A DNA stretch of 64,000 nt from Persicirhabdus sediminis (GTDB taxonomy: Bacteria > Verrucomicrobiota > Verrucomicrobiia > Verrucomicrobiales > Akkermansiaceae). The notes under the pieces were generated by a model. The model had not been told where the DNA came from, searched no databases, and worked only from the letters and a program-made list of their open reading frames with translations. The stretch covers positions 62,001 to 126,000 of the forward strand of contig NZ_JAENIM010000044.1 of the NCBI RefSeq assembly GCF_016595495.1, written 5' to 3'. Position 1 is the stretch's first letter, and the number at the start of each line of letters is the position of its first letter. Below, one piece after another: positions 1 through 64,000 of the stretch. A program made the translations under genes and the position numbers.

Positions 1-1052
1 ATTGTTGGTACCATGTCCAATGAAATGACAGGCTCATTGTATTGTTTGCCAGCTGGGACAACTCCTGGCCACTTGATGAAGTAGGGCACGCGGATGCCAC
101 CTTCGTAGGTATCGCCTTTAAAGCCGCGCAGCTTAGCTGGTAGGCCGGCGTTGTTTACTGGATTCATGCGTCTAGGCATGGACTGGTAGCCATTATCAGA
201 CAGGAAGAAAATGGCGGTATTGTCATCGATGCCATGTTTTTTCAGTGTCTCCGCAATGGCGCCAACACCGTCATCTACGGATAGAGTCATGGCTGCTAGA
301 GCGTGACGGGTATCGTGGTCGAACTTTTTACCTGCTGCGGTGTGCAATTTTTCAGCGCGCTCGAAATGCTCAGGCGTAGCGACCCATGGGTGGTGGATGG
401 CGTTGTAGGCTAGGTAGAGGAAGAATGGTTTGTCGTGGTTGCGGTCGATAAAGTCGACGGCTTCCTTTGAAAAGACATCAGTGAGGTAGTCACCTTTTTT
501 GTAGTTAACAATGCCTTCGTTACGGTGAATTGGCCAATGAGGAACCTTGGTATCATAGGTGGTTTTCGCCTCAAAGTAATCGTGGCCGCCAGCCATGAAT
601 CCAAAGAAATAATCAAATTCGCGGTTCCACGGTTTGTATTCTTCTTTGGCGTGGCCGAAGTGCCATTTGCCAATGGCGCCAGTGGTGTAGCCAGCTGGCT
701 TGAGCAGCTCTTGGATCATTGGCTGACCTGTTGGGAGACCTTGTTTGGCATTGCCGCCGAAGTTGCCAATCACACCGAAGCGATCTTGGTAGCGGCCAGT
801 GATGAGGCCGGCGCGTGATGGCCCGCAGACAGATGAGGTGACGTAGCCTTGAGTGAAATGTGTGCCCTCAGCTGCCATTTTGTCGATGTTAGGTGAGTAG
901 ATGTCATCGGCTCCCATGTAGCCGATGTCGTCGTAGCCCATGTCATCGATGAGAATGATGATGAAGTTAGGTTTGCTCTCGGCGGCTTGAACCGATGCGC
1001 AGCCTAATGCCGCGGCTCCCAGAGTGAGAATGCCTTTTGTGATAGAGTTCAT
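1..1052 (-). CDS. Secreted sulfatase (arylsulfatase A-like), C-terminus cut by window edge
   Basis: Reading from 1052 towards position 1, the frame opens with a lipophilic signal peptide of about 24 residues, ending near VQAAES. It continues into the alkaline-phosphatase-like sulfatase fold: the metal-binding segment LIDDMGYDDIG near residues 34-44, then the formylglycine motif C76-G-P-S-R80 (C-x-P-S-R type). Further on is DKPFFLYLAYNAIHHPW, the usual sulfatase segment after the substrate pocket. The frame is still open at base 1 (VISLDMVPT), so perhaps 100-150 C-terminal residues are missing. The enzyme should hydrolyse sulfate esters of carbohydrates in the periplasm or outside, after a sulfatase-maturing enzyme converts Cys76. 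The substrate cannot be read from the sequence. The ATG at 1052 is supported by the signal peptide that follows it. Confidence 0.93.
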   Translation of the reverse strand, partial: MNSITKGILTLGAAALGCASVQAAESKPNFIIILIDDMGYDDIGYMGADDIYSPNIDKMAAEGTHFTQGYVTSSVCGPSRAGLITGRYQDRFGVIGNFGGNAKQGLPTGQPMIQELLKPAGYTTGAIGKWHFGHAKEEYKPWNREFDYFFGFMAGGHDYFEAKTTYDTKVPHWPIHRNEGIVNYKKGDYLTDVFSKEAVDFIDRNHDKPFFLYLAYNAIHHPWVATPEHFERAEKLHTAAGKKFDHDTRHALAAMTLSVDDGVGAIAETLKKHGIDDNTAIFFLSDNGYQSMPRRMNPVNNAGLPAKLRGFKGDTYEGGIRVPYFIKWPGVVPAGKQYNEPVISLDMVPT

Positions 1053-1223
1053 TATTATGCGTGTAGAGTATTTTCTATGGAAGAGTACGTTGCTAGTTGG
1101 TGGAATCTGGATATAAATTTTTTTTACGGCGTTGGCGTGGGGCGGGTGAGGTGATGAGCGGCGATCTGCTCTGCTATGATGCGCTTGACGCGGCTAGCGG
1201 ATTGGCGCAGACAGGTGAACGAC

Positions 1224-2249
1224 ATGTTTGCATTTTCACAACCGTACCTAGCGCTGGCACCCATGCAGGCAATCACTGATTTGCCATTCATGCGGGTGAT
1301 GCAGCAGTTTGGCGGGCCAGATTATTTTGTCACTGAGTACTTCCGCGTGCACGAGCATTATCATCTAGAGAAAAAAATTCTAGCAAGCATCGTCGATAAT
1401 GATACCGGGCGGCCAGTTTTTGCCCAGATGATTGGCCAAGACATTGACGCTCTAGTGCGCAATGCCAAAGACCTAATGAACTACCCAGTGGCTGGCGTGG
1501 ACCTCAATCTTGGCTGCCCAGCGCCCGTGGTTTGCCGCAAAGATGCAGGTGGCGGGCTGCTCAGAACACCAGCTCGGGTGGATGAAATCCTTGGCCGACT
1601 ACGAGATGCCATTGATGGAAAATTTACCGTGAAAACTCGTATCGGCTATACCAGCCATGATGAGTTTGAGCAGTTGTTGGAGATTTTTAATCGTCACGAG
1701 TTAGACCTTCTAACGATCCATGGCAGAACCGTGCTGGAGCGCTATCAGACACCGGTGCACGATGACTGTGTGCGCCGCGCTGTGGAGGTGATGGACTGCC
1801 CGGTGATTGCCAATGGTAACGTCGTGGATGTGACGACCGCGCGTGGCTACCTACAGAAAACCGGCGCTGCTGGCTTGATGATTGGCCGCGGTGCCATTCG
1901 TAGCCCGTGGGTATTCGAGCAAATCCGCCAAGATCTAGCTGGCCAGCCGATCAAGCAGGTGAAGCGCTCTGATTTGCTAGAATACATCCAGCTGCTTTAC
2001 GATGCTATTGCCGCAGATCCGTTCATTGATTTTGACCCTAACAAGCATGTGCAGCGGATGAAAAAATACCTCAGCTACATGGCCCAGGGAGTGGACGAGG
2101 AGTTTGAATTTCAAATCCGCCGTGCCAAACAGCCAGCTGAGTTTTTTGCCATCTGTGAGCGCCACTTAGCTAACGACCAGCTCGTGCCTCAGCTGCCACC
2201 AGAAAATTCTAAGCTATTCTGCGGGTTCAATGAACTGGCTGAGCAATAA
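1224..2249 (+). CDS. tRNA-dihydrouridine synthase (Dus family, DusC-like)
   Basis: A 341-aa FMN-dependent enzyme that reduces uridine to dihydrouridine in the tRNA D-loop. The N-terminus LALAPMQAITDLPF is the usual FMN-binding start. DLNLGCPAP carries the catalytic cysteine, and GKFTVKTRIG, LLTIHGRT, VIANGNV and GLMIGRGAIRSPW are the later TIM-barrel phosphate and FMN motifs. An in-frame ATG exists at 1176, but the 16 extra residues (RLTRLADWRRQ) are not family-like. The ATG at 1224 has an AGGTG ribosome-binding site about 7 bases upstream, so I start there. The length fits the family. The subfamily (which D-loop position) is uncertain. The gene faces the YbjN-like gene and shares a bidirectional terminator with it. 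Confidence 0.93.
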   Translation: MFAFSQPYLALAPMQAITDLPFMRVMQQFGGPDYFVTEYFRVHEHYHLEKKILASIVDNDTGRPVFAQMIGQDIDALVRNAKDLMNYPVAGVDLNLGCPAPVVCRKDAGGGLLRTPARVDEILGRLRDAIDGKFTVKTRIGYTSHDEFEQLLEIFNRHELDLLTIHGRTVLERYQTPVHDDCVRRAVEVMDCPVIANGNVVDVTTARGYLQKTGAAGLMIGRGAIRSPWVFEQIRQDLAGQPIKQVKRSDLLEYIQLLYDAIAADPFIDFDPNKHVQRMKKYLSYMAQGVDEEFEFQIRRAKQPAEFFAICERHLANDQLVPQLPPENSKLFCGFNELAEQ

Positions 2250-2271
2250 ACATTAAGCCAGCTAGAGACAA

Positions 2272-2302
2272 AAAAACTCAGCCGACTAGCAGCTGAGTTT
2301 TT
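2272..2302. terminator. Bidirectional intrinsic terminator between convergent genes
   Basis: AAAAACTCAGC and GCTGAGTTTTT form an 11-bp perfect stem around a 9-base loop. There are T runs on both strands. It lies 22 bp after the dihydrouridine synthase stop and 41 bp from the stop of the convergent gene. Confidence 0.85.
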
Positions 2303-2343
2303 AAAAAAAAGATAGATGTTAGCTGGTTGTCCAGCTGGCTGGA

Positions 2344-2874
2344 TTAGATGTTTGAGTGAAACTCATCATCTTCGTCAGACCCTGGCACAGGTGGCAGTAG
2401 ATCCTCGCGCATAATCAGGCGCTCGATGGATAGATCGTCTAGCAAGTCTTCCGATGTTTGCAGGATGACTCCAACAAATGGGGTGATGCGGTCGAGCTCA
2501 GCCACAGCGGTTTGCACCATAGACGAGACGATGGTGGCGTCGAATTTCTCACGCTCAAATAAGTTAGTGATGCGGAACATCAGCTGGAGGCGGTCGAGAT
2601 CGTACTCGAGGCTACCGAGGGTGAGCTTTTTGTTAGCGCGCATTAACAACTCGAGCACATATGGCATGTGCTGCTCGCCCACGCTGAGTGGTGACTCAGA
2701 AACGATAGAGAGCGCATTGATAGGCACAAATGCCTGAGCGTGCAGGTGGCAATGCGTATGGTAGGCCTCAAAGGCAGTGCGGATGACGTCGCGCCCCTCG
2801 AGGGTTTCGAACTGCCAACCGTTTTGACCGAAGGTGTCCATGACGGACTGGATTTGAATAGATTCTGGACGCAT
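2344..2874 (-). CDS. YbjN-like / type III secretion chaperone-fold protein
   Basis: A 176-aa soluble protein with no signal peptide or membrane segment. The pattern resembles the YbjN (secretion-chaperone-like) fold: an N-terminal helix (MDTFGQNGWQFETLEGRDVIRTAF), a middle part with VLELLMRANKKLTLGSLEYDLDRLQLMFRI, a long helix VQTAVAELDRITPFVGVIL and an acidic tail. YbjN-type proteins are small alpha/beta proteins often co-occurring with stress or sensory genes; their biochemical role is not settled. The assignment rests on fold-level pattern, not a catalytic motif. Its promoter must lie in the repeat-rich DNA beyond 2874. Confidence 0.7.
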   Translation of the reverse strand: MRPESIQIQSVMDTFGQNGWQFETLEGRDVIRTAFEAYHTHCHLHAQAFVPINALSIVSESPLSVGEQHMPYVLELLMRANKKLTLGSLEYDLDRLQLMFRITNLFEREKFDATIVSSMVQTAVAELDRITPFVGVILQTSEDLLDDLSIERLIMREDLLPPVPGSDEDDEFHSNI

Positions 2875-3019
2875 GGCGTGGTGAATTGGGATGATTCTAG
2901 CTCGTCGAGCTGCATAGGAAATAGCTCATTTTACGCCGATGTCCACGGCAAAGAAAGAGTGAAGAGTGAATCGCCGTACGATGGCGGGGGCAGCTCAGAG
3001 CATGCTTTGCATACTTGGT

Positions 3020-4590
3020 TTCGAGCATAGTCACAGTGAGGAGCGCCAGCTGGGGTGTCCATTTGCCCTTCGGGAAATCCTTCTGTGAGGGGGGGGCCAC
3101 GGGTTGCGCTCGCTGGGCTCACTTACCCGCGGCTAAAGTCCCTGAGCCCTCCGGGCTAGCTGGTGAGTGATGCGGTGATTGGCTGCCGCAGGCTTTGGAG
3201 TGGGCCGATCCTTCGGCGCTTTGGTGTAGGTTTTGGGACGGAGAGGAGGATAAAAATAATGTCAGAAAATAATGTCACAGAAAATAATGTCAGGCATTTT
3301 TCAGCATGATTATCGGTTTTCAGCGTAGTTATAATGATTGGTGCATTTTTTTAGGATTTAAAAATGGGTTTTTCTGAGGGATTTTTGGCCAGCTGGAGTG
3401 GGCCATTTTCCCTTCGGGAAATCCTTCTGTGAGGGGGGGGCCACGGGTTGCGCTCGCTGGGCTCACTTACCCGCGGCTAAAGTCCCTGAGCCCTCCGGGC
3501 TAGCTGGCGAGTGATGCGGTGATTGGCTGCCGTAGGCTTTGGAGTGGGCCGATCCTTCGGCGCTTTGGTGTAGGTTTTGGGACGGAGAGGAGGAGAAAAA
3601 TAATGTCAGGCATTTAAAAATAATGTCAGGCATTTTTCAGTGACCCTATCGGTTTTCAACGTAGCTACAATGGTTGGCGCGATTTTTTTGGATTTAGAAA
3701 AAATAATGTCAGGCATTTTTCAGTGACCCTATCGGTTTTCAACGTAGCTACAATGGTTGGCGCGATTTTTTTGGATTTAGAAATGGGTTTTTCTGGGCGA
3801 TTTCTGGCCAGCTGGAGGGGGCCATTTTCCCTCCGGGAAACCCTTCTGTGAGGGGGGGATCCACGGGTTGCGCTCGCTGGACTCACATACCGGCGGCTAA
3901 AGTCCCTGAGCCCTCCGGGCTAGCTGGTGAGTGATGCGGTGATTGGCTACCGCAGGCTTTGGAGTGGGCCGATCTTTCGGCGCTTTGGTGTAGGTTTTGG
4001 GACGGAGAGGAGGATAAAAATAATGTCAGGCATTTTTCAGCGACCCTATCGGTTTTCAACGTAGTTACAATGGTAGGCGCGATTTTTTTGGATTTAGAAA
4101 TGGGTTTTTCTGGGCGATTTCTGGCCAGCTGGGGGGGGCCATTTTCCCTTTGGGAAATCCTTCTGTGAGGGGGGATCCACGGGTTGCGCTCGCTGGGCTC
4201 ACTTACCCGCGGCTAAAGTCCCTTAGCCCTTCGGGCTAGCTGGCGAGTGATGCGGTGATTGGCTGCCGCAGGCTTTGGAGTGGGCCGATCCTTCGGCGCT
4301 TTGGTGTAGGTTTTGGGACGGAGAGGAGGAGAAAAATAATGTCAGGCATTTAAAAATAATGTCAGGCATTTTTCAGTGACCCTATCGGTTTTCAACGTAG
4401 CTACAATGGTTGGCGCGATTTTTTTGGATTTAGAAATGGGTTTTTCTGGGCGATTTCTGGCCAGCTGGAGTGGGCCATTTTTCCTTCGGGAAATACTTCT
4501 GTGAGGGGGGGATCCACGGGTTGCGCTCGCTGGGCTCACTTACCCGCGGCTAAAGTCCCTGAGCCCTCCGGACTAGCTGGCGAGTGGTTT
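3020..4590 (+). repeat. Array of repeat family A (about 4.5 units)
   Basis: Four near-complete copies and one partial copy of a 310-420 bp unit lie head to tail. Each unit runs from 'gtgatgcggtgattggctg' through a run of GC-rich hairpins to 'gccctccgggctagctgg'. Hairpins include GCCGATCCTTCGGC, TTTCCCTTCGGGAAA and AGCCCTCCGGGCT. Short tracts such as 'aataatgtcaggcattttt' are themselves duplicated inside units; an 83-bp tandem copy starts at 3621 and 3704. Small open frames beginning MSPASATRG recur in every copy on the minus strand but change with the repeat and look accidental. No transposase or conserved gene is present. Confidence 0.9.
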
Positions 4591-4624
4591 TGGCTAGCTC
4601 GCAGGCTGGATCAACTTGCTTTGT

Positions 4625-5398
4625 CGAATGAGCTTGGCTCGCTGGCTACAATGTTGAACCTATGCGATGATCTTTGAAATTTCTGATGCCGCTCGTAGGC
4701 AAAAGCGGTGAAGGATCACCGCAGTCCGAAAGCCTTCGGCAGAGCTGCCGAGCTAGCTGGGTTTCATCAGTCTGGAATTCACACCTCTCTCCTCACCATT
4801 CACTCTTCAATGGCTGGGGCTATGTTGAGCCTATGTGATGATCTTTGACACTTCTGATGCGGCTCGTAGGCAAAAGCGGTGAAGGATCACCGCAGTCCGA
4901 AAGCCTTCGGCAGAGCTGAGGAGCTAGCTGGTTTTCATCAGTTTGGAATTCACCCTTCTCTCCTCACTATTCGCTCTTCAATGGCTGGTTTTCATCAGTC
5001 TGGAATTCACCCTTCTCTCCTCACCCTTCACTCTTCAACGGGCAGGGGCTATGTTGAACCTATGTGATGATCTTTGAAACTTCTGATGCCGCTCGTAGGC
5101 AAAAGCGGTGAAGGATCACCGCAGTCCGAAAGCCTTCGGCAGAGCTGCGGAGCTAGCTGGGTTTCATCAGCCTAGAACTCACACCTCTCTCCTCACCCTT
5201 GACTCTTCAATGGCTGGTTTTCATCAGTCTGGAATTCACACTTCTCTCCTCACCCTTGACTCTTCAATGGCTGGTTTTCATCAGTTTGGAATTCACCCTT
5301 CTCTCCTCACTATTCGCTCTTCAATGGCTGGTTTTCATCAGTTTGGAACTCACTCTTCTCTCATCACTAGTCGCTATTCCAAACGTATGGACAGATAA
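4625..5398 (+). repeat. Array of repeat family B (three units with 57-bp tandem repeats)
   Basis: Three copies of a unit starting near 'tatgttgaacctatgtgatg' and containing a double hairpin. The first hairpin is GCGGTGAAGGATCACCGC, at 4705-4722, 4876-4893 and 5105-5122. It is followed by CCGAAAGCCTTCGG, and then by one to four copies of a 57-bp element beginning 'ctggttttcatcag'. Because 57 is 19 codons, all forward frames stay open and yield artefactual 60-100 aa frames. The array ends about 130 bp before the LRR gene. Confidence 0.9.
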
Positions 5399-5494
5399 TT
5401 TATTTCTCTATCAAATGATCGATTAACGGCATGATTAAGAATGGGACAGGTAATTTAGAGGGCTGATCTAGCATACAGGCAGTCGATTGGTCAT

Positions 5495-5523
5495 TTGACA
5501 TCTAAACGTTAATTTGCTAACAG
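5495..5523 (+). promoter_or_regulatory. Predicted promoter of the first BspA-like gene
   Basis: TTGACA at 5495-5500, a 17-bp spacer and TAACAG at 5518-5523 are conserved base for base in the inverted paralogous cassette (34796-34824). The predicted transcription start falls within a few bases of the ATG at 5530, so the mRNA may be nearly leaderless. Confidence 0.5.
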
Positions 5524-5529
5524 CTCGGG

Positions 5530-7602
5530 ATGTTTTTCCTTAGGGTTTCGCGCCTTTTTGCACTTTTTACACTAATCATCTGTATTTGCTTACCGGCCCA
5601 GCACTGTGCCGCCGCTTCGGTGGAGGATCTCAGTTATACAAGCACGGGCGATTCGATCACGATTACTGGCTGCTCCACAAGCGCTGCTGGTGAGTTGGTT
5701 ATCCCAGATACGATTGACGGCTTGCCTGTAACTGAGATTGCGGAGAAGGCATTTTATTGGTGCAACTCACTCACTAGCATCAACATCCCAGACACGGTCA
5801 CCTCTATTGGATACAGCGCTTTCTATAACTGCTCTAGCTTAGTCCAAATGGAATTCTTGGGTAACGCGCCAAGCGTCACAGTCTGGCTATTTGGTTACTC
5901 GTACTACAAGGACCTCATCATCAAGTACAAGGCCGAATACTACGAGGCCTTCCAACAAGTTCCGTGGAACCTCTATCAATCTGAGATCTATCATCCAGAT
6001 CTTACTTACTCTCTCAACAGCGATGGCAGCAGTGCGATTCTAACTTATTGCAGTAACAGCGCAACGGGCTTCATCCCGATTTCTCCCCTTTACCAAGGCG
6101 TCCCCGTCACTGTTATTGGTGAAAATGCCTTCATTGGCTGTAGTTCAATAGCAAATATCAGTATTCCCGAGTCGGTCACTTCCATTGAAGACGGAGCTTT
6201 CTCTGGCTGTTCTAGCATCGAATCGGTTACGTTTTTAGGTGATGCTCCAAGTGTCATGAGCGATCCATTTGGCTCTACCACCAATGAGAATCTCATCATC
6301 AAATACAAGGCTGAATACTACGAAGTCTTCCAGCAAGTTCCTTGGAACGTCTATCCAGCTGAAATAATCCATCATCCAGACCTTACTTATACGCTGAGCA
6401 GCGATGGCAACAGCGCGATTCTGACTGCTTGCAGCAGCAGCGTATCCGGCTCCATTCATATCTCTCCCTTTTACCAAGGTGTGCCGGTCACAGCTATTGG
6501 TGATAATGCCTTCCTAGATTGTAGCTCATTAACTAGTATCAACATTCCAGAATCGGTCAGCTCTGTTGGTGACAGTGCTTTCAAAAACTGTAAAGTCCTC
6601 ACCTTCATCAAGCTGCCAGACACAGTCACCTCCATTGGAGGCTTTGCTTTCTGGGGATGCAGAGCATTGGCTAGCGTCAACATCCCTGACACCGTCACTT
6701 CCATCGAAGACTGCACTTTCGTGCTCTGTCAATCACTCACCAGCATCACTATTCCAGACTCGATCACGTTCATAGGAAAAGATGCATTTGGGGGCTGTAC
6801 CGCATTAACCAGCATCAACATCCCGGACTCGGTTACTTTCATAGAAAGCCGTGCTTTCTATGGGTGTATGTCGCTCACCAATATCAGCCTACCTAACTCC
6901 ATCACTTCCATTGAAAACTCTACGTTCGCTGACTGCCTAGCACTGATCAACATCAACATCCCTGGCTCGGTCACTTCCATTGAAAGCTATGCTTTTGAGG
7001 ACTGTACCTCATTGGCCAGTATTAATATTCCTCGATCCGTCAGTTATATGAATACCGCGGTATTTAGAAACTGCAGTTCACTCACCAGCGTCTACTTCCT
7101 TGGTAATGCCCCTGAAGCAGGTATGGTAATATTTTCCGACTGCGAACAAGTTACCAGCTACATCCTGGCCGACAGTACAGGCTTCACAACGCCCAACTGG
7201 CAATTTCGTCCTGTCGTTGTTATTGGCACTGAGGAGTTACTGGCTGACAGCTGGCTGCAGCTCCATGGCAGAGCACCGCATGTCGATTTATCACTAGATG
7301 ATACTGGCGATGGTGTGAGCCTGTTGATGGCTCGCGCGCTGAACCTTAGGCCAGATGAAAATCTGGCTGGAAAAATGCCCAAGCCGCAAATCTATGACGG
7401 TTCACTTGGCCTGATGTTTCATGGCCAAAGCAAAGGCGTGGATTACCTGGTGGAAAGCAGCAGTGACTTAGTCAACTGGAGCTCGCAAAACGTCAACCTA
7501 TCTGAGCCCGACGCCGACGGCATGCGCGTGGCTGAAGCGTCCACTGAGGGCGAGGAAAAGCTGTTCATTAGGCTCACGGTAAATGCTAGCGAGCTGGATT
7601 GA
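5530..7602 (+). CDS. Secreted BspA-type leucine-rich-repeat protein
   Basis: A 690-aa protein. Residues 1-29 are a signal peptide ending ...QHCAAA. Residues of about 55-560 are BspA/LRR_5-type repeats of about 23 aa with the pattern 'LTSINIPDSVTSIGxxAFxxC', interrupted twice by a longer insert (DLTYTLSSDGNSAILT...). The last 115 residues contain DYLVESSSDLVNWS and match, with only a few substitutions, the C-terminus of the inverted paralogue at 31751-34789. LRR_5 proteins are usually surface or secreted adhesins or binding proteins; the ligand is unknown. The shared C-terminal module may be a sorting or surface-anchoring domain (inference). The gene sits between repeat arrays and has its own promoter, which fits a cassette that moves or duplicates with the repeats. 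Confidence 0.9.
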   Translation: MFFLRVSRLFALFTLIICICLPAQHCAAASVEDLSYTSTGDSITITGCSTSAAGELVIPDTIDGLPVTEIAEKAFYWCNSLTSINIPDTVTSIGYSAFYNCSSLVQMEFLGNAPSVTVWLFGYSYYKDLIIKYKAEYYEAFQQVPWNLYQSEIYHPDLTYSLNSDGSSAILTYCSNSATGFIPISPLYQGVPVTVIGENAFIGCSSIANISIPESVTSIEDGAFSGCSSIESVTFLGDAPSVMSDPFGSTTNENLIIKYKAEYYEVFQQVPWNVYPAEIIHHPDLTYTLSSDGNSAILTACSSSVSGSIHISPFYQGVPVTAIGDNAFLDCSSLTSINIPESVSSVGDSAFKNCKVLTFIKLPDTVTSIGGFAFWGCRALASVNIPDTVTSIEDCTFVLCQSLTSITIPDSITFIGKDAFGGCTALTSINIPDSVTFIESRAFYGCMSLTNISLPNSITSIENSTFADCLALININIPGSVTSIESYAFEDCTSLASINIPRSVSYMNTAVFRNCSSLTSVYFLGNAPEAGMVIFSDCEQVTSYILADSTGFTTPNWQFRPVVVIGTEELLADSWLQLHGRAPHVDLSLDDTGDGVSLLMARALNLRPDENLAGKMPKPQIYDGSLGLMFHGQSKGVDYLVESSSDLVNWSSQNVNLSEPDADGMRVAEASTEGEEKLFIRLTVNASELD

Positions 7603-8260
7603 TCGATAGGGTGGGCTCCAGCCAGCGGGAAAAATGGTCGCCACTCTGAGGGGGACGCTCTGGGTATTCAGACCTTGGGCGATGCCCTGGGCTTCGAACA
7701 ACCGCCACTCCGTGGCTTGTCGACTCACGGCTAAAGTCCCTTAGCCCTCCGAGCTAGCTGGCGAACGATGCGGTGATTGGCTGCCGCAGGCTTTGGAGTG
7801 GGCCGATCCTTCGGCGCTTTGGTGTAGGTTTTGGGACGGAGAGGAGGATAAAAATAATGTCAGGCATTTTTCAGTGACCCTATCGGTTTTCAACGTAGCT
7901 ACAATGGTTGGTGCGATATTTTTGGATTTAGAAATGGGTTTTTCTGGGCGATTTCTGGCCAGCTGGGGTGTCCATTTTCCCTTTGGGAAATCCTTCTGTG
8001 AGGGGGGATCCACGTAAAAATAATGTCAGGCATTTTTCAGCGACCCTATCGGTTTTCAACGTAGCTACAAGGATTGGTGCGATATTTTTGGATTTAGAAA
8101 TGGGTTTTTCTGAGGGATTTCTGGCCAGCTGGAGTGGGCCATTTTCCCTCCGGGAAACCCTTCTGTGGGGGGGGCCACGGGTTGTGCTCACTGGGCTCAC
8201 TTACCCGCGGCTAAAGTCCCTTAGCCCTCCGAGCTAGCTGGTGAGTGGTTTTGGCTAGCT
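7603..8260 (+). repeat. 3' flank of the BspA cassette followed by repeat family A (about two units)
   Basis: Bases 7603-7740 resemble, in inverted orientation, the 3' flank of the second LRR gene (31621-31750): 'gtgggctccagccagcggga', then a 'ggtcgccactc...aaccgccactccgtggc' segment. From about 7741 there is one full A unit and a second, rearranged one whose middle is joined directly to the tail ('ggatccacgtaaaaataatg' near 8009). No convincing gene. Confidence 0.85.
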
Positions 8261-8359
8261 CGCGGGCTGGATCAACTTGCTTTGTCGAATGGGCTTGGCT
8301 CTGCAGCGAGCTGGATCAACCGCATCGTTTGGTTGAACGATTTCACCCGTGGCTCGCTC

Positions 8360-9089
8360 GCTGGCTACAATGTTGAACCTATGTGATGATCTTTGACACT
8401 TCTGATGCCGCTCGTAGGCAAAAGCGGTGAAGGATCACCGCAGTCCGAAAGCCTTCGGCAGAGCTACGGAGCTAGCTGGTTTTCATCAGTCTGGAATTCA
8501 CACCTCTCTCTTCACCCTTCACTCTTCAATGGCTGGTTTTCATCAGTCTGGAATTCACACCTCTCTCTTCACCCTTCACTCTTCAATGGCTGGTTTTCAT
8601 CAGTCTGGAATTCACACTTCTCTCCTCACCCTTCACTCTTCAATGGCTGGTTTTCATCGGTCTGGAATTCACCCTTCTCTCCTCACCATTCACTCTTCAA
8701 CGGGCTGGGGCTATGTTGAGTCTATGCGATGATCTTTGAAATTTCTGATACTGCTCGTAGGCAAAAGCGGTGAAGGATCACCGCAGTCCGAAAGCCTTCG
8801 GCAGAGCTGCGGAGCTAGCTGGGTTTCATCAGTTTGGAATTCACCCTTCTCTCTTCGCTCTTCAATGGCTGGGTTTCATCGGTCTGGAATTCACCACTCT
8901 CACCTCACCCTTCTCTCTTCAATGGCAGGGGCTATGTTGAACCTATGTGATGATCTTTGAAACTTCTGATGCGGCTCGTAGGCAAAAGCGGTGAAGGATC
9001 ACCGCAGTCCGAAAGCCTTCGGCAGAGCTGCGAAGCTAGCTGGTTTTCATCAGTCTGGAATTCACACTTCTCTCTTCACCCTTCACCCT
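8360..9089 (+). repeat. Array of repeat family B ending at the rlmD stop codon
   Basis: Three B units, with first hairpins at 8424-8441, 8767-8784 and 8988-9005. The first unit carries four exact-period 57-bp repeats starting at 8476, 8533, 8590 and 8647. The array ends with 'cttcacccttcaa'. Its final TCA (9090-9092) is the stop codon of the gene on the opposite strand. Confidence 0.9.
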
Positions 9090-10352
9090 TCAACCCTGAA
9101 GGGGTTCCGCTTCTCCTTTGCTGAGTACGGAGATGCACTCGAGGTGGCGGGTTTGTGGGAAGAGGTCGAATGGTTGGACTTCTTCGAGTTTGTAGCCAGC
9201 TTCGAGGAAATGGTTGAGGTCGCGCATTTGGGTGGCTGGGTTGCAGGAAACGTAGACCACTTTGGATGGGCCGAAGGCGAAGAGTTGGTCGAGGAATTCC
9301 TGGTTGCAGCCTTTGCGCGGTGGATCGATGACAACGGCGGTTTCGTCGCCAGGGAAGGTGATGTCGGCAAAGATGGCCTCGGCGCTGGAGGCGAGGAATT
9401 TGGCGTTGGTGATGCCATTGAGTTTGGCATTTTTGGTGGCGAAATCGACCGCGGTTTCGGACACTTCTACGCCAGCTACTTGTTCGAAGTTTTTCGCTAG
9501 GCAGAGGGCGAAGAGGCCGGAGCCGGAGTAGGCGTCGACGAGGAATTTGGCACCGCCAGCTGAGGCTTGGCGAGCGACGTAGTCGGTAAATGCTGGTAGG
9601 ATGAACGGGTTGTTCTGGAAGAAATCACCAGCTAGGAAATGGAATTTGAGATCGCCAACGGACTCGCTGATAGGCGTGCGGGTATTGGTTTCTACGCGGC
9701 CTTCAGTAACGCGCAGGAGTACCTGTGCGTTCTTTTTGTATTTGGCGGCATTGGCGCGGATTTCAGCGCGAATTTGTGGCAGCGCGTCGTTGATTTCCTG
9801 CATGGCGATGGGGCAGTTTTCGACGTCAACAAGGTGCTGGCGAGTGCCTGGGCGCAGGAAGCCAATTTCTTCAATCTTGCCATTACGCGGGCGGCCAAAG
9901 TGAGGTGTGAGCTTGGAGCGGTAGTTCCATTCTTGTGGTGATGGATGCGCTGGCTCGACGTCAAACTCGATACCAACCATGTGCTTGAGCAGCTCTTGCA
10001 CTTGCTGGGTTTTCCACTCGAGCTGTTTGTCGTAGCTGAGGTTTTGGTATTGGCAGCCGCCGCAGGTACCAAAGAGTGGGCACTTGGGGTCGACGCGCTC
10101 AGGTGATGGCTCAAGGATTTTTACCAGATCTCCCTGGCTGCAGTTTTTGTCGTTGCGGTAGATGCGCACGAGCACTTTTTCACCCGGCAGTGTGGAGGGG
10201 ACAAAAACGACCCACCCTTGATGTTCGGCGTCCACGTCGATGCGGCCAATGCCCTGACCTAGATTGCTCAAGGCATGGATGGTGAGCTCGATTTCTTGAT
10301 GGTATTCAAAGGGAACGGGTTTGAACTTTTTGGATGGACGTGGCTGGCTCAT
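9090..10352 (-). CDS. rlmD: 23S rRNA (uracil-5-)-methyltransferase, RlmD/TrmA family
   Basis: A 420-aa enzyme that transfers a methyl group from SAM to C5 of uridine in 23S rRNA. Residues of about 15-75 form a TRAM-like RNA-binding domain (ELTIHALSNLGQGIGRID...VFVPSTLPGEKVLVRIY). KCPLFGTCGGCQYQ supplies three iron-sulfur ligands and DVENCPI a fourth. The methyltransferase domain shows LVDAYSGSGLFALCLA, VVIDPPRKGCN and the catalytic cysteine in VVYVSCNPATQMRDL. I start at the ATG (10352) rather than the in-frame TTG two codons upstream. RlmD is preferred over TrmA because of the TRAM and Fe-S motif; RlmCD-type activity cannot be excluded. The stop codon abuts the 57-bp repeat array. Confidence 0.9.
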   Translation of the reverse strand: MSQPRPSKKFKPVPFEYHQEIELTIHALSNLGQGIGRIDVDAEHQGWVVFVPSTLPGEKVLVRIYRNDKNCSQGDLVKILEPSPERVDPKCPLFGTCGGCQYQNLSYDKQLEWKTQQVQELLKHMVGIEFDVEPAHPSPQEWNYRSKLTPHFGRPRNGKIEEIGFLRPGTRQHLVDVENCPIAMQEINDALPQIRAEIRANAAKYKKNAQVLLRVTEGRVETNTRTPISESVGDLKFHFLAGDFFQNNPFILPAFTDYVARQASAGGAKFLVDAYSGSGLFALCLAKNFEQVAGVEVSETAVDFATKNAKLNGITNAKFLASSAEAIFADITFPGDETAVVIDPPRKGCNQEFLDQLFAFGPSKVVYVSCNPATQMRDLNHFLEAGYKLEEVQPFDLFPQTRHLECISVLSKGEAEPLQG

Positions 10353-10424
10353 GGTCAAATGGTACGCGTATGATTTATGGATTGCTCTTGCCCAAGGATA
10401 TGGGTGAAGTAAATTAAAATTACG

Positions 10425-10853
10425 ATGCTAAATTTTCCTCACCGGTGGATTGTGGTCGCCTCCGCTAGCTCGCTAGCGGTGGCACTGGCGCACGCCCAAA
10501 CTACCGAAACGTGGTATAATGCACATGGTGAGGCGGTGGCTGAGCTGCCAGTACCAGCTGGAAAATATCCCACAATAAAGCCGTGGCAACAGGTGGAAAT
10601 CGACGCGGCTAAACGGAAAGGTGGCAATAGAAAATTTTTCCGCGCCAGCTCGTCGTCGAGGTACTTTTATTCTTGTGGATCATGGGGTGGCAGGGCTGGC
10701 TGTACCAGCTGGGGGATATGGCCTAACTATCGATTTTCCTATAGCTACCGGCGTAGTGATGCCGCCTACAGTGCTTGTTCCAGCAGGCATATTTTCATTC
10801 ATGGGCGGAGACCTGCTAGACAGGGTAGGGGAATATTTTTATGGTATAAATGA
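10425..10853 (+). CDS. Small secreted protein of unknown function
   Basis: A 142-aa frame beginning with a plausible signal peptide (VVASASSLAVALAHAQ). It continues with a short conserved-looking segment (TWYNAHGEAVAELPVPAGKYP) and a Ser/Tyr/Arg/Gly-rich second half with three cysteines. No family is recognised. An overlapping 118-aa frame (10621-10977) uses another phase and would run into the next gene, so I prefer this one. A frameshift in the second half is possible. It is 50 bp upstream of the esterase gene, on the same strand. Confidence 0.45.
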   Translation: MLNFPHRWIVVASASSLAVALAHAQTTETWYNAHGEAVAELPVPAGKYPTIKPWQQVEIDAAKRKGGNRKFFRASSSSRYFYSCGSWGGRAGCTSWGIWPNYRFSYSYRRSDAAYSACSSRHIFIHGRRPARQGRGIFLWYK

Positions 10854-10903
10854 TATTTCTAGAATGAAACGGGTCTTTCGCGCTGTATATAGGCTGAGAG
10901 AGC

Positions 10904-11731
10904 ATGAAAAATTCACTAATCAAATGTTTGCTATCACTGCTGGCAACGGCGGCCATGACCATGGCAGCGCAGCCTGAAAAGGTATTGCTGTGGCCAGAGC
11001 GTAATGTTTCTGGCCCTGAGCACCGTGAGAAGGTGGGCAAGAATAACGATGTGCTGAGACTAACTGATGTGAAGGTGCCGTCTATCACCTTGTATCCGCT
11101 GAGCAACATTGCCCAGCAGCGACCAGTGGTGATTGTCTGCCCAGGTGGCGGCTACAATATGCTCGCTTATGATAAAGAAGGCTCTGAGGTTTGTGAATGG
11201 CTCAATTCCGTTGGCTACCACGCTGTGCTGCTGAAATACACTGTGCCCGGCCAGCGCGATGCTGCTCTGGCTGATCTAAAGAAGGCAGTGAGCTGGGTGC
11301 GTGAAAATGCTAACCAATACAGGTTTAATGCCTCTAAAGTAGGTGTGATGGGATTCTCAGCTGGCGGCCATCTAGCTGCTAGAACGTGTGCCGGAGTGGA
11401 CGCCGGCGATCTATCAACGCGCCCTGATTTCTGTATTCTGGTCTATCCAGCATACCTCGACAATAAACAAACTGGCCAGCTGGCGGATGAATTTGAAATG
11501 CCACCAGTGCCGCCAAAAACTTTTGTAGTACACACTGAGGACGATAAAAATTTCATCCGTGGTGGCAAAGTTTACGTCGACCGCATGCGTAAGGCGGGTG
11601 GCAATGTGTGCTTCAAACTCTACGAAACTGGCGGCCATGGATACGGGCTGCGCAGCCAGGTGGAGCCATTAATGCATTGGCCTAACGAGCTGAAAAAATG
11701 GCTGGATAAGGAAGTTGTTAAGAGCCGCTAG
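10904..11731 (+). CDS. Secreted alpha/beta-hydrolase, carbohydrate-esterase-like
   Basis: A 275-aa protein with a signal peptide of about 21 residues (SLLATAAMTMAAQ). The alpha/beta-hydrolase core shows the oxyanion segment VIVCPGGGYNMLAYDKEG, the nucleophile elbow VGVMGFSAGGHLAA with the catalytic serine, an acidic segment VVHTEDDK and the catalytic histidine in ETGGHGYGLR. This matches the BD-FAE/acetyl-xylan-esterase-like group often annotated as 'xylanase' or 'lipase'. It probably removes acyl groups from plant or algal polysaccharides outside the cytoplasm; the exact substrate is not visible. The C-terminal RSQVEPLMHWPNELKKWL is typical. It converges with ilvY, with only one base between the stop codons. 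Confidence 0.88.
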   Translation: MKNSLIKCLLSLLATAAMTMAAQPEKVLLWPERNVSGPEHREKVGKNNDVLRLTDVKVPSITLYPLSNIAQQRPVVIVCPGGGYNMLAYDKEGSEVCEWLNSVGYHAVLLKYTVPGQRDAALADLKKAVSWVRENANQYRFNASKVGVMGFSAGGHLAARTCAGVDAGDLSTRPDFCILVYPAYLDNKQTGQLADEFEMPPVPPKTFVVHTEDDKNFIRGGKVYVDRMRKAGGNVCFKLYETGGHGYGLRSQVEPLMHWPNELKKWLDKEVVKSR

Positions 11732-11732
11732 A

Positions 11733-12602
11733 TTAAGCAATGCCAGCGAGCTCCCAGAGGGCAGCTACTTTTGGTAGTTTCAGCTGGCGCTGGGTGGTAC
11801 ACAGGCCGACGGTGTAGGGTTCTAACTGCGGTGCCTGGCTGAGGATGCGGATGTCGTCTTTGAACGGGCTGCGGTCTAACACTAGCTCGGGAACCACGCC
11901 GATGCCACAGCCGAGCCTGACCATGGCGATGAGCGCCTCGTTGCCTGATGTTTCGGAGTTGATCAGCGGTTTGACCCGTTGTTTTTTGAACCATTGGTCG
12001 ATGCGCTGACGCGCCAGCCCGCTGCGCGGTAGCACCATGGGCGTGGTAGTTAGTTTTTCTTTGTTAGCTAGATCGATGTTGAGATTGCCAGTTTTCGGCG
12101 CGATGAATACCAGATCGGTCTGCACCAGCGGGATGAAGGCGAGTTTGTTCAGCTGGCTAGCTGGGAGAGCGGCCACGGCGACATCGATCTCATCGGTGAG
12201 CACTTCTTGTACGGAGTCTTCTTCAGCGCCAGTGTGCAGCTCTATCTGCACCTGCGGATAGGCGGTTCGGTAGGATTCTAGCAAGTTTGGTAGCAGGCTG
12301 TAGACGGCGGTGATAGAGGCATAGATAGACAGGCTTCCTTGGATGTTATTTTCCTGATTCAGCTGGTCTTGTAGCCCTTGCCATTGGTCGACTACACTGA
12401 GCGCGTAGGTCTTGAATTTCTCGCCAGCTGGGGTGAGCGACACACTGCGTTTATCACGCATGAACAATGGCTTACCCACAGATTCCTCTAGCCGTTGGAT
12501 GCTGCGGGTGAGCGCTGATGGGCTGAGGTGACAGGCCTGGCTGGCGCGACCAAAGTGTAGCAAGTTGGCTACCGCGAGGAAATGTTTGAGCTCTTCGTGC
12601 AT
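11733..12602 (-). CDS. ilvY: LysR-type regulator IlvY
   Basis: A 289-aa LysR-type activator. Residues 1-60 are the winged helix-turn-helix (HFLAVANLLHFGRASQACHLSPSALTRSIQRLEE). The effector domain includes SITAVYSLLPNLLESYRTAYPQVQ and GCGIGVVPELVL, which follow the enterobacterial IlvY pattern closely. It is divergent from ilvC, the classical ilvY-ilvC arrangement, so it should activate ilvC when acetolactate or acetohydroxybutyrate binds and should repress itself. The longest frame starts at 12665, but the residues before Met (12602) are not LysR-like and would overlap the operator region, so 12602 is preferred. Confidence 0.92.
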   Translation of the reverse strand: MHEELKHFLAVANLLHFGRASQACHLSPSALTRSIQRLEESVGKPLFMRDKRSVSLTPAGEKFKTYALSVVDQWQGLQDQLNQENNIQGSLSIYASITAVYSLLPNLLESYRTAYPQVQIELHTGAEEDSVQEVLTDEIDVAVAALPASQLNKLAFIPLVQTDLVFIAPKTGNLNIDLANKEKLTTTPMVLPRSGLARQRIDQWFKKQRVKPLINSETSGNEALIAMVRLGCGIGVVPELVLDRSPFKDDIRILSQAPQLEPYTVGLCTTQRQLKLPKVAALWELAGIA

Positions 12603-12691
12603 GCTAGCTGGGTGAGTTTGCCAGCTGGAGTTGGTAGGGGGTGAGCTTAACTCGCTGGCATTCAATTATAAACGGGTGATCGTTTCAGATT

Positions 12692-12709
12692 TTGCAATAC
12701 AGTGTGCAA
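12692..12709. promoter_or_regulatory. Candidate IlvY operator
   Basis: TTGCA-N8-TGCAA is a perfect inverted repeat in the ilvY-ilvC intergenic region, overlapping a direct repeat TGCAATACA. This geometry is usual for LysR-type sites. It lies just upstream of the weak -35 position of the ilvC promoter, as expected for an activator site. Confidence 0.65.
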
Positions 12710-12741
12710 TACAAATCAATTTACGCAATGGTTATTTTTTG

Positions 12742-12747
12742 TATAAT
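12742..12747 (+). promoter_or_regulatory. -10 element of the ilvC promoter
   Basis: A perfect TATAAT 23 bases before the ilvC ATG. About 17 bases upstream the -35 position reads ATTTAC, a poor match to TTGACA, consistent with dependence on an activator. Confidence 0.65.
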
Positions 12748-12770
12748 GCGCCCCGTAACCAATCACCGTT

Positions 12771-14240
12771 ATGGGAGAAAACTATTTCAATACACTACCA
12801 CTTCGTCGTCAGCTCGATGAGCTTGGCACTTGCCGCTTCATGGATGCTTCTGAGTTCTCTAAGGGAATCGAAGCAGCTAAAGGTCTTAAGATCGTCATCG
12901 TAGGTTGCGGTGCTCAAGGTCTTAACCAAGGTCTCAACATGCGCGACAGCGGCCTCGACGTTTCTTACACACTTCGTAAGGAAGCGATCGAGCAGAAGCG
13001 TCAGTCATTCCTCAATGCATCTGAAAACGGCTTTGCTGTTGGATCATACGAAGAAATGCTGCCAACAGCTGACATCGTGATGAACCTCACTCCTGACAAG
13101 CAGCACACTGCTGTGGTTGAGAGCGTGATTCCATTCATGAAAGAAGGCGCTGTATTCACCTACGCACACGGCTTCAACATCGTCGAAGAAGGTACTCAGA
13201 TCCGTGAAGACCTCACCGTAATCATGGTGGCTCCTAAGTCTCCTGGTTCTGAAGTTCGCGAAGAATACAAGCGTGGCTTCGGTGTTCCAACACTCATCGC
13301 TGTACACGGCGAAAACGATCCTAAAGGCAACGGCCTCGAGATCGCTAAAGCTCTCTGTGTTGCTCAAGGTGGTCACCACGCTGGTGTACTTGAGTCATCA
13401 TTCGTGGCTGAAGTGAAGTCTGACCTCATGGGTGAGCAGACTATCCTCTGCGGCCTGCTGCAAGCTGGCGCTATCCTCTGCTTCGACAAGATGACTTCTA
13501 AAGGCATCGACGCTCCTTACGCAGTGAAATTCATCCAGTACGGATGGGAAACTATCACTGAAGCACTCAAGCAAGGTGGCATCACTAACATGATGGACCG
13601 TCTTTCTAACCCAGCCAAGCTGGAAGCCTTCACTATCGCTGAAGAGCTCAAGGACATCATGCGCCCTCTCTTCGAGAAGCACATGGACGACATCATCTCT
13701 GGTGAGTTCTCTCGCACCATGATGGCTGACTGGGCTAACGACGACGTGAACCTACTCACATGGCGTAAAGAAACTGGCGAGACTGAGTTTGAAAAAACTG
13801 CAGCTGCTGGTGAAATCTCTGAGCAAGAGTACTTCGACAAAGGCATCCTCATGGTGGCTATGGTTAAGGCTGGCGTAGAGCTCGCATTCGAAGCTATGGT
13901 AGAAGCTGGCATCGAGCCTGAGTCTGCTTACTACGAGTCACTGCACGAAACTCCACTCATCGCTAACACCATCGCTCGTAAGAAACTCTTCGAGATGAAC
14001 CGCGTGATTTCTGACACTGCTGAGTACGGCTGCTACCTGTTCGCACACGCTGCAGTACCTCTTCTTACTCCATTCATGGAGACTGTTGACACTGACGTTA
14101 TCGGCAAAGGCCTCGAGCTCGCTGACAACTCTGTAGACAACAAAACTCTGGTTGCTGTGAACCGCGAAATCCGCAGCCACCTGGTTGAGGAAATCGGTGA
14201 GTACCTGCGTGATGCCATGGGCAACATGAAGGCTCTCTAA
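12771..14240 (+). CDS. ilvC: Ketol-acid reductoisomerase, class II (long form)
   Basis: A 489-aa enzyme of valine, leucine and isoleucine synthesis, converting acetolactate and acetohydroxybutyrate to dihydroxy acids with NADPH and Mg2+. Residues of about 1-200 are the Rossmann domain with [20 protein letters not shown] and NLTPDKQH. The C-terminal half is duplicated (two knotted domains), the hallmark of the long class II enzymes of Enterobacteria and plants. Metal and substrate motifs include [28 protein letters not shown] and [21 protein letters not shown]. It aligns along its whole length with E. coli IlvC. Codon use is strongly biased, like that of the atp genes, suggesting high expression. 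It is followed by an intrinsic terminator. Confidence 0.98.
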
Positions 14241-14272
14241 GTTACCTAACTCTGTAACTTTCTAATGATTTA

Positions 14273-14304
14273 GGGAATCCCGTGACGCGGGGTTCCCTTT
14301 TTTT
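14273..14304 (+). terminator. Intrinsic terminator of ilvC
   Basis: GGGAATCCC and GGGGTTCCC pair around a 7-base loop, with one T-G wobble, and are followed by seven T residues. Confidence 0.9.
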
Positions 14305-14628
14305 GTCTAAAAAATTTCAACTTTTTGCACTCTGTTAGTAAGATAGGTGGCGTCTGCCCAAATCGTTTAATTAGAGTGTTATGTGAAATCTCATCGCCCC
14401 GAGAGTTAAACGTCAGCTTGATTGATAGGCGGTGAATGTCATTTGCAGAGCTAGCTAATTGTGATGGAATCCTATTCAAGCAACGAGGGTTTCTAGTCGG
14501 GGTCGGCATTAACTATCTGTCTTTTTGTATGGGGATATGGAGGCGGGTAGTTGGATGTCGATCTCGTCTAGAGGCCCTCGTTTTTTATTCTCTTAAATCT
14601 AGTATATAAGCGCTAAAGCTTGGCTGTG
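14305..14628. other. Intergenic region, no gene seen
   Basis: Between the ilvC terminator and the MFS gene. No supported open frame or RNA was found. An AT-rich stretch ending 'agtatataag' (14601-14610) just before the transporter may hold its promoter. Confidence 0.4.
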
Positions 14629-15876
14629 ATGAGCGGCAAGCAGAAGTTCTATGGGCCATGGATGATCCTGGCTGGATTTATCATGACCTTCTGTTCGGGG
14701 CCGGGGCAGTCATTTCTTTTTATGATGTTCCAGCCGTATTTGTTGGAGGAATTCCAGCTATCTCGCTGGAGCTTCGCACTCATCTACGGCGCCGGTAGTT
14801 TTTGCAGTGCCATCTTGGTTTCTGTAGTTGGTAGAATTACCGATCGCGTTGGCGTGCGGCTCAGTCTAGCGGTCGCCGCGGTGCTCATGAGCCTAGCCTG
14901 CGTGGGCATGATGACCGCCAGCGGAGTGGTCTCACTCTCTCTAGCATTGGCTGTGCTGCGTGCGTTAGGTCAGGGCACCATGATGCTGCTTTGTAGCTTG
15001 CTAATGGCTCAGTGGTACTCACAGAGGCGAGGACGGGCCATGTCGATAGCCTCCATGGGTCTAGCTACTAGCAGCGCGGTGATGCCAGCGCTTTGTTTGC
15101 TATTGATAGACCATTTTGGTTGGCGCGTCAGTTATGGTATTTTGGGGTTGATGCTTTTGTTTTTGCTAGGCACGGCAGCGGGTTTGATAGTGCGCAATCG
15201 CCCAGAAGACATAGACCAGCATGTCGACGGCATCGAGCCTGATAGCCAGCTAGAAAACCAGCTAGATGCAGCTGACAATGATGCCCAGCCAGCTGGACCG
15301 TCCAGCCAGCTAGATCGCAGGGTGTGGACGTCGCCGCGCTTCTGGGTATTAGTTTCCGCTCTAGCAAGTGCGCCATTTGTGATCACCGCATTGGTATTCC
15401 ATCAGGTATCGATTTTTGCCGAAAAGGGCATCGAAGACGATGTGGCAGCTGGCGTGATGGTAGTTTTTGCCATTGCTGCAGCTTGCGCTAACTTGCTCAG
15501 CGGTGGATTGATAGACCGCTTTGGTGTGCGAAAGGTTTTGCGCGCTAGCTTGTTGCTGCAAATTCTAGCATTGTTGTTAGTGCAAGTGCTTTCACCGGGA
15601 CCGATGGTGGTCGTTTACATATTGGTATTAGGTCTAGCCAATGGCTCAGCTAGCGTGCTGATGGGAGTGACTTGGGTGCGCTTTTACGGGCGTGATGGTC
15701 TCGGCAAAGTACAGGGATCTGCAGGCACAGTGGTGCTCACCGCCGCGGCGCTGGCTCCCATGTTGCCCGGCGCAGTAAAAGATATCACGGGATCTTTCTC
15801 CATGGGCCTGTGGTTATGCATCTTAGTACCCATCACCGGCCTGCTCTTCCTCATCCGCGAACTACCAGAGAAGTAG
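14629..15876 (+). CDS. MFS transporter
   Basis: A 415-aa inner-membrane protein with 12 predicted transmembrane helices in two halves, separated by a polar loop (about residues 190-235) rich in Asp, Gln and Pro. The loop between helices 2 and 3 has the MFS signature GRITDRVGVRLSL, repeated in the second half as GGLIDRFGVRKVLRAS. The start FYGPWMILAGFIMTFCSGPGQSF resembles the oxalate/formate or monocarboxylate antiporter-like group, but the substrate is not determined. A TTG at 14620 is in frame; the ATG at 14629 (MSGKQKFYG) is preferred. It converges with the giant TPR gene. Confidence 0.88.
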   Translation: MSGKQKFYGPWMILAGFIMTFCSGPGQSFLFMMFQPYLLEEFQLSRWSFALIYGAGSFCSAILVSVVGRITDRVGVRLSLAVAAVLMSLACVGMMTASGVVSLSLALAVLRALGQGTMMLLCSLLMAQWYSQRRGRAMSIASMGLATSSAVMPALCLLLIDHFGWRVSYGILGLMLLFLLGTAAGLIVRNRPEDIDQHVDGIEPDSQLENQLDAADNDAQPAGPSSQLDRRVWTSPRFWVLVSALASAPFVITALVFHQVSIFAEKGIEDDVAAGVMVVFAIAAACANLLSGGLIDRFGVRKVLRASLLLQILALLLVQVLSPGPMVVVYILVLGLANGSASVLMGVTWVRFYGRDGLGKVQGSAGTVVLTAAALAPMLPGAVKDITGSFSMGLWLCILVPITGLLFLIRELPEK

Positions 15877-15916
15877 AAGGGGAGTTTTCGCCTCTGGTTT
15901 CTATACTACTGGTTGC

Positions 15917-18900
15917 TTATTGCGGTATTTTTGACTCTATCAATTTGAAAAGGCTTTCATGGGTAACCAGGCTGTATTCACGGAGGAAGCTATGATCTTT
16001 GAGCAAGGGTTGGATGATTTTGTTAGCTTCTTGATATTTTCCGTTATAGGCCAGAGCTCGAGCTAACAAGAGCTTGATAGTTGTATTTTGCGGTTCGATC
16101 TCAATGGCTAGGCGAGCTTGTTTGAGCATTTCTTCATGCTCTTGTCGCAGCCATGATCGGCAGGCTCCGATGATGTATTGATCCCTAGCGTAAAGGTATT
16201 TTTCGTCAAGATAGTCAAAGATGGCCTCAGGGATATCAGCCTCGGCGCCTTCATGATCAGCCAAAGTCATTAGCCAAACAAGGTTGCTTGTATCCGTACA
16301 ATTCCCGCTCAGGCGGACGGTTTTGGCTAAAGTCTTGTCTAGTAATTCGTCGCGTGTGTTTTTGTCGATTTCCTGCTGGTTAAATTGCATGATTTTTTCA
16401 TTAGGCAGGAATCTCCAAGCGTATTGATTATGAAGACTTTTTGAAGCAGCAGTATTTCCAGTTAGGAGGTCTGGGCGTTGCTGAGTGATAGCGGTATTGA
16501 GTAGGATAACATATTCTACGAAGCTAACAAATTGATTTGTTTTCTTGAGCTTGTGGGTGATATTGACGAGGTCGTCAGCTTCGGGCTGGCCATCCATATA
16601 GAGCTGGCTGAGTTTATAGATCAGATTGATTCTTGGATTATCGGCAAATTGATCCTGATGTTTTTCTAGCTGTTCATGCCATTGTTGGTGAAGTTGTTTG
16701 TCTCGGGCAGCTATTAGGAACAGAGGGCCTAGGTAATTGATATCATGGTTTTTATCTGCTTTATCAAGGATGATTTTTGAAGCTGCTAGAATGAGTTTGC
16801 CGTCTGGTTTTTGTTCGGAGTTTAGCCAGATACAATGGGTGAGATAAGGCTGATTGATGGTGTTTACTGGGTCGAAGAAGTTGTTAGTTAGCTTGGCAAT
16901 TGTGTTTGCTTGGTATTGTTGGAATGAGTTACCTGACGAGCTGTATGGAGAAAGATGGTCATCTAGTTCAGCTGAGACATGTTGTTGGACTTCTTCTCCT
17001 TTGGCCTTGATGAGCTCGTTTAGCGCGGCGTAAAGCTCGTAGATTGGTTGTTGTTTTTTCAGCAAATTCTTCATCGCTACTATAGCAGTGAATTTGTTGA
17101 CGGGGGCATCTGAGGCAAATTTCCATTGTTTTGCAGATTGGATGATTTCTTCAAATTTTTCAAACTCACCGAGTCTAAGTAGCTGGTTTAAGCAAAGATT
17201 GATGACCGCATATTTCAGATCATCAATTTCCCCCTGAGCTAGCTGGTGGATGTTGTCCATGTGATCATCTGCGGAGCTCTCTCTAACGGCGTAAGCCAAA
17301 TCCATCATGATAGGCGCAAGTTCCTCGCGGATGGATAGTTTTAAATTTGCGTAGGCAGGCATACGGCGCATTTTTTTTGCCTCACTAACTTTGCCTGAGT
17401 TACAGGCTGCTCTGTAGCAGGCGTAGAGCAGCTCAGTACGGTTTGCTAGAGGAATGTCTTTGTTACTAATGACCGCCTCGAGCATGGTCATTGCTTCAGT
17501 CCACGTTGCTTGCTGTATGAATAATTGGTAGCTGGCTTCTAGCCATGCGCGAAGGCGAGTTTGGTCGTCAATTTCAGGTTCGATAGCGACGAGGATGAGC
17601 GATTTGATGGCACTAAGGTATTGGCTGCCAGCGTTATCTGTGGTGAATGCACTGGCATTATCAAACACTGATTGGCCTAGTAAAGTCGGTCTAACGGCGT
17701 CAAACCAGCTAGGTTTATTTTCTTTGAACCAAGTTTGTAGGCCCTTGTTAAGTGAGCTGTTATTCTCAAGATGCTCTTCCAGCTGGGTGATCCTTTTTTC
17801 AATAGCGTCATTGTTAGTTTCATCTTTAAATCCTAACTTTCTGGATTCGAGACAGACATCTAGCGCCTTTTGGTACTGTTTGGTGTTGATGAGTAAGGCG
17901 GTGTAGGAGTAGGCAAATTCAGGCGCCGACATAGCGGTGATGCCCTCTTTCCATAAGCGATCACAGGTAGTTAGGCACTCATCTGCAGCCGATTTATTTT
18001 TAGGGTCAGTCGCTAGTGAGTAGAGCCAGACCATAGTTTCTTGGTGGTAGCGGTCGAACTCGTAAATGTGAGGAAGATATAGATCGAGGTATTTACGAGC
18101 CTCTCTCAGGTTGCTGTAGTCGTAGTGGTTAGCGATTAATGATCGCTGGGCAAAGGCGACGATTTCGGGGTTACCGCAGTCTACGTGTTTAAGTAGCGAG
18201 AGGAAGATGGTGTAGAGGTGTTTTATTTTCTTCGGATCATCGTTGAAGTAGCGATCTATCACTCTGTGTTTGTAATCGTAGCATCCACCAGGTGACCAAC
18301 GAGCATAGTCTAAGACGCGCAGGGACATGTTGAGAAAGTCCTCCTCATTGCTTTTTTCTGCGGCGCTGAGGAGTTCTTCATCAGTGGAGTCAAACAGCTC
18401 TCCTAGATAGAGGCGAATTGGCTTTTTGTCGATGGTGACGCCCAGACGCCTCATGCCAGCTGTGGCCTCGCGCGACCACCATTTTGCAGTATTTTTCCAG
18501 TACTTAAGTAGAGCTTCTTCGTCACTAACAAGGTCGATGGCCTCGCTGATATCCTGAGAGTATTCGTCATCTTGCCAGAGCTCAACAGGCACGGTGGTGA
18601 GCCTTTTCCAGCTAGCGAGAGCTTGTTGGAATTGACCTAAGCGTACTTGGAGTGCGCCAGCTTTGACCAGCATGTAGCAGATGGTAACATCTTCATCTGC
18701 TAGGTCTTGCATGGCGGTATAGCAGTTGATGGCGGATTGTTCGGCGCCTAAAATTTCGTGATAGCGCCCTTCTAGCTGATAACTTTCACTGAGCCATTTT
18801 TTTGCGAAATCAGTGTTCTTGCGGGCTTCCTGAAAGAGGGTGATGGCTTGTTTGTATTTTTTGTGTTGGGCTAGCCAGCGCGCTTGGTGAGATTGGATTT

Positions 18901-21900
18901 TCCAATAATGCTCATCTTTACGGCTGAGGTTGTTAGCGACGACCCAGATTTGCGGTAGCAAGCTGTCTGCATAGGCGACCTGCTGGTTTTTTTCAGCTGT
19001 GATAAGTGAGTAGGTGACCAGCCTGAGGTGATAAGATAGTTTGTTGGTTTGTGTATTGATGAGGAAGTCAAAGTGGCTGGTGAGGTAGCGGGTAAATTTT
19101 TCCTCTTCGTAGTTATTGACCAACCAGCTGTCGAGTTGGCTGTCATCGAGCTCGCTGCTAGGTTTGATTTCATCATCACCACAGAGTTCGTGAATACGCT
19201 CTTTGTTTCGCTGATAGAAGCCGCTGAGTGCTTGTTTGGTGACTGCAAACTGCTGGCGTGCAGCACTAGCTTGGCTCCAGCTGAGGGCGAGCTCAGTACA
19301 GCTTTTCTGGCAAGTTTCATCCAGCTGGTTGGCTGCGGAAATCATGATGGAGGCAGCGCTAGCGAGCTGGTTGGCGTCGAGTTTGCCAAGCTGGTCATCG
19401 AGAAGCTTAAGTCTAGCTGCTAGCTTGTTGTTATTGTTAAAGTGAAGTTTGATGAATGCACTGAGCTGCGCCGGCTGTGAGAATAGCAGCTGGATGAAGT
19501 TGCCGACGACGGCTTCATCAGTGTGGTCGTTTTCAATGGCTACAGCGTGTTGGTATAAGGTGAGAGCTTCATCTGATGGCTTGCTCATGCCGTCGCGATA
19601 GTTAGCTGCTTGGGTGAGTGCCCAGCCGCGTCGATAGTCGTCAGCACCACGGCTAGCGGCGACCTTTTCCATCATCTGGCTGGCTAGCACTTTGTGGCCA
19701 GTTTCAGCATGGTTAAAGGCGAGCATGTATCTGTAGAAAGCGAGATTAGCATTGGAGAAAATCTCGCTGTGATTCTCAATGACATCCTGATAGAGCGAGA
19801 TGCTTTCGTCGTATTTATGCTGCTGGTACTTCAGATAGGCTAGTCTGGTGTGAACGCGCGCTAATTTTTTGGGCTGGTCTTCAAACTGCTCCATGGCCTC
19901 AATTAGGGCTTTTTCTCGGGCTTCTATGTCTCCGTTGATAGGATATTGATAATCTATCAAGCTGAGTTGACCTTCAGCGGTAGGCATGGATGGAGGTGTT
20001 AGTTCTGGCTGAGAGATAGGAGAATTTGGATCGACATGAATGCGCGCTGTTTGGCTGATCCAGCTATCGAGCTGATTGGTGATGAGGCGTGTTTTTAGTA
20101 CTTGGCTGGCAGGTATTTTGTTGTTTTTGGTAGAAATTTCTAGTTTGGCTGTACACTTCCTGCCCTGCATTTTCCACGATCCGAGAACGTCCAGGTAATT
20201 GCTTTGCTGATGTATTTTTTCTGGCAGGGAGCTAGCTTTCCACCCTTGCGGGAGTAGGATTGATAGGGAGATTTTCTCTCTGTCTTGCCATTGGAAAAAG
20301 TCAGACTTTCTATATTGGTCGCCATCGTAGTTGTAGACTTGGTTGCTAGAGAAAGGAATGGGGATGGAGAGGTTGTTCTGCGCGTCTACTTCCGATGCTG
20401 GGATGGTGATGAAGAGTTTAAGCTGGCTAGGGTTAGGGAATTTTTTGTTCTCCGACTGGGGAAGGATGTAGTCGATAATCTCAGCGTTAGAGACGAAATT
20501 GGAGACCATGTTTCTGAGCCTAGTGATGGTGCTGTCGCGATCGAGGCCATGATAGCCAGAGGCTAGTGAGATGCTGTAGAGTTCTGATCCGGTGATGGTG
20601 AGCCAGCCGTGCATTTGGCCGTTAGTTTTTAAAGTGAGGTCGAAATCATAGTGGTAGCTATTTGGTTTACCTGCAGGGATGGTCTGCCAGAGCGCTTTGC
20701 CATTGTTGATGATTAGGGCATCACGGCCTGAGCTTGATTGGCTGAGCTGGCCAGGTGAGCCGAATTCTATGGTGGGGTCGCAGAAAATCCAGCTGGAGTT
20801 GTTATTTTCTAACTGCACAGCGAGGATGGCGTGGTTGAATTTACGGAAACCAGCGGTTTTGCGGGGAATGATTCCGAGGTGCTCGGTATTGACGAGGGTG
20901 AGACATGAGTGGATGCCTTTGTAGGCCAGCAAATTGCGCAGCAGGTTAGACTTATCTTTACAGTCGCCATACTGGTGTTTCCAGACTTCGTTGCAGTGGT
21001 AGGGTTGCAGCCCTGAATGGCCAAATTCTAATCCGAGGTAGCGCACATCATTGGCCACTTTTTTGTATAGTACCTCCAGGGTTTCTTCGGCGGATTTGCA
21101 ATCTTTGGTCCACTTATCGGCGAGGGATTTTAGTTCATCTGATAGCCCTGAGCGCGCATCAGCTAGCCCTTGGTACCAGCTAGCAAATTGATCCCAGTTG
21201 GTGAGAGTGGAGAGGTGGACGGCGGGGCCTGCTTGGGAGACGGGAGCGGCGGCGTTTTCGGAGGTGCCATAGGGGAGGGATTTTTTTGACCAGCTCAGCT
21301 GGGTGCGAGCATCGTTGAAGGCGCTTGTTTTGAGCTGGGGGATGCCATTGCCAATGGTGTCTAGCTGGAGACGTTGGTGCATCTGGTTAGGCAGGATGAT
21401 GGTGTAGCTTTTGCTGTCAGCTGGCCAGCCAGTGGAGAAGCCAATTTGGTAGGTGAATTGGTTGTCAATGCGTGGGTTGATAGATTCGTAGACGACGATG
21501 ACTTCGACGAGTGTGCCGACTTTGACATTAGGGTAGACGACGACGAGTGATTGGTCGCTGTTGTAGAGTTGTGACTGGCTCTCGTTACGGCCGCGCTCGA
21601 TGAAGGCTCCGTTAGCTGCAATGTTTTGTATGCTACCGTCTGGCTGGATGGTGCGCGCCATCGCTAGGTGCAGCTTTTGCAGTTTGTAGTCGTAAGCGAA
21701 TCTCTCTTGGCTGACGTACTCTGTACCTTTCTCGGTGTATGCTTGATAGATGTAATGGCAGGCTGTGGTGGTGCGGCCATTTTCGTGAACCCATGTGATT
21801 TGATTGGAATGTACGATGATGCCGGCATCTTCTGGGGTGGCTGGAACGTTGAACTTTTGTTGAAGACCTGTGGAATCTAGCAGTAGCGGCTGGATATGGT

Positions 21901-22006
21901 TTTCATATTCAGCAGGTGGCGTGGTGGATACCTCAATAGCTGCAGTTAGTTGGCTGAAGCATGATAGAGTTAGGAATAGTGCTAGAGTCTTGGCGATGAT
22001 GCGCAT
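15917..22006 (-). CDS. Giant secreted DUF3857/transglutaminase-like/TPR protein
   Basis: A 2029-aa protein with an N-terminal signal peptide (ALFLTLSCFSQLTAAIE). Residues of about 50-250 are a DUF3857 domain (AYDYKLQKLHLAMARTIQPDG). Residues of about 290-420 are a transglutaminase-like domain with the Cys in HQYGDCKDKSNLLR, a His in FNHAIL and an Asp in FCDPT, so the papain-type triad appears intact. A beta-rich segment follows (DFDLTLKTNGQMHGWL). From about residue 690 to the end are TPR-like helical repeats. It probably acts outside the cytoplasm in protein or peptidoglycan-associated cross-linking or hydrolysis, but no substrate is known. The TPR part is much longer than usual for this architecture. 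It is a single gene, well separated from its neighbours. Confidence 0.88.
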   Translation of the reverse strand: MRIIAKTLALFLTLSCFSQLTAAIEVSTTPPAEYENHIQPLLLDSTGLQQKFNVPATPEDAGIIVHSNQITWVHENGRTTTACHYIYQAYTEKGTEYVSQERFAYDYKLQKLHLAMARTIQPDGSIQNIAANGAFIERGRNESQSQLYNSDQSLVVVYPNVKVGTLVEVIVVYESINPRIDNQFTYQIGFSTGWPADSKSYTIILPNQMHQRLQLDTIGNGIPQLKTSAFNDARTQLSWSKKSLPYGTSENAAAPVSQAGPAVHLSTLTNWDQFASWYQGLADARSGLSDELKSLADKWTKDCKSAEETLEVLYKKVANDVRYLGLEFGHSGLQPYHCNEVWKHQYGDCKDKSNLLRNLLAYKGIHSCLTLVNTEHLGIIPRKTAGFRKFNHAILAVQLENNNSSWIFCDPTIEFGSPGQLSQSSSGRDALIINNGKALWQTIPAGKPNSYHYDFDLTLKTNGQMHGWLTITGSELYSISLASGYHGLDRDSTITRLRNMVSNFVSNAEIIDYILPQSENKKFPNPSQLKLFITIPASEVDAQNNLSIPIPFSSNQVYNYDGDQYRKSDFFQWQDREKISLSILLPQGWKASSLPEKIHQQSNYLDVLGSWKMQGRKCTAKLEISTKNNKIPASQVLKTRLITNQLDSWISQTARIHVDPNSPISQPELTPPSMPTAEGQLSLIDYQYPINGDIEAREKALIEAMEQFEDQPKKLARVHTRLAYLKYQQHKYDESISLYQDVIENHSEIFSNANLAFYRYMLAFNHAETGHKVLASQMMEKVAASRGADDYRRGWALTQAANYRDGMSKPSDEALTLYQHAVAIENDHTDEAVVGNFIQLLFSQPAQLSAFIKLHFNNNNKLAARLKLLDDQLGKLDANQLASAASIMISAANQLDETCQKSCTELALSWSQASAARQQFAVTKQALSGFYQRNKERIHELCGDDEIKPSSELDDSQLDSWLVNNYEEEKFTRYLTSHFDFLINTQTNKLSYHLRLVTYSLITAEKNQQVAYADSLLPQIWVVANNLSRKDEHYWKIQSHQARWLAQHKKYKQAITLFQEARKNTDFAKKWLSESYQLEGRYHEILGAEQSAINCYTAMQDLADEDVTICYMLVKAGALQVRLGQFQQALASWKRLTTVPVELWQDDEYSQDISEAIDLVSDEEALLKYWKNTAKWWSREATAGMRRLGVTIDKKPIRLYLGELFDSTDEELLSAAEKSNEEDFLNMSLRVLDYARWSPGGCYDYKHRVIDRYFNDDPKKIKHLYTIFLSLLKHVDCGNPEIVAFAQRSLIANHYDYSNLREARKYLDLYLPHIYEFDRYHQETMVWLYSLATDPKNKSAADECLTTCDRLWKEGITAMSAPEFAYSYTALLINTKQYQKALDVCLESRKLGFKDETNNDAIEKRITQLEEHLENNSSLNKGLQTWFKENKPSWFDAVRPTLLGQSVFDNASAFTTDNAGSQYLSAIKSLILVAIEPEIDDQTRLRAWLEASYQLFIQQATWTEAMTMLEAVISNKDIPLANRTELLYACYRAACNSGKVSEAKKMRRMPAYANLKLSIREELAPIMMDLAYAVRESSADDHMDNIHQLAQGEIDDLKYAVINLCLNQLLRLGEFEKFEEIIQSAKQWKFASDAPVNKFTAIVAMKNLLKKQQPIYELYAALNELIKAKGEEVQQHVSAELDDHLSPYSSSGNSFQQYQANTIAKLTNNFFDPVNTINQPYLTHCIWLNSEQKPDGKLILAASKIILDKADKNHDINYLGPLFLIAARDKQLHQQWHEQLEKHQDQFADNPRINLIYKLSQLYMDGQPEADDLVNITHKLKKTNQFVSFVEYVILLNTAITQQRPDLLTGNTAASKSLHNQYAWRFLPNEKIMQFNQQEIDKNTRDELLDKTLAKTVRLSGNCTDTSNLVWLMTLADHEGAEADIPEAIFDYLDEKYLYARDQYIIGACRSWLRQEHEEMLKQARLAIEIEPQNTTIKLLLARALAYNGKYQEANKIIQPLLKDHSFLREYSLVTHESLFKLIESKIPQ

Positions 22007-22207
22007 GGTAGAGAAAAGGTCTGGGAGATTTGTGTTAGCGGATTTGTCACGCTAATCGAAGTGCAGGTAGATTGGCGCAAATTGACTAAACAAAAAAGTA
22101 GATAGTTTGAACTAGCTGCATTTTGCATGTTAGGTCGAGCGGGTGTTTTGCTAGCCTATGGGATGCGAGCTGGCTGAGTTGGTTGGGGGAGTTTTTGGTG
22201 TGGGCGC

Positions 22208-22239
22208 AAAAAAGCCGAGCTGCGGTGAGCAGCTCGGCT
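22208..22239 (-). terminator. Intrinsic terminator of the HU gene
   Basis: On the minus strand AGCCGAGCTGC and GCAGCTCGGCT form an 11-bp stem with a 5-base loop, followed by six or more T residues. It lies 26 bp past the HU stop. Confidence 0.9.
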
Positions 22240-22264
22240 GGGTAAATTAGATGAAATGGATGGC

Positions 22265-22540
22265 TTAGAGGCTAGCTTTCAGAGTGGATGAGCACTTGAA
22301 GCCAACTGTCTTAGAAGCTTTGATTTTCATAGCTTCGCCAGTTTTTGGGTTGCGGCCCATACGAGCAGCGCGTTTTTTCACTTCGAAAGTACCAAAGCCG
22401 ATAAGTTGAACTTTCTTATCTTTTTTGATGCCTTTTGAGATTGAGTTGAGAACTGCAGCTACTGCATCTTCTGCAAGGCGCTTAGTTGCTTCATTTCCAA
22501 GTTCTTTTTGGACAGCTTCGACGAGTTCGGATTTATTCAT
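22265..22540 (-). CDS. hup: HU-family nucleoid DNA-binding protein
   Basis: A 91-aa histone-like protein. The helical dimerisation part (MNKSELVEAVQKELG...DAVAAVLNSISKGI) is followed by VQLIGFGTFEVKKRAARMGRNPKTGE, the beta-arm region that intercalates into the DNA minor groove, and a short C-terminal helix. The length and the RMGRNPKTG motif fit the family. An in-frame ATG three codons upstream (22549) exists, but the MNKSEL start is canonical. It binds and bends DNA without strong sequence preference. It has its own terminator and no operon partner. Confidence 0.96.
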   Translation of the reverse strand: MNKSELVEAVQKELGNEATKRLAEDAVAAVLNSISKGIKKDKKVQLIGFGTFEVKKRAARMGRNPKTGEAMKIKASKTVGFKCSSTLKASL

Positions 22541-22786
22541 AGCGATCACTTTTTTGTCGAAAACATCACATTTTGTAAAGATAAAATATTTTCTAATGGA
22601 AGAGCTGGAAAGTCTTGACTTTAAAGAAGATTTCTGACTTCAGGCAGTCGTTTTAATTTTGTCTATTCCTTATACCTATGAGCTTTGAGAGATGTTAGTT
22701 TTTGATAGATTAAGTTATTCTATTGCGGTTAAAGGGATTGCGGCTGTTTTATTGACCTTTTTAGCTAGATTTGGGTGAATGGATGA

Positions 22787-24124
22787 ATGCTAGGGCAAGA
22801 GCGAGAGATAGTGGATAAGGCGGCGCGAGTGGTGGAGGCGGTGGCGCCGATTATGCCTTTGGAGCGGGAAATTTTTTCTTATCTAGCTGATGCGCAAAGG
22901 GCCCAGCAGCGTGGATATTACCTGCCTGGCGAGGATGAAAGGGTGCGTGAGCTGTATGCTTGCTACCTGGATGCGCGGGTTTTGCTGCTGGAGGTGATTG
23001 AGGTTTTGTCGCCGATATTTAGGCGGGCGAGTCATTTGCACTGGGAGGATAGGCTGCGGGTATTTGGGGTGGCTTTTGCGGCGGCGGCGATGTTGTGCCG
23101 GGTGGCGACGTATTTTGTGGAGCTGGGGCGTGAGCTACCGGTGGTGGTGGCGAAGTTGGATGAGGCGGAGCCGAGGTTTGGCATTGAGCGCGGAAGTTTC
23201 ACGAGAATCTATAAGAGCTTGGCGTCGACTTCTAAGATGTGGCGGTTTTATGAGGCGACTCGTTATTATGATGCGAACCAGCTGGAGGTGGAGGAGGCCT
23301 TGGTTTCTGGTGGCTGGCCTGGGGTGGCGGCTATCTTGATTGGTGAGGAGGAGTTTTTGGAAACCCGTAAGGGGGAGTATGTGAAGCGCCAGCTGGATTA
23401 CCGGCTGTATTCGTTTAGGCGCAGGCAGTTTTCTGGTTATACTAAGGTGATGTTTCATTTGTTCCGTCTGTCTGGCAGTGTGATTGCGGAGCTGAAGCAG
23501 CCGCTGGTGAAGCCGCTAGGCGAGGGCAAGCGGGTGACGGCGGAGGTGCGCGAGCGGGTGCAGCCATTGTTAATGCCTGGCGATGTGTTGGTTACACGCC
23601 ACGAGGATGCGCTGAGTAATTTGTTTTTGCCTGGGTATTGGCCACATGCGGCATTGTACCTTGGGACTGAGGGCCAGCGGGCTGAGCTGGGGCTGGTGGG
23701 AGGCAAGCTGGCTGGTGCGCCAGATGGCACTTGTGTGCTGGAGGCGAAGAAAGATGGCGTTTTGTTTAGATGTCTTGATGAAACTCTCCATGTGGACGCT
23801 TTTTTAGTTTTGCGTCCATTGCTCAAACCTGAGCAAATTCTAGCAGCACTAAAACGAGCGATTAGTCACGAGGGGAAACTTTATGACTTTCTTTTTGATT
23901 TTAAAAAAGCTGATAGATTGGCGTGTACGGAGCTGATTTATCGTAGCTATGATTCGGTCGAAGGGGTTGAGTTTGAGCTATGTGAGCACAAGGGTAGATG
24001 GTGCCTTTCAGCCGAGGATCTATTAAGACAAGCGCTTGACAGGAAAATGTTCCGGCAAGTTTTGGAATTTAACAAGAACGGCGGACGTATACTAACTTCT
24101 TCGGGATCGTGTAGTCTAAGGTAA
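22787..24124 (+). CDS. Permuted papain-like (YiiX/NlpC-P60-type) protein with helical N-terminus
   Basis: A 445-aa protein. Residues of about 1-250 are helical and of unknown function. Residues of about 265-430 fit the circularly permuted NlpC/P60 (YiiX/YaeF) fold: LMPGDVLVTRHED, the His in YWPHAALYLG and the candidate catalytic Cys in DRLACTELIYRSYD. Such proteins are lipid- or peptide-directed thiol hydrolases. No signal peptide is visible. Codon use shifts within the gene: up to about 23750 it is very rich in GCG/GTG, then AT-richer, suggesting different histories for the two parts. It precedes the atp operon by 103 bp on the same strand, but a palindrome lies between and no functional link is implied. 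Confidence 0.72.
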   Translation: MLGQEREIVDKAARVVEAVAPIMPLEREIFSYLADAQRAQQRGYYLPGEDERVRELYACYLDARVLLLEVIEVLSPIFRRASHLHWEDRLRVFGVAFAAAAMLCRVATYFVELGRELPVVVAKLDEAEPRFGIERGSFTRIYKSLASTSKMWRFYEATRYYDANQLEVEEALVSGGWPGVAAILIGEEEFLETRKGEYVKRQLDYRLYSFRRRQFSGYTKVMFHLFRLSGSVIAELKQPLVKPLGEGKRVTAEVRERVQPLLMPGDVLVTRHEDALSNLFLPGYWPHAALYLGTEGQRAELGLVGGKLAGAPDGTCVLEAKKDGVLFRCLDETLHVDAFLVLRPLLKPEQILAALKRAISHEGKLYDFLFDFKKADRLACTELIYRSYDSVEGVEFELCEHKGRWCLSAEDLLRQALDRKMFRQVLEFNKNGGRILTSSGSCSLR

Positions 24125-24142
24125 ATCAGACCTTTAGCGACT

Positions 24143-24160
24143 TTGTGAAAAATTTCACAA
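24143..24160. promoter_or_regulatory. 18-bp perfect palindrome upstream of the atp operon
   Basis: TTGTGAAA-AA-TTTCACAA lies 67 bp before the atpB start and 18 bp after the stop of the upstream gene. It lacks a T tract, so it is more likely an operator or an mRNA hairpin than a terminator. Which protein would bind it is unknown. Confidence 0.45.
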
Positions 24161-24227
24161 ATGTGCTTGATACACCCCTTCCTGCGGGGTAAAGCCAGTT
24201 CGCCGCTCTAAATGGCGTCGAAAAATC

Positions 24228-25097
24228 ATGGCAATTCGTACCATTCTCATTTCATTTTTTGCTACGCTAGCAGGCGTAGGAAGTACGTTCGCAGCGGGCT
24301 TGCCTCAGCACGCTCCCACGCTCACCCCTGAAGGTTTTCCGTTTCCGATTTCCAACTCGATGGTGATGGTGTGGATGGCGGCGGCGATCATTATTCTCTT
24401 CGCGCAGGTGGCGACTCGCAAGATGGCACTGGTGCCAACTGGCTTGCAGAACTTCGCTGAGTGGCTGGTGGAAAGTCTTTACAATTTCCTCAAAGGGATT
24501 CTGGGTGAGCATTTGGTCAAGCGCACATTTTGGTTCTTCGGCACGATCTTCATTTTGATCTTGGTGAACAACTGGATTGGTCTTCTTCCCGGTGTAGGCA
24601 CCGTTGGTTGGGACGCTCACGGTCACGAGCACGTTTCTCACCCGCTGATGCGTGGTGGTAACGCTGACCTCAACATGACGCTGGCGATGTCTCTGACATT
24701 TGCAGTTCTCTGGCTCTACTGGGCGATTACAGAAAATGGTGTGAAAGGCTTTTTTGCCCACATCTTTGCCCCTAAGGGTAAGTTTGGCGGCCCAATGAAG
24801 ATCATGATGATTTTGGTCTTTGGCATGGTTGGCCTGATTGAAGTGGCCTCTATTGCGCTGCGCCCTGTGGCTCTCAGTTTCCGTCTCTACGGTAACATCT
24901 TTGCGGGTGAGAACCTGCTGGAAGGTATGATGATGCTAGGTCTGCCAAATTGGCTGATGTGGTTACCACCGCTTCCATTCTACTTCCTCGAGCTGCTGGT
25001 TGGTGTGATTCAGGCATTGGTATTTATGCTTCTCACCGCAGTTTTCCTCAAGCTGATCTGTGAACACGACGATCACGACGAAGACCACGCTCACTAA
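24228..25097 (+). CDS. atpB: F1Fo ATP synthase subunit a
   Basis: A 289-aa integral membrane stator subunit forming the proton half-channels. The essential arginine is in LSFRLYGNIFAGE. Other family segments are FGTIFILILVNNWIGLLPG and PLPFYFLELLVGVIQALVFMLLTAVFLK. The N-terminus (MAIRTILISFFATLAGVGSTFAA) looks like a cleavable signal, and the C-terminus is Asp/His-rich (EHDDHDEDHAH). First gene of atpBEFHAGDC; no atpI-like gene precedes it. Confidence 0.97.
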   Translation: MAIRTILISFFATLAGVGSTFAAGLPQHAPTLTPEGFPFPISNSMVMVWMAAAIIILFAQVATRKMALVPTGLQNFAEWLVESLYNFLKGILGEHLVKRTFWFFGTIFILILVNNWIGLLPGVGTVGWDAHGHEHVSHPLMRGGNADLNMTLAMSLTFAVLWLYWAITENGVKGFFAHIFAPKGKFGGPMKIMMILVFGMVGLIEVASIALRPVALSFRLYGNIFAGENLLEGMMMLGLPNWLMWLPPLPFYFLELLVGVIQALVFMLLTAVFLKLICEHDDHDEDHAH

Positions 25098-25196
25098 TAA
25101 TTTTTGCCGGTAACGGCACCAATACTTTTGTCAGCCAGACCATAGCATAGTGACGGTGGGGGCTGATGATAACCACAACGATAAACAACAAATATT

Positions 25197-25433
25197 ATGT
25201 TCGAACTACTTAACCTACTCGCTCAAGTCGAAGGTACACAAATCGCAAACTGGCACGTAGCATTCGCAGCACTCGGTGCTGCTCTTGGAATCGGTCTTCT
25301 CGGTTCTAAGGCTACTGAAGCAACTGGCCGTAACCCAGGTGCAGCTGGTAACATCCTTACTCTGTCAATCATTCTGGCAGCGCTTATCGAGGGTATCGTA
25401 TTCTTCGCGATCTTCCTTGCTAAGGTTAACTAA
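25197..25433 (+). CDS. atpE: F1Fo ATP synthase subunit c
   Basis: A 78-aa hairpin of two transmembrane helices that forms the rotor ring. The polar loop is ATGRNPGAAG and the ion-binding carboxylate is Glu65 in AALIEGIVFF. The residues next to it (Gly66, Ile67) and the Ile/Gly positions in helix 1 do not show the Gln and Ser/Thr set of sodium-binding rings, so it is probably proton-driven. A stable hairpin follows (25450-25470). Confidence 0.97.
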   Translation: MFELLNLLAQVEGTQIANWHVAFAALGAALGIGLLGSKATEATGRNPGAAGNILTLSIILAALIEGIVFFAIFLAKVN

Positions 25434-25449
25434 TTTAACCTTTCCCGCT

Positions 25450-25470
25450 CGCGCAAGCACGGCTTGCGCG
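25450..25470 (+). promoter_or_regulatory. Intercistronic hairpin between atpE and atpF
   Basis: CGCGCAAGC-ACG-GCTTGCGCG, a 9-bp GC-rich stem with a 3-base loop, lies 17 bp after the atpE stop. It is followed only by a short T run, so it may protect the atpBE message or attenuate partly, helping to give more subunit c than downstream subunits. Confidence 0.6.
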
Positions 25471-25511
25471 GGCACCTTTTCCTACTCTCCTAGAAATTAA
25501 TCAGTATCCGT

Positions 25512-26078
25512 ATGTTCCAAATCATTAACATCCTAGCAGCAGCACCAGCTCAGGCCGCAGTAGAAGGCGAGGGCGTTGTTCAGGAAATCGCACGTACCTT
25601 CGGTCTTAACGGCCCGATGTTCTTCTCGCAGTGTGTTTCTTTCTTCATCGTTATCCTGCTCCTCAAGAAATTTGCTTTTGGCCCAATTCTCAACATGCTC
25701 GAGCTGCGCAGCAAGCGCATCGAAGAAGGTGAAGAGAAACTCAAGCGCATTGAAAAGCAGCTAGCTGAAAGCGAAGAGTCCACAAAAATTGTGCTCGCTG
25801 AAGCAAACTCACAGGCTCAGCGCCTGATTGACGAATCAAAAGAAAGTGCCGCTCACATCAACGAGCAGGCGACTCAGAAAGCACTGGCTGAAGCCGCTCA
25901 GATCAAAGAGCGCGCGCAGAAAGATGCTGAGAATCAAGTCCAGCAGATGCGTGCAGAGCTCAAGCAAGAGTTTGGCCGCCTAGTGGCTGCGACAACTACA
26001 CAGGTCACTGGCAAAGTACTTACTGACGCTGACCAAGACCGCATTAACAAAGAGGCACTGGCAAGTGTCGAAGGGTAA
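25512..26078 (+). CDS. atpF: F1Fo ATP synthase subunit b
   Basis: A 188-aa peripheral stalk subunit. One N-terminal membrane segment (FFSQCVSFFIVILLLKKFAFG, about residues 37-57) is followed by a long charged coiled coil (EEGEEKLKRIEKQLAESEES...). The 35-residue N-terminal extension rich in Ala before the membrane helix is longer than in E. coli. The gene order places it between c and delta as usual. Confidence 0.95.
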   Translation: MFQIINILAAAPAQAAVEGEGVVQEIARTFGLNGPMFFSQCVSFFIVILLLKKFAFGPILNMLELRSKRIEEGEEKLKRIEKQLAESEESTKIVLAEANSQAQRLIDESKESAAHINEQATQKALAEAAQIKERAQKDAENQVQQMRAELKQEFGRLVAATTTQVTGKVLTDADQDRINKEALASVEG

Positions 26079-26115
26079 GTTGCCCGCTAGCTAATCGCTA
26101 AAGAAATCCATTTTT

Positions 26116-26508
26116 ATGAAAGCTTCAAAAGATGCCGTAAAAGCAGCAAAGCGCATTTTCCAGCTATGTCTGGTAGATGGCCGACTCGATGAGCAGAAAG
26201 TGCTCACAGCGGTGCGCAAGATCGGTGAGCGTAAGCCACGTGGATACCGTGGTATTCTGCAGACCTTGCAGCGTTTGGTACGTCTCGACGTCGAGAGCAG
26301 AACTGTGACCGTGGAGAGCGCAGTAGAACTCGACGCCGCCAGCCGCCAACGCATCGAAGACAGCCTGGTAGCCAAATACGGTGCCGGCTTAGCTTTCAAT
26401 TATTCAATCAATGCTGAGTTGCTGGGTGGCACTCGCATTCGCGTAGGTAATGACGTGTGGGACGGCAGTGTGCAGTCTCGCCTCAACCGCCTCGTGAACT
26501 CTATCTAA
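26116..26508 (+). CDS. atpH: F1Fo ATP synthase subunit delta (short form)
   Basis: A 130-aa protein. The C-terminal half is family-typical: ELDAASRQRIEDSLVAKYG and GGTRIRVGNDVWDGSVQSRLNRL, which contact subunit b. The N-terminal part is only about 60 residues, against about 100 in E. coli delta (177 aa total), so much of the six-helix domain that caps subunit alpha is missing or reduced. No longer in-frame start is apparent. Position in the operon and the C-terminal motif make the call firm; the shortness is notable. Confidence 0.88.
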   Translation: MKASKDAVKAAKRIFQLCLVDGRLDEQKVLTAVRKIGERKPRGYRGILQTLQRLVRLDVESRTVTVESAVELDAASRQRIEDSLVAKYGAGLAFNYSINAELLGGTRIRVGNDVWDGSVQSRLNRLVNSI

Positions 26509-26567
26509 ACTCCCGCGCCATCTGGCTAATTCATTTTACAAAATTTAAAACATAGAAACTTCTTATT

Positions 26568-28100
26568 ATGAGCAGCATCCTTCAGGAACTCGAACAAGAA
26601 ATCGCTAACGTGACCTCAACCGTCGAGAAAACCAACGTCGGCACCATTCGTGAGATTGGTGACGGTGTGGCCAAAGTCGAGGGTCTTAGTGACGTTCAAC
26701 TCAATGAAATGGTCGAGTTCCCAGGCGGAACCGTTGGCCTGGCCCTTAACCTTGAAGAAGGTGAAGTCGGCGTAGTTATTCTCGGTGAGTACACTCACCT
26801 GCAAGAAGGTGACGAGTGCACTTGCTCAGGCAAGCTTCTCTCCGTTCCTGTTGGCGAAGACCTCTTCGGTCGTGTTGTAGACGTTCTCGGTCGCCCACTT
26901 GATGGTCGCGGTGAGATCGCAGCAGCCGCTCAGTACCCAGTGGAGAAAATTGCTCCGGGTATCATTAAGCGTAAGTCAGTATCCGTTCCTGTGCAGACAG
27001 GTATCATGGCGATTGATGCGCTGATTCCTATCGGTCGTGGCCAGCGTGAGCTGATCATTGGTGACCGCGCTACTGGTAAGACCACGATCGCTATCGATAC
27101 CATGATTTCTCAGCACAACCAGAACAAGGCTGCTGCTGAAGCTGGTGAAGAAGGCTACAAGCCACTTCACTGTATTTACGTTGCTGTGGGCCAGAAGCAG
27201 TCCAACATCGCACGTACCATCCAGAAGCTGGAAGATGCCGGCGCTATGGAAAATACTATCGTGGTAGCTGCCTCAGCATCTGAGTCTGCTGCTAACCAGT
27301 ACCTCGCACCTTACACAGGTTGTGCCATCGGTGAATACCTGATGGACCAAGGTAAGGATGTTCTCATCGTATTTGATGATCTTTCTAAGCAGGCGGTTGC
27401 TTACCGTCAGGTATCTCTGATTCTTCGCCGCCCATCAGGTCGTGAAGCTTACCCAGGTGACGTTTTCTACCTGCACAGCAGACTTCTTGAGCGCTCAGCT
27501 CGTCTCTCAGACGCAGCTGGTGGTGGTTCAATGACTGCACTTCCAATCATTGAGACACAAGCTGGTGACGTATCTGCATACATCCCAACTAACGTGATCT
27601 CCATTACTGACGGTCAGATTTTCCTTGAGACTGACTTGTTCAACCAAGGTGTTCGCCCAGCGATTTCTGTAGGTCTGTCAGTTTCTCGTGTAGGTTCTGC
27701 TGCACAGACAAAGGCGATCAAGAAAGTGTCTGGTACCACTAAGGTGGATCTGGCTCAGTTCCGCGAGCTGCAGGCATTTGCTGCTTTCGGTTCAGATCTG
27801 GATGACGCGACTATGGCTAAGATCAACCGCGGTGAGCGTATTGTTGAGCTGTTCAAGCAAGACCAATACGCACCGAAGTCACTGGCTATCCAGGTGGTCC
27901 AGCTGTGGGGCATCCAGAATGGTCACTTCGATGATGTGGAAGTCGATCGTGTACAAGATTTCCGCGCTGGTCTGGAGGAATTCCTCGGGACTCGCAAGAC
28001 TGACCTGCTCAACGAGATCGCCAAAGAGAAAGCGCTTACTGACAGCGTGCTCGAAGGCACTAAGCAGGCTATTGCCGACTTCAAGGCAACTTGGAAGTAA
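26568..28100 (+). CDS. atpA: F1Fo ATP synthase subunit alpha
   Basis: A 510-aa non-catalytic nucleotide-binding F1 subunit. It shows the P-loop [30 protein letters not shown], the Walker B segment [17 protein letters not shown], and the signature [17 protein letters not shown] with the arginine finger region. The length is normal. It lies between delta and gamma. Confidence 0.98.
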
Positions 28101-28139
28101 CTCAAACAGCTTAATATTCGCTAATACCAATCAATTTAT

Positions 28140-29048
28140 ATGGCCAATCTTCGTGACATTCGCCGGCGCATTAAGTCGGTAAAAAACACTGCCCAGATCA
28201 CCAAGGCGATGCAGCTAGTAGCATCCGCCAAAATGAAAAAGGCACAGGACCAGGCAATCTCAGGGCGTGATTATGCAATTTCCCTGAATAAGGTGTTGGC
28301 GAACCTTAAGTCTGGTGATGATGAGCTCGTACACCCACTGATGGATGTGCGAGAGGAAGGCAAGCACCTCGTGCTGGTAATCAGCACAGATCGCGGACTC
28401 TGCGGTGGCCTCAACGCCAACCTGCAGCGCAAGGTGACTGACATCGCCAATGCTGAAGGTGATAATGTGGATTTTGTGACCATCGGTCGCAAACTCCGCC
28501 AGCAGCTGGCTAAGCGGCAAGTGAATCTGGTAGCTGACTTCACCGTCGACGATCCAGTACCATTTGCGGACAGCCGTCCAGTAGCTAAGTTCCTCACCGA
28601 GCAGTTCCTCTCAGGCAAATACAACAAGGTGACCATCGCATTCAACCGCTTTGTCACCACCATGAGCCAGGAGCCAACGCTTTCTAAGTTCCTGCCAATC
28701 GAGGCAGAAACACTCGCTGAGCGCCGTGCCTACGAAAGTGTGGGTAAGCGAGGCGTGATCAAGGAAACTGACAAAGAAGAAGCTCTATCTAATGACTACA
28801 TCTTTGAGCCAGGTCCAGATAACGTTCTCAATCACCTGCTGCCACTCTACCTCGGCTTCCATGTTTACCAAACATTGGTCGAGTCTCGCGCCTCTGAGCA
28901 CTCAGCTCGAATGGTAGCGATGAAGGCCGCTACGGATAACGCTAATACCATGATCGATGAGCTGACACTTGAATACAACAAGGCACGTCAGGCAGCCATT
29001 ACCGCTGAACTCCTCGAAATCACCACCGCGATGAAGGCCATGGAGTAG
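28140..29048 (+). CDS. atpG: F1Fo ATP synthase subunit gamma
   Basis: A 302-aa rotor shaft. The N-terminal helix (NLRDIRRRIKSVKNTAQITKAMQLVASAKMKKA) and the C-terminal helix (SARMVAMKAATDNANTMIDELTLEYNKARQAAIT) form the coiled coil inside the alpha3beta3 ring. The central segment STDRGLCGGLNANL is conserved. Its TAG stop codon is part of a 16-bp perfect palindrome. Confidence 0.98.
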   Translation: MANLRDIRRRIKSVKNTAQITKAMQLVASAKMKKAQDQAISGRDYAISLNKVLANLKSGDDELVHPLMDVREEGKHLVLVISTDRGLCGGLNANLQRKVTDIANAEGDNVDFVTIGRKLRQQLAKRQVNLVADFTVDDPVPFADSRPVAKFLTEQFLSGKYNKVTIAFNRFVTTMSQEPTLSKFLPIEAETLAERRAYESVGKRGVIKETDKEEALSNDYIFEPGPDNVLNHLLPLYLGFHVYQTLVESRASEHSARMVAMKAATDNANTMIDELTLEYNKARQAAITAELLEITTAMKAME

Positions 29049-29061
29049 TGGCTAGCCACTA
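29046..29061 (+). promoter_or_regulatory. Palindrome at the atpG stop codon
   Basis: TAGTGGCTAGCCACTA is a perfect 16-bp palindrome that begins at the atpG stop codon, in the unusually long (104 bp) gap before atpD. It could form a stop-codon hairpin in the mRNA. Confidence 0.45.
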
Positions 29062-29062
29062 A

Positions 29063-30565
<1,503 letters not shown>

Positions 30566-30578
30566 TTCTCATGAGCCT

Positions 30579-30602
30579 GGGCTGGCCCGCCGTGGCCAGC
30601 CC
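30579..30602 (+). promoter_or_regulatory. Intercistronic hairpin between atpD and atpC
   Basis: GGGCTGGC and GCCAGCCC form an 8-bp GC-only-plus-one-AT stem around an 8-base loop. A weak T run follows. It may lower epsilon output relative to beta (three beta per one epsilon). Confidence 0.55.
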
Positions 30603-30640
30603 ACTCAGATTTTCTCAATCCAAACTCATATTTAGAAATC

Positions 30641-31054
30641 ATGCTGCATCTCGAAATCGTTACTCCTGAGAAGAAAATTTTCTCTGACACTGTAGAAGAT
30701 GTTTACTTGCCAGGTGAAGATGGTGAGATGGGAGTGCTTTCTCTGCACGCTGCCCTCGTCACCGTGCTCAAGCCAGGCGAGCTGCGTTACCAAAAAGATG
30801 GCGAAACCATCGAGTTAGCCATCGGAGCAGGCTTCGCTGAAGTTGCCCAAGACAAACTCATCATCCTTACCGATATGGCGCTCGACGACGAGCAGATCGA
30901 TATCGAAAAGGCCGAAGAAGCCATCAAACGCGCCGAAGAAGCACTCAAACTGCACGAAGGCGACGACCCTCAGCACACCGCCCAGCTCGAACTCACCATC
31001 GCCAAGAATATCTTTGCCATCGAGTTCAAGCGCAAGCGCCGCAAGAGCATTTAG
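30641..31054 (+). CDS. atpC: F1Fo ATP synthase subunit epsilon
   Basis: A 137-aa central-stalk and regulatory subunit. An N-terminal beta sandwich (LEIVTPEKKIFSDTVEDVYLPGEDGEMGVLSLHAALVTVL) is followed by two C-terminal helices (IDIEKAEEAIKRAEEALKL and the tail). Last gene of the operon, followed by short direct repeats and a strong terminator. Confidence 0.97.
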   Translation: MLHLEIVTPEKKIFSDTVEDVYLPGEDGEMGVLSLHAALVTVLKPGELRYQKDGETIELAIGAGFAEVAQDKLIILTDMALDDEQIDIEKAEEAIKRAEEALKLHEGDDPQHTAQLELTIAKNIFAIEFKRKRRKSI

Positions 31055-31112
31055 CTGAACAACTTCGCCGAAAGGCCAGAAGAGTAAGCCGCTCCATTCA
31101 ATCGTGCCAAAA

Positions 31113-31208
31113 GCCCGAGCGATCGAGTAAATAGCTCAAGCTCACGAGTAAGCTGCCCAAGCAATTGAGCAAATAGCTCGTGCAGTTGAGCATAGTGCCA
31201 AAGCAATT
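31113..31208 (+). repeat. Imperfect 42-bp direct repeats downstream of atpC
   Basis: Units start at 31113, 31155 and 31197 (partial) with the shared pattern 'gcccRagcRaTtgagYaaatagctc'. They lie between the atpC stop and the operon terminator. No protein is supported here. Confidence 0.6.
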
Positions 31209-31212
31209 TCCC

Positions 31213-31244
31213 AACCCGAAGCCCACCACAGCTTCGGGTTTTTT
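31213..31244 (+). terminator. Intrinsic terminator of the atp operon
   Basis: AACCCGAAGC and GCTTCGGGTT form a 10-bp stem around CCACCACA, followed by a continuous T run. Confidence 0.93.
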
Positions 31245-31249
31245 GTGCC

Positions 31250-31430
31250 CAGCCATTGAAGAGAGAATGGTGAGGAGAGAGGTGTGAGTTCCTGGCTGAT
31301 GAAACCCAGCCGTTGAAGAGAGAAGAGTGAGGAGAGAAGAGTGAGTTCCTGGCTGATGAAACCCAAGCAGCTCAGCTGTTCGGCCGAAGGCTTTCGGACT
31401 GCGGTGATCCTTCACCGCTTTGAGTGAGAC
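31250..31430 (-). repeat. Repeat family B unit, inverted
   Basis: Reverse-strand B unit with the hairpin at 31401-31418, the second hairpin (CCGAAGGCTTTCGG) and two 57-bp elements. It begins only a few bases beyond the atp terminator. A 105-aa minus-strand frame across it is the usual repeat artefact. Confidence 0.9.
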
Positions 31431-31750
31431 GCCAAAAGAAGTACCAAGGCCGAAGTCATGTGTTCATGTTTTATCGCACACGAGTGGAGTAGAGCTAGCT
31501 GGCTAGAACCATCAGCCAGCCAGAAACGCTTACTAGCTCAAAACCCCAGCACGCCAGCCGAGACACCAGCTATAGCCAGAACCACTTGCTTACCAGCCCG
31601 GAGGGCTCAGGGACTTTAGCCGCGGGTCGACAAGCCACGGAGTGACGATCGTCCCTAACCCTAGGCATCGCCTAAGGTATAGAGGCCACACCAGAGCATC
31701 CCCTCAGAGTGGCGACCATTTTTCCCGCTGGCTGGAGCCCACCCTATCGA
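31431..31750 (-). repeat. Degenerate DNA, repeat-A tail and BspA 3' flank, inverted
   Basis: 31431-31585 shows no gene; it is rich in 'agctagctgg'-type words. About 31590-31625 is the inverted tail of repeat A ('agcccggagggctcaggg'). 31626-31750 is the inverted counterpart of the 3' flank of the first LRR gene. Confidence 0.75.
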
Positions 31751-34700
31751 TCAATCCAGCTCGCTAGCATATACCGTGAGCCTAATAAAAAGCTTTTCCT
31801 CGCCCTCAGTGGACGCTTCAGCCATGCGCATGCCGTCGGCGTCGGGCTCAGATAGGTTGACGTTTTGCGAGCTCCAGTTGACTAAGTCACTGCTGCTTTC
31901 CACCAGGTAATCCACGCCTTTGCTTTGGCCATGAAACATCAGGCCAAGTGAACCGTCATAGATTTGCGGCTTGGGCATTTTCCCAGCTAGATTTTCATCT
32001 GGCCTAAGGTTCAGCGCGCGAGCCATCAACAGGCTCACACCATCGCCAGTATCATCGAGTGATAAATCGACATGCGGTGCTCTGCCATGGAGCTGCAGCC
32101 AGCTGTCAGCCGGTAACTGCTCGGTGCCAATAACAACGACAGGACGATATTGCCAGCTAGGCGTTGTGAAGCCTGTACTGTCGGCCAGAATGTAGCTGGT
32201 AACTTGGTTGCTGTTCTGGAATATCGTAGAACTCGCTGCAGGGGCATCACCGAGGAAGTAGATGCTGGAGAGAGAGATGCAACCAGAGAATGCATAGCTG
32301 TCAATGTAAGTGACCGAGTTAGGGATGTTGATACTGGAGAGAGAGATGCAGTTATAGAAAACATAGTATCCAATAGAAGTGACCGAGTCAGGGATGTTGA
32401 CACTGGTGAGTGAACTGCAGCCATAGAACATAGACCTTGCTATAGAGGTGAATGAGCTTGGGATAGTTATATTCCTAAGTGAGCTGCAGAACGAGAAAGC
32501 TGAGGAACCAATGGAAGTGACCGAGTTAGGAATGTTGACACTGGTGAGTGAACTGCAGTTATAGAAAACATAGTTGCCAATAGAAGTGACCGAGTCTGGA
32601 ATGTTGATACTGGTGAGTGAACTGCAGTTATAGAACGTATAGTCTTCAATGGTCGTGATCGAGTCTGGAATGTTGACACTGGTGAGTGAACTGCAGTTAT
32701 AGAAAACATAGTTGCCAATAGAAGTGACCGAGTCAGGGATGCTGACACAGGTGAGCAAACTGCAACCATAGAAAGCCCTATTACCAATAGAAGTGACCGC
32801 CTTAGGGATGATGACACTGGTGAGTGAACTGCAGTTATAGAACGTATAGTCTTCAATGGTCGTGACCGACTCTGGGATGTTGATACTGGTGAGTGTACTA
32901 CAACCACAGAATGCCCTATCACCAATGGAAGTGACAGTGTCTGGGATACTAATGATTGTTAGTGAGCTGCAGTTATAGAAAGTGTAGGATTCGATGGAAG
33001 TGACCGCTTCTGGAAGAATGATAGTAGTCAGTGATTCGCAGTTTTCGAAAGCACTGTCACCAATGGAAGTGATCGAGTCTGGAATGTTGACCTCGCTGAG
33101 TAAGCTGCAGCTAGCGAAGGCACTGTCACCAATGGCTGTGACCGGCACACCTAGGTAAAAAGAGGAGATATGAATAGAGCCGGATACGCTGCTGCTACAA
33201 GCAGTCAGAATCATGCTGTTGCCATCGCTGCTCAGCGTATAAGTAAGATCTGGATGATCGTCTAGGTCAGCTGGGTAGAGGCTCCATGGAGCTAGCTGGA
33301 AGGAATGGTAGTATTCATGCTGATAGCTGATGGTGAGCTTCTCGTTGACGGTGAAATCAAATAGATCCCCCGTCACACTTGGGGCATTACCTAAAAAGCT
33401 AAGCTGGACTAAGCTAGAGCAGCCGAAGAAAGCCCCTTCTCCTATGGAAGCGACCGCGGCTGAAATAGTGAGATCACCGAGTGATTTACAGCCATAAAAG
33501 GCATAGCTGCCAATGCTGGTGGCTGAGGCTGGGATGTTGATCTCACTGAGTGCAGAGCACTGCCAGAAAGTATAATTGCCAATAGAAGTGACCGAGTCGG
33601 GAATATTCAGGTTGATGAGTGAGTCACAGCGGAAGAATGCATAGTCACCAATGAAGGTGACCGTGTCTGGGATGCTGATATGGCTAAGTGAGCTGCAGCC
33701 AAGAAAAGCGTATTCGCCAATGGCGGTGACGGGCACACCGTTATAGCTTGGTGAAATGAGAATGGAGCCCGATGCGCTGTTACTGCAATGAGTTAGAATC
33801 GCACTGTTGCCATCGTCACTGAGTGTATAGCTAAGAGCTGGATTATAAATTTCAGCTAGATAGCGATTCCACGGTGAGCTCTGGAATGCCGCCGCGTATT
33901 CTACCTGGTATTTAATGATGAGATTCTCATTGGTGATAGTGCCAAATGGATCATTCTTCACACTCGGCGCTTCACCTAAAAACGTAATCCAAGCCAAACT
34001 CGAGCAGCCGTCAAAAGCCTTGTCACCAATGAAGGTCACCGATGCATGAATAGTGATATTAGTGAGTGAGCTACAGCTTTCGAAAGCATAGTCTCCAATA
34101 GAAGTGACGGAGTCAGGAATAGTGATGCTAGTGAGTGAGCTACAGCCACTGAAAGCGCCCCGCCCAAGAGAGGTGACGGAGTCAGGAATAGTGATATTAG
34201 TGAGTGAGCTGCAGCCACAGAAAGCATCAACTCCAATGGAAGTTACGGAGTGAGGAATAGTGATATTAGTTAGTGAGCTGCAGTTAAGGAAAGTAGCGTA
34301 TCCAAGAGAGGTGACGGAGTCAGGGATAGTGATTTTGGTCAGTGAACTGCATCCGAAAAAAGTAGATTCTGCAATAGAAGTGATGGAGGCAGAGAGCTTG
34401 ACGCTAGTGAGTGAGCTGCATTCCCAGAAAGCGTATTGCCCAATCGAGTGGACTGAGTCTGGAATGATTATGTTAGATAGAGAGAAGCAGTTACTGAATG
34501 CATAATCTCCAATAAAGACGACCGAATCTGGGATTTCTATGCTGGTTAGTGAGTCGCGCCAATCAAATGCACCATCCGCAATCTCGGTTACTGGCAAGCC
34601 GTCAATCGTACCAGGGATAACCAACTCACCAGCAGCGCTTGTGGAACAGCCAGTAATCGTGATCGAATAGCCCGTGCTTGTATAACTGAGATCCTCCACT

Positions 34701-34789
34701 GAAGCGGCGGCACAGTGCTGGGCCGGTAAGCAAATACAGATGATTAGTGTAAAAAGTGCACAAAGGCGCGAAGTCCTAAGGAAAAACAT
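31751..34789 (-). CDS. Secreted BspA-type leucine-rich-repeat protein (long paralogue)
   Basis: A 1012-aa paralogue of the LRR protein at 5530-7602 on the opposite strand. The signal peptide is nearly identical. About 35 LRR_5 repeats of about 23 aa (SLTSVNIPDSVTSIGNYVFYNC type) fall in three blocks separated by the same longer inserts (YTLSDDGNSAILTHC...). The last 115 residues differ from the paralogue at only a few positions (for example GMRMAEAS versus GMRVAEAS). The near-identity of both ends, against divergent repeat numbers in the middle, suggests recent duplication or gene conversion with repeat expansion and contraction. It is probably a secreted or surface binding protein; the ligand is unknown. 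Confidence 0.9.
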   Translation of the reverse strand: MFFLRTSRLCALFTLIICICLPAQHCAAASVEDLSYTSTGYSITITGCSTSAAGELVIPGTIDGLPVTEIADGAFDWRDSLTSIEIPDSVVFIGDYAFSNCFSLSNIIIPDSVHSIGQYAFWECSSLTSVKLSASITSIAESTFFGCSSLTKITIPDSVTSLGYATFLNCSSLTNITIPHSVTSIGVDAFCGCSSLTNITIPDSVTSLGRGAFSGCSSLTSITIPDSVTSIGDYAFESCSSLTNITIHASVTFIGDKAFDGCSSLAWITFLGEAPSVKNDPFGTITNENLIIKYQVEYAAAFQSSPWNRYLAEIYNPALSYTLSDDGNSAILTHCSNSASGSILISPSYNGVPVTAIGEYAFLGCSSLSHISIPDTVTFIGDYAFFRCDSLINLNIPDSVTSIGNYTFWQCSALSEINIPASATSIGSYAFYGCKSLGDLTISAAVASIGEGAFFGCSSLVQLSFLGNAPSVTGDLFDFTVNEKLTISYQHEYYHSFQLAPWSLYPADLDDHPDLTYTLSSDGNSMILTACSSSVSGSIHISSFYLGVPVTAIGDSAFASCSLLSEVNIPDSITSIGDSAFENCESLTTIILPEAVTSIESYTFYNCSSLTIISIPDTVTSIGDRAFCGCSTLTSINIPESVTTIEDYTFYNCSSLTSVIIPKAVTSIGNRAFYGCSLLTCVSIPDSVTSIGNYVFYNCSSLTSVNIPDSITTIEDYTFYNCSSLTSINIPDSVTSIGNYVFYNCSSLTSVNIPNSVTSIGSSAFSFCSSLRNITIPSSFTSIARSMFYGCSSLTSVNIPDSVTSIGYYVFYNCISLSSINIPNSVTYIDSYAFSGCISLSSIYFLGDAPAASSTIFQNSNQVTSYILADSTGFTTPSWQYRPVVVIGTEQLPADSWLQLHGRAPHVDLSLDDTGDGVSLLMARALNLRPDENLAGKMPKPQIYDGSLGLMFHGQSKGVDYLVESSSDLVNWSSQNVNLSEPDADGMRMAEASTEGEEKLFIRLTVYASELD

Positions 34790-34795
34790 TCCGAA

Positions 34796-34824
34796 CTGTT
34801 AGCAAATTAACGTTTAGATGTCAA
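34796..34824 (-). promoter_or_regulatory. Predicted promoter of the second BspA-like gene
   Basis: On the minus strand TTGACA, a 17-bp spacer and TAACAG, identical to the first cassette. The -10 element lies seven bases before the ATG. Confidence 0.5.
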
Positions 34825-35065
34825 GTGACCAATCTGCTATCTGTATGCCAGAAAAGTCTCTAAGTTACCTGTCCTATTCTTAATCATGTAGTTAATCGAT
34901 CATTTGATAGATCAATAAATCATCTGTTCATACGTTTATGATAGCGACTAGTGAGGAGAGAGGAGTGAATTCTAAGGCAATGGAGATCAATCGGCTCCGT
35001 AGCTCTGCCGAAGGCTTTCGGACTGCGGTGATCCTTCACCGCTCTAGCCGACGAGCGGTATCAGA
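34825..35065 (-). repeat. Shared upstream flank and repeat B remnant, inverted
   Basis: 34825-34965 is similar to 5370-5494 in inverted orientation, including 'atgatcgattaac' and 'actagtcgctat'. 34970-35065 carries one B-unit hairpin pair (35025-35042) with only a remnant of the 57-bp element. No gene. Confidence 0.8.
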
Positions 35066-35203
35066 AATCCCCACTTTCAAATCCTAAAAATAGCTTCAAT
35101 CATTGTGGCTAGGTCAAAGAACGATAAGCTCACTGAAAATTGCTGGGCATTAGCTTCTAATTAATCGTTGGTAGAGAGCAATTTTTCAGATTATGCGTAA
35201 TTC

Positions 35204-35725
35204 ATGCTTGGCCTAATAGGAGTTACAATTTTCTGCTTATCGATAATGATAGGTGTTCTCTCGGACGCGTTTCGTGATGATGATTGCGACCTCGTAAATT
35301 TATTTAACTTATTGATGGTCACGGGCATACCTGTTTTGTTTGCTATGTGGGTTAGAAGGACAATCAAATGGGATGACAAGGTGTCTTTATGGTTAACCCA
35401 GAACAGGCGAGTGATTACAGATAGAGATCAATACCTGAGAGATTCGCCTTGGCCAACGAGAGCTTTGAACTCGAATCAGCGTCTTCGTAACTACCAGTTT
35501 GTGACTTCGTTTGGCATTTTTAGCTCAGTCGGAGAGACTGGGGCAGACCTCGGTCGGCGACCATTACTTTGCATTGCCTGTTGCCTTTGGTGTTTAGTAT
35601 TTGGCTGGTGGTCAATCCCATTTGGGCCATTTACTAACATCAAAATTATTTGCCGTAATATTAGCGGTGGACAAACTAGATCAGTGCGCAATTCAGGAAT
35701 CTTGATTATAGACTCTGAGAGCTAA
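35204..35725 (+). CDS. Small membrane protein of unknown function
   Basis: A 173-aa protein with an N-terminal hydrophobic segment (LIGVTIFCLSIMIGVLS), a second (LLMVTGIPVLFAMWV) and a third near the C-terminus (LLCIACCLWCLVFGWWSIPFGP). The ending FGPFTNIKIICRNISGGQTRSV resembles small membrane proteins seen in Planctomycetes and Verrucomicrobia, but I cannot name a family. It has no operon partner. It lies just past the second repeat-flanked LRR cassette. Confidence 0.55.
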   Translation: MLGLIGVTIFCLSIMIGVLSDAFRDDDCDLVNLFNLLMVTGIPVLFAMWVRRTIKWDDKVSLWLTQNRRVITDRDQYLRDSPWPTRALNSNQRLRNYQFVTSFGIFSSVGETGADLGRRPLLCIACCLWCLVFGWWSIPFGPFTNIKIICRNISGGQTRSVRNSGILIIDSES

Positions 35726-35898
35726 CGCTCCTAGCTCCAGCTGGTCCCAAGTTAAGTACACCTCTGCTAGGTTTTTAGGTGCTAGATTTGGGGGGTTGTA
35801 CTTTTGTTTGATGGCGTGAATAGCTTAGCGGCTCACCTTGAGGCTGTGATGGGTAATTTTTTGTTTGTGATAACAGAAAAAAAGTTAATGATAGGGGC

Positions 35899-37362
35899 AT
35901 GATGTTGAACTTAGTTAGGTTAATGATGCTGTATGCCTTGTGCCATTTGGCTCATGCGGGTGATGGTTTTTGGAATGGTAAGCCTTGGGACAAGGCGGAG
36001 CTGGAAGCTGGTGTTGAGCGTGGTGACATTGCGGCGCTCACTGAGTGGGCGCAGTGGTCGGCTGATAGCTGGGGAGGTGTTAGCTATGATGGTGAAATGA
36101 TCCGCGAGCGGCTGAAGCTGGCGCATGAAAAGGGCGACACGCTAGCAACGGCACTGTATGCGCATTGTTTGTGGTCTTGTGTGGGCGGTGATCGCGATGC
36201 TGAGCAGGCGGTGAAGTTAGCTTTTGAATCAGCGATGAGCGAGCAGCCGTATGGTTATTATTTGATGTCTGAGATCTTCTCGTCGCGTTTGGTTGAGACG
36301 GAGCAGGTGCAGCCGTCATATGAAATGGCTAGCGATTGGTTAGAAAAAGCGGTAGCTGCTGGTGTAGTGAATGCTATCTATCGCAAGGCTTATAATGTGT
36401 ATTCGGGCGAGGGAGGCTATGATAAAGATGCTGATCTAGGTGCTGAGATGCTGATTGAAGTTTTTAATAAGTATCATCATATCACTGCCGCTCAGGTGAT
36501 CACATATGATGCTAAAGAGGAGTGTTTCAACGATAAGCTACTATTGTTAGCGGCTTTGGATAGATGCAATGAGGGTGTGAAGTTAGAAAGACCGATCAGT
36601 CAGGCCTTTATGGGACAAATCCATGGCTTGAAAGGTGTATGGGTGAAGGGGGCTCCTATGATTTACAGCTCTTTAGATAGGGAGCATCAACCATTTCCTC
36701 TGCATATTAATCTAGCTTTGAGTTATGGTGGGCTATTTAGCGGGAAGTATGGATCTAAAGCGGACTATATCACCTTGGAGTACCTAGCAAGAGAGAGCTT
36801 TGCCAATGGTTCACGAAGTAGTTATGTCGCAGGCAATGCGAGTTCGGCTTGCATTGTGCCTCACGATAAAGCGATGCCGCGGGATTTGGAATTGGCTAAA
36901 AAAATCAGTTATGAATATCTCGATGGCGAGAGTAGGTTCTACCGACTAACTGACTTGGGCCAACTGCATTCGTTTGCGGATGAGCCGGACTATTATGATC
37001 CTGTGTTGGCGGAAGCTCTTTTGCTCTACAGCTGTGAGTTTCATAACTATCGTTATCACGTTAGAAATGCTGTAGCTCTCTTAGCTAAGCTGCATTTTGA
37101 TGCCGCTGAAGAGGACAGAGATTACCGCAAGGCATACGTTTTGAACCAATGGCTACACAAAAAGAGCGGCTGGAATATGTACTTAAAGGGCATGAAAGCT
37201 TGTAAGAAAAAGATGAGTGCAAGCGAGTTGGCTGAGGCTGAAGACCTGTTGGATAGAGGTTATCCGTGGGCCGATGAATTTCGCCGACCCGCATGGAATT
37301 ATCTGCGCAGCCAGAAGATCATTGATGAGAGCTGGCCGTATGAAAAGGAGGACATCGAGTGA
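35899..37362 (+). CDS. Secreted Sel1/TPR-like helical-repeat protein
   Basis: A 487-aa protein with a signal peptide (LMMLYALCHLAHAG). Repeated helical pairs of the Sel1 type follow: GDIAALTEWAQWSADSWGG, KGDTLATALYAHCLW, ASDWLEKAVAAGVVNAIYRKAY and LGAEMLIEVFNKY. It probably acts as a protein-binding scaffold in the periplasm; no enzyme motif is visible. Two adjacent ATG codons (35899, 35902) could start it. A strong terminator follows, so it is monocistronic. Confidence 0.72.
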   Translation: MMLNLVRLMMLYALCHLAHAGDGFWNGKPWDKAELEAGVERGDIAALTEWAQWSADSWGGVSYDGEMIRERLKLAHEKGDTLATALYAHCLWSCVGGDRDAEQAVKLAFESAMSEQPYGYYLMSEIFSSRLVETEQVQPSYEMASDWLEKAVAAGVVNAIYRKAYNVYSGEGGYDKDADLGAEMLIEVFNKYHHITAAQVITYDAKEECFNDKLLLLAALDRCNEGVKLERPISQAFMGQIHGLKGVWVKGAPMIYSSLDREHQPFPLHINLALSYGGLFSGKYGSKADYITLEYLARESFANGSRSSYVAGNASSACIVPHDKAMPRDLELAKKISYEYLDGESRFYRLTDLGQLHSFADEPDYYDPVLAEALLLYSCEFHNYRYHVRNAVALLAKLHFDAAEEDRDYRKAYVLNQWLHKKSGWNMYLKGMKACKKKMSASELAEAEDLLDRGYPWADEFRRPAWNYLRSQKIIDESWPYEKEDIE

Positions 37363-37420
37363 TGCCTCGTTGTGCCGGATCAGCTAGCTGGATATTTAGC
37401 TAACATCGATCCGCTTCTCA

Positions 37421-37452
37421 AAACTCAGCTGCTAGCTAGCTGAGTTTTTTTT
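37421..37452 (+). terminator. Intrinsic terminator
   Basis: AAACTCAGCT and AGCTGAGTTT form a 10-bp stem around GCTAGCT, followed by a T run. It closes the Sel1-like gene and may serve the convergent PDZ gene as well. Confidence 0.88.
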
Positions 37453-37535
37453 GCCTCCAGCTGGCAGCTTACTTAACTAGTTTTGTTGTCAGCTAAAATC
37501 AAAGCCATTTCGACTAGTTATCTGGGAGAGAGCTA

Positions 37536-38207
37536 TTAGATTTCTATTTTGCTCAGCCAAAGCTGGAACATCATTTCATGATGATAAGTTAGGTCGTGGT
37601 GATCTTCCCACTTTTTAGGTTTTATGGTAATCTGATAGTGTTTATTTTTGATAAAATGGCCAACACGGCTCCATGGGACACGTCTGATTTCAAGCTGAAG
37701 CTCACGGTCTGCTGGCCAGTTAGCTAAGACTTCGAGGGCATCTTGAGTGGCGGTTTTTGAGTTGAACTCAGTGCCGTTGATTTTGGTAATGACGTCAGCT
37801 GTGCGGATACCAGCATCACCGGCTGGGCTATCGGAAGATAGGCGATAGATGAACGGACTCGCGCTGATCACTCCTTCTCTATATTGGTGGTACCAGCCGA
37901 TTTGGAAACCTATATAGCACTTTGGGTTGGCTGGTTTTTCGGTTTTTAGAAATATTTGGAAAAGGATGTCTTTCAGTTGTTCCTGCTCCTTATCATCTCT
38001 AGCGGTGAGGTAGTGTTTGTAGATGGTGGGCACACTAGCTGCAGGGGCCGCGAGCCCTAGCTGGAGGACTTGATCTGCGGAGTCATCAGTGCCGTTGTTA
38101 GCAAAGTGGATCAGCGCACCGTCGAGCTCGCTGGACGAGGTGTCGGCGGCGTAAACATGGCTGCAGGCAAAAGAAATAAAGATGAGGCAGGGAACGAATA
38201 ATTTCAT
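37536..38207 (-). CDS. Secreted PDZ-domain protein
   Basis: A 223-aa protein with a signal peptide (LIFISFACSHVYAAD). Residues of about 95-190 form a PDZ domain: GFQIGW..., then SSDSPAGDAGIRTADVITKINGTEFNS and ELQLEIRR. There is no protease domain, so it is likely an adaptor or substrate-binding protein in the periplasm. It stands alone between a terminator and the antiporter gene. Confidence 0.78.
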   Translation of the reverse strand: MKLFVPCLIFISFACSHVYAADTSSSELDGALIHFANNGTDDSADQVLQLGLAAPAASVPTIYKHYLTARDDKEQEQLKDILFQIFLKTEKPANPKCYIGFQIGWYHQYREGVISASPFIYRLSSDSPAGDAGIRTADVITKINGTEFNSKTATQDALEVLANWPADRELQLEIRRVPWSRVGHFIKNKHYQITIKPKKWEDHHDLTYHHEMMFQLWLSKIEI

Positions 38208-38356
38208 GACTAGCTAGGACGTGAAATTAGACATTTCCTAACTACGAGTCAATCTAGATTGTTAGCTCATGCTCAGCTAGCTGGGGCTAATTTCTATCAA
38301 TTGCCATGCTGCCAGCTAGTGTAGAATGATATGCAGCTAGTTATTTCCAGCTGGCC

Positions 38357-39712
38357 TTAGAGCACCATGGAGGCGATCCAGCCAAAGGCGATCAGCGGCA
38401 GGTTGAAGTGGATGAATGTGGGGATGACGGTATCGCGGATGTGATCGTGCTGGCCGTCGGCATTCAGACCAGACGTCGGTCCGAGGGTGGAATCTGATGC
38501 TGGTGAGCCAGCATCACCGAGGGCGGCGGCGGTGCCAACTAACGCAATGATAGCTGGAATGGAGAAACCAAAACTCAAACCTAGCGGCACGTAGATGGTG
38601 GTGATGATAGGGATGGTGGAGAATGATGAGCCGATGCCCATGGTGATGACGAGGCCGACGCAGAGCATCAGCAGTGATGCTAGCGCGCGGTTGTCGCCGA
38701 TGATAGATTGCACCGAGTTGACGAGCTCAGGCACCTGGCCAGTTTCATTGATGACGGAGGCGAAGCCTTTGGCGGCAATCATGATGAAGCCGATGTTAGC
38801 CATCATGTGTACCCCGCGAGTGAAGGCGCTTTGCGCGCTGATTTCATCGCGGTTCAGACCGCCGATACTGAGAATAGCAAAGCCTGTTAGCGCGCCAAAA
38901 CTCATTGAGCTAGTACCTAGCTGGACTGCTAGCGCAACGATGATAGCTAGCAGCGCAACGATGATGCGGCGTGGGTTGAGCTCTTGGTGCTCGGGAGCCA
39001 TTTTCACTGTTTTGGCCACGTCGTAGTTGCGCGGTTTGCGGTAGGAGAAAAATAGCGCCACCATCAGCCCGCAGAACATGCCGATAGCTGGGATGATCAT
39101 GGAATTGGCCACATCAGAAACCGTTAGTTGGTCTATCTTCCCTTCATCTATCAGCGGTTGGAATCCACTATCCAGCAGATTTTGCAGCAGCAGACCTTCT
39201 TGGAAAATGAGACCAAATCCCAGCGGGACAGCCATGTAGGTAGTCACCAATCCAAAGGTGATGACACACGCCACCTTACGTCTATCCATCTTGAGCGACT
39301 CCATAGTGTGCAGCAGCGGCGGGATCAAAATAGGAATGAAGGCAATGTGAACCGGGATCAAATTCTGCGAGCAAACTGCCATTAACAAAATCACCAAAAG
39401 CAAGCCAGCGCTGACGCGGCGCAGCCGCTGCGGGTCGGGCTCTTTGCCTAATCGCTGGATGATGCCACGTGCTAGCAGATCGGTGATGCCAGTGTGGGAA
39501 AGCGCCACGGCAAAGGCTCCAAGCAGCGCGTATGAAAGCGCCACCTCGGCGCCGCCGCCCAGCCCAGCATTGAAGGTGACAATGGTCTCAGACAACCCAA
39601 GACCTGCAACTAGCCCAGCAATCAAGGCACTCACCATCAGAGCAATCACCACGTTCACACGCAGCACGCTCAGCCCCATCATCAGTAAAACGGCAATTAT
39701 AACAGCATTCAT
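38357..39712 (-). CDS. NhaC/YuiF-family sodium/proton antiporter-like transporter
   Basis: A 451-aa integral membrane protein with about 11-12 hydrophobic segments. Conserved-looking parts include [42 protein letters not shown] and [21 protein letters not shown]. The last is the polar motif of the NhaC/YuiF branch of the ion-transporter superfamily. Sodium/proton exchange is the usual assignment, although some members carry amino acids. The longest frame uses a TTG; the ATG two codons later (39712) is preferred. Confidence 0.85.
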
Positions 39713-39981
39713 AGACAATTCCGGTCACGCTCAGTGAGAATTCACTAAGTCGTTTGAAATCAAACTATAGCGCTGAATCGGCTAAGATGATAGCCCGAAT
39801 CACATTGCTTGCATATTCAAGCATTTGTCTGTTTATTATCAATGAATTGAAGCTGGATTCAGTTAGGGTGTGTATTTGTTAGTCATTCACACGTCTATGT
39901 TGCTTTTGCTTTCGTATTGTTAGCTGAAGTATTGTGCTCGCTAGCGAAATATGTACTTTTGCGGCAGAAAATTTCACAACG

Positions 39982-40719
39982 ATGATAGAAAATTTATTAA
40001 TACTAGCGGCGAATGATTCGTCTGCATATCAGATTGGCAAAGTTATCGGGGGATTGATAGGGCTGGCGATATTCTTGGGCATCCCAGTTTTAGCGGTGAT
40101 CTCCACCGTGATGTATGTGAAAAGTAAACGTAGTGGCTGGATGGTAGCGATGATTCTATCCATTGCTTCCGTGCTGGTTGGCCTAGTACTTGTGCCAGTA
40201 TTGTTCATCGGCGCCAAAGCATATAAAGAGGGAGCTGATAGAGCGATGGCGGAACTCGCCGCAGAAGAACGGATCATCGAGAGTGACGATGGGCTGCTAA
40301 AAATACAGATGAGAGATGGCTGGCAGCAGCGTAGTGACCTGAACGAAAATGCCCAGCTGCAGTGCGGAAATCCTAGGCTGGAGGAATATTTGATTGTACT
40401 TAACGATTCGAAGTTAGATATCGATTTGACCATGGATGAATATACCCAAGCTTACGTGCAAGAGCTTGAGGGGCTGATGGATAACGCTGAAGTAGGAGAA
40501 ATTCACCAGCTGAAGATAGCTGGCCGCGATGCCCAACAAGTGGAGATCCTAGGGTCTATAGATAAAATCCAACTCGTCTATCAATATACCTTTTTTGAAG
40601 ACGAGCAGCATTTCTACAAAGTGCTCGCATGGACGTTGAAGTCGAAGAAACCAACCGCATTCAAGAACTTCAATAAGGCGCTTGCTAGCATCCAGCTCAC
40701 GAGCTCAGCTGATGAGTAG
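39982..40719 (+). CDS. Membrane-anchored protein of unknown function
   Basis: A 245-aa protein. Two hydrophobic helices (GKVIGGLIGLAIFLGIPVLA and MVAMILSIASVLVGLVLVPVL) are followed by a soluble domain of about 150 residues (DGLLKIQMRDGWQQRSDLNENAQL...LKSKKPTAFKNFNKALASIQL). That domain resembles the PsbP/DUF1795-like fold found in small bacterial lipoproteins; this match is tentative. An in-frame ATG at 39934 lies upstream, but the residues between are not signal-like. It is monocistronic. Confidence 0.65.
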   Translation: MIENLLILAANDSSAYQIGKVIGGLIGLAIFLGIPVLAVISTVMYVKSKRSGWMVAMILSIASVLVGLVLVPVLFIGAKAYKEGADRAMAELAAEERIIESDDGLLKIQMRDGWQQRSDLNENAQLQCGNPRLEEYLIVLNDSKLDIDLTMDEYTQAYVQELEGLMDNAEVGEIHQLKIAGRDAQQVEILGSIDKIQLVYQYTFFEDEQHFYKVLAWTLKSKKPTAFKNFNKALASIQLTSSADE

Positions 40720-40791
40720 TAGTGAGCTGATAGAAATTTGAGAGCTCAGCTGGATAGAAAGCCAGCTGGCTCGCTAGAAACAAACTTGATC

Positions 40792-41481
40792 TTAGCGTTT
40801 GGTGCAGACGTAGATGCAGTGTCTGGCGCGTTTGGATTTCTCGTGATCGCCTACGGCGTGTTGTTCCACGTGGAATCCCGCTTTTACCAGCTCGCGCTTG
40901 AACTTAGGCGCTGGCTCAGACAGCCAATAAGCGATGCGACCGTCAGCGGTAAGCACGTCGCGCAGTTTGTTGAGAAAACTTTGGGTATACATGCGCGCAT
41001 TGCCCGCGGTGATCAAATCGTCCGGAGTATTGTCAATGTCTAGCAATAGCGCGTCGTAGCTGCGTTTGGCTTTGCTAGAAATGATATCGTAGAGGTCGCC
41101 CTGAGTGACTACCGTGCGTGGGTCATCTAGCAGTGGGCCATTGTGCTCTACTAAAAATGTGCGGTTCCACTCGATCAGCGGTGGCATCAGCTCGGCGACT
41201 TCCACCGTGGCTGGGCTGCCTACCAGCTCCAGCGTGCGTTTGAGGGTAAAGCCTAATCCTAGCCCACCAATGAGCACTTTGGGATGCTCGGGGCGCATCA
41301 CCTTGTCAGCCAGAATATGCGCGCATCCTTTTTGAGCTAACATTTCCTCAGAATAGGTGAGCCGTGTGCTCATCAGGTCCAGACCATTGTATTTCAGGTA
41401 AAAACTACCATCGCGCGAGTGCAACGAAAATACCGTTCCATCAGACATCTTGGACTCACCGAGTTTCACATAAGGCTTCAT
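40792..41481 (-). CDS. Spermidine-synthase-like SAM-dependent transferase
   Basis: A 229-aa protein with a Rossmann-type core. KVLIGGLGLGFTLKRTLEL is the nucleotide-binding loop, VEVAELMPPLIEWNR carries the acidic residue for the ribose, RTVVTQGDLYDII the next motif, and YDALLLDIDNTPDDL replaces the usual catalytic Asp segment. This is the spermidine-synthase-like superfamily. The polyamine-binding pocket is not clearly present, so it may methylate another substrate. ATG at 41481 (MKPYVKLGES) is preferred over 41496. Confidence 0.75.
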   Translation of the reverse strand: MKPYVKLGESKMSDGTVFSLHSRDGSFYLKYNGLDLMSTRLTYSEEMLAQKGCAHILADKVMRPEHPKVLIGGLGLGFTLKRTLELVGSPATVEVAELMPPLIEWNRTFLVEHNGPLLDDPRTVVTQGDLYDIISSKAKRSYDALLLDIDNTPDDLITAGNARMYTQSFLNKLRDVLTADGRIAYWLSEPAPKFKRELVKAGFHVEQHAVGDHEKSKRARHCIYVCTKR

Positions 41482-41527
41482 AGTTACAAACTCCACTAAA
41501 TCCGCGCTACCGACAAGCCTAGATCAA

Positions 41528-42766
41528 CTAGCTAGCTGGCTGCGCGTTCTTTGCGGCGATCCACTGGGACATGTATTTGGTGCTGGCCATGCTGTGGTGG
41601 CGCAGCATGGCTCCGGCAAAGTTATCCAGCCGATGTTGCGCTAGATTTTCTTCTATGGTGCAGATGTTGGCTATCAGCTGGGCTCCTAGCGGGCGGCTGT
41701 CGTAGTGATTCTCTAGCAGTTTTCGGGCATTCTCCTGAGCTTGTCGCCAGCTAGATTCGTTTTGATAGATTTCAACCGCGGCGTCGACAAAGTCGTTGAT
41801 ATCGTCAGCTACCGCTCCTGGCCAGCATTCTGTTTGAGCATCATACATGCCCTCGCTGCCTATCGAGCTGGTGATGCTAGGGGTCTGCATGATCATTGCC
41901 TCTAGCAGCTTTCCTTTGATGCCCGCGCCAAACCTCAGCGGCGCGAGGCAAACGCGAGCATGCTCCATCGCGCTGGCTGCATCATCGGTCCATCCTTTAA
42001 TTAAAAAACCAGTCTTTATATTATTCAATGCGGTCGCCTTGGGTGGTGGGTAGGAGCCATAAATGTGTAGCTCGGCATCTGGCAGACGTTTTTTGATCAA
42101 TGGCCAGATGATTTGTAGATTGAGAACCGCATCCCAGTTAGGCGCGTGGCGAAAGTTGCCAATGGTCATGAAGTGTCGCCTGTCTGTATAGCTAGCCGTG
42201 CTGGCTGGGCACTCAGCTAGATCGACCATGAATGGCAAATAGTGCAGCAGGCTGCGGGCTACTTTGTAGGTATTTTCTAGCAAATCCATCTCGTAGCTGG
42301 AAATGATCAATGAGATGTCTGAGCGCAAAATGGCGGCAATTTCGCGCTTTGCTAGATCTGATGTTAGATCTAGCTGAGTCACCTCACGTTTTGCCTTGTG
42401 TGCCTGATGGCGTGCTTGCCTGAGGCATTGCAGATCTTCTGTATCCAAAACACGCAGGGCGTTGGGGCAGTTTTTTTCTACCCGCCAGCCAAATTGCTCT
42501 TCCATCATGAAGCGATCAAAAACAACAATCTCTGGCTGGTAGCTGCTGATGTATTGGTCAAAGCTATCGCAGTTCAGCTGGATACTCTGGCTGGTGATTC
42601 CTTCAGCTGATAGATCGACTCGATGCTCGGACTCCTGTGCTGGAGTAGCAAATTCTACCTGCCACTCTTGGCGGCGAAATAAGCGCATCAGCGAGAGCAT
42701 GTGGCGGCCAGCTGCCGAGGAGTTAGGCTCGGGCCAAACGTAGCCAATGATGAGTATTTTTTTCAT
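41528..42766 (-). CDS. Glycosyltransferase, GT4-like
   Basis: A 412-aa GT-B fold enzyme. N-terminal MKKILIIGYVWPEPNSSAAGRHMLSL is the usual start. The C-terminal domain shows FMTIGNFRHAPNWDAVL, AELHIYGSYPP, GFLIKGWTDDAASAMEHARVCLAPLRFGAGIKGKLLEAM and the nucleotide-sugar E-x7-E-like region. It transfers a sugar from an activated donor to an unknown acceptor, perhaps for a surface glycan. No other cell-wall gene is adjacent. Confidence 0.88.
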   Translation of the reverse strand: MKKILIIGYVWPEPNSSAAGRHMLSLMRLFRRQEWQVEFATPAQESEHRVDLSAEGITSQSIQLNCDSFDQYISSYQPEIVVFDRFMMEEQFGWRVEKNCPNALRVLDTEDLQCLRQARHQAHKAKREVTQLDLTSDLAKREIAAILRSDISLIISSYEMDLLENTYKVARSLLHYLPFMVDLAECPASTASYTDRRHFMTIGNFRHAPNWDAVLNLQIIWPLIKKRLPDAELHIYGSYPPPKATALNNIKTGFLIKGWTDDAASAMEHARVCLAPLRFGAGIKGKLLEAMIMQTPSITSSIGSEGMYDAQTECWPGAVADDINDFVDAAVEIYQNESSWRQAQENARKLLENHYDSRPLGAQLIANICTIEENLAQHRLDNFAGAMLRHHSMASTKYMSQWIAAKNAQPAS

Positions 42767-42821
42767 GGGATAGAGATTATCTCAACCACCGCTCGCCGCG
42801 CTGGCCGCATGGGAGGAGTCT

Positions 42822-43676
42822 TTAGAGTTCTATACGGCAGACGATAGTTTTTTTGTCAGCTGGCGATTTGACATAGTTTACTGGAATTCGCTGCTCATCG
42901 TCCTCTCCAACGGTGTCGCCATCAGGAATCGCTTCGCCTCTGGTAATGACGTAGTCTAGCAGGTCAAAAAGCCTGCCCATGCCCTCAGAGGCGTCGTCAA
43001 CCTTACAGATGAGATAGAGATCTGGTAGAGCCAGCTGATTCATGCCGAGAGTTAAATAGCTTATGCGATTATTCTCTTCTGGAGCACGGCTAATACCCGT
43101 CCATAACATAATACGTGAAAGTTGGTCTTTTTCAGCTGCCAATAAGTTGAAAAAATCGGGAGTGTGCGTGGCTCCTGCATTTCCCCAGTAGACACCAACA
43201 CTGTGGCTGGATTTATTGACTGAGGCTAACAATGAGGTGAAGGCTGACATGACATCACGTTCATTATTGCCATCCTGAACGCCCATTAGAGTGACTATCA
43301 AATGGGCCTTGTGAGCTTTGATTTCAGCGCCTTCGCGGAAAGACGATAAGGAATACTGAAAAGCGTTTTCAGCTTCACCATGGGGTATGGCGGCTTTTTT
43401 TAGGGCGATGAATACGGGGCCTATACCTTCTAGCTGGACGACTAAGATGTCATCACTGGAGCCCTCCTTATCATAAGATAGTTTTTCTCCTGTGATGGCA
43501 AAATCCTTGAAGTTGCTGACGATTGACTCGGCGCTTGGCATCTCAGTTTGATCTAACAATATAAAGGCAAGGTGATGCTTCGGAGACTCGAGTTTGGGCT
43601 GCGCGACGGCTTTTGATTTGTGAAATAAGCTAAAAATCCCCATAGCTAACAATAGGTAAGTGATTGTGTTTTTCAT
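42822..43676 (-). CDS. DUF4261-like secreted or membrane-associated protein
   Basis: A 284-aa protein with an N-terminal hydrophobic segment (YLLLAMGIFSLFHKSKAVA). The central region, with AFILLDQTEMPSAESIV, AHKAHLIVTLMGVQDGN, HSVGVYWGNAGATHTPDFF and a C-terminal LLDYVITRGEAIPDGDTVG, matches the general DUF4261 pattern. That domain has no established activity. Its promoter region shares the 43.7-44.26 kb intergenic DNA with the divergent sulfatase operon. Confidence 0.6.
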   Translation of the reverse strand: MKNTITYLLLAMGIFSLFHKSKAVAQPKLESPKHHLAFILLDQTEMPSAESIVSNFKDFAITGEKLSYDKEGSSDDILVVQLEGIGPVFIALKKAAIPHGEAENAFQYSLSSFREGAEIKAHKAHLIVTLMGVQDGNNERDVMSAFTSLLASVNKSSHSVGVYWGNAGATHTPDFFNLLAAEKDQLSRIMLWTGISRAPEENNRISYLTLGMNQLALPDLYLICKVDDASEGMGRLFDLLDYVITRGEAIPDGDTVGEDDEQRIPVNYVKSPADKKTIVCRIEL

Positions 43677-44259
43677 TAGGCTGTGTTGATTAGTATGACG
43701 ATTACTAGTTAGGTCAATGCTGTATGTGTAAGCCGAGGCAATAAAGTTTGATTCCCTTAATGAAAAAATGCCAGAGATTTACGGTTCAGCTTTTTAGAAT
43801 TTGATTCTAGCTGTTACGTTTAGGATGTTCTTTGTTGGGGGGAATGGTTTTTCTAGGGATTTCTCCATTTTCCCTTCGGGGAATCCAATTTCTGCTAGCT
43901 AACCACGGGTTGCGCTCGCTGGGCTCGCTGACCCGCGGCTAAAATCCATAAGCCCTCCGGGCTAGATGAAACAGTGGATACCGAAAAGTGAATTTCTACA
44001 TGAGGGAACTTTTGCGTGGAAAACGTCTATCAGTTGTATCGTGGATGAGCTGGGAATAGTCGTTACTGCGAGCCTGTGCTGCTGCGCATATACGGTGACT
44101 ATGTCGCTGCTATAAATCTTCCTTTGCTAGAGCGCCATGTTTTTTGACCCCGCTGGGATGTGAACATTGTTTGAGTTCAGGAGTAGGAAATCGGCCCTAT
44201 TAGCGCAACTTTGGTAGCTATACTGGGTTAGTAATGATTCCCACACCCATCCCTAGATC
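43677..44259. other. Intergenic region with repeat A fragment
   Basis: About 43850-43975 is a degenerate repeat A tail ('cattttcccttcggggaat', then 'cacgggttgcgctcgctggg' and 'agccctccgggct'). The rest shows no gene. It must contain the divergent promoters for the DUF4261-like gene and the YHYH-sulfatase operon. Confidence 0.8.
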
Positions 44260-47200
44260 ATGTCTGCTTCACGTAACTTCACCCTTTTTCTCAGCCTTGT
44301 GCTGACAGCTTGCGTGGTGGCTGAGCCCATTCAGTCATCATGGTTTACTCATTTGTCTGGCCAGTACGCCAGAGTTTATCCTACGACGGTGGAGGAAAAT
44401 GCCAACTCTCCAGCCACAACTTGGGACCACCCGACGGGAGCTGACCAGTTGGTGCCGACCTATGCAGGGGTGAGTGAAGTTTCACTGACAGCTACGGATC
44501 TGTACATCCGCACATCGGGTTTGGCCTTTCATGTGATGGGGCCGTGGTATGGGGAAAATGGTGGCTTATTTCCTAACTATCCGGCGAACATTGCTCAGAC
44601 AGCTAGATTTCCGCTAGATCCGCAGGTGGCGGCTTTGCCGAAGTCTCTAACTACAGGCGGCGCGGTTGGCTACTTTGTTGATGGGGTGGCAATGTTTGAT
44701 GCTCGGGATGCGTTTTCTTACATCAATGAGAGCGGCCGCGATGCGACTCCAGCAGATGTGCCTATCCGTGGTGATGGCATGTGGAACCGCGATGCTTACG
44801 TAAACGAATCGGTGACCTTTGATGCGGCTAATGCCCATCAAGCGGGCGCCACCCACCACTATCACGCTAATCCAACAGGACTGCGGTATTTGCTCAGTGA
44901 CTCGGTCGACTACGACTATGCTAGCAATACTTATAGCGAGAATGCTTACGGAACTCATTCACCGATTCTGGCGTGGACATTTGATGGGTTTCCGCTGTAC
45001 GGGCCATACGGGTATGCTGATCCGCTAGATCCTGATAGTGGCATTCGGCGGATGATTTCTGGCTTCCAAAAACGTGATGGTACAAATGGCTCTAGCAACT
45101 TGAATACAACGGGGCGAAGCTCACTGCCACAGTGGGTAGTAGATAATCAGAATGACCGCAGCAACCCTCTAGCAGCTGAAGAATACGGCCCCGCGGTGAC
45201 TAATGTGTATACCCTCGGTCACTACATCGAGGATTATGCCTACAAGGGTGACCTCGGGCTAACGCTTGGGGTGGATTTTGACCTCAACGAATACAATGTG
45301 CGCTGGTGCGTGACGCCAGAATTTCCAGCGGGAACGTGGGCGTATTTCTGTTGTATCGAGGCCGATGGCACACCGGCATTTCCGTATAATATTGGCCGCT
45401 TTTTCTTTGGTGAAGTGCAGGGAGCAAATGGTGTTAATTTGCCAGCTGATAGAGAAATTATCTTTGAAGGTGGCCCGGAAGCTGAGCTGAAAATGGAAAC
45501 TCCAACAGTGGATAGTGATAGTGGCGATGTGACTATCAGCTGGTCAGGGCCAGAGGGGGGCAGCTACATCGTCCAGCGGAGCGCAGACCTAGATGAGTGG
45601 CAGCTGCACCATGATGATGTGAAAAATAATGCCGGCTCATTTGGATCTATAGACGATGAAGGGCGAGCTCAGGGCGGGCCCCAGCAGTTTTACCGCAGCC
45701 AGCTAACTAGCCTAGCTCCCTTTGACGACAACGGCTTCGACTACAGTCAGCCGGTTGTGGCTGATTTCACAGCTCACTTTGACTCGCTGCCAGCTGAGGA
45801 GAAAATCGAAAGTGTGACGATTGGCAATGTGGCGGTTACTATCCTCAGCTATGATGCCGTTAGTGGCTCACTTGAGCTGACTTTTGATGAATCCTCATTG
45901 GCGGCTGGAGATTACCAAATTGCACTAACTTATCTGCCTGATAGCGGAACTCCTAGCGGACTAACGTCTACCAATGTTCATACGATTCACCCGCCACATA
46001 ATATTTTGCTGCTGATTGTCGACGACTGGGGTGTGGATTCTAGCCCGATGGACAATAACGCTCAGCTGAACCCGAGTGCGACTTTCCCGCCCATGCCTAA
46101 CCTTGAGACATTGGCTGCGCGTGGGCTCAGATTTACTAATGCCTACGCACAGCCAATCTGCTCACCCACTCGTGCGTCTATCCTAACGGGGCGTCAGGCC
46201 GCGCGTCATGGCGTAGGCACCGCAGGAGGTGCTCTGCCAGCTAGTGAGCTCACTCTACCAGAAATATTTGCCGCTGAAGGTTCACCGTACCAGCTGGCTA
46301 GCTACGGCAAATGGCACCTCGGTGGTGGCGTCAATGGCCCCGCTGAGATTGGTGGCTGGCCAGAGTTTGCCGGCATCCTCAATGGCGGTGTGAGCAGCTA
46401 TACCAGCTGGAACAAAACCGAAAATGGCATTTCCACTAACAACTACACAACCTACTCGACTACGGATCAGGTGAATGAAGCGATCGACTTTATTTCTGGC
46501 CAATCAGCAAACCCATGGTTTGTCTGGATGGCGTTTAATGCGCCGCACACACCATTTCACAATCCGCCCAGCGAGCTGCATGATTACCCCACATTACCAG
46601 AAGATGAAAATGGCGAGGTGACTGGCGCCAATCGCCGTCAGGCCTACGAGGCGGCGCTGCAGGCATTAGATACAGAAATTGGCAGGTTGTTAGCCAATGT
46701 CGATCTGGAGACGACCAATGTTATTTTGATTGGCGACAACGGCACACCGGGCGCCGTGGTTCAGGCTCCTTATGGTGAGGGACACGCTAAAGGCAGCCTC
46801 TATCAGGGAGGCATCCATGTGCCTTGCATCATCGCGGGCCCTGATGTTCGTTTCAGCGGAATGAGTCATAAGTTAGTCCATTGTGTGGATCTATTTTCCA
46901 CCATTCTGGATTTGGCAAAAATTGATGTTAGTACGGCAACGGCGGCTGTAGACGTGATCGACTCACAGAGCCTAGTGCCCGTGCTCAAAGGGCAAGATAT
47001 CGCCCAGCGCAGCATTGTTTCAGCTATCTTTGCAGATGATTTCGCCAACAGCGGTCGCACTCTAATTAGCTCGGAATACCCAGGCTATGAATTGATCGCT
47101 TACGGTGACCCTAGCAGCCTAGCTACAGCCAGCTCTTACGAGATGTACTACCTGCCAGCTGATACTAACGAACAGATGCCTCTCTCACTGCCGCCAGCTA

Positions 47201-47553
47201 GCGGAGATCACCATTTTGCCGCCTATCATGCGCTGGTGGCTAAAGATGCAGCTCTGCGGCCAGCCGCAGTAGTTGGCGATACACTTTACCTCGAGCTGCC
47301 CAATGTGACTGGCGGTGCAGGGGTGCCGAATAATGCCAACCTAGATCCTATCAGCATCACGGTGAATGGCGTGGCTGCTAGCTATATCGAGCGCTACGAC
47401 CAGACTGATACTTACAACCGCTGGTGGGTGAAGTGCACGGTGCCAGATACGCTATCAGCACCATATACCTCTGCCGTAGTCACCTTTAGTGATAACCCAA
47501 ATACCGGTGATGCTCGGGTGTTTTCCGCAAGCTCTATCATCATAGCACCCTAA
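44260..47553 (+). CDS. YHYH-domain/sulfatase fusion protein
   Basis: A 1097-aa secreted protein with a signal peptide (FTLFLSLVLTACVVAEP). Residues of about 110-390 are a YHYH domain: ATHHYHANPTGLRY near 195-208 and SPILAWTFDGFPLYGPYGY near 235-253. Residues of about 405-490 carry the module GSYIVQRSADLDEWQ...QQFYRSQL, like the C-terminal module of other proteins here. Residues of about 578-900 are a sulfatase: NILLLIVDDWG, formylglycine motif C634-S-P-T-R638, GKWHLGG, WMAFNAPHTPFHNP and LIGDNGTPG. A beta-rich C-terminus follows. YHYH domains are of unknown function and often sit near copper-related genes. The stop overlaps the next start (TAATG), so translation is coupled. A YHYH-sulfatase fusion is unusual. 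Confidence 0.85.
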   Translation: MSASRNFTLFLSLVLTACVVAEPIQSSWFTHLSGQYARVYPTTVEENANSPATTWDHPTGADQLVPTYAGVSEVSLTATDLYIRTSGLAFHVMGPWYGENGGLFPNYPANIAQTARFPLDPQVAALPKSLTTGGAVGYFVDGVAMFDARDAFSYINESGRDATPADVPIRGDGMWNRDAYVNESVTFDAANAHQAGATHHYHANPTGLRYLLSDSVDYDYASNTYSENAYGTHSPILAWTFDGFPLYGPYGYADPLDPDSGIRRMISGFQKRDGTNGSSNLNTTGRSSLPQWVVDNQNDRSNPLAAEEYGPAVTNVYTLGHYIEDYAYKGDLGLTLGVDFDLNEYNVRWCVTPEFPAGTWAYFCCIEADGTPAFPYNIGRFFFGEVQGANGVNLPADREIIFEGGPEAELKMETPTVDSDSGDVTISWSGPEGGSYIVQRSADLDEWQLHHDDVKNNAGSFGSIDDEGRAQGGPQQFYRSQLTSLAPFDDNGFDYSQPVVADFTAHFDSLPAEEKIESVTIGNVAVTILSYDAVSGSLELTFDESSLAAGDYQIALTYLPDSGTPSGLTSTNVHTIHPPHNILLLIVDDWGVDSSPMDNNAQLNPSATFPPMPNLETLAARGLRFTNAYAQPICSPTRASILTGRQAARHGVGTAGGALPASELTLPEIFAAEGSPYQLASYGKWHLGGGVNGPAEIGGWPEFAGILNGGVSSYTSWNKTENGISTNNYTTYSTTDQVNEAIDFISGQSANPWFVWMAFNAPHTPFHNPPSELHDYPTLPEDENGEVTGANRRQAYEAALQALDTEIGRLLANVDLETTNVILIGDNGTPGAVVQAPYGEGHAKGSLYQGGIHVPCIIAGPDVRFSGMSHKLVHCVDLFSTILDLAKIDVSTATAAVDVIDSQSLVPVLKGQDIAQRSIVSAIFADDFANSGRTLISSEYPGYELIAYGDPSSLATASSYEMYYLPADTNEQMPLSLPPASGDHHFAAYHALVAKDAALRPAAVVGDTLYLELPNVTGGAGVPNNANLDPISITVNGVAASYIERYDQTDTYNRWWVKCTVPDTLSAPYTSAVVTFSDNPNTGDARVFSASSIIIAP

Positions 47554-49247
47554 TGTATCGATCCGTTATTAGCCTGATTTTTTGTTTTGCTGCAAATCTA
47601 CCAGCAGAGGTGGATTTGCGGTTAAATTTCAGCCATCAGCTTAAGGGGAAAGCACTCATAGCTGATTCATTGCGCTACAAAAATGCGTCTTCTGAAGTCT
47701 ATTCATCCACTCGTCTCAGCTACCTTGTTAGTGGCATTGCATTGCATGCTGAAAATGGACAGATTTATAATGTTAGTGAGTTGGTCGGCTACATCGACGA
47801 TTCCAGTTCACGGCACAGCATCCAGCTAGCAGATGTGCCAGCTGGCAAGTACAGCGCACTGAGTTTTTACATCGGCCTAGACCAGCAGCAGAATCATTCA
47901 AATCCAGCGCTCTATCCGGCGAATCACCCGCTCAACCCTAACCTCAACAACATGCACTGGGATTGGCAGGGGGGATATATCTTCATGGCGCTGGAGGGTC
48001 ATTGCAGGCAGCCGGGGGAAAAGATGCCTACGGGGTACGCCTATCATTTTGCCAATGATGCTAACCGCACGCGAGTCATGCTGGAGGCTGAGATTGATTT
48101 GCAGACCGACTCAGCCGCGCTGATCAGCTTCGATATCGCCAAGCTTCTCTCACAGATTTCATTTGCTGATGACGGAGCAACCACTCACTCGCAGGCGGGT
48201 GATCCAGTGGCTGAGAAAATCCGCGCGGCAATTCCCAGCGCTTTCCAGCTGCAGGCTGTGGCACCAGTTAGGGCCATGCCCAGCCAGCCAGTGGTCGAAG
48301 CGATTGACCTACCAGCGAGCATCACGCCACATCCTATCACCTTGCCCAAGTACATCCCGATTCCCAAATTACCGCTAGATAATCCATTGCTCACTGAGCG
48401 AGTCGAGCTGGGTGAGATGCTCTTTCATGAAACCAAGTTGTCGCGCACTAATGAGCTCTCCTGTGCGTCCTGCCATCAGGGTGAGACTCTATCAGACCCG
48501 CGGCAATTCAGCCCGGGAGTGGATGGCAAGCATAACCAGCGGCACTCTATGCCATTGGTGAATTTGGCCTGGAAGAAATCCTTTTTCTGGGATGGTCGGG
48601 CATCCTCGCTGCGTCTTCAGGCTCTCATGCCGATTGAGGATCATCTTGAAATGGATGAGTCATTAGACAAGGTGGTGGCCAAGCTGGAAAATGATCCAGT
48701 CTATCAAAATCTCTTTGCCGCCGCTTTTGGCTCGGCCGCAATCAGCGCTGAAAACATCGGCCTCGCGATGGAGAATTTTTTACTCACCCAGATGAGTTTT
48801 GATTCTAAGTTTGACCGCGCCAGCAAAGGGCTCGACAAGCTAACAAAAGAAGAACAGCGTGGGTTTGAACTTTTTTTCACTGAGTTTGAGCCACGTCTTG
48901 GAAAGTTTGGCGCTGATTGTTTTCATTGCCATGGCGGTGCCTTGTTCACCGATCATAGTTTTCATAACAACGGACTGACTACTAATGATGACATCGGTCT
49001 AGCAGCGACTACGGGTAAAGCTAGCGACCGCTACAAGTTTTCCACGCCCTCGTTGAGAAATATCTCACTGACCGCGCCCTACATGCACGATGGACGATTT
49101 TCCTCGCTTGAGCAGGTCATCGACCACTACAATAGCCCGATAGAGGCGAGTGCAACATTGGATCCTAATCTGGCCAAACACCCACAAGGGTTGGGTCTAT
49201 CAGCTGAGGATAAAAATGCGCTCATCGCCTTTTTGAAAACTCTCTAA
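47553..49247 (+). CDS. MbnP-like domain fused to MauG/MbnH-type di-haem peroxidase
   Basis: A 564-aa secreted protein. After a short signal, residues of about 20-220 fit the MbnP copper-protein family: RLSYLVSGIALHAENGQ, the motif MHWDWQGGYIFMALEG with Trp136 and Trp138, and AYHFAND. The four-Cys motif of some members is absent. Residues of about 275-564 are a cytochrome c peroxidase/MauG-type di-haem domain with haem sites C304-A-S-C-H308 and C456-F-H-C-H460, plus MPLVNLAWKKSFFWDGRASSLR and STPSLRNISLTAPYMHDGRF. In methanotrophs the separate MbnH oxidises a Trp of MbnP to kynurenine, creating a copper site; here enzyme and target look fused. The start overlaps the upstream stop by one base. 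Confidence 0.87.
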   Translation: MYRSVISLIFCFAANLPAEVDLRLNFSHQLKGKALIADSLRYKNASSEVYSSTRLSYLVSGIALHAENGQIYNVSELVGYIDDSSSRHSIQLADVPAGKYSALSFYIGLDQQQNHSNPALYPANHPLNPNLNNMHWDWQGGYIFMALEGHCRQPGEKMPTGYAYHFANDANRTRVMLEAEIDLQTDSAALISFDIAKLLSQISFADDGATTHSQAGDPVAEKIRAAIPSAFQLQAVAPVRAMPSQPVVEAIDLPASITPHPITLPKYIPIPKLPLDNPLLTERVELGEMLFHETKLSRTNELSCASCHQGETLSDPRQFSPGVDGKHNQRHSMPLVNLAWKKSFFWDGRASSLRLQALMPIEDHLEMDESLDKVVAKLENDPVYQNLFAAAFGSAAISAENIGLAMENFLLTQMSFDSKFDRASKGLDKLTKEEQRGFELFFTEFEPRLGKFGADCFHCHGGALFTDHSFHNNGLTTNDDIGLAATTGKASDRYKFSTPSLRNISLTAPYMHDGRFSSLEQVIDHYNSPIEASATLDPNLAKHPQGLGLSAEDKNALIAFLKTL

Positions 49248-49264
49248 GGAGATAGATGAGCGGT

Positions 49265-49480
49265 TCACTCACCCTGCATGGCGTCGAAGCTGGCTTTTCT
49301 TTTGCGATACGACTCGAGGTGGCTCTGATAGAGCGCTTCCACAGGCATCTCAATCCCCTGAACGGCGCAGTTTTTGGCGTCTTGTTCGGCGATCTTTTTC
49401 AGGTAGTCGAGCGCTTCTTCCTCGCTCATAGTTAGGATTGGATCGGCGGTTTTTTTAGACTGATTGGAATCGGTGCTCAT
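49265..49480 (-). CDS. Small acidic cytoplasmic protein, unknown
   Basis: A 71-aa helical protein: SEEEALDYLKKIAEQDAKN, then PVEALYQSHLESYRKRK. No family recognised. The ATG at 49480 (MSTDSNQSKK) is chosen over an in-frame ATG at 49513. It converges with the peroxidase fusion, whose stop is 17 bp from this one. Confidence 0.5.
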   Translation of the reverse strand: MSTDSNQSKKTADPILTMSEEEALDYLKKIAEQDAKNCAVQGIEMPVEALYQSHLESYRKRKASFDAMQGE

Positions 49481-49536
49481 GATGATTAGCTGGGCTGCGG
49501 GAATCTTCGCCAATGTGGCCAGCTGTGGGAAGGAAA

Positions 49537-49884
49537 TTAGATATTTCCCCAGAAGAGTTCGTTGATGTCTTTGATAGTGTCGTTGTTTGTTAGACTGTCT
49601 TCGTCGTAGTAGAATTTGTAGCCTTGCTCTTGTTTGCCATTGAGAAAAATAGCTACAAATTTGAACGCACCTAATAGAGCTGAGTAGGCATTCACTTGGG
49701 TCAGCGCTGATATTTCACAGGGCATGATAGCCCCGAGTGAGCAGCGCACTGCCCAGTTATCATGCTCATCGTTTAGTGGGTATGGTTTACCGATGCTAAT
49801 GGTGAAGTATTTGGCTACATCCCCAGGTTTTTGAAACCACAAACTTTCGGTTAATTCGTATTCGGAATCATCATCCATAGACAT
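49537..49884 (-). CDS. DUF6968-like small protein
   Basis: A 115-aa protein. Segments YFTISIGKPYPLNDEHDNWAVRC, GVA-like turn LGAIMPCEISAL, VNAYSALLGAFKFVAIFL fit the general DUF6968 layout (beta-strand IGKP, W-x-C, then a helix), a match I regard as tentative. Start at 49884 (MSMDDDSEYELTES) is preferred over 49938. It lies 56 bp upstream of the 71-aa gene on the same strand, so the two may be co-transcribed. Confidence 0.55.
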   Translation of the reverse strand: MSMDDDSEYELTESLWFQKPGDVAKYFTISIGKPYPLNDEHDNWAVRCSLGAIMPCEISALTQVNAYSALLGAFKFVAIFLNGKQEQGYKFYYDEDSLTNNDTIKDINELFWGNI

Positions 49885-49944
49885 GCTAGAGAATCTAGCT
49901 GGCTGGCACATTACGCAAAGCCAAATCCTATCCAGCATTCATGG

Positions 49945-50340
49945 TGAGTGGTGTGGTGATTGGCTGCCGCAGGCTTTGGAGTGGGCCGATCCTTCGGCGC
50001 TTTGGTGGAGGTTTTGGGTCGGAGAGAAGGTGGAAAATAAGAAAATAATGCACGGCATTTTTTCGCGGCGCTTTGGTGTAGGTTTTGGGTCGGAGAGAAG
50101 GTGGAAAATAAGAGAAAATAATGCACGGCATTTTTTTCGCGTGGTTATCGGTTTTTGACGTAGCTACAAGGTTTGGAGCGATTTTTTGAGTTTAGAAACC
50201 GGGTTTTTCTGGGGGATATCTGGCCAGCTGGAGGGGGCCATTTTCCCTTCGGGAAATCCTTCTGTTGGGGGGGCTTCGGGTTGTGCTCGCTGACCTATGG
50301 CTAAAGTCTATTAGCCCTTCGGGTCAGCTAGCTGGTTGGA
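49945..50340 (+). repeat. Repeat family A unit
   Basis: A diverged A unit with an internal duplication of about 65 bp: 'gcgctttggtggaggttttg' (49998) recurs as 'gcgctttggtgtaggttttg' (50069). It contains the same hairpins as the other A units. Confidence 0.88.
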
Positions 50341-50399
50341 TCAACTGGGACCATTTGTTTACCTACCCTAGGTAGCAGGCTGGATGTGTCGTTGTGGTT

Positions 50400-50668
50400 T
50401 GGTGAATGGTCGCCACTCCGTGGCTATGCTCTCGAGGGGCGTCTATACCCTAGGCTATGCCAAGGGCTTCGAACGACCGCCACTCCGTGGCTAGCTGGGT
50501 CCATGATTAACCCATGCGCGATGATCTTTGAAACTTCTGATACCACTCGTAGGCGAAAGCGGTGAAGGATCACCGCAGTCCGAAAGCCTTCGGCAGAGCT
50601 GCGGAGCAGGCTGGTGGTATGGGTTCCATCAGTCTGGAACTCACTCTTCACTCTTCACCCTTCTCTCT
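50400..50668 (+). repeat. BspA-flank-like segment and repeat family B unit ending at a stop codon
   Basis: 50400-50500 resembles the 'ggtcgccactc...cgaccgccactccgtggc' flank of the LRR cassettes. 50505-50668 is one B unit with the hairpin at 50559-50576 and one degenerate 57-bp element. It ends 'ctctcttcaaa', whose TCA (50669-50671) is the stop codon of the next gene on the minus strand. Confidence 0.85.
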
Positions 50669-52504
50669 TCAAAGTCTGGTTTGGATGAGCAGGACGAGGC
50701 GCTCGATGGGGGTGAGTTGTTGGCGTTCTTGCTGGAGGGCGACGAGGATGTCTGGGGCGTCGGTGATGATGTTGTCGACGCCGAGGTCGATCATGCGGTG
50801 CATCTGCACGCTTTGGTTGACTGTCCAGACGTGGATTTGTTTGCCGGCGGCTTGGGCGAACTCGATGGTGCTGCGGTCGACTTGGCCGGCGTTGAGGCTG
50901 AGGAAATCGACGGGAGTTTCGGTGATATTGCCGATGGCCTGGGTGACGATGAGCCCGCAAATGAGCTCAGGGAAGGCGGCTTTCATGGCGAGCAGCCCGT
51001 GTTGGTCGAGGCTGGTGATGACGCATTTTTTGGTAAAATCAGTGTGGCGCAGCAGCTGGCCGACGCCTTGGATGAGGCCGTCTCGGTCGGGGCCAAATTT
51101 CAGCTCAATATTGAGCTGGATGTCGTCACCAGCCAGCTGGATGAAGTCGTCTAGGGTGGCGAGCGGCTCGCCTTTGAACTCGCTACTGAACCACGCGCCG
51201 GCGTCTAGCTGGAGGCGTTTTTCGCGGGTGAGATCAGCGACTTGAAGGTTCTCGCCAGTGATGCGTTTGAGGTCGGTATCATGGGTGATGACGAGCTCGC
51301 CGTCGGCGGTGATTTGCACGTCGATTTCGCAGAAATCCGCACCGTGGTCGATGGCTAGCTGGAGAGCGCTGAGGGTATTCTCTGGCGCGTCTATGGAGCT
51401 GCCGCGGTGGGCGGTGACGGCGACGACGTGGGTATCGCTACGGCTCTGGCTGAGCAGCCCGCTGGCTACTGAGCCGCCGATGGCGAGCAGGGCGACGAGG
51501 CCGCCAACGATGATGGTGCGGGCATTGGCGCGTGAGAGGAAACCATTGAGCCGGCAGCTGGACTCGGTCTCGGTGCATTTTTTTCCGCCACTCTGTAGGT
51601 AGAAATGGCTAACGCTGAGGCCGAGTGTGGTGCTGTAGAAGAAGCTGGTGATGGCGCTCCAGATGATCTGGCTGGCGACGAGGACGCCAGTGATGATGAG
51701 GATGAGCTGCAGCGAGCTCGGTCCGTGGTTGAGAAATAGATCGCTAGCTAGGGAGAGGAGGAAATTGACCACACTGAGCAGGGCGGTGGTGAGGGCTGCC
51801 ATGATGAGCACGAGCTTGACGGGCGCGAGGCCGAGCTGGCGTGACCGGCGCAGGCTCTCACGCATGGAGTCTGCGATGGTGAGAGATTCAAATAACAAGA
51901 TGGGCACGGCGAGGAAAGTGCGCAGGAAGAGCCAAATCCACAGCCCCGCCGTGGCGGTTCCAGCTAGGACTACGAGGGCGACGGCTACCCAGAACTCGGG
52001 TGGTTTGACGACGAGGTAGTAGTTGATATCGCGCTCGGCGGTGAGGGTGAGAAATTGGTAACCAGCGGTGGTGAGCAGCGGGATGGCGGCGATGAAGTAT
52101 AACCAGAAATAGACGACGCTGAGCTGGAGCAGTTTGACGAAGCGGGATTTTTCTATCCACAAAACGCGCAGCAAACTGGGGGTGGCCTGGTGGCTCATGG
52201 CTGAGCGGGCGATGATGATGACGCCTGAATGCTCGAAAAATAGGATGGCAAAGGTGAAGCCGATAGACACGGTGAGAAACCCGAGGCCGAGCGGCGAGAG
52301 CAGGAAGTTGGCGATGTCGTAGTTGCTGATGATGCTGTCATTTGCCCGGCCCAGCAGGTAGCTGGTGGAGAAGGCTGCCACCGGCGCTAGCAGGGTGGTG
52401 GCCACGGCGCTGAAGAGTAGCCGGATGAGGATGAACTGGATCAGGTTTTGTTTGAGCCTCAGTGGGTGAGTGATCTGGGCGAGTTCTTGAAGCTGGCGCT
52501 GCAT
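50669..52504 (-). CDS. Glycerophosphodiester phosphodiesterase with N-terminal membrane domain
   Basis: A 611-aa protein. Residues of about 20-330 hold several hydrophobic segments of the membrane domain found upstream of GDPD in some bacteria (LLFSAVATTLLAPVAAF; LLSPLGLGFLTVSIGFTFAI). After one more membrane segment (IIVGGLVALLAIGGSVASGLL), residues of about 360-600 are the GDPD TIM barrel: VTAHRGSSIDAPENTLSAL with the general acid/base His, EIDVQITADGELVITHDTDLKRITG and QLNIELK. It hydrolyses glycerophosphodiesters to glycerol-3-phosphate and an alcohol. A longer frame reaching 52924 only adds translated repeat C. The stop lies in the repeat B end. Confidence 0.88.
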   Translation of the reverse strand: MQRQLQELAQITHPLRLKQNLIQFILIRLLFSAVATTLLAPVAAFSTSYLLGRANDSIISNYDIANFLLSPLGLGFLTVSIGFTFAILFFEHSGVIIIARSAMSHQATPSLLRVLWIEKSRFVKLLQLSVVYFWLYFIAAIPLLTTAGYQFLTLTAERDINYYLVVKPPEFWVAVALVVLAGTATAGLWIWLFLRTFLAVPILLFESLTIADSMRESLRRSRQLGLAPVKLVLIMAALTTALLSVVNFLLSLASDLFLNHGPSSLQLILIITGVLVASQIIWSAITSFFYSTTLGLSVSHFYLQSGGKKCTETESSCRLNGFLSRANARTIIVGGLVALLAIGGSVASGLLSQSRSDTHVVAVTAHRGSSIDAPENTLSALQLAIDHGADFCEIDVQITADGELVITHDTDLKRITGENLQVADLTREKRLQLDAGAWFSSEFKGEPLATLDDFIQLAGDDIQLNIELKFGPDRDGLIQGVGQLLRHTDFTKKCVITSLDQHGLLAMKAAFPELICGLIVTQAIGNITETPVDFLSLNAGQVDRSTIEFAQAAGKQIHVWTVNQSVQMHRMIDLGVDNIITDAPDILVALQQERQQLTPIERLVLLIQTRL

Positions 52505-52617
52505 GGGCCCAGCATAACGCAGAATGGTGAATTGCAAATCGGCAATTAGTAAACGTCGGTGCGGTAGCTGGATGATGGTGACACCCGCTGGTGGATGCCA
52601 AGAAAGGATAGCTGAAT

Positions 52618-54260
52618 TTCTAGCTGGCTGGCGGCTGGGAGATGGCTGGAAATCTTGGCGAAAAGGCTGCGGAAAAACCCGAAAAGACCGAGGTGGTTTC
52701 AGCTGGGATGACTGTAGGTAAAGGAATGGTGGTCCAGCTAGCTGAAAAATGCCTGGCATTTTTTCATGGCCTTTAGCTGGAAATCTAGCTGGCTGGCGGC
52801 TGGGAGATGGCTGGAAATCTTGGCGGGAAGGCTGCGGAAAAACCCGAAAAGATCGAGGTGATTTCAGCTGGGATGATTGTAGGTAAAGGAATGGTGGTCC
52901 AGCTAGCTGAAAAATGCCTGGCATTTTTTATGGCCTTATGGAGCAGGAATTCCACTGCCGAAGGCATGGTTCAATGCCAGAGCCGTGCGATGGCGTAGTC
53001 ATCACGCGGGCAGCGAGGTTCATTGAGAGCTGAGCCCTGAATGGGCTCCGCATAGGTGCCGCTGTAGCAGGTATTTGTCGCCAGCAGGTCGGCTGGGCTT
53101 TCTCTCACCCTTTCAGGGTTTTGGGTCTATTGTGGGCGATTTCCCAGACCTGCGTTGGGCTTTCAGCCCTGCCTTGGTCTGGGCTGCAGTTTCTCGGTCC
53201 TTCGGACCTTTTTTCGAAAATCTATCTATCACGATAGATCGCAAAACCAGCTGGTGGATGCCGAGAAAGGATAGCTGGAAACTAGCTGGCTGGCGGCTGG
53301 GAGATGGCTGGGGATCTTGGTGAAAAGGCTGCGGAAAAACCCGAAAAGACCGAGGTGGTTTCAGCTGAAATGATTGTAGATAAAGGAATTATGGTCAAAC
53401 TAGCTGAAAAATGCCGTGCATTTTTTGCAGCATTTTTTAGCGGCATTTCACCTGCCGAAGGCATGGCTAAATGCCAGCCCTGCGCGATGGCGTAGCCATC
53501 CCTCGGGGAGCGAGGTTCACCGAGGACCGAGCCCTGAATGGGCTCCACATAGGTGTGGCTGTATAGCTGAAAAATGTCTGGCATTTTTTATGGCCTTATT
53601 GAGCAGGAATTCCACTGCCGAAGGCATGGTTCAATGCCAGCGCCGTGCGATGGCGTAGTCATCACGCGGGCAGCGAGGTTCATTGAGAGCTGAGCCCTGA
53701 ATGGGCTCCGCATAGGTGCCGCTGTAGCTGGTATTTGTCGCCAGCAGGTCGGCTGGGCTTTCTCTCACCCTTTCAGGGTTTTGGTTCTATTGTGGGCGAT
53801 TTCCCAGACCTGCGTTGGGCTTTCAGCCCTGCCTTGATCTGGGCTGTGGTTTCTCGGTCCTTCGGACCTTTTTTCGAAAATCTATCTATCACGATAGATC
53901 GCAAAACCAGCTGGTGGATGCCGAGAAATGCCAGCTAGAAACTAGCTGGCTGGCGGCTGGGAGATGGCTGGAAATCTTGGCGAAAAGGCTGCGGAAAAAC
54001 CCGAAAAGATCGAGGTGATTTCAGCTGGGATGATTGTAGATAAAGGAATGGTGGTCCAGCTAGCTGAAAAATGCCTGGCATTTTTTATGGCCTTTAGCTG
54101 GAAATCTAGCTGGCTGGCGGCTGGGAGCTGGCTGGGGATCTTGGCGGGAAGGCTGCGGAAAAACCCGAAACGACTGAGCTGTAGTTTCTCGGACTTTTTT
54201 TCGGAATCCACCATCGTGGTAGATCGCCAAGCCAGCAGGTGGATCATGAGAAATTCCAGC
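52618..54260 (+). repeat. Repeat families C and D with a 660-bp tandem duplication
   Basis: Five copies of a C element begin 'tagctggctggcgg' at 52621, 52786, 53283, 53943 and 54107; each runs through 'aaaaacccgaaaag' to the palindrome AAAAATGCCTGGCATTTTT. Two D elements (52929-53270 and 53589-53930) contain 'caatgccag', 'gggctccgcataggtgccgc' and 'tctatctatcacgatagatc' (an inverted repeat). 52929 and 53589 are exactly 660 bp apart and the following 490 bp match in register, so this is a tandem duplication. Frames across it are repeat artefacts. No gene between 52505 and 54301. Confidence 0.9.
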
Positions 54261-54301
54261 TAGAAAGTGCGGCATTTTTTATGATGAGCTAGCTGAGCCA
54301 G

Positions 54302-54781
54302 CTACTCCGCTTCGGTGACGACTGTTTGCGCCATGCTGGTGACGAATTGGAGGTCTTCGCAGATGTCTACATCGCCGCGGAAGATGCCAGCTTGTTGGGC
54401 TTGTAGGGTGAAGGTGAAGTCTTTGCTGGCGCCGGGTGGGATTTTGCTGGCGAAGGTGAAGGTGCGGAATTCGCCGAATGGGTCGCCCATGGTGGATTTT
54501 GGTTTGGGTTGAATATCGGCAACGGTGAAGCCATCGAGGTAATCGTGGTAGATATCAATGTCTGATAGATCGAGGGTTTCTTCAGGTCTTTCATTGGTCA
54601 CGGTGATGACGAGGTCGAATGTTTCGCCCACTTGGACATTGGTTTTGTTGGTGAGGGTGACGTCGACGCCTTCGACATCTTGCATGGAGTGGTTGAGAAG
54701 CAGGCCGATGCTGACGATGGCGAGCAGGCAGATGGCAAAGAAGATGCCGAAGCCCCAGAGGATAGGTTTGAGAGATGACAT
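54302..54781 (-). CDS. Membrane-anchored protein with Ig-like/DUF11-like domain
   Basis: A 159-aa protein. One N-terminal membrane helix (ILWGFGIFFAICLLAIVSIGLLL) is followed by an extracytoplasmic beta-sandwich (VDVTLTNKTNVQVGETFDLVITVTNERPEETLDLSDIDI...FTFASKIPPGASKDFTFTLQA), typical of CARDB/DUF11-like folds. Its function is unknown. It may start the transcription unit on this strand; the pseudokinase gene diverges from it with 321 bp between. Confidence 0.68.
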   Translation of the reverse strand: MSSLKPILWGFGIFFAICLLAIVSIGLLLNHSMQDVEGVDVTLTNKTNVQVGETFDLVITVTNERPEETLDLSDIDIYHDYLDGFTVADIQPKPKSTMGDPFGEFRTFTFASKIPPGASKDFTFTLQAQQAGIFRGDVDICEDLQFVTSMAQTVVTEAE

Positions 54782-55102
54782 GGGTGAGAGAGTTGTTAGC
54801 GCAAAGATGGCTTTACTGTAGCTTGTCCTGCGGGGCGTGGAGTTTCAAGTTAGAATTTGCTGATGGCAGGATTTCACCGTGAGCTGCTTTGGCCTACCAG
54901 TTGGTCTAGCTGGTGAATATGGGTGATTTACTGGAAGTTATTAGCCTTCAGTGTATTACGATTAGACCTCTTTGCTGGTGGCTATAGATGAGCGGGAATG
55001 TAGCTAGTGGCGCTGTTTGTAGCGCATTGAGCTGATTGGGTGTTTGAGTTAGCGGGGTAATGTTTCATTGGCGCAATCGGGCATTTTGGGTAATGCTTTG
55101 GT
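54782..55102. other. Divergent intergenic region, no gene seen
   Basis: Between two divergent genes. No clear promoter, repeat or small gene was recognised. Confidence 0.4.
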
Positions 55103-57616
55103 ATGGAAGTTGTGCAGGCACCAAAGCTCAAAGGGTATAAATTCATCAGCCAAATAGGTGATGCGGAGTGTGGGCGCGTGTACATTGCACGGGAGAAGGG
55201 TGGCCGCATGGTGGCGGTGCGTGTGCTGGAATCACTGGCGGTGAACCGCAGTATGCTGGAGAAACTGATGCACCGGCTGGATGGCGAGAGTTTCCCCACT
55301 GGCATGATTGAGCAAAAGTGGATCTCTGTAGGTGAGCGCAGCTATGGCTTGGTGATGCCACTGATGGCGGATGAGGTGGATGGTGAGTGGCAACCACGCA
55401 CGCTGGAGCGCAAGTTCAAAGGGCTGGATGATGAGGGCAAGTGGAAGGTGATTTTCCAGCTGGCTGAGGCATTGGCGGCGATGCACCGCAAGCGTGTGGC
55501 GCACGGTCAGCTGAAGCCAAGTAATGTATTTTTTGATGAAAAAGGGGCGATTTGGCTGGCTGATTACGGCATGGGCCAGATGCCATCGGTGAATTTATTG
55601 CAGTTTACCGATGCGTATTTGTACGCGCCGCCTGAGCAGTTGATGAATCCAGATGGTTATACTGAGGGCAAAGGATACCGCTGGGATGTTTATGCTTTTG
55701 GTATTTTGGCTTACCGCATGTTGCGTGGTCAGTTTCCTCGCCACGATGAGATTTTTGGTGCCGCAGCCCCCTTTGATCCCGATGCGCGCGCACTGGTAGA
55801 GGTGGATGCTGATGTGGAGGAAATCTGCAAACTTGTCACCGAGGCCGAGGTGGAAAATTGGCCAGCGAGTTCGCCAAGTAAAAAACATCAAGCTCTGCGC
55901 GAGCTGATTCTCAGCTGTTTGTCCATAGATCCTGATAAGCGGCCAGCTGACCTAGAAGCCGTGGTGAAAACATGGCATGACATCGAGCGCGCTGAAAAAG
56001 CTGCGGTGGCGGGCAAGCTGCAAAAAGTACGCTTCACCGTGGTGGCGGTAGCTGCGGTGGCCAGCGTGGTGCTTGCAGTGACGATGATGAATCGTAAAAA
56101 GGAGATTGGCAACCAGCTGGAAAGTAAAAAGACTGAGTTCTCTGGCCAGCTGCATGATAGAGAAGCCGTCATCGAGCGGCAGAGCAGCCGCATCGACGAG
56201 CTGGAAAAACAACTGGCCAAAGCCAAAAATGCCAAGCTCACGGCAGAAGAAAAATTTGAACAACAAAAGCTGCGTGCAGATTACGCCTACCAGCAGGTGC
56301 TAGCATCTAGCGACATGAATGATAGGCTAACTGGCTGGATGATGCGCCAGGCTAACTACGAGCTGCCTGAGTTATTTGAAAATACCCCGCGGCTGGAAAT
56401 TCTCCAAGACCAGCTAGAGGCGGCGCATGAGAGTGTGAAAGAAAACCCTGCACTGCAGCCGATGAAGGCACGTATCGAGCTACAGCTAGCTGAGGTGTAC
56501 ATCGCCCAGCAGAAATACCGCATGGCGGTAACTACTCTAGCGCAGGCAGAGACCACGTGGACTGAGCAGCAGATGGAGGTGCCACTGGCTAGATCTGCCC
56601 GTGTTCACCTGTTAGCATTGATGCAGGCGATTGATGCCGACGACGAGGAAAATGTGCAAATTTACCTGCCAGTAGTGCGCCAGCTGGTAGACCAGATAGA
56701 TGAATCTCACGAGCTCTATGCTAGAGCGCGTGTGGCATTAGATATACAAGAAGCGCGAGCTATAGCGGAGGATAAGCCAGAGGAGTCGTTAGAACAGCTG
56801 CTCAAGATAATTGGCTCGCTAGAGCGCTTGCACAAAGTGATCCCGCAGAGCGTGAGGGTGAAGTCGAAGTTAGCTGAATACGCACTGGAAGGTGCTAGCC
56901 TAGCAGATGCGCTGAGCCGCGAAGATGATGCCGTTCACCTGCGCAAGCAAGCCAGCGGCCAGCTACTCGAGCTGCTAGAAAAGAACCCACAGCTGGAAAT
57001 TGCCAAAGCCCAGCTGGCCAGCATCGAGCTGATGGCAGCCGAGGCCTACCTAGAAGACGCCGAGGATAAAAAAGGTCGCGATAAATTGGCCGCTGCAGAG
57101 AAACTTCTGGCGGGGCTGAAATCTAGCTACGAGGTAGATTTACAAAAAGCCACCGCATTGGGAATTAAGGCTGTAGTTTACCGTGATCGTGGTGATCGCA
57201 CGCAAGCCGTGAAGTTTTTAAAAGAAGCCGTAGCTTTATTAGAAAAGTATAAAAAAGCCGACAGCCCAGCAAATGACGAACTGACTTATCGCCTGGCGAT
57301 GTTCCATTGGATGCTAGCCAGCCACGAGACCGATAAAAAAACTGAGTTTGAGCTGGCCAGTAAGGCGGCAAGTCTAATGGACGGGATAATTGAGGCTGGT
57401 GCTGGCCCGCGTGAGGTGGAGCTGCGCAGATCGCTGGCATATCTGTATGGCGACTTGGGGAAAATTGCCCGCGAGCTCGGAAATAATGAGCAAGCAAAGC
57501 AAATATACCTTAAATCAGCTGGCCAATGGCAGGCATTAATTAACCGTGGTGAACCCCACAATGAGTACATCGAGGGGCGCCAGTGGGCAAAATCTCGTGC
57601 CGATCAGATAAAATAG
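55103..57616 (+). CDS. Membrane Ser/Thr pseudokinase with coiled coil and TPR-like repeats
   Basis: An 837-aa protein. Residues of about 10-295 are a protein-kinase fold: glycine loop IGDAECGRVY (19-27), VAVRVLE with Arg40 where the ATP-binding Lys is expected, VAHGQLKPSN with Gln136 where the catalytic Asp of HRD should be, LADYGMG keeping the metal-binding Asp154, and YAPPEQL (APE). Loss of Lys and of the catalytic Asp indicates a pseudokinase. One membrane helix near 309-329 (FTVVAVAAVASVVLAVTMM) follows, then a coiled coil (EAVIERQSSRIDELEKQLAKAK) and TPR-like helices to the end. It probably acts as a membrane scaffold or sensor with the kinase fold inside the cell. It is monocistronic, with a strong terminator. 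Confidence 0.85.
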   Translation: MEVVQAPKLKGYKFISQIGDAECGRVYIAREKGGRMVAVRVLESLAVNRSMLEKLMHRLDGESFPTGMIEQKWISVGERSYGLVMPLMADEVDGEWQPRTLERKFKGLDDEGKWKVIFQLAEALAAMHRKRVAHGQLKPSNVFFDEKGAIWLADYGMGQMPSVNLLQFTDAYLYAPPEQLMNPDGYTEGKGYRWDVYAFGILAYRMLRGQFPRHDEIFGAAAPFDPDARALVEVDADVEEICKLVTEAEVENWPASSPSKKHQALRELILSCLSIDPDKRPADLEAVVKTWHDIERAEKAAVAGKLQKVRFTVVAVAAVASVVLAVTMMNRKKEIGNQLESKKTEFSGQLHDREAVIERQSSRIDELEKQLAKAKNAKLTAEEKFEQQKLRADYAYQQVLASSDMNDRLTGWMMRQANYELPELFENTPRLEILQDQLEAAHESVKENPALQPMKARIELQLAEVYIAQQKYRMAVTTLAQAETTWTEQQMEVPLARSARVHLLALMQAIDADDEENVQIYLPVVRQLVDQIDESHELYARARVALDIQEARAIAEDKPEESLEQLLKIIGSLERLHKVIPQSVRVKSKLAEYALEGASLADALSREDDAVHLRKQASGQLLELLEKNPQLEIAKAQLASIELMAAEAYLEDAEDKKGRDKLAAAEKLLAGLKSSYEVDLQKATALGIKAVVYRDRGDRTQAVKFLKEAVALLEKYKKADSPANDELTYRLAMFHWMLASHETDKKTEFELASKAASLMDGIIEAGAGPREVELRRSLAYLYGDLGKIARELGNNEQAKQIYLKSAGQWQALINRGEPHNEYIEGRQWAKSRADQIK

Positions 57617-57676
57617 ACACTTTTTGAAAGAGCGTTAAAAAACGTTCATTTGACACAAATATTTAACTTTGTGAAC

Positions 57677-57710
57677 CCGTATTAACTCAATGAGTTAATA
57701 CGGTTTTTTT
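57677..57710 (+). terminator. Intrinsic terminator of the pseudokinase gene
   Basis: CCGTATTAACTCA and TGAGTTAATACGG pair over 13 positions with a minimal loop, followed by seven T residues. Confidence 0.92.
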
Positions 57711-58032
57711 GTGCTTAAACCTTTAAGTAGGCAAGTACTTTTCAGGCGTAAAATCACCCTTTGACATCTTTTTGTAAAAAAAAGTGTCCAATTAAATGCA
57801 GTTAGCGGCATTACACTACAAGCAGGCAAGAAACGGTTTAACCACCCGCTTCTGCGGATCCCCCCCCGGATCACACGTCTGACAAATGATTAATGCCCCC
57901 ACGCTGAGCAATCGGCACACCCAATTAACATAGCCCATCCGCAAGCACTTCGATGATACACTACACCGATTTAATATCGATCAGACGAGTGATTAAAGAT
58001 GGCACAATCAACAACACAACTAAGCAAAAATC
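57711..58032 (+). promoter_or_regulatory. Upstream region of the LacI-type regulator
   Basis: A TTGACA (57762-57767) could be a -35 box, but no matching -10 at 17 bp is clear. AAACGGTTT (57831-57839) resembles half-palindromic LacI-family operators and may be an autoregulatory site. No gene was found here. Confidence 0.3.
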
Positions 58033-59058
58033 ATGAAGGGGAAAAGAATATCACTCGCTGACATCGCAAACGAACTTGGAGTTTCTAAGACTACAGTTTC
58101 ATTTGTACTCAATGGTCACGCTGAGACCAAAAAAATCAGCAAAAAGACACAAGAGCGCGTTGAAGCGTTAGTCGCCAAATACAACTACCGCCCAAATGCA
58201 GTAGCAAGAAACCTTCGCCTGGGATCAACTAAGGTCATCGGCCTTATCGTTCCTGATATCTCTAACCCATACTATGCAAAGATCGCTCGTATGCTGGAAG
58301 ACCAAGCATCTGATAAAGGCTATCATGTGATCTTCGGTAGCTCTAGCGAATCAATCGAACGTGAGCGTTCAATCCTTGCTAAATTCCGCCAACAATCAGT
58401 AGACGGCATCCTTCTTGCATCAGCTGATGTAAATAGCCCACACATTGAAGAGCTCGCTGGCTCTGGCCTACCAGTAGTACTGTTTGACCGCATCGCTTCT
58501 TCTAGCGAAGTAAAACTCAGCAGCATCGGCGTAGATAACAAGAGCGCAATGAGACAGGTAACTAAGAGACTGCTCGCTAACGGCAGCAAGCGCATCGCCA
58601 TGGTATGCAACCACATCGGCCAGCTCGCTACTGATTCTCGCGTAGAAGGTTACCAAGAAGCAATGAACGACGCTAACATCCAGATGGAAAGCAACTGGCT
58701 GCAAGAAGTTAACGAGTCAGCTGGCAAGTCTATGGACACCATCATGGCTGAGCTTCTTAATGCCAAACAGCCAGTAGACGCTGTAGTATTCAGCAACAGC
58801 CTGCTCGCTCAAGATGGCCTCAAGTCTATCCACCAAAATCACGCAGAACAAATTGCTAACCTGCAACTCGGCTGCTTCGATAAGCTCGACCTCTTCGACT
58901 ACGTTACTCCTAAAGTAGTCTACGCTGAGCAACCAAACGAAGCGATCGTGCGCTCTGCCTTTGAGACCCTTTTGGCCCAACTTCCAGGTCAAGCGAAGCA
59001 GCAGAAAGAACCTGCCGCTTGCACCAAAGTCCTTCACGAAGTGAAGGTAGCAGTATAA
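58033..59058 (+). CDS. LacI-family transcriptional regulator
   Basis: A 341-aa repressor-type protein. Residues 1-50 are the LacI HTH (ISLADIANELGVSKTTVSFVLNG) with the hinge helix region YNYRPNAVARNLRLG. The periplasmic-binding-like sensor core follows: VIGLIVPDISNPYYAKI, VDGILLASADV, LPVVLFDRI and IGVDNKSAM. The ligand is probably a sugar or sugar phosphate. It lies 0.2 kb upstream of the TPR/STN and GH92 genes, so control of those is plausible. The codon use is as biased as in the atp genes, unusual for a regulator and suggesting high expression. Confidence 0.93.
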   Translation: MKGKRISLADIANELGVSKTTVSFVLNGHAETKKISKKTQERVEALVAKYNYRPNAVARNLRLGSTKVIGLIVPDISNPYYAKIARMLEDQASDKGYHVIFGSSSESIERERSILAKFRQQSVDGILLASADVNSPHIEELAGSGLPVVLFDRIASSSEVKLSSIGVDNKSAMRQVTKRLLANGSKRIAMVCNHIGQLATDSRVEGYQEAMNDANIQMESNWLQEVNESAGKSMDTIMAELLNAKQPVDAVVFSNSLLAQDGLKSIHQNHAEQIANLQLGCFDKLDLFDYVTPKVVYAEQPNEAIVRSAFETLLAQLPGQAKQQKEPAACTKVLHEVKVAV

Positions 59059-59119
59059 CCGCAAGGGCTGCTGGATCTCATTGATCCAATAAAAATTGTC
59101 GTATTATGTTTATGTTTGG

Positions 59120-59152
59120 CTGGCACTACCTTCGGGTAGTGTCAGTTTTTTT
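59120..59152 (+). terminator. Intrinsic terminator of the LacI gene
   Basis: CTGGCACTACC and GGGTAGTGTCAG pair around TTC with one mismatch, followed by seven T residues. Confidence 0.9.
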
Positions 59153-59256
59153 ATCAGACATAAGGCGTCAGCGTCAGCTAGATCGATGGATTAGTTTTTG
59201 ACGTAACCGCCAAGAAAGGTTTATATTTGAATGTAACGCACAAATATCTACCGACT

Positions 59257-59799
59257 ATGAAAAAATACATGACAATCGCGCTCACTGGCCTCTTGGCAAT
59301 GAGCTCAGTCGCACTGGCTGACAAAGCAGAGGATGCCCGTAATTATTACGACCAAGGAGTCGCCTACGTTAAAGCCGGCGAGAAATCCAAAGCGTCCGCA
59401 GCATTCCAGCAAGTACTCAAGCTCTACCCAAACAACTCCAAAGCTCGTGTCCAGCTGGCGAATTTGGACCAAAATATTGCCAAAGCAGATTTAGAGAAGC
59501 GCAAAGCGCGTTTTGCTAGTGTCAATATCAAGACCATAGACCTGCAAGATGCCAGCCTGAGAGAATCTTTGGACGCGTTAGGTCACCATATCGAAACTGA
59601 AACTAACAAAGAGTTTGCGCCTAACTTTGTATTAGTTGAAGCCCACGCCCAACAACTGCGCGGCAAAACCATCACACTGAAGCTGAACAACGTCCCAGCT
59701 GATAAAGTGCTAGAATACATCCTCAATGCAGCTGGTGCTAGAGCTAGCTTTGATCAATACGCTATCGTCATCACTCCACTATCAACAGTGCGCAATTAG
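59257..59799 (+). CDS. Secreted TPR plus STN-like (secretin/TonB short N-terminal) protein
   Basis: A 180-aa protein with signal peptide MKKYMTIALTGLLAMSSVALAD. Residues of about 24-75 are a TPR pair (AEDARNYYDQGVAYVKAGEKSKASAAFQQVL), and residues of about 95-180 an STN-like domain (INIKTIDLQDASLRESLDALG... ITLKLNNVPADKVLEYILNAAGA). STN domains occur at the start of secretins and TonB receptors; here it stands without either, as in some verrucomicrobial pilus-associated proteins. The start at 59257 is chosen over 59227 because the signal peptide begins there. It is 94 bp before GH92 and separated by a hairpin. Confidence 0.8.
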   Translation: MKKYMTIALTGLLAMSSVALADKAEDARNYYDQGVAYVKAGEKSKASAAFQQVLKLYPNNSKARVQLANLDQNIAKADLEKRKARFASVNIKTIDLQDASLRESLDALGHHIETETNKEFAPNFVLVEAHAQQLRGKTITLKLNNVPADKVLEYILNAAGARASFDQYAIVITPLSTVRN

Positions 59800-59835
59800 T
59801 CGGCTGATAGTTAGTATCTTAAGATCGTAATCATT

Positions 59836-59857
59836 AGCGCAGGTGAAAACCTGCGCT
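59836..59857 (+). terminator. Hairpin between the TPR/STN gene and GH92
   Basis: AGCGCAGGT-GAAA-ACCTGCGCT has a 9-bp stem with a stable GAAA tetraloop and no T tract. It may be a weak terminator or mRNA stabiliser that separates the two genes. Confidence 0.5.
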
Positions 59858-59892
59858 ATTTGCTGTAATAATAGGTGAAGATAAGGACGGTG

Positions 59893-62286
59893 ATGAAAAA
59901 GGCCAGAATAGGTAAAAAAAACGCGAGCAGAAGAGGAAAGCAAGGACGTCAACTTATGCTAGGCATAAGCATCGCTTCTATCTGTACCTTCAGCACACAG
60001 ATGAGTGCTCAAGAGCCAGCCGAGACCATGTATGGTGAGGCATTGGTGGAATACATTGACCCCATCATTGGTTGTTGGGCAAAAAAAGAGGGCATGAGTC
60101 ATGGGCTCGGCAAAACATTTCCCGGGCCGTGTACCCCCTTTGGCATGGTGCAGCTCAGCCCTGACACCATCACTGGGCAAGATTATGCTCCCGGTTATTG
60201 TTATACCCATGAGCAGATTGAGGGGTTCAGCTTTGCTAGACTCTCAGGCGCTGGCTGGTATGGCGAGTTTGGTAATTTGCAAGTCATGGCAAGCACCGGT
60301 GAGGAACTCAAATATTTACGTCCAGTCGGCGGTAAAATTAGAGACGTACTCACTAGCCCAGTAGCATCTAGCTTCTCTCATGAAAATGAGTCTATCAGCG
60401 CTGGTTATTATTCCGTCATGCTGGACGACTACGATCTGCTCGCTGAGCTTACTGCGGCGCCGCGCTCAGGCATGCTCAGGTTCACATTTCCAGAGGCTAA
60501 AACCAGCCGCATCCAGCTAGATTTTGCTAGGCGGATAGGCATGCGCCAAGGTCGCCTGGAGTTTAGCCACCAGCAGGTGAGCAAGGTGGACGACTATACC
60601 CTGCAGGGATCCATGCAATGTTCGTCCAAAGATGGTGGCTGGGGACGCGGTAATGGACAGGCTAACTATACCATGCATTTCTATCTCCAGTTTGATAGAA
60701 AGATTGAAAATTGGGGGTTCTGGGATGCTGAGCAAATCACCCCATCACTAGCGGAAATTGAGGGCAAAAATACCGGGTTCTATTTTGAGTTTCCCACTAG
60801 CGCTGGCGACCAAGTCATGATGAAGGCTGGCATTTCATTTGTCAGCCAAGCTGGAGCAAAAGCCAATCTAGCAAAAGATATTCCCGCATGGGACTTTGCT
60901 CAAGTACTAGCAGCCAACCGCCAGCTATGGGCTGATGAATTAACAGGTGTGGCCATCCAAGGTGGCAGTGAGGATCAGAAAACCATCTTCTCCACCGCTC
61001 TCTATCATGCCTACATCGACCCAAGATCAGTTTCCGATTACGATGGCAACTACATCGGCGCTGATAACAAAGTTCACCAGACTGATGGATTCACATATCG
61101 TAGTTTGTTCAGCGGCTGGGATGTTTTCCGCAGCCAGTTTCCCATGCTAACATTAGTGCGGCCAGACATCGTAAATGATGAAATCAATAGCCTGCTACAG
61201 ATGGCCCAACAAAGTGGCCGCGGATATCTGCCGCGCTGGGAAATGATGAACGCCTACTCTCAGTGTATGGTGGGGGATCCAGCGGTGATCGTTTTTGCTG
61301 AAGCCTATCTCAAAGGGATTAGAAATTTTGATGTCGAAGCTGCCTATCAAGCCTGTTGGAAAACCGTCATGACAGCTGGCAATGGTCGCGGGCGCGAGCA
61401 ATACATCCAGCTAGGATATGTACCAAATAGCCAGTCTAGAACGCTAGAACTCGCCTATGCAGATTACGCAGTTGGTATGTTTGCCCAGGCACTTGGGAAA
61501 AACGAAGATGCTGAGTTTCTTCTCAAGCGCTCAATGAACTATAAAAACGTCTACGACCCAGAAGTTGGCAATATGCGCTCACGCATTAATGATGAGCAAT
61601 GGGCTGCTTGGAAAGGGCTGCTCAAAGGAGCTGGCTGTGTAGAAAGTAACCCCTATCAACAAGGCTGGTTTGTGCCTCACGATGTCCAAGGGCTCATCAA
61701 TCTAATGGGTGGCGATGAAAAATTTCTAGCTCATCTCGAGCCATTTTTTGAGAAAAGCGAAGGTCAATTCACGGGCTGGAATTTATATTATAATCACGCT
61801 AACGAGCCCGTTCACCACGTGCCATTCCTCTTCACCTACGCTGGTAAACCATGGCTCACTCAGAAGTGGTCGCGTACCGTCATGGATAGGGCATACGACG
61901 TTGGAGTAAAGGGGCTCTGCGGTAATGAAGACCTCGGTCAAATGTCTGCGTGGTACATCCTCAGCGCCATGGGCATTCATCCAGTGGACCCAGTATCTGG
62001 CGTCTATCTGGTAGGTAGTCCACTCTTTGATAAAGTAACTGTCGATTTAGATCCTAACTATCATTCCGGGAAGCAGGTGGAAATCATTGCCCATAACAAC
62101 TCAGCAGAAAACGTTTACGTGCAATCATTGAGTTTAAATGGCACTCCGATAGAAGCCGCCTGGCTGAGGCACGAGGATTTAATCAAAGGCGGTGTGCTAG
62201 AATTTACTATGGGACCTGAGCCGAATAAAGACTGGGGCAGTGACCCAAGCCTGAGACCTCCATCACTCAGCCAGCCCAAAGAATAA
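59893..62286 (+). CDS. GH92 alpha-1,2-mannosidase-like secreted glycosidase
   Basis: A 797-aa protein with a basic N-terminus and hydrophobic segment (LMLGISIASICTFSTQMSAQ). GH92 features run in order: DPIIGCWAKKEGMSHGLGKTFPGP, CTPFGMVQLSPDT, YCYTHEQIEGFSFARLSGAG, TALYHAYIDPRS, SLFSGWDVFRSQFPML, RGYLPRWEMMNAYSQCMVGDPA, GLCGNEDLGQMSAWYILSAMGIHPVDP. GH92 enzymes are calcium-dependent exo-acting mannosidases on mannans or N-glycan-like substrates; linkage specificity cannot be read. The ATG at 59893 is preceded by AAGGA six bases upstream, so I prefer it over the GTG at 59875. The AraC regulator gene converges with it. Confidence 0.93.
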   Translation: MKKARIGKKNASRRGKQGRQLMLGISIASICTFSTQMSAQEPAETMYGEALVEYIDPIIGCWAKKEGMSHGLGKTFPGPCTPFGMVQLSPDTITGQDYAPGYCYTHEQIEGFSFARLSGAGWYGEFGNLQVMASTGEELKYLRPVGGKIRDVLTSPVASSFSHENESISAGYYSVMLDDYDLLAELTAAPRSGMLRFTFPEAKTSRIQLDFARRIGMRQGRLEFSHQQVSKVDDYTLQGSMQCSSKDGGWGRGNGQANYTMHFYLQFDRKIENWGFWDAEQITPSLAEIEGKNTGFYFEFPTSAGDQVMMKAGISFVSQAGAKANLAKDIPAWDFAQVLAANRQLWADELTGVAIQGGSEDQKTIFSTALYHAYIDPRSVSDYDGNYIGADNKVHQTDGFTYRSLFSGWDVFRSQFPMLTLVRPDIVNDEINSLLQMAQQSGRGYLPRWEMMNAYSQCMVGDPAVIVFAEAYLKGIRNFDVEAAYQACWKTVMTAGNGRGREQYIQLGYVPNSQSRTLELAYADYAVGMFAQALGKNEDAEFLLKRSMNYKNVYDPEVGNMRSRINDEQWAAWKGLLKGAGCVESNPYQQGWFVPHDVQGLINLMGGDEKFLAHLEPFFEKSEGQFTGWNLYYNHANEPVHHVPFLFTYAGKPWLTQKWSRTVMDRAYDVGVKGLCGNEDLGQMSAWYILSAMGIHPVDPVSGVYLVGSPLFDKVTVDLDPNYHSGKQVEIIAHNNSAENVYVQSLSLNGTPIEAAWLRHEDLIKGGVLEFTMGPEPNKDWGSDPSLRPPSLSQPKE

Positions 62287-62347
62287 ACCAAATTTCTCAG
62301 CTAACTGGCTGATTTATCCCGTGAGCCAGCCAGCTGGAAGCACAGTT

Positions 62348-63169
62348 TTATTTCAACTGACTCGCCTCGCGGTAGCGGCTCGGCGGGTCACCATGCCATT
62401 TTTTGAAGCAGCGTGAAAAATGAAAGCGGTCAGCAAAACCACATTGCATGGAGATCTGCTCAATCGTCGTATCGGTATGTTCTAGCAAATACTTCGCTTT
62501 TTCTAGTCTCAGCGTGAGTAAAAATTGATGGGGAGTCGATCCTGTGCAGCGCTTGAATAAACGCAGAAATCCACCGCGAGATAAGTGACACATCGTCGCC
62601 ATATCCTCTACGCTCAGTGGATCATGTGGATAGGCTTTCAGCTGGAAGACTAGTTTTTCAATCCGTGAGTCGTGATAGATCTGCATCAGATCGTCAGCTG
62701 GAATTTTACTCAGCTGGTAGCCACAGAGTGAGAGAATTTTCATACTCAGCGGCGGTGAAAATGGTGATTGATTAGATTCTATCAAATCGCAGATGGTCTG
62801 AATCTGCAGCGCCGAAAACTCATCCAGCTTAAATGCAAAGATATCTCGGTTACATTGGTGAAATGGCCGTCCCGCCAGAAAGTGCACATAAAGTTGTTTC
62901 GGGTTCCCCGTTTGGTCAGTTAGAAAATTAGTGCCAGGAGCAATTAAATAGAGGTTTTTTGGATGAATCTCATGCCATACATTGCCAATGCAGACACGTC
63001 CGCCAGCATCGTGATTGTAATAAAGCCGCCACGTGCTGCTGAAGTACTGCACATTCTCCCAGTATCTACCAACATGCTGGCAGTGGCATTCCTCCAGCTG
63101 GATCGAGTGATCTGAAAGCTTACTGTCAGGAAGCGTGCCCCATTCATCTAGCATGTTACTTTTTGACAT
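62348..63169 (-). CDS. AraC-family transcriptional regulator
   Basis: A 273-aa regulator. Residues of about 25-150 form an AraC-type ligand-binding cupin (SSTWRLYYNHDAGGRV...IHPKNLYLIAPGTNF). The last 100 residues contain two helix-turn-helix motifs (LSVEDMATMCHLSRGGFLRLFKRCTGSTPHQFLLTLRLEKAKYLL, TTIEQISMQCGFADRFHFSRCFKKWHG). It is divergent from the fucosidase gene, with 73 bp between, so it likely controls it in response to a sugar. Met6 could be an alternative start. Confidence 0.92.
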   Translation of the reverse strand: MSKSNMLDEWGTLPDSKLSDHSIQLEECHCQHVGRYWENVQYFSSTWRLYYNHDAGGRVCIGNVWHEIHPKNLYLIAPGTNFLTDQTGNPKQLYVHFLAGRPFHQCNRDIFAFKLDEFSALQIQTICDLIESNQSPFSPPLSMKILSLCGYQLSKIPADDLMQIYHDSRIEKLVFQLKAYPHDPLSVEDMATMCHLSRGGFLRLFKRCTGSTPHQFLLTLRLEKAKYLLEHTDTTIEQISMQCGFADRFHFSRCFKKWHGDPPSRYREASQLK

Positions 63170-63242
63170 AAGATGGTGAACTATTACTATATAGAATATC
63201 TAGCTACAAAGGTATTACTAATATAGTTTAAAATTTATCGTT

Positions 63243-64000
63243 ATGAAAAAAGAGATAGTTTCAATAATAAATGGAGTAGGGATGATCGCCTTGAGCACTG
63301 GCGTCTCCTCGGCGCAAGAAACAAGCTATCAAGCTACTAACGAGTCATTGGTGAACTATCAAGTGCCTGAGTGGTACCAGGATGCAAAGTTTGGTATTTG
63401 GGCTCATTGGGGTGTTTATTCAGTACCAGCCTTTGGCGGCACTCATGCGGCGGAGTGGTACCCGCGCCACATGTACGATCAAACCAATGCTAACGGGCAT
63501 TACGAACACCATCAAAAGACCTACGGTGACAATACCGAGTTCGGATATAAGGATTTCATCCCAATGTTTAAAGCTGAGAAATTCGACGCTAACCAATGGA
63601 TGGATCTAGCTGAGAACGCCGGCGCTAAATTCTACACCGTGGTCTCCATGCACCACGATGGATTTGCCATGTACGACAGTGAGCATACCAAGTGGAATGC
63701 CGCCAAGATGGGTCCTAAGCGAGATCTCACTAAAGAGTTGATTGACGCTGCTAGAGCGCGTGGGCTGAGAACTGGTATCTCTAACCACTTCGCATTTAAC
63801 AATGCCTACTACGATCACATGTTCAAATTTGGCGGTGACTGGGCGGAAGAATATGAAGACCTCTACGGTCGCGGCAGCGAGAAGATGGATGAATGGGGCT
63901 TGAATCGCTGGTGGAATGTAACAACTGAGCTGGTAGATAAATATAGCCCAGACCTGTATTACTTCGACTGGGGCTGGAACAATATAGCGATAAGAGACCA
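63243..64000 (+). CDS. GH29 alpha-L-fucosidase, C-terminus cut by window edge
   Basis: 252 codons of a secreted glycosidase with signal peptide (SIINGVGMIALSTGVSSAQE). GH29 motifs are WYQDAKFGIWAHWGVYSVPAFGG, EWYPRHMY, KFYTVVSMHHDGFAMYDS, RGLRTGISNHF and SPDLYYFDWGW, whose first Asp after YYF is the nucleophile position. It removes alpha-L-fucose with retention of configuration. Its start is supported by the signal peptide. It is divergent from the AraC gene. The frame is still open at the window end. Confidence 0.95.
   Translation, partial: MKKEIVSIINGVGMIALSTGVSSAQETSYQATNESLVNYQVPEWYQDAKFGIWAHWGVYSVPAFGGTHAAEWYPRHMYDQTNANGHYEHHQKTYGDNTEFGYKDFIPMFKAEKFDANQWMDLAENAGAKFYTVVSMHHDGFAMYDSEHTKWNAAKMGPKRDLTKELIDAARARGLRTGISNHFAFNNAYYDHMFKFGGDWAEEYEDLYGRGSEKMDEWGLNRWWNVTTELVDKYSPDLYYFDWGWNNIAIRD

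Follow-up and report, generated by a model that had tools for sequence, protein, structure and literature searches.

A secreted YHYH-sulfatase fusion protein of Persicirhabdus sediminis and its overlapping MbnP-MbnH-like partner gene: a possible copper-linked system

Organisation of the YHYH-sulfatase fusion gene

The window analysed here is a stretch of 64,000 nucleotides from Persicirhabdus sediminis, and all features of the locus described below lie on its forward strand. The gene at positions 44260–47553 consists of one unbroken reading frame for a secreted protein of 1097 amino acids, in which both a YHYH and a complete sulfatase domain were detected by Pfam far above the respective cut-offs, as the preliminary description of this DNA had proposed. 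Because about 30 full-length homologues are present in other assemblies from Verrucomicrobiota, a local frameshift, an assembly error or the presence of two separate genes is ruled out. The same homologues establish the architecture as conserved, and the idea that the two domains might always occur separately in relatives was not borne out.

The module boundaries were derived from structure models and alignments. The protein starts with a signal peptide (aa 1–21, positions 44260–44322) with a cleavage site before E22-P23, which was read from the sequence and from the N-termini of the homologues, where the predicted cleavage position has the pattern A-D/E-P. It is followed by a "long" YHYH domain (aa 22–390, 44323–45429), delimited by Pfam, alignments and a model, then by two beta-sandwiches recognised from alignments and the model (aa 399–484, 45454–45711, and aa 500–576, 45757–45987), the sulfatase domain (aa 581–887, 46000–46920), assigned via Pfam and solved relatives, and a modelled C-terminal beta-sandwich (aa 1008–1097, 47281–47550). 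In the model of the full-length protein, the sulfatase and the beta modules were of good quality and the YHYH part was poor (mean 71.7).

The sulfatase domain

The match to the Pfam Sulfatase profile (PF00884) scored 144.2 bits against a cut-off of 25 and covered profile positions 2–300 of 301. The formylglycine motif C634-S-P-T-R638 (46159–46173), which had already been noted, is present as described, and its residues C634, S635, P636 and R638 are invariant in all 28 aligned fusion proteins together with D588, D589, K684, H686, H763, D826 and N827, while K844 is nearly invariant (at least 90% of the 28). Because these residues are intact in 28/28 proteins and the genome codes for a candidate sulfatase maturase of the anaerobic type (TIGR03942, 475 bits), we propose that the domain is an active sulfatase. 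It shares the fold, the CxPxR motif and the metal-binding and catalytic residues with type I sulfatases (PF00884), but differs from them by belonging to a subfamily of its own and by being carried on a YHYH protein. Among solved structures, it comes nearest to the S1_16/S1_19 carrageenan sulfatases and GALNS, whose substrates are carrageenan and host glycans.

The genome contains 74 sulfatase matches and 9 matches to the FGE domain, and the nearest other sulfatase is only 34% identical to the one in the fusion protein. This set of some 70 further sulfatases is in keeping with a polysaccharide degrader. Several of the 9 FGE-domain matches are located within reading frames of 1200–1700 aa. An order-level search suggested that the sulfatase subfamily is exclusive to YHYH proteins, which was refuted by stand-alone members retrieved in the phylum search; these occur without YHYH or MbnP-MbnH, in genomes lacking MbnP.

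The YHYH domain

YHYH is a widespread domain, occurring in bacteria, diatoms, phages and giant viruses. In the window protein, the Pfam profile (PF14240) matched aa 115–367 with 108.5 bits versus a cut-off of 25, and the HHYH motif announced near residue 198 was located at residues 199–202. According to the alignments, H193, H200 and H202 (44836–44865), the latter two forming the HxYH motif, are invariant and probably serve as metal ligands; the pair H200/H202 is unchanged in the 28 aligned fusions, and D188, D242 and D325 are invariant or nearly so. Comparing 41 long and 29 canonical members, we found the HxYH and DGxPxY motifs, the third histidine and the aspartates in both groups, the complete shared set being D188, H193, H200, H202, D242-G, P245, Y247, R286, D325, R348 and Y362. 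Thus, the domain resembles the PF14240 family in its conserved His/Asp set and in matching phage YHYH models. Unlike canonical members, it is longer, carries conserved residues of its own (W96, H233, W292 and C350, with W96, W292 and C350 conserved in the long subfamily and not in canonical YHYH), is tied to MbnP-MbnH genes and is fused to a sulfatase or a multicopper oxidase.

A separate model of the YHYH domain was obtained with high confidence (pLDDT 94.4, pTM 0.92). Searching the PDB with this model yielded no match by Foldseek (best E value of 0.73) and none at Z 2 by VIA-align, and a profile search of the PDB with hmmsearch found no YHYH relative either. Because the same model recovered viral YHYH proteins with an E value of 6e-18, the structure search itself works. 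These PDB searches found no solved relative of the domain, and an absent match is no proof of a new fold.

In the literature searched, we found neither a tested function nor a solved structure of YHYH, and no relevant paper connecting YHYH with copper. The preliminary description had attributed no known enzymatic role to these proteins; there is, however, a published prediction of YHYH as a Zn2+-dependent hydrolase with a 3-His/Asp Zn2+ site (PMC7824862).

The overlapping MbnP-MbnH-like gene

The stop codon of the fusion gene overlaps by 1 bp with a gene at 47553–49247, recognised from its reading frame and from Pfam and NCBIfam profiles, which codes for a protein of 564 aa combining MbnP and MbnH. 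The MbnP domain (aa 21–208, 47613–48176) scored 122.3 bits with PF20243 (cut-off of 27) and contains W136 of the WxW motif, which is conserved in 43/43 fused MbnP-MbnH proteins. The MbnH/MauG-type di-haem domain (aa 274–564, 48372–49244) was identified by profiles and by its two CxxCH haem motifs (C304/C307/H308 and C456/C459/H460), invariant in the same 43 proteins; among solved structures, it is closest to the di-haem enzyme 6e1c, which we take to be MbnH. Because the scores stay under the NCBIfam cut-offs, with 41.4 bits versus 140 for the MbnP equivalog TIGR04052 and 218.3 bits versus 362.85 for the MbnH model TIGR04039, which is still the best-matching one, we classify the gene product on sequence grounds as MbnP-MbnH-like, not as a certified equivalog.

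Reportedly, MbnH converts a tryptophan of MbnP to kynurenine, which is required for copper binding, and both kynurenine formation and copper binding are known for other MbnP members. We know of no clear client protein for MbnP-MbnH pairs located outside of methanobactin operons. The window gene resembles the MbnP-MbnH and CorA-CorB pairs in its PF20243 domain, the MauG-type di-haem domain, the WxW tryptophan and the two CxxCH motifs. It differs from them in coding for one fused polypeptide with scores below the NCBIfam cut-offs, and in lying beside a YHYH gene instead of methanobactin genes. This coupled gene, which is absent from the preliminary description, is the strongest functional clue at the locus. 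The two overlapping genes would be expected to be co-transcribed; scans for promoters and terminators gave signals near chance level.

A further role of the di-haem enzyme would be the modification of the YHYH protein itself, e.g., at a Trp or Tyr residue, with MbnP as one of two substrates. Enzymes of the MbnH type do modify tryptophans of partner proteins, and W96, W292 and C350 are conserved in the long but not the canonical YHYH subfamily, but the WxW-bearing MbnP fused to MbnH is the obvious substrate, and we consider modification of YHYH very unlikely.

Distribution and origin of the fusions

When a single genome was scanned for each species, 35 related loci emerged. Combined with the results of genome searches, the order YHYH-sulfatase was found at about 30 other loci from Opitutia and Verrucomicrobiia, counting repeated contigs once, and two proteins (L075 and L102) showed the reverse order with the sulfatase first. 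At a further locus (L104), a single protein of 2939 aa contains YHYH, cadherin-like domains, a sulfatase and a multicopper oxidase. YHYH and sulfatase domains were thus joined more than once, at least twice in different orders. In the YHYH protein of L035 (5863–8016), an insertion of about 140 residues splits the domain, and at L078 (6951–12034), from a small genome of 1.7 Mb (G108), the YHYH-sulfatase and MbnP-MbnH genes are each in pieces, which may represent frameshifts or joint decay of both partners.

In the sulfatase tree, 20 YHYH-sulfatase proteins formed one clade with a support of 100/99, with a protein containing the FYR module and a sulfatase without YHYH (L155) as its sister and the unfused members outside. 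Therefore, the YHYH-sulfatase order probably arose once. In the YHYH tree, the fused proteins were intermixed with unfused ones, and the window protein grouped with Haloferula-type proteins by its YHYH domain and with Opitutia types by its sulfatase. When the sulfatase data were constrained to the grouping obtained with YHYH, this was rejected (AU test, p = 1.9e-8), as was the sulfatase grouping on the YHYH data (p = 3e-5). This strong conflict between the trees means that domains were exchanged among the fusion proteins after the fusion had occurred.

The first beta-sandwich (aa 399–484) corresponds to the "VQRSADLDEW...FYRSQL" module, which had been described as a C-terminal module of the LRR proteins of the window. 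Indeed, a module of the same type, "VESSSDLVNW...IRLTV", closes the reading frames at 5530–7602 and 31751–34789. These two frames (690 and 1012 aa) lie on opposite strands and share near-identical N- and C-termini, constituting a duplicated pair of surface-protein genes. In most of the unfused relatives, too, the W...FYR module comes after YHYH, and it still stands directly after YHYH in the reversed sulfatase-YHYH proteins. The proposal that an ancestral YHYH protein ending in this module was fused in front of a sulfatase holds insofar as the fusion is genuine and conserved and the module travels with YHYH. The module does not, however, just represent the former C-terminus, since many of the unfused YHYH relatives extend beyond it into a second beta-sandwich, which the short-linker fusions lack.

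Linkage of long YHYH genes to MbnP-MbnH

To assess the association of the two genes, we used 21 long YHYH loci of a phylum sample, which had been found by the YHYH profile alone, regardless of their neighbours. MbnP-MbnH was present in the same stretch at 17 of them (one being a piece at a contig end) and not nearby at the other four. None of 20 loci with canonical short YHYH genes showed MbnP-MbnH within about 5 kb on each side, and several of these genomes contain MbnP-MbnH elsewhere. The exception is a canonical YHYH gene in genome G215 that lies beside MbnP-MbnH in a cluster which also contains a long YHYH gene (L072). Wherever 2.5 kb or more of downstream sequence was available, 34/52 loci are linked, 27 of the 34 with MbnP-MbnH directly downstream on the same strand.

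Among 387 genomes, 22 contain MbnP, all of which also carry YHYH (p = 6.6e-23, ignoring shared ancestry); counted by genus, YHYH occurs in 16/16 MbnP genera (p = 8.9e-15, again ignoring shared ancestry). MbnP is present in 17 of the 20 genomes with long YHYH versus 5 of the 367 others (p = 1.5e-22, shared ancestry likewise ignored). The link to MbnP-MbnH is therefore specific to the long YHYH subfamily within the surveyed Verrucomicrobiota, and it makes long YHYH a candidate client protein for MbnP-MbnH. In Roseibacillus, the fusion genes (L012–L018 apart from L017) never lie beside MbnP-MbnH, and most loci with unfused YHYH genes do.

Copper-related genes at other loci

Long YHYH domains are fused to multicopper oxidases at L076 and L103 and to both a sulfatase and a multicopper oxidase at L104, with the copper motifs HWHG, HPHLH, HSFHIHD and HCHFxxHE intact in all three proteins. 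L103 additionally presents a same-strand run of genes for the YHYH-multicopper oxidase, a CusB-type adaptor with a heavy-metal-binding domain, an unfused sulfatase from the same clade as the fused ones, a CusA-type RND pump and MbnP-MbnH. A gene of the FGE family in this run was considered as a sulfatase activator and dismissed, since the paired active-site cysteines are absent.

MbnP-MbnH genes without a nearby YHYH gene were found at L106, L109 and L111–L114, where the gene that follows either overlaps or directly adjoins them and codes for a protein with a length from about 2000 aa upwards. Both of the proteins that were scanned (L106 and L112) matched Kelch, GO-like_E_set and Glyoxal_oxid_N profiles and contain lectin or PA14 domains; their predicted N-termini resemble galactose and glyoxal oxidases of the copper-radical type. 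This suggests that MbnP-MbnH serves secreted copper oxidases at loci of the L106/L112 type, and hence that it may more generally supply enzymes of this secreted, copper-dependent kind. In Deinococcus, MbnP-MbnH is located together with CopC and CopD, and MbnPH-like genes have been reported within copper operons (PMC9426467). Searches of plasmids returned matches from Deinococcus only. On one of these plasmids (L087, 7803–9879), a canonical YHYH gene is directly followed by a gene of the HupE/UreJ family, which may connect canonical YHYH to metal transport.

Proposed function

We propose that the two genes form an operon for a secreted copper-linked system, in which a metal-binding YHYH domain, the metal probably being copper, is served by MbnP-MbnH and acts together with an active sulfatase; for this reading as a whole we see an even chance. 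The N-terminal YHYH domain would bind the metal, most likely copper, via its conserved His and Asp residues, and the C-terminal type I sulfatase would hydrolyse an extracellular sulfate ester. The MauG-like di-haem MbnH would oxidise the tryptophan of MbnP to kynurenine, creating a copper site, and MbnP would then act as a source, buffer or sink of copper for the YHYH domain. Through the fusion, sulfate removal and YHYH chemistry would be directed to one common target, which is probably a polysaccharide or ligand carrying sulfate groups. We favour copper because of the gene overlap with MbnP-MbnH and their linkage at 17/21 long versus 0/20 canonical loci, the multicopper oxidase fusions, the Cus run of L103, the oxidase-type genes following MbnP-MbnH at L106 and L112, and the CopC/CopD neighbours in Deinococcus. 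Against it we count the published Zn2+ prediction for the same residues (PMC7824862), the 4/21 unlinked loci, the Roseibacillus fusions, the stand-alone sulfatases of the subfamily and the sub-threshold NCBIfam scores of the partner gene. The recurrent association with MbnP-MbnH and with multicopper oxidases, and in a single case with Cus efflux, is the first concrete hint that YHYH may handle copper, and it makes copper binding by YHYH directly testable. A bolder version, according to which long YHYH represents a new class of secreted copper enzymes with a fold absent from the PDB, loaded by MbnP-MbnH and probably acting oxidatively on sulfated glycans processed by the fused sulfatase, seems doubtful to us at present.

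The zinc prediction leads to a different assignment based on the same YHYH residues (PMC7824862), namely a hydrolase that depends on zinc and has glycans or cell walls as its target, with the sulfatase clearing sulfate from the same glycan and MbnP-MbnH as a passenger. It is consistent with the strict or near-strict conservation of H193, H200, H202, D188, D242 and D325, with the sulfated glycans used by the closest solved sulfatase relatives, with the reported lectin and tail-protein links of YHYH (PMC7824862) and with its carbohydrate-recognition context (PMC7029224). However, it leaves unexplained why long and not canonical YHYH is tied to MbnP-MbnH and why multicopper oxidases are fused to it, and we consider it rather improbable.

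Finally, the system may serve copper homeostasis or tolerance instead of substrate breakdown: YHYH and MbnP would bind extracytoplasmic copper, and the sulfatase would desulfate copper-binding surface ligands to release or capture the metal. The L103 run, uniting CusA/CusB, multicopper oxidase, YHYH, sulfatase and MbnP-MbnH, argues for such a role, as do the CopC/CopD neighbours and the copper operons mentioned above. Yet an efflux system occurs at only one locus, no other recognised copper gene adjoins the window locus, and the large oxidase, lectin or PA14 proteins encoded behind other MbnP-MbnH genes suggest secreted enzymes. A purely homeostatic function therefore appears unlikely compared to the copper-linked system proposed above.

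Apart from this locus, two probably spurious reading frames of the window (8991–9500 and 50562–51245) both start with the peptide VKDHRSPKAFGRAA, pointing to a DNA element repeated about 41 kb apart.

Follow-up and report, generated by a model that had tools for sequence, protein, structure and literature searches.

Positions 44260 to 49247 of the window (the whole stretch of DNA that was analysed, 64,000 nucleotides of Persicirhabdus sediminis) contain two genes on the forward strand, with the following features.

44260..47553, + strand: ORF1, 1097 aa (signal-like N-terminus, long-form YHYH module, linker, S1-type sulfatase, C-terminal extension)
44314..45444, + strand: long-form YHYH module, ORF1 residues 19-395 (Pfam match at residues 115-367; AlphaFold model)
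44836..44958, + strand: segment with four histidines, H193, H200, H202 and H233 of ORF1, invariant in 69/69 sequences; putative metal site
46000..46920, + strand: Sulfatase domain PF00884, ORF1 residues 581-887 (profile match)
46159..46173, + strand: C-S-P-T-R, formylglycine motif of Cys-type sulfatases (sequence; C-x-P-x-R in 38/38 fused relatives)
47551..47555, + strand: TAATG stop/start overlap (sequence)
47553..49247, + strand: ORF2, 564 aa, MbnP-MauG/MbnH-like fusion (sequence, profiles, structure matches)
47613..48176, + strand: MbnP domain, ORF2 residues 21-208 (PF20243 profile and fold match to MbnP 7l6g)
47955..47966, + strand: H-W-D-W, the WxW motif, whose first Trp is residue 136 (H and first W invariant in 29/29)
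48396..49244, + strand: diheme MauG/MbnH-like domain (PF03150 profile and fold match to 6e1c)
48462..48476, + strand: first haem motif, CASCH (sequence; cysteines and His invariant in 31/31)
48918..48932, + strand: second haem motif, CFHCH (sequence; invariant in 31/31)
49128..49130, + strand: Tyr 526, probably at the place of the axial Tyr of MauG (alignment to MbnH)

The two genes and their domains

The stop codon TAA of ORF1 (47551-47553) and the start codon ATG of ORF2 (47553-47555) have one A in common, and the overlap between two unusual fusion genes described in the sequence-only reading is therefore real. Both proteins begin with a hydrophobic, signal-peptide-like segment (judged by reading the sequence, without a predictor), in line with the secretion predicted earlier for each. 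The «LTAC» found near the start of ORF1 is also compatible with a lipobox.

The YHYH module of ORF1 matches PF14240 with 108.5 bits (cut-off 25), and the H-x-H plus one upstream His of this family are conserved in the long form. The motif itself is present: both His of H-x-H are invariant in 69/69 sequences, the window having the variant HHYH (i.e., the first residue is His). Invariant aromatic residues are W10, W37, W78 and W157 on the one hand, Y18, Y50, Y207, Y229, Y232 and Y344 on the other hand. The AlphaFold model of the module has a pLDDT of 91.5 and a pTM of 0.91; no relative was found in the PDB, either by fold with this model or by sequence.

The sulfatase part scores 144.2 bits with PF00884 (cut-off 25), and its closest solved relative in sequence is 9fo1, a kappa-carrageenan sulfatase (E 2e-27). 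From this score and from C-x-P-x-R, it belongs to the type I (S1) sulfatases and is predicted to hydrolyse sulfate esters. Formylglycine maturation of Cys-type sulfatases is the job of another enzyme.

In ORF2, the MbnP part scores 122.3 bits with PF20243 (cut-off 27), and the AlphaFold model (residues 1-227) matches MbnP 7l6g with Z 18.4 and an rmsd of 4.1 over 216 residues. Trp 136 is aligned, in a weak alignment (E 0.86), with the WxW Trp of 7l6g and is a candidate kynurenine precursor. The second W of WxW is missing in one relative (L062). The diheme part matches CCP_MauG PF03150 at residues 282-426 (170.7 bits, cut-off 25.6), and the AlphaFold model of ORF2 matches solved MbnH 6e1c (Z 29.5) and MauG (Z about 26). 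H-Y at the position aligned to the axial Tyr (not Met) of the second haem is invariant in 31/31. ORF2 reaches 41.4 bits with TIGR04052 (MbnP_like_WxW, curated cut-off 140) and 218.3 bits with TIGR04039 (MbnH, curated cut-off 362.85); since both scores are below the cut-offs, it is not filed as an equivalog of either.

Linkage and partners of MbnP-MauG in the phylum

The 387 phylum genomes sampled contain 26 MbnP loci: (i) 16 have a long-YHYH match at a distance of 5 kb or less; (ii) 7 are beside an AA5 (galactose-oxidase-like) gene; (iii) 3 are beside neither. A definite partner can thus be assigned to the fused MbnP-MauG form at 23 of the 26 loci. Conversely, MbnP adjoins 7/7 AA5 genes and 17/22 long-YHYH genes. 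The latter set was picked by hand and comprises the longer matches, those extending to about profile position 176-185, to the exclusion of the compact class, of half matches (positions 2-110) and of G204. Co-occurrence of MbnP and long-YHYH per genome gives a Fisher p of 1.5e-22, i.e., it is far above chance, which the sequence-only reading had named as support; the pair is conserved in the phylum, i.e., it is neither restricted to this genome nor routinely unlinked in relatives. No MbnP match was obtained in 3 long-YHYH genomes of this sample, and MbnP is missing within 4 kb in 17 of the 34 long-YHYH genes flanked by 4 kb or more in each direction. A further set of 79 loci corresponds to the best 80 of at least 556 relatives, all from one phylum, and at least three of its loci duplicate genomes of the 387 sample (L156 = G234, L158 = G140, L129 = G300).

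The junction is less constant than the pair. The sequence-only reading had asked for the same overlap in other genomes and this is not observed as a rule: besides the 1-nt overlap, there are 4-nt overlaps (6 loci of one locus survey, plus L059, L062, L070 and L071) and short gaps, and MbnP-MauG may be downstream, upstream or divergent relative to YHYH. One locus, L161, was considered as a single MbnP-MauG-YHYH-sulfatase protein and was rejected: a run of N separates MauG from YHYH and is followed by a separate signal-like start, and it is thus counted as two adjacent genes.

Reading by eye the neighbours of the compact YHYH genes, no recurring partner was seen. Two Deinococcus plasmids may be mentioned, neither of which carries the window pair: that of Deinococcus grandis has an MbnP-MauG-type set with a «copper resistance protein» in between, and that of another Deinococcus has one YHYH gene adjoining a HupE/UreJ gene.

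YHYH and MbnP-MauG together make up the core of the conserved team. Its variable part is the sulfatase, since the sulfatase label switches at least six times on the MbnP-MauG tree (which contains one repeated genome, L064 and L156). Sulfatases fused to YHYH form a separate clade, a second sulfatase lineage adjoins YHYH in Opitutaceae and, in a few relatives, the sulfatase precedes the YHYH module instead of following it. A sulfatase is missing in 24/41 YHYH proteins linked to MbnP-MauG and is present in 8/15 of the evaluable unlinked ones. Together with the mobility of the label on the tree, this leads us to discard the sulfatase as the main client. Metal loading of a sulfatase-like partner had been suggested from the sequence; a metal-loading role is still plausible, but not with the sulfatase as the part that is loaded or modified.

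The other partner class is a known copper enzyme type. One AA5 partner matches galactose oxidase 9g8h (E 3e-96), and the alignment pairs the active-site positions (Cys-Tyr, Tyr-His and His), which are conserved in 7/7. The AA5 genes overlap MbnP-MauG by 4 nt in 5/7 and by 1 nt in 1/7, with a short gap in 1/7. In addition, a multicopper oxidase is fused to YHYH in five proteins, in place of the sulfatase, and the MCO histidine motifs were found in both of those inspected in full (n=2). None of the five genes directly adjoins MbnP, which in L164 is at 4.8 kb. Of the links to copper or sulfur chemistry that the sequence-only reading cited from the literature, copper is thus retained as the common thread (AA5 and multicopper oxidase partners) and sulfur is not.

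The AA5 loci could also be read otherwise, ORF2 being a peroxidase activator or a peroxide sink for an oxidase partner, with YHYH as a peroxide-releasing oxidase. All AA5 genes of the sample adjoin MbnP-MauG, as said above, and the AA5-like proteins themselves contain a further diheme-peroxidase-like segment (4/4 scanned). According to the available part of the sources, fungi have tandem genes for a peroxidase and an alcohol oxidase (AA5) (PMC9770985), and fungal copper radical oxidases require peroxidase activation in vitro (PMC9770985, PMC10928124). However, the fungal peroxidase belongs to a different family, the MbnP domain is left unexplained and no oxidase activity is known for the YHYH module; we consider this reading as quite unlikely.

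A proposed copper-loading unit

The adjacency of the same fusion to galactose-oxidase-like copper enzymes suggests that MbnP-MauG equips secreted enzymes with copper. In their other contexts, MbnP-MauG is coupled to copper oxidases of the AA5 class and YHYH is found in fusions with multicopper oxidases; for this reason, the client in the window looks like the YHYH module, a histidine-rich domain with no solved relative of its fold, which most likely binds copper and carries out redox work outside the cytoplasm.

Starting from the established domain pairs, conserved linkage, AA5 partner class, YHYH-MCO fusions, MbnP/MbnH folds and intact motifs, the following scheme may be proposed. ORF1 and ORF2 would be one expression unit. 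The diheme domain of ORF2 would use peroxide to convert the first WxW Trp of its own MbnP domain into kynurenine, giving a Cu(I) site in cis. ORF2 would then supply copper, and perhaps oxidation too, to the co-translated secreted protein, i.e., to the YHYH module of ORF1, while the fused sulfatase would be an accessory that acts on the same substrate by removing sulfate; this substrate is probably a polysaccharide of the algal type. We give the whole proposal (self-made Cu(I) site, copper loading of the YHYH client, accessory sulfatase) a probability of about 0.45.

Alternatively, the diheme domain might oxidise Trp or Tyr of YHYH into a protein-derived cofactor in the manner of MauG, with MbnP as a docking or copper part. 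MauG and MbnH are among the top structural matches of ORF2, several Trp and Tyr of YHYH are invariant and the partner is co-translated with the oxidase. Structure alone also predicts conserved aromatic residues, however. The cofactor of AA5 enzymes self-assembles with copper and oxygen, and AA5 partners would thus not need oxidation by a diheme enzyme. This alternative appears unlikely to us.

YHYH could also be a zinc-dependent hydrolase or a glycan-binding domain degrading glycans with the sulfatase, MbnP-MauG being co-regulated copper housekeeping that travels along. In the accessible part of PMC7824862, YHYH is predicted to be a Zn-dependent hydrolase whose zinc site is a His triad plus Asp; carbohydrate-linked YHYH occurs in phages (PMC7029224), and 74 sulfatase matches are found in the genome. 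Nevertheless, the linkage persists across clades and several arrangements, the other partner of MbnP-MauG is a copper oxidase and multicopper oxidases are fused to YHYH; we consider this reading, too, as quite unlikely.

Returning to copper loading, a wider generalisation can be put forward more tentatively still: MbnP-MauG fusions may serve secreted enzymes as units dedicated to copper loading and oxidative maturation, each gene being coupled to that of its client, either an AA5 copper radical oxidase or a long-form YHYH protein. YHYH would then be a secreted copper domain or enzyme that has so far gone unrecognised, with an unsolved fold, and its companion (sulfatase or multicopper oxidase) would be exchangeable. 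The two-gene units make the purpose of the kynurenine copper site addressable at the bench, and the YHYH family gains a functional handle beyond the zinc-hydrolase prediction.

Comparison with known systems

The MbnP/MbnH pair is reportedly the subject of work by Manesis in 2021. ORF2 shares with it the MbnP fold, the WxW Trp and an MbnH-type diheme enzyme (fold matches 7l6g and 6e1c), but is a single fused protein under the TIGR04039 and TIGR04052 cut-offs. Its partner is a secreted enzyme gene, whereas the context of the known pair is methanobactin or TonB transport; PMC3621798, in its available part, reports MbnP/MbnH pairs far beyond methanobactin operons, other copper operons being among their contexts.

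In methanotrophs, MopE/SACCP and CorA/CorB consist of a surface copper protein with kynurenine adjoining a MauG-like diheme gene (PMC3912023, available part). The window pair resembles them by a copper-type surface protein with a MauG-like diheme neighbour, copper and kynurenine being putative in the window. It differs by its sulfatase, those systems not being known to include one, and the YHYH module has neither a profile match to MopE/CorA nor a fold match among those listed for its AlphaFold model. With MauG/methylamine dehydrogenase, ORF2 shares a diheme enzyme and a partner encoded nearby, which it may likewise mature; the partner families are unrelated and ORF2 has its own MbnP domain.

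The fungal peroxidase/AA5 pair, as far as the accessible text of PMC9770985 goes, is similar to the AA5-linked cousins only, not to the window pair, and has another peroxidase family without MbnP. Compared with YHYH PF14240 as presented in the available part of PMC7824862, the module of ORF1 is above the Pfam cut-off and keeps H-x-H and the upstream His, but the long form is longer, has inserts, occurs in fusions with a sulfatase or a multicopper oxidase and is linked to MbnP-MauG. Finally, ORF1 shares the Cys-type formylglycine motif with S1 sulfatases (PF00884) and differs from them by the YHYH fusion and by its own clade.

Overlap, domains and motifs of the pair

The overlap of stop and start codons described by the sequence-only reading is present: the TAA of ORF1 (47551-47553) overlaps the ATG of ORF2 (47553-47555). 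The two genes are:

44260-47553, + strand: ORF1, 1097 aa, YHYH module followed by an S1 sulfatase
47553-49247, + strand: ORF2, 564 aa, MbnP domain followed by a diheme MauG/MbnH-like domain

All four domains exceed the Pfam cut-offs. The genome of the window (G000, 4.17 Mb) contains a single YHYH match and a single MbnP match, both at this pair; sulfatases are matched 74 times and the formylglycine-generating-enzyme (FGE) family 9 times. It must be noted that several of these sulfatase and FGE matches lie in very long reading frames, of as much as 1686 aa in the case of FGE.

Judging from their motifs, the parts of the pair look intact: (i) ORF1 keeps the sulfatase formylglycine motif C-S-P-T-R, and C-x-P-x-R is found in 38/38 fused relatives (37 by script, the 38th read as CSPMR); (ii) neither CxxCH motif of ORF2 is lost (both invariant in 31/31); (iii) ORF2 also keeps the HWxW motif, the H and first W of which are invariant in 29/29. 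The MbnP-domain profile places this first Trp opposite the WxW of the solved MbnP 7l6g, at a weak E of 0.86. The AlphaFold model of ORF2 (pLDDT 87.0, pTM 0.85) matches MbnH 6e1c with Z 29.5 and rmsd 2.1 over 294 residues, and MbnP 7l6g with Z 18.4 and rmsd 4.1 over 216 residues. According to the model, the identity indicated by sequence is thus right for both halves, i.e., MbnP and MbnH-like, even with scores below the NCBIfam equivalog cut-offs.

The YHYH module also gives a confident model (pLDDT 91.5, pTM 0.91). Foldseek found no PDB chain at E ≤0.001 (best 1.5), a fold comparison with 557 chains found none at Z 2, and the YHYH profile matched no PDB sequence at E 5; the model thus suggests a fold perhaps without solved relative. 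Across the YHYH sequences compared, four histidines never vary (69/69). Compact YHYH proteins, the shorter class, have residues that correspond to H175, H182 and H184 (module numbering), but mostly none for the fourth. PMC7824862 predicts YHYH to be a hydrolase with a zinc site made of a His triad and an Asp; the neighbouring genes speak more for copper than for zinc. On a plasmid of Deinococcus sp. KNUC1210 (L193, 5803-7879; L numbers denote compared loci), a YHYH gene has a HupE/UreJ family gene immediately after it, which may point to a metal link in the YHYH family at large.

Conservation and fusion partners of YHYH

Among 387 genomes of one phylum (Verrucomicrobiota by genome names), YHYH is matched in 48 and MbnP in 22, at 26 loci (two fragments of one gene in genome G108 being taken as one); every one of the 22 genomes with MbnP also has a YHYH match of some kind. 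The longer YHYH form of ORF1 lies within 5 kb at 16 of the 26 MbnP loci, and MbnP within 5 kb of 17 of 22 hand-picked long-form matches (Fisher p 1.5e-22 at genome level). The pair is conserved in other genomes, a point that the sequence-only reading had proposed to check.

A profile built from 19 long YHYH modules was run against named genomes and gave at least 556 relatives; 79 loci were retained. In 41 of these, the locus of the long-YHYH ORF also has MbnP and/or MauG, which follows YHYH on the same strand in 36, precedes it on the same strand in 3, is divergent in 1 and, in L161, lies adjacent and upstream. Many contigs being short, the share is better judged from ORFs flanked by 4 kb or more on either side, i.e., 17/34. 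Tight overlap recurs elsewhere, in a 4-nt form (L106, L118, L121, L127, L160, L167, and also L059, L062, L070, L071); the overlap in the window, where one nucleotide is shared, is thus one variant among several. In L067 (G108) and L073 (genome G121) the pair is present with broken frames, YHYH and MauG being split over several ORFs, possibly by decay or sequencing error.

A sulfatase is fused to 38/79 long-YHYH ORFs. Five others carry a multicopper oxidase (L158, from the complete genome IMCC26134, L139, L145, L155, L164), and some carry Ig or cadherin-like domains alone. The YHYH-multicopper oxidase proteins have 1627-1860 aa and are joined via Ig/fn3-like domains (L158 gene at 9947-15154); in L139 the following ORF encodes a sulfatase from the clade elsewhere fused to YHYH. 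The sulfatase is N-terminal in L148, L156 and L163, and also in G234 (the L156 genome). In a quick tree with long branches, covering 17 of the 38 fusions as C-terminal ones, the fused sulfatases, whether C- or N-terminal, belong to a single clade, separate from the other sulfatases of these genomes. A different lineage adjoins YHYH in L131 and L165, and MbnP-MauG in L130. YHYH and sulfatases thus seem to have been brought together at least twice, MbnP-MauG tracking YHYH with or without sulfatase.

A second partner of MbnP-MauG

MbnP-MauG genes away from YHYH are informative for the partner question. Behind seven of them, mostly overlapping by 4 nt, comes a gene whose product has >2000 residues and is galactose-oxidase-like (AA5, copper radical oxidases):

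L080, L082, L083, L084, L085, L087, L088: loci of the seven AA5 giants

Besides lectin, PA14, CBM or Ig-like modules, each of the four giants scanned with Pfam has GO-like_E_set and Kelch over cut-off and, in addition, a further segment that is diheme-peroxidase-like. For Glyoxal_oxid_N, L087 and L088 score slightly above cut-off, L080 and L085 slightly below; L084, one more of the seven, has galactose oxidase 9g8h as a match (E 3e-96). The active-site positions, with the expected copper ligands among them, are identical in 7/7. GO-like_E_set occurs in 7/387 genomes, each time adjoining MbnP-MauG. The seven AA5-linked members cluster in a tree of 55 MbnP-MauG proteins, with support 92/78, below the tool's starred level. 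The giants, which are secreted, have an intact AA5 head, the diheme-peroxidase-like segment lying further along in the four scanned; copper radical oxidase and peroxidase-like part thereby form a single chain, translated with MbnP-MauG.

Proposed role and known systems

MbnP-MauG is best read as a copper-loading, perhaps activating, unit for a co-translated secreted partner, because it would make its own copper site, is co-translated with a secreted partner and has a copper enzyme as partner at the cousin loci. In the work of Manesis in 2021, MbnH reportedly forms kynurenine from the first Trp in the WxW motif of MbnP, a step said to be required for Cu(I) binding. In the fused ORF2 the diheme domain would perform this conversion in cis; ORF2 would then load copper into the partner, in the window the YHYH module of ORF1, the sulfatase being an accessory for a sulfated substrate. 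Alternatively, MbnP-MauG might oxidise the partner protein directly, or act as a peroxidase activator, for which PMC9770985 and PMC10928124 offer fungal peroxidase/oxidase pairs as precedent. In a third alternative YHYH would be a zinc hydrolase, and MbnP-MauG would serve copper housekeeping.

On a Deinococcus grandis plasmid (L180, 5998-8771), an MbnP-MauG match spans a series of hypothetical ORFs, a gene annotated 'copper resistance protein' and one that is MauG-like. In MopE and CorA, PMC3912023 places kynurenine next to copper. Among the papers searched on combinations of YHYH, MbnP/MbnH, kynurenine, MauG, galactose oxidase, sulfatase and multicopper oxidase, none of the matches listed describes the pair of the window, an earlier mention in key MbnP/MbnH papers being possible. 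PMC3621798 calls MbnP and MbnH 'mysterious partners' and describes them as conserved well outside the methanobactin producers.

Follow-up and report, generated by a model that had tools for sequence, protein, structure and literature searches.

Organization of the fusion gene

We analyzed a 64,000-nucleotide stretch of the Persicirhabdus sediminis genome, referred to as the window. An open reading frame at positions 47553-49247 on the plus strand, present as the initial annotation had stated, codes for a protein of 564 amino acids that ORF, profile and fold matches identify as an MbnP-MbnH fusion. The protein begins with a hydrophobic N terminus, probably a Sec signal peptide (residues 1-19, 47553-47609); attachment of c-type haem requires that a protein be exported. 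It continues with an MbnP domain (47604-48275; residues 18-241 by fold, 21-208 by Pfam), a Pro-rich linker that sits between the two matched domains (residues 233-263, 48249-48341) and a di-haem domain of the MbnH/MauG type (residues 264-564, 48342-49244), all on the plus strand. A scan for promoters and terminators revealed no clear excess above shuffled sequences.

Profile searches match residues 21-208 to the Pfam MbnP family PF20243 (E 3e-35; 122 bits, the gathering cut-off being 27) and the frame also to CCP_MauG (E 4e-50). The top NCBIfam match is MbnH (TIGR04039), at 218 bits and thus under its equivalog cut-off of 363; the scores for the four-Cys MbnP family TIGR04052 (MbnP_WxW, 41 bits, cut-off 140) and for MauG (TIGR03791, 185 bits, cut-off 444) also fall short. 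MbnH 6e1c is the nearest solved structure by sequence (E 4e-44). An AlphaFold2 model was built on 29 fused relatives and has a mean pLDDT of 75; its MbnP half is good and the region around the second haem is poor, with pLDDT below 50 in residues 443-483 and 495-516. The top two fold matches of this model are MbnP 7l6g (Z 18.9, 211 residues, rmsd 3.0, over residues 18-241) and MbnH 6e1c (Z 18.3, over residues 259-564). Profile and fold evidence thus agree with the proposal that an exported MbnP domain and a di-haem MbnH/MauG-type domain form a single chain. The search for further fusions suggested in the initial annotation returned 48 distinct sequences of the same architecture, which rules out chance or an assembly artefact as the source of the fusion.

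MbnP and MbnH of Methylosinus trichosporium OB3b (7l6g, 6e1c) have both folds, the WxW motif and the two haems with a Tyr in common with the fusion, but they are two separate proteins, encoded by neighbouring partner genes (PMC3621798). The MbnP/MbnH genes of the known system accompany many methanobactin operons.

Haem sites and peroxidase residues

Exactly two CxxCH motifs are present in each of the 48 fused relatives. In the window they are CASCH (residues 304-308, 48462-48476) and CFHCH (residues 456-460, 48918-48932), and the initial annotation had correctly recognized two such sites, as well as Trp-136 and Trp-138 discussed below. Trp-346 (48588-48590), aligned with the Trp of the FWDGR motif in classical cytochrome c peroxidases, and Glu-366 (48648-48650), aligned with the conserved peroxidase Glu, are found in all 48. 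Tyr-526 (49128-49130) is the predicted axial ligand, as in MauG and MbnH; it is a Tyr in 48/48 fusions and in MbnH 6e1c, and a Met in the classical enzyme 1nml. At the position of the distal His of 1nml, the 48 fusions have no conserved His. In the alignment, the fusions therefore combine the two CxxCH motifs and the axial Tyr of the MbnH/MauG type with the lack of a distal His, and we rejected a classical bacterial cytochrome c peroxidase on account of the Tyr at the Met ligand position and the missing His. MauG likewise is a di-haem enzyme with a Tyr ligand that oxidizes Trp in a protein, but it is a separate enzyme and its target is methylamine dehydrogenase.

A predicted copper site in the MbnP domain

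We counted residues in 107 MbnP domains, of which 48 are fused and 59 separate. Both tryptophans of the WxW motif are located in NMHWDWQGGYIF. Trp-136 (47958-47960) is invariant in 107/107 domains and is the predicted kynurenine precursor; the first Trp of WxW is reportedly converted to kynurenine in MbnP, where Cu(I) is said to be bound by His, Met and solvent, and we take Trp-136 to be the equivalent residue. Trp-138 (47964-47966) occurs in 41/48 fusions, with Pro or Gln in the others. We thus rejected it as an essential residue, as it is missing from seven fusions; of the two Trp named in the initial annotation, the first is universally conserved and the second is not.

His-165 (48045-48047), a predicted copper ligand, is again found in 107/107 domains. 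The predicted second ligand, His-212 (48186-48188), is a His in all 48 fusions; separate MbnPs mostly have Met (33/59) or His (17/59) at this position. In four-Cys MbnPs it corresponds to the Met of the CM motif, which 7l6g has as well. Two further histidines mark the fusions: His-125 (47925-47927; 48/48 fused, 7/59 separate) and His-135 beside Trp-136 (47955-47957; 46/48 fused with Tyr in the other two, 7/59 separate). Position 134 is Met in 53/59 separate MbnPs and Leu in 44/48 fusions, with the window's protein retaining Met-134. The OB3b MbnP differs in having four Cys, with Met at the positions of both Met-134 and His-212. The four-Cys motif was not found in the MbnP domain of the window's fusion, as had been noticed before; Cys-151 is its only Cys, and 33 of the 48 fused domains have none. 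The earlier suggestion that the metal site may differ gains support from the alignment, with His-212 at the Met/His position and Leu in place of Met-134 in most fusions.

We predict that the copper site of the fusions is composed of two His (His-165 and His-212) and a kynurenine, because the four-Cys frame is absent and both His are invariant in all fusions. The CorA site consists of two His and a kynurenine (PMC3912023), and together with the conservation of His-165 and His-212 this suggests the same composition here. In methanotrophs, MopE/SACCP and CorA/CorB combine a kynurenine-containing Cu(I) site with an adjacent di-haem peroxidase gene, again as separate proteins; MopE and CorA were not among the matches in PDB searches with the window's fusion protein.

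Distribution and origin

MbnP was found in 22 of 388 Verrucomicrobiota genomes, where every intact copy is fused; the exceptions are a frameshifted copy (G162) and a fragment (G175). Among 58 relatives, drawn mostly from the family and order, 25 contain fusions. MbnP occurs in 88/345 Bacteroidota and 15/349 Pseudomonadota genomes. No fusion was seen in these two samples, in which the MbnP open frames are too short; the single longer frame (517 aa) still has its peroxidase in a separate ORF. A record labelled Phycisphaerales (Planctomycetota; L050/G427) led to genomes that overlap with the Bacteroidota sample, and Planctomycetota therefore lie outside the phyla covered. The phylum set obtained for this record is that of a Chryseobacterium genome, and its label and genome grouping thus disagree. 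Of the 59 separate MbnPs read in Bacteroidota and Pseudomonadota, 57 have a same-strand peroxidase gene no more than 170 bp away; the fusion thus unites proteins that are already partners. Some Bacteroidota carry MbnP together with two peroxidases, of which the second is the one nearest to the fused peroxidase. Such cassettes (MbnP-CCP1-CCP2; L044-L050, L054, L071) contain two different di-haem peroxidases in tandem.

In a tree of MbnP domains, one branch splits fused from separate sequences (SH-aLRT 95), and the fusions of Verrucomicrobiota apparently share one origin. In the peroxidase tree, the fusion clade includes four nested standalone peroxidases, and the enzyme domain can thus be retained in the absence of MbnP. 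An AU test rejects strict monophyly of the fused peroxidase domains (p 0.005), since the clade also holds six unfused rows, two of which are contig-edge pieces. Taken together, the trees fit a single fusion event, after which a few genomes lost the MbnP half. Three of the standalone peroxidases in the clade (L031-L033, from G020, G008 and G033) come from genomes without a YHYH match.

The fusion could instead be an ordinary cytochrome c peroxidase that scavenges H2O2 and whose accessory β domain has lost copper binding, given its membership of the CCP_MauG family and the genomes in which the peroxidase domain occurs on its own. We find this improbable, since Tyr replaces the axial Met, the distal His is missing, and Trp-136, His-165 and His-212 are invariant.

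Neighbouring genes

Directly upstream of the fusion, a gene at 44260-47553 on the plus strand codes for a YHYH domain (PF14240, 5e-31, residues 115-367) fused to a CxPxR-type sulfatase (PF00884, 7e-42, residues 581-887). Its stop codon overlaps the ATG of the fusion (TAATG), and the two are therefore probably co-translated. The YHYH domain has invariant His and Asp residues (His-193, His-200, His-202, His-233 and Asp-242); its structure prediction reached a pLDDT of 37. YHYH proteins have been predicted to be metal-dependent hydrolases (PMC7824862). Same-strand YHYH genes are located within 1 kb at ∼15 of the 34 fusion loci read. None was seen near the split MbnP/peroxidase pairs that we read, some of which lie on short contigs. 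Among the 58 relatives, counted irrespective of relatedness, YHYH is present in 27/28 genomes that carry a complete or partial fusion and in 5/30 without, and a long-insert YHYH subfamily in 24/28 and 0/30, respectively. Both the neighbouring genes and the clade-wide extent of the fusion had been missed in the initial annotation.

In a sister clade, giant ORFs of ∼2400-2950 amino acids begin 0-23 bp after the fusion (seven loci read). At loci L163, L165, L167, L168, L169, L178 and L183, the giant proteins encoded directly after the fusion measure 2377-2948 amino acids. They contain a galactose/glyoxal-oxidase-type module (Kelch and E-set), PA14 and Ig-like domains and a cytochrome peroxidase/RoxA-like domain. 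All eight galactose-oxidase E-set genes among the 58 relatives directly follow a fusion on the same strand, with the E-set match ∼1.3-1.45 kb past the fusion match. The giant gene shares domains and conserved ligand positions with galactose and glyoxal oxidases: the sites that presumably correspond to the Cys, Tyr, Tyr-His and His of galactose oxidase, a copper radical oxidase, are invariant in seven aligned giant ORFs. It adjoins the fusion as a gene of its own. The oxidase-linked fusions included in the peroxidase tree group together in a single clade (SH-aLRT 91). A YHYH and an oxidase partner do not occur together at any of the 34 fusion loci read, and no E-set match was found in the window's genome.

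This near gap-free coupling to a partner gene, together with the co-occurrence of the fusion with YHYH, would also be expected if the peroxidase half modified the YHYH protein or the copper radical oxidase in a MauG-like manner, with the MbnP half as a docking or copper-delivery arm. We consider this quite unlikely, as Trp-136 is invariant although the partners vary between clades, and copper radical oxidases form their Cys-Tyr cofactors by themselves with copper and O2.

A model for fusion function

Our preferred explanation, which we hold to be probable but with modest confidence, is that the fusion matures itself into a kynurenine-copper protein and serves a metalloprotein encoded alongside it. 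It would be the MbnP-MbnH pair in the form of one exported chain, whose di-haem half would activate hydrogen peroxide and oxidize Trp-136 of the MbnP half to kynurenine, either within the chain or between the chains of a dimer. The resulting high-affinity Cu(I) site would probably be formed by His-165 and His-212 in the vicinity of the kynurenine. Once matured, the protein may supply or hold copper for a metalloprotein of the same operon, the YHYH-sulfatase protein in the window and, in the sister clade, the giant copper radical oxidase. We infer these steps from the MbnP and MbnH matches, the conservation of Trp-136, His-165 and His-212, the MauG-type haem residues and the copper-oxidase context. 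The scores below the NCBIfam equivalog cut-offs and the standalone peroxidases in the fusion clade count against the model. In addition, the link to copper at the window's own locus is indirect, the neighbour being a YHYH-sulfatase and no known copper enzyme, and one enzyme per copper site appears costly if the enzyme acts only once.

A rival reading gives the protein a lasting redox role, which would keep its two halves joined. The fusion could be a working redox enzyme, in which a copper-kynurenine center exchanges electrons with the two haems and uses H2O2 on an outside substrate, Trp-136 maturation being the first turnover only. The H2O2 would perhaps come from the neighbouring copper radical oxidase, and known members of that family produce H2O2. 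The lasting 1:1 stoichiometry in 48 relatives, the direct gene coupling to an oxidase family and the cytochrome peroxidase-like domain of the giant oxidase itself are consistent with such a role; we know of no catalytic copper-kynurenine protein, however, and regard it as rather unlikely. A specific form of this idea, in which a permanent three-center redox protein (copper-kynurenine and two haems) first assembles its copper site itself and afterwards, with peroxide produced by its neighbour, works with a copper radical oxidase or a YHYH metalloprotein, is in our estimate slightly more doubtful still.

MbnP-MbnH chemistry has so far been studied with two proteins. The natural one-chain form, fixed across MbnP-bearing Verrucomicrobiota, would allow the conversion of Trp to kynurenine and the loading of copper to be followed at 1:1 stoichiometry in one molecule. 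In one clade the fusion is strictly paired with a copper radical oxidase, which suggests that kynurenine-copper proteins outside methanotrophs may serve exported copper enzymes.

Downstream of the fusion, the window contains interleaved direct repeats at 52565-54266 (285 nt ×5, 300 nt ×2 at 97%, and 54 nt ×4), which precede the gene for a GDPD-type membrane protein. Since the ORF at 50669-52924 runs into these repeats, its start is probably overcalled.
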